Virus record (IMG/VR): IMGVR_UViG_3300012006_000037
Span: 1 to 21,361 of that record
Direction: 5' to 3' (one strand)
Length of the DNA stretch: 21,361 nt
Source of the DNA: a virus
Shown here: piece by piece, positions 1 through 21,361 of the stretch
How positions within the stretch are numbered: the stretch's first letter is position 1
Layout: each line of letters begins with the position of its first letter
Position numbers and translations under genes: made by a program
The notes under the pieces: generated by a model
The model's input: only the letters and a program-made list of their open reading frames with translations
What the model was told of the DNA's origin: nothing
The model's database searches: none

Positions 1-1
1 A

Positions 2-229
2 ACAGAATTGCAGTATTGGGCAGAAAAGCTGGAAGAAGAACTCGACGCCGCACAAAAGAAAAACAATTTGCTTGCCTGTGCGTTAAGAGCGTTGCTGTCG
101 AAGTGTCCGGACTGCGGAGGAACAGGCGAGGTAGGCACTGGGATTATACAGATAGGGCAACCAGACCAGATGCCGTGTTTTGTGTGCGCGGGTGAGCGTC
201 AAATATTTTTGAGGGAGTGCGGGAAATGA
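2..229 (+). CDS. Partial small zinc-finger protein with N-terminal coiled coil
   Basis: The reading frame is open from the left edge of the window, so the true start is probably upstream; a TTG at position 8 is a possible but weak start. About 25 residues of charged, helix-forming sequence (EKLEEELDAAQKKN) precede a CPDCGGTGEVGTG segment and, 12 residues after it, CFVCAGER. That is a CxxCxGxG...CxxCxG arrangement like half of a DnaJ-type zinc finger, so one zinc ion is probably bound. No catalytic domain is visible. Small proteins of this kind are common in phage early regions and may bind protein or RNA, but the role here is unknown. The stop codon overlaps the next gene's start as ATGA, which suggests translational coupling. 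Confidence 0.6.
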   Translation, partial: TELQYWAEKLEEELDAAQKKNNLLACALRALLSKCPDCGGTGEVGTGIIQIGQPDQMPCFVCAGERQIFLRECGK

Positions 230-519
230 CCAAGGTACATTTGCAGGACGCGATGCTTCAGCTACAGATACTGCAAGGCAAGTTGGATGCGTCAGAGCGT
301 TTAAACAAACCACCTACCAAGCTCATCGCAATACCGGAGGTGCTTCGTCAAGCAGGGTGGATGCCAATACCGAAGCCGCTGACGGATGCGGAGATTGGAC
401 AGCTTGCAGAACGCGTTGGATTATTGGGGGCAAAGAGTAGGGTTGGAAATTCACACGATGCTACAGAAAAATTAGTCAAAGCAGTTGAGCGTTATCATGG
501 GATAGGAGAGAAAGAATGA
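226..519 (+). CDS. Conserved small phage protein, unknown function
   Basis: This protein has 97 residues when the ATG at 226 is used. That ATG forms an ATGA overlap with the preceding stop and has a GAGGGAG purine run about 9 bases upstream. A GTG at 217 would add only three residues. The N-terminal third is helical and amphipathic. The C-terminal half contains KPLTDAEIGQLAERVG and, further on, LVKAVERYHGI, a pattern I recall at the C-termini of many small phage proteins (a 'tdeqi..la' helix, then a helix ending in HGI). I know no function for it. It belongs to the run of coupled small genes and its stop overlaps the next start (ATGA at 516). Confidence 0.7.
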   Translation: MTKVHLQDAMLQLQILQGKLDASERLNKPPTKLIAIPEVLRQAGWMPIPKPLTDAEIGQLAERVGLLGAKSRVGNSHDATEKLVKAVERYHGIGEKE

Positions 520-833
520 GTGGACACATATGGCTTGAGAAGCGGGTCGCGGAATTGGAAGAGAAGCTGGAGTGGTTTCGGAAAGATAGAGCGGAGTGGA
601 CGCTCAAATGGTACGTAGATGAAAACAAGTTGCGGGAACAGTTAGAGGAGGTATCCAAAGACCGTGATGACTGGGCTAGAAAATACCAAGAGTTAAGCAA
701 AAAGAACGAAGTGACTTACGAATTCGACCACACGAAAGGGTTTGCTGCTCAATACACGCACATACCCTACGGCTACAGGATAATAGCCCACAACGATGGT
801 TCTATTTCAATTACCCCTACGGAAAAGAAATGA
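516..833 (+). CDS. Small coiled-coil protein, unknown function
   Basis: This protein has 105 residues. Its ATG overlaps the previous stop (ATGA) and GGAGAG lies about 7 bases upstream, so the start is well supported. Residues 6-70 are strongly charged with leucines at heptad-like spacing (LEKRVAELEEKLEWFRKD and onward), which predicts a long coiled coil and probable oligomerisation. The last 35 residues are aromatic- and glycine-containing (HIPYGYRIIAHNDGSISITP) and look like a short beta-rich cap. There are no cysteines, signal peptide or membrane segment. The family is not recognised. It is coupled to the next gene through an ATGA overlap at 830. Confidence 0.7.
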   Translation: MSGHIWLEKRVAELEEKLEWFRKDRAEWTLKWYVDENKLREQLEEVSKDRDDWARKYQELSKKNEVTYEFDHTKGFAAQYTHIPYGYRIIAHNDGSISITPTEKK

Positions 834-1051
834 AACTTGAGATGGATGCTTACGACTTGGTTGCTTTAGAGCAAAACATAATAGAGCGTCTGGGGACGTT
901 CACCACTTGGGAGAAGGCTATAGATTACGGCGAAAAATTATTGGAGGCCGGGGAGGAAGGCGGTTGGGCTTGGGAAGGTCACGATGGCATGTCAGTTAGT
1001 GGCCCGTATAAGTTGCTCATCAACCCAGAGTTTAAACAGGAGACGAAATGA
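830..1051 (+). CDS. Small acidic hypothetical protein
   Basis: This protein has 73 residues. The start codon overlaps the previous stop (ATGA). It is acidic and rich in Glu and Trp (KLLEAGEEGGWAWEGHDG) and ends in a short Lys/Glu-rich tail. No domain, metal motif or membrane segment is visible. Its position in the coupled chain of small genes and uninterrupted frame support it as a real gene. No function can be assigned. The stop overlaps the next start (ATGA at 1048). Confidence 0.65.
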   Translation: MKLEMDAYDLVALEQNIIERLGTFTTWEKAIDYGEKLLEAGEEGGWAWEGHDGMSVSGPYKLLINPEFKQETK

Positions 1052-1638
1052 TACTGAAACTCGGTGGATACAATATTACACCGCCCAAGGGTGGCATGAA
1101 ATATCACCGGTCGCAGCTAACTGGAATATTGCGAAGCAAAGCCAAGGTGCCGTTTAATTGCGACCACTGCGGGCTACTGTTTGAAACGTATGCGTGTTGG
1201 GCTAAACGGTATGCCACCCATTACTGCGGTCGGGCGTGTGCGTGGGCCTCAAGAATTATTAGGTTCCCAAAGGACTGCGTAATATGCGGGTTCATAATGA
1301 TGTTAACGCCATCTCTTGCAGTAAGGAAGGTTACCTGCTCACGTAATTGTATGCGTAAAAAGCGCGTGACGAACAACATAACCGTGCGGTCGTCCCCCGA
1401 CTATAAGGCAATTGCTAAACACTTAAAGAAAAATGCGGTGTGTAAATTGTGTGGAACATTTAACGGCCCGTGGGCAGTTATGGGGATTAAAACATGGGTA
1501 GAAGATGGTCTATCCTGTGCGGAAGGTAGTAAAGCGTATCTGGCGTGCAGACCTTGCCATATGAAATCCGTGGCTTCACTAGCAGTAAATTCAACTTACA
1601 TGACAGACCGGATTAAATACTACAAGGAAAATAAATGA
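1048..1638 (+). CDS. Three-zinc-finger protein, HNH-derived but lacking the catalytic motif
   Basis: This 196-residue basic protein carries three separate four-cysteine modules. Module one is C38/C41 with C60/C64 (CDHCG...YCGRAC). Module two is C77/C80 with C97/C101 (CVICG...CSRNC). Module three is C132/C135 with C167/C170, followed by H171 (CKLCG...CRPCH). The first two resemble the treble-clef fingers found at the front of many phage HNH endonucleases, and the CxxC...CxxCH frame of the third resembles a Cys4 HNH nuclease. However, the segment between its cysteine pairs has no DH/HH dyad where the catalytic histidine normally lies. It may therefore be a non-catalytic DNA- or RNA-binding derivative. 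HNH-like ancestry is inference; zinc binding is well supported. It overlaps both neighbours by ATGA. Confidence 0.65.
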   Translation: MILKLGGYNITPPKGGMKYHRSQLTGILRSKAKVPFNCDHCGLLFETYACWAKRYATHYCGRACAWASRIIRFPKDCVICGFIMMLTPSLAVRKVTCSRNCMRKKRVTNNITVRSSPDYKAIAKHLKKNAVCKLCGTFNGPWAVMGIKTWVEDGLSCAEGSKAYLACRPCHMKSVASLAVNSTYMTDRIKYYKENK

Positions 1639-1784
1639 CCAAGCTATGTGCAAGTTGCAGGGCAAACGATGCGGTCAAGAAAGTGGCTACGTCTAGGGTG
1701 GGTCACTTCATCTGGAAGTGCCAGAGTTGCATTGACCGCAAGTCGGTTAGTTTTATAGGGAGTAAACGTGCTGACAAACAATAA
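1635..1784 (+). CDS. 49-residue zinc-ribbon protein
   Basis: The ATG at 1635 overlaps the previous stop (ATGA), continuing the coupled chain. The product starts MTKLCASCRANDAV and contains KCQSC about 20 residues later, so two CxxC pairs (C5/C8 and C29/C32) make a minimal zinc ribbon. The rest is basic (DRKSVSF...SKRADKQ). The size, cysteine spacing and tight packing between neighbours support a real gene, although it is very short. It ends 17 bases inside the next gene, which starts at a GTG in another frame. The function is unknown; nucleic-acid or protein binding is the usual role of such ribbons. Confidence 0.6.
   Translation: MTKLCASCRANDAVKKVATSRVGHFIWKCQSCIDRKSVSFIGSKRADKQ
1758..1762 (+). 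promoter_or_regulatory. Ribosome binding site that decides the GTG start at 1768
   Basis: GGGAG lies 5 bases before the GTG at 1768 and inside the end of the preceding zinc-ribbon gene. It supports a GTG start within the upstream gene instead of a later ATG. Confidence 0.6.
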
Positions 1785-1953
1785 GGATTTAAGGAAGCTG
1801 CTGAAGTCTGCGGAGGACGCGGGGTGGGAGTTTACCCATAAGAACCACCACATCAAGGGCAAGCACCCTAGCGGTAAGACCACGACGATAAGCCGAAGCC
1901 CAAGCGACGGACGAGCAATCAAGAACATTGAGAAGGATTTGAGGATCACATGA
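1768..1953 (+). CDS. HicA-like small protein (mRNA-interferase fold) without HicB
   Basis: This 61-residue product starts at GTG behind a GGGAG ribosome site. The pattern LRKLLKSAEDAGWEFTH, then KNHHIKGKHPSGK, then a TTTISRSP strand and a final helix (IKNIEKDL) follows the helix-strand-strand-strand-helix order of the HicA/YcfA double-stranded-RNA-binding-like fold. H27 or H28 sits where HicA toxins carry their catalytic histidine. True HicA toxins cleave mRNA and are paired with a HicB antitoxin. The neighbours here are a zinc-ribbon protein and a VRR-NUC nuclease, and neither looks like HicB. It is therefore probably a phage RNA-binding or ribonuclease protein and not a classical toxin. The family call is fairly good, but activity is unproven. 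The stop overlaps the next gene's start. Confidence 0.65.
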   Translation: MLTNNKDLRKLLKSAEDAGWEFTHKNHHIKGKHPSGKTTTISRSPSDGRAIKNIEKDLRIT

Positions 1954-2237
1954 CTCCAGAAGCTAAAGTAAAGAAGCGGGTAAGGGTTGCGCTTAAGGAA
2001 CTCCACGCATACTACGCAATGCCGGTAACGGGGGGCTACGGCACCTCGGGTGTGCCAGACTTCCTAGTGTGTTGGCGCGGCTTGTTCTTTGGCATTGAGT
2101 GCAAAGCTAACGGCAACAAACCCACCGCGCTGCAAGAAAAGAATATGCACGACATACGCGAGGCGGGTGGGCACACAATCGTTATTGACGAGACGAACGT
2201 GGATCAGCTCGGGTCATGGATGAGGGTGTATGAGTAA
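1950..2237 (+). CDS. Stand-alone VRR-NUC domain nuclease
   Basis: This protein has 95 residues and its start overlaps the previous stop (ATGA). The VRR-NUC (PD-(D/E)xK superfamily) signature spans almost the whole protein: a basic N-terminal helix (KVKKRVRVALKEL), then GTSGVPDFLVCW with D37 as the first metal ligand, then FFGIECKANG with E50 and K52 completing D...ExK, and a conserved glutamine helix (PTALQEKNM). Such minimal VRR-NUC proteins are frequent in phage replication modules and are thought to be structure-selective DNA endonucleases acting on junctions or flaps. It sits one gene before the DNA polymerase, which fits a role in replication or recombination. All expected catalytic residues are present. 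Confidence is high for the family and moderate for the substrate. Confidence 0.9.
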   Translation: MTPEAKVKKRVRVALKELHAYYAMPVTGGYGTSGVPDFLVCWRGLFFGIECKANGNKPTALQEKNMHDIREAGGHTIVIDETNVDQLGSWMRVYE

Positions 2238-2475
2238 GAGCGATGACCCACCGGATGTGGTTAAAGCTGATTACGAAACGGCGCTTCACGGCATCATAGG
2301 GGAGTGCGTGTGGGGTGAGCAGGGGCGGTTCGCTATCTTGTTAGTTGGCGACCCGAATACATCTTTTATAAACGTGCTATCTATAAACAGTGACAGGGAG
2401 CAAGCGCTGATGCTGCTTGCCCTTGCAAGTGATGCGATGATTACAAAACCTAAAAACAACGGAGCGCTTAACTAA
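2230..2475 (+). CDS. Hypothetical protein between VRR-NUC and DNA polymerase
   Basis: This 81-residue protein starts at an ATG lying 8 bases inside the preceding gene. The middle is beta-like and hydrophobic (GRFAILLVGDPNTSFINVL), followed by a helix (REQALMLLALASDAMI). There are no metal-binding or nuclease motifs. The family is not recognised. Its stop overlaps the polymerase start (TAATG at 2474-2477), so translation of the two is probably coupled. Confidence 0.65.
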   Translation: MSKSDDPPDVVKADYETALHGIIGECVWGEQGRFAILLVGDPNTSFINVLSINSDREQALMLLALASDAMITKPKNNGALN

Positions 2476-4460
2476 TGGCTACACCTTTTGAACGTGTGAT
2501 GGTGCTGGACTTTGAAACGGCATGGTGCAGCAGCACGTATACGCTAACCAAGATGACTACGGAGTCCTACATCCGCGACCCGCGCTTCAAGGCATGGGGT
2601 GCGGCCTATAAATTTCTTGGGGACACCACGCCGCCCCGCTGGGTAACCGGCGCACAACTCCAAGACTTCTTCGACACGGTGGACTGGTCAACCACCGCAG
2701 TGCTGGCGCAGAACACCGCGTTCGATGCTGCCATCCTGCACTGGCAATACGGGCACCTGCCCTGCTTCATGTTTGATACCTTGAGCATGGCTCGTGCAGT
2801 GCGGGGGGTGGAAGCTGGCAACAGTCTCAAGGCGCTGGCTGAAGCTTTCGGGTTCCCGCCCAAGGGGACAGACCTCATGTCCAGCAACGGCATCCTTGAT
2901 GCGCTGCCCCGCCACATCGAGGACAGACTAGCCAGCTACTGCGTCCACGACGTGGAGCTTTGCGAGGGGGTCTACCACAAGCTCATCGGGGGGTTCCCTG
3001 CCAAAGAGTTACAACTCATCGACATGACGTTGCGGATGTTTGTTAACCCGCTGTTGACCCTTGACCCTGAGATTCTAAAAGAAGCTATAGAAGAGGAACG
3101 TGTAAGACGGGAAGGGCTGATGGCGCGGTTGACGATAACGGAGGAAGACCTTGCCAGCAACGACAAGTTTGCCGAGGTGCTGCGCTTGATGGGCATCGAA
3201 CCGCCCACGAAGAACAAGAAGCCTACCCCCAAGACACCTAACCCCGTAGGCAAGACCTATGCGTTTGCCAAGACCGATGCCATGTTCCAAGCCTTGCTGA
3301 ACGGCGACAACGAGGATGTGGCGCTGCTGTGCGAGGCAAGGCTGGCAGTCAAGTCCACGCTGGAGCGGACGAGGGCGCAGCGGTTTCTGGACATCTCCAC
3401 CCGGGGCACCCTGCCGGTTCCCCTGAACTACTACGGGGCGCATACGGGGCGCTGGGCTGCGGGTCGGGGTAGCAGCATCAACTTGCAGAACATGAAGCGG
3501 GGGTCGGCGCTGCGCAAGTCCATCGTGGCTCCCGAAGGCTACGTTATCGTGGTCTGTGACCTTGCCCAGATTGAACCCCGCGTGTTGGCATGGCTGGCAG
3601 ACTACGACGAACTGCTGGGCATCTTCGCATCAGGGCAAGACGCCTACGCTGCGTTTGGGGCGCAGATGTTTGGTATTCCCGGCCTCTCAAAAGAGAGCCA
3701 CCCCCTCTTGCGGCAGTCTGCAAAAGCCGCGCTGCTAGGAGCAGGTTACGGGCTGGGTTGGTTCTCATTCGCCGGTCAGCTTCTCACGGGGTTTCTGGGG
3801 GCACCCCCCATGCGGTATGACGTGGCTTTTGCCAAACAGCTTGGTGTAACTAAGGATATGATGCTGGCGTTCATGGACTACCCGCCCAACATGGAGAAGG
3901 CGCTCTCCATCCCGAGGCTGTGTAGCGACGACGAGATCGTAGTGCATTGCGTAGCCGCCAAGCAGATTATCGACAAGTATCGCACCGCAGCGAAGCCTGT
4001 TAAAAACCTTTGGGAACTGTGCGATTCCGTGATTAGCAACTCCCTAGCGGGGGGTTGGGAGCACCCCTATAAGTGTCTAAACTTTGGCAATGGGCGTATA
4101 CTGTTACCCAGCGGCCTCGCTCTGCGCTACCCCGGTTTAGTAGGCAAGGGTGACGACAAGGGGCGGGTGCAGTGGACGTATGGAACGCAGAACAAGAAGC
4201 TGTATGGCGGGAAGCTCACTGAGAACATCGTGCAAGCGGTGGCTCGGTGCGTGATGACGGATGGCATGCTGCGGATACAGAAGCGGTATCCCTGTGTGCT
4301 GACTGTGCATGATGAAGCAGTAGTGCTGGTGCCTGAGATGGAAGCGTTTGAAGCGGAAGCTTGGGTGCTGGAGCAGATGATTAAAGAACCCAGCTACATG
4401 CCGGGGATACCACTAGCTGCGGAGACAGGAGTGGCTCCACGTTACGGCGATGCGAAATAA
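2475..4460 (+). CDS. polA-like: Family A DNA polymerase with 3'-5' exonuclease domain
   Basis: This 661-residue protein is the phage replicative polymerase. The N-terminal DnaQ-like exonuclease has LDFETAW (D12/E14), QNTAFDAAIL (D84) and YCVHD (Y155/D159), so proofreading residues are intact. The polymerase domain begins near TGRWAAG (324-330). Motif A is CDLAQIEPRV (D362, E367), motif B is RQSAKAALLGAGYG (R413, K417, Y425) and motif C is VHDEAV (H612, D613). There is no 5'-3' nuclease domain, as is usual for phage PolA proteins. Motif A has Ala where most family members have Ser (DLSQIE), and EPR for EAR. The start overlaps the upstream stop (TAATG). The gene lies between nuclease genes and upstream of the SNF2 and primase genes, consistent with a replication operon. 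Confidence 0.95.
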   Translation: MATPFERVMVLDFETAWCSSTYTLTKMTTESYIRDPRFKAWGAAYKFLGDTTPPRWVTGAQLQDFFDTVDWSTTAVLAQNTAFDAAILHWQYGHLPCFMFDTLSMARAVRGVEAGNSLKALAEAFGFPPKGTDLMSSNGILDALPRHIEDRLASYCVHDVELCEGVYHKLIGGFPAKELQLIDMTLRMFVNPLLTLDPEILKEAIEEERVRREGLMARLTITEEDLASNDKFAEVLRLMGIEPPTKNKKPTPKTPNPVGKTYAFAKTDAMFQALLNGDNEDVALLCEARLAVKSTLERTRAQRFLDISTRGTLPVPLNYYGAHTGRWAAGRGSSINLQNMKRGSALRKSIVAPEGYVIVVCDLAQIEPRVLAWLADYDELLGIFASGQDAYAAFGAQMFGIPGLSKESHPLLRQSAKAALLGAGYGLGWFSFAGQLLTGFLGAPPMRYDVAFAKQLGVTKDMMLAFMDYPPNMEKALSIPRLCSDDEIVVHCVAAKQIIDKYRTAAKPVKNLWELCDSVISNSLAGGWEHPYKCLNFGNGRILLPSGLALRYPGLVGKGDDKGRVQWTYGTQNKKLYGGKLTENIVQAVARCVMTDGMLRIQKRYPCVLTVHDEAVVLVPEMEAFEAEAWVLEQMIKEPSYMPGIPLAAETGVAPRYGDAK

Positions 4461-4464
4461 CAAC

Positions 4465-4468
4465 GGAG
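4465..4468 (+). promoter_or_regulatory. Ribosome binding site favouring the GTG start at 4474
   Basis: GGAG lies 5 bases before the GTG at 4474. The in-frame ATG at 4450, inside the end of the polymerase gene, has no comparable site. I therefore place the start of the HExxH gene at 4474. Confidence 0.55.
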
Positions 4469-4473
4469 AACTC

Positions 4474-4884
4474 GTGGATAAGATAAAAATCGGTAAGACC
4501 GGCTACACAATAAAAACAGTTGAAGCGTTCTGGAACAAAGCGATAGTTGCTCAGATCGACTACAGCACCAAGACCTTAACCCTAGCCAGACGCGGTGGCA
4601 TATCGCACAAGCCGCGCTCAAAGACGGACATAGAACAGTCTTTCTGGCATGAGGCTGTGCATGGGATTTTGAAAGACATGCGCAACCCATTGGAGAGCAA
4701 CGAAGCGTTCGTAGATGGAATTGCCATCCGGCTAATGAAGCTTCTAAGACAGGTATACCCGAATGAAAGTAACTTGGTCACACAGCGCGTTAAAGGATTA
4801 CGAAAGCTGCGCACGGAAGTATTACGAAGTAACCGTCTTAAAGAACTACAAATTTCAAGAAACAGAACAAACAAGATACGGTAA
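4474..4884 (+). CDS. Small HExxH (zincin-like) protein with a tail overlapping the next gene
   Basis: With the GTG start behind GGAG the product has 136 residues; an ATG at 4450 would add eight. After a small beta-rich N-terminal half (YTIKTVEAFW...AQIDYSTKTLTL) comes QSFWHEAVHGILKDM. H59, E60 and H63 form HExxH, and EAFVDGIAIRLMKLL follows, supplying a likely third-ligand glutamate (E77). This resembles compact phage metallopeptidase-like proteins of the ImmA/IrrE kind, although no HTH is attached. The recognisable domain ends near residue 95. The last ~40 residues are very basic and lie wholly within the first 122 bases of the next gene in another frame. The tail may be a read-on extension created by loss of an earlier stop. 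Substrate and function are unknown; zinc binding is likely. Confidence 0.7.
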   Translation: MDKIKIGKTGYTIKTVEAFWNKAIVAQIDYSTKTLTLARRGGISHKPRSKTDIEQSFWHEAVHGILKDMRNPLESNEAFVDGIAIRLMKLLRQVYPNESNLVTQRVKGLRKLRTEVLRSNRLKELQISRNRTNKIR

Positions 4885-5419
4885 AGACTTACACAAAGCA
4901 GCAGAGCGTTACATCAAAGGTGGGCCGCTGGCAAAACAATTTAGTTTCATCCAGCCCACCCTTGACGCGCTGAAAGCCAAACGCGGCACCAAGCATACGG
5001 AACTCCAGCTTGCGTTGGACGTAGACTTGAAGCCGTGCAAGTGGTTTGATAAAGAGTTGGTGTGGGTGCGGGGTATCATCGACCTGTTGATTCTTGATGG
5101 CGACACCGCATGGGTGATTGACTACAAGACCGGCAGCAACAAGTATCCCGACAAGGATCAACTGGACTTGATGGCGTTGATTACGTTCGCGCACTACCCT
5201 GAAGTCAAGAAGGTAAACGCGGCGCTGCTGTTCGTTGTAAAAGAAAGCATGACGAAGCACAAGGTAGAAGTAGAGAACGCAGAAGGTATCTGGTGGGACT
5301 ACCGTGAGCGTGTTGCCAAGATTGAGGCAGCGCACACTAACAACGTATGGAACCCCAAGCAGTCGGGGCTATGCCCGTGGTGTCCTGTTAAAACGTGTGA
5401 GTTTCATCCTGAACACTAG
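4763..5419 (+). CDS. Cas4/RecB-like PD-(D/E)xK nuclease with iron-sulfur cysteines
   Basis: The 218-residue product opens with WSHSALKDYESCARKYYE, the usual start of RecB/Cas4-type nucleases. Motifs follow in order: KDLHKAAERY (H44), TELQLAL (E80), RGIIDLLI (D107), VIDYKTGS (D120, K122) and a conserved-position glutamine (DQLDLMAL). C16 near the start together with C204, C207 and C212 near the end (CPWCPVKTC) match the one-plus-three cysteine pattern of the 4Fe-4S cluster in Cas4 and AddB. It should be a single-strand or end-processing DNA nuclease in phage replication or recombination. The start lies 122 bases inside the preceding gene. I kept it because the SxSxLxxYExC motif begins at residue 6. 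Nuclease identity is strong; the cluster is inferred from cysteine positions. Confidence 0.88.
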   Translation: MKVTWSHSALKDYESCARKYYEVTVLKNYKFQETEQTRYGKDLHKAAERYIKGGPLAKQFSFIQPTLDALKAKRGTKHTELQLALDVDLKPCKWFDKELVWVRGIIDLLILDGDTAWVIDYKTGSNKYPDKDQLDLMALITFAHYPEVKKVNAALLFVVKESMTKHKVEVENAEGIWWDYRERVAKIEAAHTNNVWNPKQSGLCPWCPVKTCEFHPEH

Positions 5420-5428
5420 GAGCATGAA

Positions 5429-5695
5429 ATGCCTAAGTCATCCAAGCAAGAACTTAAAACAAAAGCCGCATACAACAAGATACCCAGTGTGCAAGACAAA
5501 CGGGTTATCAACAACCGCGCTAGACGGCAAGCTATCGCTTCAGGTAAAGCCGCTGTTGGTGATGGCACTAACGTAGACCACATCAAGCCTTTGGGTAAAG
5601 GTGGTTCCGCAAGCAAGAAGAACACGCGGCTCATCCCAGCCGCAGAGAATAAAGGGTGGCGCAAGAGACAACCTGAGATGTATGGGAAGAAGTAA
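5429..5695 (+). CDS. Small HNH endonuclease-like protein
   Basis: This 88-residue basic protein has AGGAGC about 6 bases before its ATG. The C-terminal half holds an HNH core: NVDHIKPLGKGG (D50, H51), KKNTRLI (N65) and AAENKGW (N74, K75), with Asn in place of the final His, as in many HNH enzymes. There are no structural zinc cysteines. The N-terminal half is a Lys/Arg-rich helix that probably contacts DNA. Free-standing HNH proteins of this size are common in phages and may nick DNA during replication, recombination or packaging. Its placement between a RecB-like nuclease and a helicase suggests DNA processing, not homing. The stop overlaps the helicase start (TAATG). Confidence 0.8.
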   Translation: MPKSSKQELKTKAAYNKIPSVQDKRVINNRARRQAIASGKAAVGDGTNVDHIKPLGKGGSASKKNTRLIPAAENKGWRKRQPEMYGKK

Positions 5696-7272
5696 TGCAG
5701 ATTGTAGATAATAAGGTGCTGGTGTTGCGTACTAAGACGCCCTCTAAGTACGCAATAATCCCGCGCTCAAAACACATCGGAGAGATAAAGAAGGGCGTTC
5801 ACGAGGTGGCAGTTCACTGGGGCTTGGATGAGGTGCGTGTGCTTAAGAATCTGGGTGTGCGCAACGTGCCTTCTCCGATCTTGCGGAATTATGATTGGCC
5901 CGGACGCTACACCCCGTTTGCACATCAACGCGACACCTCTGCGTTCTTGACTATGCACACCCGCGCTTTTGTATTTAGTGAACCGGGAACTGGTAAAACG
6001 CTGTCGGCATTGTGGGCGGCTGATTACCTGATGCGCATGGGGAAGGTCAGGCGCTGCCTTGTGTTGTGTCCGTTGTCTATCATGCAAGCCGCGTGGATGG
6101 CAGACATAACGAAGAGCGTGATACACCGCACGGCTGTGATAGCGTATCACTCCAATGCGGAGCGCCGTATCGAAGCGGTCAAGAATGATTACGAGTTTGT
6201 AATCAGTAACTATGACGGGTTGCCCATGATAGCCAACGCGCTGCTGGAAGATGGGCGCTTTGACTTAATCATAGGCGACGAAGCTAACGCATGGAAGAAC
6301 GTATCAACCCGCCGTTGGAAGACGCTTAACAAGCTGATACTGCCTGACACATATCTGTGGCTGATGACCGGCACACCCGCCGCGCAGTCTCCCGTGGATG
6401 CGTATGGGCTGGCGCGTCTGATTAACCCCACTGCCGTGCCCCGCTTCGCTACCGCGTGGCGTGACAAGGTGATGCGCCAGATCACGAAGTTTAAGTGGGT
6501 GCCGAAGGAAGACGCCTACGATACGGTATACGACGTGCTGCAACCTGCCATCCGGTATACGAAAGACCAGTGCCTCGACTTACCACCAGTGGTAACTATT
6601 ACACGGGACGTTGAGCTTACGAGTCAGCAGATTAAATACTACCGGATGCTGAAGAGCCAGATGCTGGTGCATATGTCGGGGGAAACAATCACCGCCATAA
6701 ACGCCGCTGCCAGTGTTAACAAGTTGTTGCAGATTTCAGCGGGGGCGGCATACACCGACAACAAGGAGGTGGTTGAGTTTGACTGCGCCCCACGGTTGGC
6801 AGTGCTGCTGGAAACACTGGAGGAGACCAGCCGTAAGGTGCTGGTGTTCGCACCCTACCGGCACAGCATAGAAACCATCAGCAGCTACCTTGATAAGTGC
6901 GGCATCTCCAACACTAAGATACACGGAGATGTCCCCGCTGCTAAACGTGCGCTGATATTCGATGCGTTCCAAGCTGCTGAAGAACCACGGGTGCTGGTCA
7001 TCCAACCGCAAGCCGCCTCTCACGGGGTAACGCTTACGGCGGCTGACACGGTTGTCTTCTGGGGGCCGGTCATGTCCGTTGAGACCTACCTCCAGTGCAT
7101 CGCTCGTGCAGACAGGGTAGGGCAGACGGGAAACAAAGTTACGGTAGTGCATATACAAGGCAGTGACATAGAACGGCGCATGTTTAAGCAGTTGGCAGGA
7201 AAAGTCGATAGCCACGGAATACTCATCCAACTCTACGAAGATGAGCTTGCGAACAGAACTATCGACGTGTAA
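5695..7272 (+). CDS. SNF2-family superfamily 2 helicase/translocase
   Basis: This 525-residue protein has a complete set of SF2/SNF2 motifs: an upstream glutamine motif (TPFAHQRD, ~73-80), Walker A SEPGTGKT (95-102), Ia-like LVLCPLSIMQAAW, a DEAN box at 195-198 (IIGDEANAWKN), motif III LMTGTPA (223-229), then the second RecA fold with KVLVFAPYRHS, HGDVPAAKR, QPQAASHGVTL and motif VI QCIARADRVGQ (467-477). The IARADRVGQ form is characteristic of SNF2 proteins. It probably translocates on double-stranded DNA and remodels replication or recombination intermediates. No nuclease domain is fused, but an HNH gene directly precedes it with a TAATG overlap. It is of the compact phage type without chromatin-associated domains. 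A 36-base gap follows, the first real gap in the operon. Confidence 0.93.
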   Translation: MQIVDNKVLVLRTKTPSKYAIIPRSKHIGEIKKGVHEVAVHWGLDEVRVLKNLGVRNVPSPILRNYDWPGRYTPFAHQRDTSAFLTMHTRAFVFSEPGTGKTLSALWAADYLMRMGKVRRCLVLCPLSIMQAAWMADITKSVIHRTAVIAYHSNAERRIEAVKNDYEFVISNYDGLPMIANALLEDGRFDLIIGDEANAWKNVSTRRWKTLNKLILPDTYLWLMTGTPAAQSPVDAYGLARLINPTAVPRFATAWRDKVMRQITKFKWVPKEDAYDTVYDVLQPAIRYTKDQCLDLPPVVTITRDVELTSQQIKYYRMLKSQMLVHMSGETITAINAAASVNKLLQISAGAAYTDNKEVVEFDCAPRLAVLLETLEETSRKVLVFAPYRHSIETISSYLDKCGISNTKIHGDVPAAKRALIFDAFQAAEEPRVLVIQPQAASHGVTLTAADTVVFWGPVMSVETYLQCIARADRVGQTGNKVTVVHIQGSDIERRMFKQLAGKVDSHGILIQLYEDELANRTIDV

Positions 7273-7277
7273 AATCT

Positions 7278-7292
7278 TTTACTTGCAGTAAA
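7278..7292 (+). promoter_or_regulatory. Short perfect inverted repeat in the first gap of the operon
   Basis: TTTAC-TTGCA-GTAAA is a perfect 5-base inverted repeat with a 5-base centre, located between the helicase stop and the GAGG ribosome site of the next gene. It could be an operator half-site pair or part of a promoter. It is short enough to be chance. Confidence 0.25.
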
Positions 7293-7308
7293 CACAACGA
7301 GGATAAAA

Positions 7309-7713
7309 ATGACAACAGAAGATTTAGTTCCTATGGACAAGCTTGCGAAAATTTACCTTAAGATTCGCACGAAGGTTCAGCTACTCACGCAGGAATACGA
7401 AAAACAAAAGGCCGGTCTGGAAACGCAGAAGTCAGAGGTAGCCAATGCCATGCGTGACCAGATGAAAGCATTGGGTTCCAAGTCAGTTAAGACAGAGTAT
7501 GGCACGGTCATGCTTGGCGTAAAGACCCGTTACACCACGCAGGACTGGGACTCGTTCAAAGACTTTTGCATCAAGAACAATACGATTGATCTCCTTGAGC
7601 GGCGCATTGCTCAACGGAACATGGCGAAGTGGCTGGAGGAGAATCCCGAGGATATTCCACCGGGGTTGAACTCTGATTCTGAGTATGAAGTGACTGTTAG
7701 AAAACCTAGTTAA
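7309..7713 (+). CDS. Conserved phage replication-module protein, coiled coil
   Basis: This 134-residue protein has GAGGA about 7 bases before its ATG. Residues 12-60 form a charged helix or coiled coil (KIRTKVQLLTQEYEKQKAGL). A beta hairpin follows (SVKTEYGTVMLGVKTRYTT), then a helix pair and the ending PPGLNSDSEYEVTVRKPS. The order 'KS(V/M)KTEYGTV', 'WLEENPEDIPPG' and 'VTVRKP' is one I recall from phage proteins that repeatedly sit beside the candidate ssDNA-binding protein below. No enzymatic motif is visible. It is likely an accessory replication or recombination factor; the proposed link to the neighbour rests on gene order only. Confidence 0.7.
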   Translation: MTTEDLVPMDKLAKIYLKIRTKVQLLTQEYEKQKAGLETQKSEVANAMRDQMKALGSKSVKTEYGTVMLGVKTRYTTQDWDSFKDFCIKNNTIDLLERRIAQRNMAKWLEENPEDIPPGLNSDSEYEVTVRKPS

Positions 7714-7717
7714 AGGA
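7713..7717 (+). promoter_or_regulatory. Ribosome binding site that selects the ATG at 7724
   Basis: AAGGA directly abuts an ATG at 7718, leaving no spacing, but is 6 bases from the in-frame ATG at 7724. The second ATG is the more likely start. Confidence 0.6.
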
Positions 7718-7723
7718 ATGAAC

Positions 7724-8686
7724 ATGGCTACAGAAATGGCAGTATTTAATCCCGCGCAACTCCCCGCCTTTGCACGTAATCGTAAAGGCCCGTCCGCACT
7801 GGCGAAGGCGCTGGCTGGTGGTGGCGGTGGTGGCTACGAGCATCGCTTGTCAATCAAGGGTTGCGTGTTTCGTTTGGTGGCTGGCGGTAAAGAGATTGCG
7901 TCCATTGAGGAGCGCCATCTGGATGTGGTGATTGTCAACGCAACTCCTAAAGTCGGGCGCATCTTCTACGGTGTGAAGTATAGCGAGTCGGAAACCGCAG
8001 CACCCAAGTGCCAATCCGTGGACGGTATTAAACCGGATGCTGGCGTTAACGAAAAGCAGGGTGACAACTGCGCAAGCTGCCCGATGAACATCAAGGGTAG
8101 CGGTGACGGCGACACTAAAGGGTGCCGCTACTACCAGCGTGTTGCTTTGGTTCTTGCCAACGACCTTCAGGGTAACGTGTTGCAGCTAACGGTGCCGTCG
8201 AAATCCCTCTTTGGTAAAGAAGAGAACGGTAACTACCCGTTGCAAGCCTATGCGCGTTGGTTAGAAGCGCAAAGCATCGACCCTGATCTGGTGGTTACCC
8301 GCATCAAGTTCGACACCCGCGAGTCTTCGCCCAAGCTGTTCTTCCGCACCGTGCGCTATCTGGATGACTCCGAGTTTGAAATGGTGCAGGTCAAGGCCGA
8401 ATCGCAAGACGCCAAAGATGCGATTTCCAATGTGAACAAGGAAGGCACTGCCCCCACAGCCGCGCCGCAGCAGCTTGAAGCTCCCAAAGGGCCGCAGTTC
8501 CCACCGGATGATGACGAGGAAGATGCACCCCCTCCGAAGCAGAAGGCTAAGCCGAAAGCCAAGCCCAAAGCAGAACCGGATGAGGATGCAGAAGAGCCGC
8601 CCGTCCGCAAGAGCGCAACGCCACCGGCAGCACCGGAAAAGACATCGCTGGCATCTGTTGTGTCCGATTGGGATACCGACGATTAA
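7724..8686 (+). CDS. Candidate phage ssDNA-binding protein with zinc site and acidic tail
   Basis: The product has 320 residues from the ATG at 7724. The core has AVFNPAQLPAFARN, a flexible run of six glycines, RLSIKGCVFRLV and ERHLDVVIVNA, which look like strands of a beta-barrel. A four-cysteine site follows (C96, then CASCP at 116-119, and C134 in KGCRYYQR), likely binding zinc. After about residue 235 the protein is low-complexity: Pro/Asp/Glu stretches, a KAKPKAKPKA basic patch and a strongly acidic end (SDWDTDD). A folded domain with an acidic C-terminal tip is the design of SSB, T7 gp2.5 and T4 gp32, and gp32 also binds zinc. I recall this family beside phage PolA and DUF927-type primase genes, usually annotated as hypothetical. 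The ssDNA-binding role is inference; that it is a conserved protein is near certain. Confidence 0.75.
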   Translation: MATEMAVFNPAQLPAFARNRKGPSALAKALAGGGGGGYEHRLSIKGCVFRLVAGGKEIASIEERHLDVVIVNATPKVGRIFYGVKYSESETAAPKCQSVDGIKPDAGVNEKQGDNCASCPMNIKGSGDGDTKGCRYYQRVALVLANDLQGNVLQLTVPSKSLFGKEENGNYPLQAYARWLEAQSIDPDLVVTRIKFDTRESSPKLFFRTVRYLDDSEFEMVQVKAESQDAKDAISNVNKEGTAPTAAPQQLEAPKGPQFPPDDDEEDAPPPKQKAKPKAKPKAEPDEDAEEPPVRKSATPPAAPEKTSLASVVSDWDTDD

Positions 8687-8698
8687 TTAACTTGAAGG

Positions 8699-8721
8699 GC
8701 GAGGGGTGTTAAGCCCCTCGC
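8699..8721 (+). terminator. Strong GC hairpin after the candidate SSB gene
   Basis: GCGAGGGG pairs perfectly with CCCCTCGC (8 bp, 7-base loop), starting 13 bases after the stop codon. No T-run follows, so it is either a weak or imperfect terminator, an attenuator, or a 3'-end stabiliser for the highly expressed upstream mRNA. It ends 6 bases before the next ATG and contains the only purine-rich, ribosome-site-like run (GAGGGG) near that gene, so it may also limit its translation. Confidence 0.6.
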
Positions 8722-8727
8722 TATCGT

Positions 8728-9006
8728 ATGCCGTATAAAAGTTCGATTAGAAAAAAGATAGCGCTAGCGCCTACCAGTATCGGTAAGACGCTGGGCAGTC
8801 AAGCCGTGCGCACAGACTTTTCCGTGCTTCGCATCTCAAAGGCGACAGGCGCAACCCGCCAGACTATTTACAACTGGTTTTTTGGTGGCGTGGTGGCACC
8901 GTATTACCGCGATAAAGTTACCGAGATAATTGAAATCTTGAAAGATTCCCCCACCGCCGAACACGCATGGAGAACCGTATGCTCCCGCTTCCATCTGAGA
9001 ACATAA
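8728..9006 (+). CDS. Helix-turn-helix DNA-binding protein
   Basis: This 92-residue protein contains a clear HTH in DFSVLRISKATGATRQTIYN, followed by WFFGG (roughly residues 30-54). A turn at KATGAT precedes recognition helix RQTIYNWF, with the shape of Cro/CI or small phage regulators. Helices on both sides (residues 5-20, and TEIIEILKDS at 65-74) complete a compact domain. It is probably a transcription regulator of this module or a replication-origin binder. No convincing ribosome site precedes the ATG, and an 8-bp hairpin ends 6 bases upstream, so expression may be low or structure-controlled. The 3' end overlaps the next gene by 28 bases. Confidence 0.75.
   Translation: MPYKSSIRKKIALAPTSIGKTLGSQAVRTDFSVLRISKATGATRQTIYNWFFGGVVAPYYRDKVTEIIEILKDSPTAEHAWRTVCSRFHLRT
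8969..8972 (+). promoter_or_regulatory. Ribosome binding site favouring the ATG at 8979
   Basis: GGAG ends 6 bases before the ATG at 8979, and it overlaps an in-frame ATG at 8967 that has no site of its own. The start at 8979 is therefore preferred. Confidence 0.5.
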
Positions 9007-9185
9007 CCGACAAAGAGTTTTTAAAGTTTGCTTGCTACATGCTGAACTCCCAAGACTCGCTACCTAGAGACTGGCAACTGTCTATGGCGGTTCGTTTGGA
9101 GAAGCTTGTTAACCCAGACTCGGATACTGAAGTTGTTTTTAAATACGCGCCCGTTCAATTAGAACTTCCGTTCGTTAACTCGTAA
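8979..9185 (+). CDS. Small hypothetical protein before the primase
   Basis: This protein has 68 residues, starting within the end of the HTH gene behind GGAG. It is helical in the first two thirds (DKEFLKFACYMLNS, WQLSMAVRLEKLV) and ends in a strand and hydrophobic tail (LELPFVNS). There is one cysteine and no metal site. The family is not recognised. The 28-base overlap with the upstream gene, the ribosome site and the 21-base gap to the primase argue that it is real and cotranscribed. A role as a primase or helicase accessory is possible from position alone. Confidence 0.6.
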   Translation: MLPLPSENITDKEFLKFACYMLNSQDSLPRDWQLSMAVRLEKLVNPDSDTEVVFKYAPVQLELPFVNS

Positions 9186-9206
9186 CACCCATACTGAAGG
9201 GTTACT

Positions 9207-12125
9207 ATGACACCGCTGGAATTTATAGCGGCTGTAGTACCGTCGGCGGGTGTTTTGTGCGCGGCGGAACTAAGCTCAAAGAAAAAAGAACACGTATTCG
9301 TAGACAAGGTTGAAGACCTTGGTGCGCACATACAACGCTTCATCGCAGAAAAACGGGATACCTATTTCGCACTAGCAAGCTTCACGGAAAGCGGCAAGCG
9401 CACTGCGTCTAACGCGCTATACATGAAGTCGTTGTTTGTTGACATCGACTGTGGGGGTGGCAAGCCCTATCTAACAAAGCAAGCTGCCGCAACCGCGTTA
9501 GATACATTTTTGCAAGAAACGAAGTTTGGCGCTCTGGGCAACCCGTGGGTTGTTACGTCAGGCGGGGGGCTGCACGTCTACTGGCCTTTCACTGAAGACC
9601 TCCCCATAGCGCAGTGGCGTCCACTTGCCGAGAACTTCAAGCGCCTGTGCAAGAAGCACTCGCTTCATATCGACTTTACCGTAACTGCTGATGCAGCGCG
9701 GGTGTTGCGTGTCCCTGACTCTTTCAACTGGAAGATCAAGGGTAAGCCGCGCAAGGCCAAGCTTATGATAGAGGGCGGCACCTTTGTGTTTGCGGATGTG
9801 GCAGCGGCACTCAAGGTGCAGATTAACGGAGAGGCTGTAGCTGAACCGATATTCAACCCCGCATCCATTCCCGGAATCCGCCCCAAACGCCAAACTGCAT
9901 CGCAAGTCAGGCTAGTTGAGAACAGCATCACGCGGTTCAGGAGCATCATGCTGCGCACGGATGGCGGCTCTGGGTGCTTGCAGTTGCGCCACTACGTAGA
10001 GAACGCGAAGCAGGAGGGCATGGAACCCTTGTGGCGTGGGCTGCTGTCGATAGCGCAGAAGTGCGTGGATGTTGACAAGGCTGCGAAGTGGCTGTCAGGG
10101 CTGCACCCCTACGACCAGACCCGGATGGAGCAGAAGCTGCGCGAGATTAAGGGGCCATACTCTTGCGTCAAGCTGGATGGCGAGAATCCCGGCGTGTGCG
10201 AGAAGTGCCCGAACTGGGGCAAGATCACCAACCCCCTCGCGTTGGGGCGTGAGCTAGCAACGGACAACACCGCCAAAGAAATCACGCTGCTGCCTGAGGG
10301 TAGCTCATCTGGTGAGCCAGTGTTGCCTAACCAGATTAAAGTAACGCGCCCCACGCCGCCACGCGGCTTCTCCTACGGTAAGAACGGGGGCGTGTATCGT
10401 GAGATGGAAGTGGAAGACGAGAGCAAGAACGTTATTAAGAAACAAGTTTTGGTATTACCGTATGACTTGTTTGTCGTAGACCTGTTGAACGTCAACAAAG
10501 AACATTACGTGTTCATGCTGGCGATGCGCCCCGAAGGGCCGGTGCAGTTATCCCTCCAGCAGAAAGCCGTGGTCAGTAAAGACGATACCGTCAAAGCACT
10601 GGCGGCACAGAACATCGTGGCGGCGTATGGTTCGGGCAACGACAAGAACCTGTTTGACTACGTCAGGGCGTGTGTGGAGGCGGTGTCTTCCAACAAGAAC
10701 GCCATCAATGTCCCTAACAGCTACGGCTGGCAACCGGACGGCGGCTTTGTGGCGGGGGGCAAGATATTCATGCCTGACCAGACGGTTCGCCAGATACCCA
10801 TGCCGGGGTTAGAGAACCTTACCCACGCCACCACACCAAAAGGAACGTTGGAGACATGGCGTAAGTATCCCGAGATGCTGATTGCGAAGGGGCTATACGA
10901 CGTGCTGGCGATTGGCTGCGGGGTAGGGTTTGGCTCCCCGCTGATGGAGTTCACGGGACTGGACGGCCTAACCTTCCACGCTGGCTCAACGGAGTCAGGC
11001 ACCGGCAAGACCGTAGCGCTGGAGTTGGCGGCGTCTATCTGGGGGCATCCTCGTGACTACCGCGTAGGCAAGAGCACCTCTGCGGTAGCCATGCAGCAAC
11101 GGGCGGGGCTGCTACGGAACCTGCCGCTGTTGAGCGATGAGATAACCAGTAAGAACAGGCGCGATGCAGAGTGGTTTCCTGAGTTCGTGTTTGACCTGTC
11201 CGAAGGCCGCGCTAAAGAGCGTATGGAGTCCGGAGCGAACAAGGAACGGCTGAACACCTCGGTCTGGTCGCTGATGGCGGTGCTGTCCTCCAACACCCAC
11301 ATGATGGACTACCTGACCGGTGGGCGTAAGCACTCGTCTGAGGGTGAGATGCGCCGGATGCTGGAGTGGGTTACTAACGAGACGCTCTCGTGGGAGGTGC
11401 ATGAGGTTGAGGTTATAAAGACCCTGCGCTATCACCACGGCACCGCTGGCGACGTTTACGCGCAATGGCTGACCCTCAACCGCAGCACCGCTATGGCGGT
11501 CTATCAGAGCGTTTATCAGCGCATCAGGGCTGAGTTCAAGATGACCAACGACGAGCGCTACTGGCACGCTGGCGTGGCGTGTTGTGTGGCGGGGTGCATC
11601 CTCGCGGGTTCTAAATACGCCAACGTGGTAGACCTCCCCATCCAGCACATTATCAACAGCCTGAAAGTCATTGTGGAGAAAGCCCGTCAGACGGTTCGCT
11701 CCAACGTGCGCACGGCTGAAGACATCCTGAACGCCTACATCCGTGAGTTCTATGGCAAGTTCATCGTAGTCCGTGCTATCGACGGGGCGATACAGGCTAC
11801 CTTTGGCGAGTCAGGAACGGTAGATGAATCTATCACACGCACTCAGATTTCAGGGCGGGTGGAACGGAACATAACTCCGGGCTACGTAAACTTTTTTATA
11901 GAAGAGGGGCTACTAAAATCTTACTGCTCCAGTATGAGCTTCGGGTACGCTGACTTCCGTAAACAGATGGAGAAGCTGCACCGCGTTGAGTATGTTAAAA
12001 AGGACATGCTATCTAAGACCAAAGGCCCACAGATGCGGGTCAATACAATAAAGATAAGCCGTCCTGAATCACCCCTGCTTGAACCTGATGCCGAAAAAGA
12101 TACGGATATACTACCCGTGGAATGA
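9207..12125 (+). CDS. Primase-helicase: PrimPol domain plus DUF927-type ATPase
   Basis: This 972-residue protein has GAAGGG about 7 bases before its ATG. The N-terminal archaeo-eukaryotic-type primase (PrimPol/RepB-like) shows FVDIDCGGGK (D79, D81), TSGGGLHVYW (H123) and DFTVTADAARVLRVP...SFNWK (D156, R165, R168, N174). A middle region carries a probable zinc site (C320, then CEKC at 331-334), like the PriCT or zinc part of such primases. The C-terminal half matches DUF927-type helicases: SYGWQPDGGF, Walker A GSTESGTGKT (593-602), Walker B LPLLSDEI (D644, E645), sensor VLSSN (692-696) and a candidate arginine finger in MRRMLEW. The protein should synthesise primers and unwind DNA for the polymerase encoded upstream. 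The last 38 bases overlap the next small gene. Confidence 0.93.
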   Translation: MTPLEFIAAVVPSAGVLCAAELSSKKKEHVFVDKVEDLGAHIQRFIAEKRDTYFALASFTESGKRTASNALYMKSLFVDIDCGGGKPYLTKQAAATALDTFLQETKFGALGNPWVVTSGGGLHVYWPFTEDLPIAQWRPLAENFKRLCKKHSLHIDFTVTADAARVLRVPDSFNWKIKGKPRKAKLMIEGGTFVFADVAAALKVQINGEAVAEPIFNPASIPGIRPKRQTASQVRLVENSITRFRSIMLRTDGGSGCLQLRHYVENAKQEGMEPLWRGLLSIAQKCVDVDKAAKWLSGLHPYDQTRMEQKLREIKGPYSCVKLDGENPGVCEKCPNWGKITNPLALGRELATDNTAKEITLLPEGSSSGEPVLPNQIKVTRPTPPRGFSYGKNGGVYREMEVEDESKNVIKKQVLVLPYDLFVVDLLNVNKEHYVFMLAMRPEGPVQLSLQQKAVVSKDDTVKALAAQNIVAAYGSGNDKNLFDYVRACVEAVSSNKNAINVPNSYGWQPDGGFVAGGKIFMPDQTVRQIPMPGLENLTHATTPKGTLETWRKYPEMLIAKGLYDVLAIGCGVGFGSPLMEFTGLDGLTFHAGSTESGTGKTVALELAASIWGHPRDYRVGKSTSAVAMQQRAGLLRNLPLLSDEITSKNRRDAEWFPEFVFDLSEGRAKERMESGANKERLNTSVWSLMAVLSSNTHMMDYLTGGRKHSSEGEMRRMLEWVTNETLSWEVHEVEVIKTLRYHHGTAGDVYAQWLTLNRSTAMAVYQSVYQRIRAEFKMTNDERYWHAGVACCVAGCILAGSKYANVVDLPIQHIINSLKVIVEKARQTVRSNVRTAEDILNAYIREFYGKFIVVRAIDGAIQATFGESGTVDESITRTQISGRVERNITPGYVNFFIEEGLLKSYCSSMSFGYADFRKQMEKLHRVEYVKKDMLSKTKGPQMRVNTIKISRPESPLLEPDAEKDTDILPVE

Positions 12126-12285
12126 GACCCCCGTGTGGGGTAGTTTCTTCGTGCCATCGCTGGACGTGTATGCAACGAAAGAGACAGGGCTGAAGGTAGC
12201 CCTGCATCTCCGCATCAAAGGTAAAGCAACCTTCGGTCTATACAACGGCAAGCACGGGGTGCTGTTTACGCGGCTTTCCGTATGA
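12088..12285 (+). CDS. Small conserved protein at the convergent junction
   Basis: This 65-residue basic protein begins at an ATG inside the end of the primase gene. It has PWNETPVWGSFFVPSLDV, a central helix and FGLYNGKHGVLFTRLSV. I recall small phage proteins with the same 'GxSFFVPxLD ... GxxxGKxGVxFxR' layout, which supports it as real despite its weak ribosome site. The function is unknown. Its final 20 bases overlap the 3' end of the giant gene on the other strand. Three candidate hairpins lie within it, so transcription ending here may truncate its mRNA. Confidence 0.55.
   Translation: MPKKIRIYYPWNETPVWGSFFVPSLDVYATKETGLKVALHLRIKGKATFGLYNGKHGVLFTRLSV
12127..12141 (+). terminator. Possible weak terminator hairpin after the primase
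   Basis: ACCCC and GGGGT form a 5-bp stem with a 5-base loop, followed by TAG-like bases and TTTCTTC. It lies one base past the primase stop but inside the next small gene. A competing pair (CTACCC at 12111-12116 with GGGTAG at 12138-12143) shares part of it. The evidence is marginal. Confidence 0.3.
12185..12204 (-). terminator. Candidate terminator for the minus-strand giant gene
   Basis: CAGGGCT and AGCCCTG form a perfect 7-bp stem with a 6-base loop. Read on the - strand it lies about 62 bases after the giant gene's stop and is followed by TCTCTTTC, a pyrimidine-rich tract. On the + strand no T-run follows. A terminator is expected between convergent operons, and this is the best candidate. 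Confidence 0.45.
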
Positions 12286-15200
12286 TGTCGCGGTATAGCT
12301 TAGCCGTGTCTATCTGTTCTTTACGTAGCTGGTCTATGCGTTTGCGCTTCTCACTAGGCGAAAGATCAGAAGCTTTAACTTCAGTTATGGCATCGGTTGA
12401 TTGTTTCATATCTTTTTTAAAGTCCCCGTAACTGGTGCCAACCAAAACCCGTTGCATATTAGTGTTGAGATAAGCTTCGGCTTCAGCAGGGTTACCATCC
12501 GCATACAGTTTGTTGTAGGTATTAACCGCCCGTTCGCCGTCTTGCATCAACTCATAGGTGCGGTTGATGATACCGCCAGCGTCGTTTGGCTGAAACGCGC
12601 TACTAAAGAACGCAACTTGGGAAGCCTTTTTTTCAGCTTGTTGCACTTTAGGACTGGCAATAAACGCATCAGCCAACGACACGGCAGACAACAGCGTTTG
12701 CGCACCAACGCCTTTTATAAACTGATCCACTTTAACTGGCGATACCCCCGGAATGCCCATGCTGCCAAGCACCTTCGCCAGTTCAGTTGTCGTATCTTTA
12801 TACCGTTGCGCGGGGTCAAGGGACTGCATACGAGCCGACTCAACATCTGCGCCGGTAAACAAGTCTTTACCAGTTATGCCTTCAACAACCGGAACAAGGA
12901 ACTGCGGTATGCCTTTGCTGGAACCGCCCGGAATTGAGTTAATACCCAACTGCACCAGCGCCTGAGCGATAGGCGCTACGTCGCCATCCCCAGCTACAGA
13001 GTTGTAAATGGCTTCCGGTATGGCTTTAGCCAGTAAACCAAATTCAAACGGAATTGGTATCTTAAGCGGTTCATCAAAACCCGGAACGCGCACAAACCAG
13101 TTATTAAGTTTTTGTTGCGCGGTGGCGTTCTTGTAGGCTTCGTCGTCTTCCATTGCCATCGCATACATAACCGTAAACGCCGCCATCATTATGGCGCGTT
13201 GTTTAAACTTCTCTTGAATTTTTAAACGTTCGTTGTAAGGCATGTTGCCCGTCATGGCTTTAACAAACACACTTAAGCCTTGTATCTGCGCGTTAAAAAA
13301 CGGATATAACGTATTGGCCCATTGCACCGAAGGGGATACCCCCCGCCGATTAAAGTCTGTAATTTCATTGGCGGCTACCCACGCCTCCATTTCGTTCAAA
13401 CCTTGCTTGATGTAGCTGTTGTAAGCGGATAGCCGAACGCCCACATCAGCCTCCATGCTCTTGGCTTCAGCATACGCAAGCAGTCCTGATATTGATTGCT
13501 TACCGCTCACAACGCTGCGCAAAACCGTAGACAACGCTTCTTTACTGCTACCGGCAAGAACTTGTCCACCTAACAGCCCTTGGTTTTCAAGCAGCGCGGC
13601 TTCGCGGCTAGTGCCGGTCAACGATTTATATATGTTTTTGAAAGGGTCTACTATAGGGATAAAGTTAGCGCCGCTTGTGCCCAACGCAGAAAACGAATCT
13701 TTGACAACCTGCCGAAGCGGATACATAGGACTTAGTATGACAAAACGGCGCAGTAGCTGGGCCGGAATACCCATAAGTTCCAGTGCTTTTGGCATTGTAG
13801 TTTTAACGCCTTCCAGCCCTTTGACCAATAGCGTCGGCGGGATACCTTCAAACATCGTATCGTTTGTGTCTTTTACGCGCACCGCAATATCTTCGCCGTC
13901 TTTTCTAAAGCGAATAACATTAGCGCCTTTATGCGCATCCGAAATTTTAAGGTCTTCTTTTTGTTCCCCGGTTTTTTTGTCTTTATATTTACGAGTTTCA
14001 AGCATGTTGAGCTTGCGCAGTGTATCCACAACACTACCCGTTGCAATGTTACGCAGCGCCATGTCTGTCAGCAGGTTTGTGTTCTGCACCGCGCTGGTAA
14101 AGATGTTACTGATCGCAGTGTCACCACCCACCAAACCGTGCAAATGCGGTTGGTCTGTTAAATTTCCAACAATAATCGGACTTGATTCACTGCCCAAAAT
14201 CAATTCAATTTCACCGCTAGGGTTTTCCCGGTAGAAAGGAATGTAGTCTTTGGTAGCGCGAAGAGCATCAGCTTTTTCTTTAGAAAGTGCCCCCGCTTGT
14301 TCGGCAAAATCAACCAGCCCTTTGTTGTAATCGTTGTATATGCCCCGCGCTTTATCAAATGCAGTTTTGACTTTGGGCATTGCCGCAATCTCGCGCTCAA
14401 ACTGTTGCAGCTTGGCTTCGGTAAGCACTTGATTGCCGTTTTTGTCTTTACCAAAATTTAATTTATCAACGCCAATTTTCTCGTTCTTAACCCGCTGCGC
14501 TGCCATATACAGGGTAAACATATCGCCAGCATCTTTTTCAGCAAGACCTGATTCACCTATAGCTTTAAACACCTTAACAAGATTAGCGCCGTCCTTGTTC
14601 TTGGTTTCAACCATCCAATATTTGTTAGCGCCCGTGCCTTTTTGTTTGTATTCAAGAGCGCCATTTGCCGCAACCAACCGCGTGAAGTTCATTATCTTGT
14701 CACGCGCACTCAAGTCATAACGCACTTGAGACGCTTCCAAGTCTGTTATTTTTTTGCCCGCAACGCCTTTTTTAAGCGCCGCCCAAACGGGCGCATAGCG
14801 GTCTACAAACTGGGTCATGCCAGCCAAGCCCATTACGTTGCCGCGTATCTCGTCAATCGTAGACCTGTCCTGCGCCACTACCGTGTGCATCGTAGCCCAC
14901 GATTCCGCGCTCATACCGGCAGGACGCGGCCCCTCTTTACCCCTAAAAGCAATCGTCCCGTCCGGGGATACGTAGGCACCCAACCGCCCCGCTGCCAAGT
15001 TGGTAGACGACTCACGGATCAGCGCTTGGATTTCTTTAGCGTCACGCTTCGCCATCTCCGACAAACCGGAGTTGCGGAAGTAACTACGCACCGCAGCAAC
15101 CATGTCCCGCACAAAGGTCTTAACCTTCTCGGTAAAGGTAGGCGCAACACGACGTCCCTCGGCAGCGTGGGCAACCATCTCGCGCACAAGTGCCATCCGC

Positions 15201-18200
15201 ACTTCCGGGTTCTGCAACGCATCCTTCGCTGCCAGCGCAGTCTCAACGTCAGGAAACACATTCAGCGCCGTAGCAACGTCTGCTACGTGCGCATCGCCCT
15301 GCTTGAACAGCCGGTCAACCAGCGCTTGCATACCGTCTTTACCAATGATGGTATCTACGCCGTAATGCCCAATCAACTCGTGGGCAAACGTTTCTTCAAG
15401 GTCAGCAAGGGTCTTGTGCGCCTCGCCTATGATGACAACGGTGCCGTCAGGCATCACAGCGCCTTTGGCAAAGTCCAAACCTTCCCGATACATAGCCGCT
15501 AATAATTCAGGCGGGGCATCCTTTAAGGTGGGCGCGTAGATGACCTCTACCCCTTTGGGCAGGGCTTTCTTAATCCGCGCTGCCACGTCCGCTGCGGCTT
15601 TGGCGTCAACACCACGGTCTTGTTCCGTGGCTTCGCGGAAGTCTGTCTTATTACGGTTTGCGGCATTGGCGTAGTCTAAGAAAATAGCGCGGTCTTCCCC
15701 TTCAATTCCATGTTGGTCTGCGTAAGCAACAGGATTTTTAAGGCGTTGTTTAAAACTTTGGGGTTTAATTTTTTCAACGTAAGGAACTGTGGGGCCAAAC
15801 TTGCCGCCCTCAGTACGCACCACCCTAGTGCTGGACGGCTGATTGGCTAGCTTCTGTTTATCTTTTGTCTCCTGACTTAGTTTGTTGTCATTGGTAGACT
15901 TACGCCCTTCAAAGAAAGTAGCAATACTCGCATCACGTTCTGCCGCCCGTTGCGACACAATGCTTATGCCCGGAGCTTCCCGCAAACCAACTCTGTAATC
16001 AAGTTTTTCAAGACTAGCTTCAATACTGGCTATTTGTTTTGGCAGACGTTCAATATCTTTAGCAGCGTTACTAATGTTACGTTTAAGTTTTTGAAGCTGT
16101 AAACGCTCCATCTTGAGCGCTTCTATAACGTCCGCAATAACACGCGGTTGCTCAGAAGTTATTTCTTTTTCGCCCTGCCGCAGAATAAGGTTGCGAATAT
16201 TAAGGTCTGTTTCTTGAGCCGCCCGTTCTCTCAACGCCGCTTCCTTTTGTTTCTGCAAGTAAACAATGTCAGAACCGGAAGCAAGAAGTTGTTTATCGGA
16301 TTTTTGCAAATCTTGCAAAGACTGAGTTTTAGCTTTTACTTTATTAATGCGACTGGTAAGTTCTGTTTGTGTTGTTTTTTCATGCCCACCAATACTAGCC
16401 AGTAGATTCCGCGCTTGTGCCAGCAGACCTGTTTTCTGTAACCGCTTACGGGCAAGCAAATTTACCGTGGCATCCCGTCTTTGTTCTTTTACGCTGTCAG
16501 GAGTGCTCTCACTACGCGCCGCCCTGTAGTCTTTAACAGCTTTTTGATACTTAGCTGCAAGTTCTTTATCTTCAGGTTTTGCTACAGACAATGCTTCTAA
16601 GCGTTTGGCTTCTTCGCGCAAACGTGTAATTTCCGCCGCGTCTGCAACCATAACATTCTGCGGCACCGCATTAGCGGCTTCTTGGGCTTTGCGCAACGCT
16701 AAACGAGCATTTAAAAGCTGCTTGGCAAGTTTTTTGCTGGCGGGATTAGCTTCAACACGTTCTTCTAACCGCGACACCATATCCTGCGCCCGTGATACCG
16801 CATCAATAGGGCGAGGCTCAGACACAAGCCCTGTTTCTTCAAGGCTTGTAGTAACTTGTTTTGTTAATGTTGGCCCTTCTTTAAGTTGACTTTCTTCTTC
16901 AACGCGTTTTTCAGCATTACGTTTTTGCAATTCAAGTTGTTCCGCCGTGGCTGGTTTATTCTGTTCTTTTACGCTATTGTCACGAGCGGTTTTGTAAGCT
17001 CTACGAGCTTTTCTAAACTCAACTGCAAGTTTTTTATTTTCAGGGTCTGCCTTATGCAGTGCAAACAACCGAACGGCTTCGTTGTGCAATTCTTTTATTT
17101 TGTTTTCTTTTTTTGCAATTTTTTCGGTTTGCAACTTTTTAGATTCGTCTGGCCTATTTGAAACTATCAGTAACCTAAGACGAGCTAGCCCCTCCCGCGA
17201 TATGCCTTTCTCTGCAACAGCTTGGGCTTTTCGTAAAATAGCGGTAGTGGCTTCGTTGTTTGTAAGCCCCTCAGATACAACTTTTGCAATGCGCTCTTTA
17301 ACGGTTTTAGTATCTTGCAGGGTCAAACGTGCTGAAGATACAAGAGCGCCAACTGCATCAGATACAATTTCAAAAGGAACTGTTTTAGTTTCGGCTACGG
17401 CTTTGTCTGCAACAATTTTGTCTGCAACAACTTTTTCTAGTTTAGGGGATTTGTTTTTAAAATCTTCCGACTTAACGTATTGACCGCCACCTTCTTTTTT
17501 GGGGAAGCTCAGTTCGTAGGTGCCCCTACCAACGTCGCGGCGCAGTTTGGTTAACTCGCTGCGCAACGTTTCGCCCATAGTCATGCCGCGCCGTATCTTA
17601 AAGCCCTTGTCTTCCAACAGGCTTTGGTCACGGCTAATTCCGTATTTGCGCTGCTGTTGGTTTTCTTCTTCAGAAGGCAACCGCACCCTAGCGCTTAACG
17701 GAGCGTTATCAATGAGCTTAGAAAACTGTTTGTCTAGCTTGCTTATGGTTGCGTCAATCTCGGCTTGGGTAAGCGCGGGTGATCCAAACTCATTACGCCG
17801 CGCCGTAGCTTCCCGCACAACTGCATCAAGCATGGACTTTTTAAGTTCCCGCGCTTGAGCTTGCAAACTTTCTACATCAACCTCTTCAAGCCTACCCTTA
17901 CGCAACGAATCAATAGCATTGGCAAGGTCAAACAAGTGCTGCTCACGTTCTGTAGCCGCCAGTTCAGCATCTTGCCGAGCTTGTAACGGTTTAACTGTTT
18001 TCTCTTGCTGCGGGGCTGCTTTAGCCGCATCAACGAGGCGTTGCAAAATGCGGGACTTGGCTTCCAGCGCCACTATCTTTTGCCCCGTTGGTGTCAACTG
18101 ACCTTTTACATAAATGTTGCGCGGTGCCATTGACTTTACGGACGCTGCTTCAGTCGTAAGCTTTATCTTAGCCGCGTTGGTTTCATCCAGAGCCGTCTTA

Positions 18201-20305
18201 ATTGCCGGTAATATCATCGCGGCTTGGCGGGGGTCGTTCATATCGTACTTCGGGCGCAGCCCTGTTTCGGTTTCCAAACCCGGAAGTTTCCTAGTCGGAA
18301 TACCTTCAGGCAGCGTCAGCCCAAGCAGGGACACCATATCAGGCGTAAGACCACCTTGTTGCGCCGCCGCGTCCATAGCCGACACGCGTTTACGGAGCAG
18401 CACTGAATCTTTACCACCCGCCTTTGAAAGTGCTAATGCCCGGAAAGGGCTTTTAAGTTGCTCTTCGGCGCGTTGCACTGCCGTCTCTTGCTCAAGCTCC
18501 TGCAACCGCGCAACCCGAACGCTCTCGGATTCAGCCCGTTGCGTAGCTTGTTGTGCTTCTTGTTTCTGCTCCGTATCCTGTGCAGCCATTTCTTGCTGCT
18601 GTGTGGAAAGTGTATCCGGCGTAAGTGTGGTGGGGGGCACGGGCGCAACATATTCATCTTGCATTTGCGCAGCCATAGCGTCTTGTGCCTCGGCTTGCTT
18701 TGGCAAGTTAAACAGGTCTGCTTGGGGGCCGGGGGTTACACCAGCCGCTTGTTGCATCTGTTGATCTTTTTGTGCTTGCAGCGCTTGTGTCTTTTGCATA
18801 AGCTCATCAGGGATAACCTGCTTCTTGCTCATGTAGCGCTGCGTTGCGGCTTGCGCGGCCTTTAACTCAGAATCAACATCTAAGACTACATTGTTAGCTT
18901 TAGCAGTTTTTATAAGCTCGCTTTGCGCCGCTTCAATCTTCTGCAGCTGTTGCAACGCCGCGTTATACGCAGGAACATTTTTTTGTTCTTGCGCCGCTTC
19001 CACTTCAGCGTTTAACCGGTCACCTTCAGCTTTTGTTTTACGATACTCATCTTGCAGAGACACTTCAGGCGTCTGGGTTTCAATGCCGGTAGGCAGCGCT
19101 TGCCCTTGCAGCGGCGTATACGCGCCACCAGTTTCACCAAAGATATCGGTCTGCGTCCCGCCATAAGCAGGTAACCCCTCCGTCTTTTTAGTCCCCGGTT
19201 GCGCAGGAGCCATTCCGGGCAACGCTTGAAATGCTTGTTGTTGCTGTTGCAGTGCTGCTTGCTGCTGTTGCAGTGCTGCTTGCTGCAACGCTTCTTTATC
19301 AGCCCTGCCTTGTTGAATTTCGCCAAGCCGATCACGCGCTGCGCTGCGGCGACTAGCACCGCCCACACCACCAAACACGGCGGCGGGGCCAGCAACACCC
19401 ACCGCAGTGGCGACATACTCCTGTTGTGCATCTTTATCAAACAAAGGCAATCCGGCTTGCCAACGTTCAAGCACTGCTTGCGCGGTTTCTGTTGGGATTT
19501 CTACAACTTCACCAGTTACAACCCCGCGCCCAACTGTTCCGGCAAGGCTACGCTTTGAGGCTTCAACCAGTGCCAGTTCTGCTTTTTCGGCACCCAGCTT
19601 TGGTAACGCGCTGGCAAAAAGTTTACCAACACCCAAGCGGCCTAAAACAAAAGCAGTCTCAGCAACATCTAGCGCGGCTTGCGGTAGCGCGGCAGTGGCG
19701 GCTTTACCATAATCAAGAGGTTTATTTTCTTTAGCTTTTTCTTGTTCCTCCGCTTGGCGTTCAACGTTTTGCCCAACAAACGCCGGATAGGACGCTGCCA
19801 ACGCACCCAACGCACCACCCGCAAGGGTGGCTCCGGGAAGCGGAACCATAGCGCCAATGCCAGCGCCTACACGTGCCCCACCCATGACCGCGCCCATTTG
19901 GGGTAGGGACTCGCCCAACTGCCCACGCCACATATTCAGTAGAGAGCTTACGCCGCCCTGTTCTTCTGGTTTCTCACCGCCAAACAAACCGTATTTTTCT
20001 TGAGCTTTTTGAACATCTTCCCAGCTTTTTGATTTTGCAGTTTCAGAACGTTTAGCTTGGGAGCGTTCAATACCTTTCTTAACCGCTTCATCAGAGAGGC
20101 TGAACAGCGGCGCTGCTGCGGTTGAGTAGGCAGACTTAAGCGATTCGTAGCCTGACTTTATGCTAGGTATAAGCCCTTCTTCGGCCTTTGCCGTGTCAGC
20201 ATACATCTTAGGAAACATCTCTTTGGCACGGGCATACGCATCGGCGTAAGAAACGCCTTCCGGCACCTTTTCGTATTCTCCATTAGGGAGGCGAAGATAG
20301 GGCAT
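12266..20305 (-). CDS. Giant polyvalent virion/ejection protein with zincin motif and LPD38-like domain
   Basis: This 2679-residue protein has AAGGA 6 bases before its ATG. Regions in order: a conserved phage N-terminus (MPYLRLPNGEYEKVPEGVSY); Gly/Ala-rich, membrane-active segments at ~136-176, ~206-230 and ~299-318; Gln/Ala low complexity at 336-361; long charged coiled coils at ~420-1450 with a ~40-residue internal repeat; a zincin motif AHELIGHYGV (H1642, E1643, H1647) after a 'GTVVIIGEAH' strand; a large helical region at 1790-2190; and an LPD38-like part at ~2190-2350 (LSPMYPLRQVVKDSF, TDFNRRGVSP, YPFFNAQIQGL). A Lys/Arg-rich helix ends it. Proteins of this architecture are known as polyvalent proteins, are packaged in capsids and enter the cell with the DNA. 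The protease motif may cut host or phage proteins, or mature the polypeptide. Family membership is good; the substrate is unknown. The 3' end overlaps the opposite-strand gene by 20 bases. Confidence 0.85.
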   Translation of the reverse strand: MPYLRLPNGEYEKVPEGVSYADAYARAKEMFPKMYADTAKAEEGLIPSIKSGYESLKSAYSTAAAPLFSLSDEAVKKGIERSQAKRSETAKSKSWEDVQKAQEKYGLFGGEKPEEQGGVSSLLNMWRGQLGESLPQMGAVMGGARVGAGIGAMVPLPGATLAGGALGALAASYPAFVGQNVERQAEEQEKAKENKPLDYGKAATAALPQAALDVAETAFVLGRLGVGKLFASALPKLGAEKAELALVEASKRSLAGTVGRGVVTGEVVEIPTETAQAVLERWQAGLPLFDKDAQQEYVATAVGVAGPAAVFGGVGGASRRSAARDRLGEIQQGRADKEALQQAALQQQQAALQQQQQAFQALPGMAPAQPGTKKTEGLPAYGGTQTDIFGETGGAYTPLQGQALPTGIETQTPEVSLQDEYRKTKAEGDRLNAEVEAAQEQKNVPAYNAALQQLQKIEAAQSELIKTAKANNVVLDVDSELKAAQAATQRYMSKKQVIPDELMQKTQALQAQKDQQMQQAAGVTPGPQADLFNLPKQAEAQDAMAAQMQDEYVAPVPPTTLTPDTLSTQQQEMAAQDTEQKQEAQQATQRAESESVRVARLQELEQETAVQRAEEQLKSPFRALALSKAGGKDSVLLRKRVSAMDAAAQQGGLTPDMVSLLGLTLPEGIPTRKLPGLETETGLRPKYDMNDPRQAAMILPAIKTALDETNAAKIKLTTEAASVKSMAPRNIYVKGQLTPTGQKIVALEAKSRILQRLVDAAKAAPQQEKTVKPLQARQDAELAATEREQHLFDLANAIDSLRKGRLEEVDVESLQAQARELKKSMLDAVVREATARRNEFGSPALTQAEIDATISKLDKQFSKLIDNAPLSARVRLPSEEENQQQRKYGISRDQSLLEDKGFKIRRGMTMGETLRSELTKLRRDVGRGTYELSFPKKEGGGQYVKSEDFKNKSPKLEKVVADKIVADKAVAETKTVPFEIVSDAVGALVSSARLTLQDTKTVKERIAKVVSEGLTNNEATTAILRKAQAVAEKGISREGLARLRLLIVSNRPDESKKLQTEKIAKKENKIKELHNEAVRLFALHKADPENKKLAVEFRKARRAYKTARDNSVKEQNKPATAEQLELQKRNAEKRVEEESQLKEGPTLTKQVTTSLEETGLVSEPRPIDAVSRAQDMVSRLEERVEANPASKKLAKQLLNARLALRKAQEAANAVPQNVMVADAAEITRLREEAKRLEALSVAKPEDKELAAKYQKAVKDYRAARSESTPDSVKEQRRDATVNLLARKRLQKTGLLAQARNLLASIGGHEKTTQTELTSRINKVKAKTQSLQDLQKSDKQLLASGSDIVYLQKQKEAALRERAAQETDLNIRNLILRQGEKEITSEQPRVIADVIEALKMERLQLQKLKRNISNAAKDIERLPKQIASIEASLEKLDYRVGLREAPGISIVSQRAAERDASIATFFEGRKSTNDNKLSQETKDKQKLANQPSSTRVVRTEGGKFGPTVPYVEKIKPQSFKQRLKNPVAYADQHGIEGEDRAIFLDYANAANRNKTDFREATEQDRGVDAKAAADVAARIKKALPKGVEVIYAPTLKDAPPELLAAMYREGLDFAKGAVMPDGTVVIIGEAHKTLADLEETFAHELIGHYGVDTIIGKDGMQALVDRLFKQGDAHVADVATALNVFPDVETALAAKDALQNPEVRMALVREMVAHAAEGRRVAPTFTEKVKTFVRDMVAAVRSYFRNSGLSEMAKRDAKEIQALIRESSTNLAAGRLGAYVSPDGTIAFRGKEGPRPAGMSAESWATMHTVVAQDRSTIDEIRGNVMGLAGMTQFVDRYAPVWAALKKGVAGKKITDLEASQVRYDLSARDKIMNFTRLVAANGALEYKQKGTGANKYWMVETKNKDGANLVKVFKAIGESGLAEKDAGDMFTLYMAAQRVKNEKIGVDKLNFGKDKNGNQVLTEAKLQQFEREIAAMPKVKTAFDKARGIYNDYNKGLVDFAEQAGALSKEKADALRATKDYIPFYRENPSGEIELILGSESSPIIVGNLTDQPHLHGLVGGDTAISNIFTSAVQNTNLLTDMALRNIATGSVVDTLRKLNMLETRKYKDKKTGEQKEDLKISDAHKGANVIRFRKDGEDIAVRVKDTNDTMFEGIPPTLLVKGLEGVKTTMPKALELMGIPAQLLRRFVILSPMYPLRQVVKDSFSALGTSGANFIPIVDPFKNIYKSLTGTSREAALLENQGLLGGQVLAGSSKEALSTVLRSVVSGKQSISGLLAYAEAKSMEADVGVRLSAYNSYIKQGLNEMEAWVAANEITDFNRRGVSPSVQWANTLYPFFNAQIQGLSVFVKAMTGNMPYNERLKIQEKFKQRAIMMAAFTVMYAMAMEDDEAYKNATAQQKLNNWFVRVPGFDEPLKIPIPFEFGLLAKAIPEAIYNSVAGDGDVAPIAQALVQLGINSIPGGSSKGIPQFLVPVVEGITGKDLFTGADVESARMQSLDPAQRYKDTTTELAKVLGSMGIPGVSPVKVDQFIKGVGAQTLLSAVSLADAFIASPKVQQAEKKASQVAFFSSAFQPNDAGGIINRTYELMQDGERAVNTYNKLYADGNPAEAEAYLNTNMQRVLVGTSYGDFKKDMKQSTDAITEVKASDLSPSEKRKRIDQLRKEQIDTAKLYRDIIRKAA
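16484..17080 (-). repeat. Diverged internal repeat (three copies) in the giant protein's coiled coil
   Basis: Three helical-hairpin units align by eye at residues ~1076-1115, ~1178-1211 and ~1234-1274. The shared pattern is a helix with 'RL..L', then A(D/N/K)P..K.LA, then a helix with 'A...Y..AR' or similar, and in copies one and three an ending in SVKEQ. Examples are HKADPENKKLA, EANPASKKLA and VAKPEDKELA. The copies lie at about 16961-17080, 16673-16774 and 16484-16606. They look like old duplications inside the rod region. Confidence 0.6.
19246..19286 (-). repeat. Tandem 21-base repeat encoding a Gln/Ala stretch
   Basis: Two adjacent copies of a 21-base unit (GTTGCAGTGCTGCTTGCTGC plus one base) differ only at the last base. 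They encode repeated AALQQQQ in the giant protein at about residues 341-354. Such a repeat can gain or lose copies by slippage without breaking the frame. Confidence 0.75.
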
Positions 20306-20311
20306 GGTCAG

Positions 20312-20316
20312 TCCTT
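20312..20316 (-). promoter_or_regulatory. Ribosome binding site of the giant gene, overlapping the upstream stop
   Basis: Read on the - strand, TAAGGACTGACCATG combines the upstream gene's TAA stop, AAGGA and the giant gene's ATG within 15 bases. This tight layout indicates coupled translation of the two virion genes. Confidence 0.7.
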
Positions 20317-21361
20317 AATCCGGGGGGAAAAGTCTGCTACGTGCGTCAGGCGGGGGTCTGTTTGAAAAATACGGGTTAGTTTCTGGCGCAGTTTCGGCGT
20401 CTTGTTGCAGCATTTTTGGAATAAGTTCTTTTGCTCTCATAGCACGCAACGTTGCATCCGGTATTCCGGGGTATTGCTTTTTGTATTCAGCTACAAATTT
20501 AACGTCTTTAAAGTCTTTAGCTACTTGATCGTTCACTTTTGTTTCCGTTCTAATTCTAAGCGCGTCGGTTATGCCCCCGGAACCGGGGCGTGGTTGGTTG
20601 TAATAGTTAGCGTGTGCAAGGTTGGCTTTAATTTTAGAAGGAAACTCAGAAACCTGTGCCCCCATCAACCCTGCTTGGTCACGCAAGTGGGCTATTTGCG
20701 CCATAGCTAGCTGATGTTTATCTTCGCGCTCAGCAGTCCATTGCCCATGCTCCATTGCCAGTTTTTTATCGTCCAACAATAGCTTTTCGCTATGGTTGAA
20801 CATCTCAGCAGCTATCTTAGTATCGCCTTGTGCCAAGTGCGCTTTAGCCATTGCAAGGCTCATACCCGCAGCAACCGCAGCTTTCTTATCTGCTTTTTTC
20901 TCAGTGGTGTAATCTTGCGCACCTTTAGCCAACGCATCCATAGCTTCTGCTTGACGATCCCCAGACGGCCCCATCTTACGCAGCGCCGCAGCAGCACGGA
21001 TAAACGCAATACCGGTAGCGTGTGCTTTAGCTTCATTCTTTTCGCTATCCGTTGCAGTCATCCCGCTAAGAAGCTTTGTAGCTTCATCCAGATACCCTTG
21101 TGACACGGAGGTAACTTTACGTTGGAACGCATCAAACCCTGTCGGGGGAGGAGGGCCTTCAAGGGTAGCAATCCCAACGGGTTCTTGGGTTGGGGCGGCT
21201 GGGGCTTTAGATGCATCTATGTTGGTTTGCATCCGTGCCAACGCTTCTGGAGAAGCATTTAAACTTTCTATACCGCTCGTTGGTGCGCCCGTAGGTCTTG
21301 GCGTGGCAGCAGGAGCCGCAGCAGGAGCCGCAGCAGGAGCCGCAGCAGGAGCCGCAGCAGG
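20315..21361 (-). CDS. Partial Ala/Pro-rich virion-type protein upstream of the giant gene
   Basis: The frame is open to the right edge, so at least 348 residues are seen and the start is outside the window. A TTG at 21241 is not needed as a start. The visible N-terminal part is (PAAA)-repeat sequence followed by a Pro/Thr-rich linker. Then come long Ala/Lys-rich helices (KADKKAAVAAGMSLAMAKAH, SEKLLLDDKKLAMEHG) likely to form a rod or coiled coil. A C-terminal helical region (QYPGIPDATLRAMRAKELIP) ends in a Pro-rich tail (NRPPPDARSRLFPPD). No enzyme motif, signal peptide or clear membrane span is visible. Its 9-base spacing to the giant gene suggests a partner inside the capsid, such as an internal or ejection protein, by analogy with adjacent internal-core genes of podoviruses. 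Specific homology is not established. Confidence 0.75.
   Translation of the reverse strand, partial: PAAAPAAAPAAAPAAAPAATPRPTGAPTSGIESLNASPEALARMQTNIDASKAPAAPTQEPVGIATLEGPPPPTGFDAFQRKVTSVSQGYLDEATKLLSGMTATDSEKNEAKAHATGIAFIRAAAALRKMGPSGDRQAEAMDALAKGAQDYTTEKKADKKAAVAAGMSLAMAKAHLAQGDTKIAAEMFNHSEKLLLDDKKLAMEHGQWTAEREDKHQLAMAQIAHLRDQAGLMGAQVSEFPSKIKANLAHANYYNQPRPGSGGITDALRIRTETKVNDQVAKDFKDVKFVAEYKKQYPGIPDATLRAMRAKELIPKMLQQDAETAPETNPYFSNRPPPDARSRLFPPD
21306..21361 (-). repeat. 12-base tandem repeat encoding PAAA, running off the window
   Basis: GCAGCAGGAGCC is repeated four full times without mismatch from 21306 and a fifth copy is cut by the window end. On the coding (-) strand it gives a Pro-Ala-Ala-Ala repeat. 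The copies are identical at the DNA level, which indicates recent expansion. The copy number beyond the window is unknown. Confidence 0.9.

Follow-up and report, generated by a model that had tools for sequence, protein, structure and literature searches.

Overlapping genes mostly come to light in their finished state; at the locus described here, an earlier state is likely still visible in related phages. The locus lies in the window (the whole stretch of viral DNA that was analysed, 21,361 nucleotides), where the 3′ end of a gene for a small HExxH protein runs out of frame over the start of a nuclease gene. It offers a chance to examine whether selection can retain a new stretch of protein for an overall property such as charge when the other frame does not change. 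The answer proposed here, to which we give a probability of about 0.55, is that an indel-driven change of phase would have created a tail that was then inherited, kept open and basic through the synonymous codons of the nuclease, and used as a nucleic-acid tether. The overlap itself, its spread among relatives and the bias in its codon choice are direct observations.

The overlap and its two genes

The HExxH gene of the window sits between a DNA polymerase A gene (upstream) and the nuclease gene, with a helicase gene further downstream; the features of the locus are collected in Table 1. The nuclease frame is offset by 1 relative to the HExxH frame (phase 1). A preliminary description of this DNA had reported the out-of-frame overlap, which is confirmed and measures exactly 122 nt in the five closest relatives as well (5/5), all of them from other metagenomes; in each of the five, the HExxH gene starts with ATG at the position where the window has GTG. 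The low local GC content noted at the same time also holds (43% at 4680-4919, where parts of the polymerase gene reach 60-65%). The accompanying statement that every other overlap on the + strand measures 38 bases or fewer has to be amended, the next longest among ORFs taken as genes being 40 nt (8967-9006). This second longest same-strand overlap joins two small + strand ORFs at 8728-9185. The idea that an error of sequencing or assembly produced the overlap has a probability close to nil and is ruled out by the 122 nt shared with five further contigs and by overlaps of 80-182 nt in twelve more. Within the replication module, the gene at 7309-7713 has a sole PHROG match, labelled minor head protein, and this label may be wrong.

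Table 1. Features of the HExxH/nuclease locus, in window positions
Feature	Position	Strand	Basis
Shine-Dalgarno-like GGAGA of the HExxH gene	4465..4469	+	sequence
HExxH gene (SprT/Wss1/IrrE-like zincin) of 136 aa, from GTG to TAA	4474..4884	+	
Folded core, about residues 1-96, equal to the full length of tail-less homologues	4474..4761	+	
HEAVH motif, residues 59-63	4648..4662	+	
CAGG, likely Shine-Dalgarno site of the nuclease, within the HExxH frame	4750..4753	+	sequence; duplex energies
122-nt overlap; tail first positions are nuclease third positions	4763..4884	+	
PD-(D/E)XK (Cas4/RecB-like) nuclease gene, 218 aa, ATG at 4763	4763..5419	+	
Overprinted tail, residues 98-136, mostly of low confidence in the model	4765..4881	+	

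Residues H59, E60 and H63 are invariant in the 35 aligned homologues, all of which match PHROG 1233 (function unknown). The end of the folded domain had been placed near residue 95, with which both AlphaFold2 confidence and the lengths of the tail-less homologues in the alignment (90-106 aa) agree: 96 residues reach a pLDDT of at least 70, nearly all of them among the first 100, and residues 106-136 stay below 50. From profile matches and from the predicted model, the core resembles a SprT/Wss1/IrrE-like zincin. At E ≤0.05, 17 of the 35 homologues, but not the window protein, match the SprT-like profile (PF10263), the lowest value being 2.6e-4; in BFVD, the top match (E 2.8e-7) is to a phage protein that bears the name SprT-like, and the best Foldseek match in the PDB is Wss1 (E 0.022, with no PDB match at E ≤0.001). 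Structural comparison by VIA-align gave middling Z values of 6.8 for IrrE/PprI, 6.6 for Wss1 and 4.7 for 6mdx; entries 6mdw and 6mdx are presumably SPRTN, the listed title stating only protease-dependent DPC repair. By sequence, the window protein matched no phage record at E 1e-3, a PDB search returned nothing useful and a search of genome contigs gave no relative; one tail-less homologue (L101) matched 10 phage records, two of them annotated as peptidase. A sequence that looks zinc-protease-type, AHELIGHYG, occurs in the translation of the minus-strand ORF at 12266-20305, which, at 2679 aa, is very long for a 21-kb contig; beside it, at the contig end, lies a minus-strand ORF with Ala/Pro repeats.

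The nuclease matches the PF12705 profile (PD-(D/E)XK nuclease) at 66.4 bits, against a cut-off of 22. Beyond the core of the HExxH protein, the tail of the window comprises 39 aa, with 12 K/R and 3 D/E, hence a net charge of +9.

Related loci and the change of phase

Relatives were gathered by one IMG/VR scan with the window protein and by three profile scans, which supplied the best 80 of 163, the best 80 of 81 and the best 80 of 167 relatives. With duplicate sequences removed and a copy of the window (L007) dropped, 125 distinct loci with both genes were kept; the nuclease start of each was set at the start codon nearest to the first position of the profile. Among these listed matches, long overlaps (80-182 nt) were found in 17 distinct sequences (18 contigs including the window), a proportion that is no prevalence figure since the profiles were built from tail-bearing proteins and the best 80 taken per scan. 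Their lengths are 80 nt (n = 1), 122 nt (n = 6), 143 nt (n = 2), 173 nt (n = 3) and 182 nt (n = 5), and the tails measure 25-59 aa, with five different stop positions; in L096, a stop cuts the tail to 25 aa. In the other 108 listed loci, the HExxH gene ends between 286 nt before and 8 nt past the nuclease start, with overlaps of 1 nt (n = 29), 4 nt (n = 52) or 8 nt (n = 8), or with no overlap, the genes abutting or lying up to 286 nt apart (n = 19). The preliminary description had taken homologues ending without exception near residue 95 as the mark of an accidental tail; early ends are common among the 125 listed loci, but the window's nearest homologues have the tail. The gene pair can also separate, with 33-297 nt between the HExxH stop and the nuclease (profile-based starts) in L078, L083, L084, L087, L098-L100, L135, L137, L138, L141-L144 and L146-L150.

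The preliminary description had offered two origins for the tail. A simple lost stop is rejected since the frame differs too: phase 2 is found in each of the 81 loci that overlap by 1 or 4 nt, and phase 1 in all 17 with a long overlap. A newly born coding region with a function of its own is favoured by codon choice, the function itself being putative. Once in phase 1, the HExxH frame reads on into the nuclease gene because the nuclease ATG supplies no stop in that phase. Eight other phase 1 loci end after only 8 nt of overlap (L181, L186, L187, L190, L196, L198, L210 and one more); seven of them are placed in the nuclease tree, elsewhere than the long clade, and they form a natural contrast to the long tails.

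At the junction, tail-less homologues frequently have a SARF-type end, on DNA such as ...GCGAGGTTCTA, and in many of them this DNA also holds a Shine-Dalgarno-like AGG for the nuclease. The tailed clade has ...QVHP or similar at this place (CAGG...). With junctions read by eye, the distance to the nuclease ATG in tailed and tail-less loci is one base apart in one comparison and more in others.

The nuclease tree comprises 108 rows, proteins <150 aa and duplicate non-overlap proteins having been removed. All 17 long loci fall within one starred set of 19 rows (100/97), which also includes the short-overlap rows L131 and L145, their position inside it being weakly supported (82/46). On this tree, the overlap label needs two changes, of which the starred branches force one, and a single change is found in 16% of bootstrap trees; the long overlap may have a single origin. 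The nuclease is present and aligned in both long and short loci, so that the new frame lies over an older conserved gene, and from the distribution of short and long overlaps we infer that the tail is a derived extension that arose through a frame change.

Codon choice within the overlap

Synonymous changes in the nuclease alter the tail because the third codon position of the nuclease is the first of the tail. Codon tests used 102 of the 108 non-overlap loci (nuclease pieces <450 nt were dropped), and 37 representatives of these 102 entered the lineage-level permutation and odds-ratio tests. In non-overlap relatives, the first 122 nt of the tail frame hold a mean of 2.0 stops, and the frame is open for at least 119 nt in 8 of 102; an open frame by chance is uncommon but not rare. 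At stop-prone pyrimidine sites, C and T stand at 69:0 within the overlap (pooled, 17 genomes), compared with 282:197 outside it and 515:197 at the corresponding positions of non-overlap relatives, while control sites inside the long overlaps give 70:47. Avoidance of TG false starts could explain part of this C-over-T bias before G.

Charge is biased as well. Where the nuclease-synonymous choice decides between K and E, A is used at 76% of sites inside the overlap (lineage-weighted) versus 34-53% in three comparison sets, and where it decides between N and D, at 88% (lineage-weighted) versus 32-48%. I-vs-V sites are not raised (19% A inside, 18% outside), and T-vs-A sites give 48% inside, 25% outside in the same clade and 60% at the corresponding place in relatives without the long overlap. 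The pattern does not follow charge throughout: S-vs-G sites, which carry none, are raised too (83% A versus 42-56%), and the charge-bearing R-vs-G sites are not (55% versus 42-69%). At sites deciding between R and C/W, C reaches 97% inside; the corresponding positions of non-overlap relatives give 77%, and sites outside 45-49%. Over six lineage representatives, acid-deciding sites compared with T/A and I/V sites give a Mantel-Haenszel odds ratio of 7.1 (z 4.95, p 4e-7), or of 5.95 (p 3e-4) once codons shared with an earlier lineage are removed; the same ratio is 0.64 in the 37 non-overlap representatives.

A charge null drawn from the usage of later codons overstates the effect because 5′ ends are A-rich, and it was replaced by permutations of synonymous codons within each overlap, which preserve the nuclease protein and its codon usage. 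Tail charge exceeds this null with Z 3.9 (six lineages, open frames only), or 4.3 with stops allowed, and with Z 2.8 when shared codons are held fixed (five lineages, L164 left out), the last of the five not lying above the null. Among the controls, the other frame shows a slight rise (Z 1.5, p 0.07), three later regions give Z 0.98, -0.25 and -1.35, and the 37 non-overlap representatives a mean z of -0.07. Counted directly, K+R amounts to at least 10 in 38 codons in 16 of the 17 long loci (L164 read past its stop) versus 2 of the 102 others.

This signal belongs to the clade and is weak in the window's own lineage, which alone gives an odds ratio of 1.55 (p 0.56) and a permutation z of 0.6-0.8, neither significant, and is the weakest of the lineages. 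In L006 (locus L165, nuclease codons 63 and later), unlike other lineages, A is strongly preferred ahead of A-starting codons outside the overlap too (odds ratio 11.5). Over six lineages, the ratio outside the overlap is 2.2 (p 0.002), falling to 1.5 (p 0.12) without L006; inside, it is 5.7 without L006 and 3.9 (p 0.003) without L006 and L021. Synonymous change in the overlap falls to 0.65-fold in the clade (p 0.003) and to 0.86-fold in non-overlap relatives (p 0.10), with a non-significant overlap-by-clade interaction in matched columns (p 0.20). Pairwise synonymous identity is only modestly in excess, and scoring the synonymous variants by BLOSUM in the frame of the tail gives nothing distinctive (long loci p 0.10; non-overlap loci p 0.01). 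There is little conserved sequence in the tails, and their length varies, so that any selection would be for charge and not for sequence. The results support selection for an open frame and, less clearly, for charge, and not for a motif.

The main rival is neutral read-through, according to which the tail ends at the first stop met, its charge and length are irrelevant and no selection is needed. It is in line with Fonseca, Harris and Posada 2013 (PMC3887535), who attribute phase 1 unidirectional overlaps to 3′ extension of the upstream gene and propose that long ones can form without invoking selection. The scatter of tail lengths over five stop positions, the non-significant interaction on synonymous rate and the open frame in eight non-overlap relatives fit it. 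What it leaves unexplained is the codon bias of six lineages towards open and non-acidic tails, which is absent from non-overlap relatives, and on that account we regard it as less likely. Alternatively, the bias could serve the nuclease start after the loss of stop-start coupling, by providing an A-rich and weakly structured mRNA or by removing false Shine-Dalgarno sites and starts. The overlap is indeed A-rich and lower in GC, S-vs-G sites have more A, as have T-vs-A sites when compared with the remainder of the gene, and the Shine-Dalgarno-like site of the nuclease is moderate in the long group (mean duplex energy -4.95 kcal/mol, compared with -6.15 in the 1-nt group and -1.11 in the 4-nt group). 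However, A-richness would be expected to add A at I-vs-V sites too, and avoidance of Shine-Dalgarno sites to act most strongly at R-vs-G sites (GGA/GGG), neither of which is observed; the charge excess persists in permutations that preserve codon usage, and the six long representatives have unremarkable folding energies around the nuclease start. These sites and permutations lead us to reject A-richness or Shine-Dalgarno avoidance as the sole cause, and a bias serving the nuclease start is improbable.

Proposed history and comparison with known systems

Under the preferred reading, that of a tail acquired by a phase change and selected for openness and charge, the ancestor would have carried a SprT/Wss1/IrrE-like HExxH gene of ~100 aa, with its stop codon directly at the start of the nuclease. 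The gene would have entered phase 1 through a small indel at the 3′ end, translation would then have continued into the nuclease gene to produce a tail, and this tail, 25-59 aa in the members seen, would have been inherited across the clade while selection on the synonymous codons of the nuclease kept it open and basic. In vivo, the tail may be unstructured and tether the protein to DNA or RNA in the replication module, as the analogy with the basic region of SPRTN suggests; an unstructured nucleic-acid-binding segment is its most likely role. That a disordered basic tether, born out of frame in the nuclease gene and held for its net charge, makes a SprT/Wss1-like protease DNA-bound is a more tentative proposal, with the odds somewhat against it. 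Whether a tail is kept for its charge is testable with one short recombinant protein. The related phages include phase 1 loci with short overlaps, placed elsewhere in the tree, as well as a clade past the change whose tails come in five lengths.

No paper on the HExxH/nuclease overlap was found in a search of a library of open papers. A possible functional parallel is with SPRTN, in which, according to PMC9240642, a short basic region that follows the protease domain on its C-terminal side binds DNA and its mutation impairs repair. The window protein shares an HExxH zincin-like core with the DNA-protein crosslink proteases SPRTN and Wss1; unlike them, it is far shorter, its structural match reaches only Z 4.5-6.6, and its DNA binding and proteolysis are putative. 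Its PHROG 1233 match covers residues 1-105, with most of the tail outside. As in the overlaps treated in PMC3887535, the upstream gene is extended into the downstream one, and phase 1 overlaps have to be long; unlike in the model given there, the short state is visible in relatives, and the choice of codons suggests selection for the charge of the tail. Finally, as in overprinted viral proteins (PMC8227390), a new coding frame lies over an older gene, but here it forms the C-terminal tail of an enzyme-like protein, not a separate protein.
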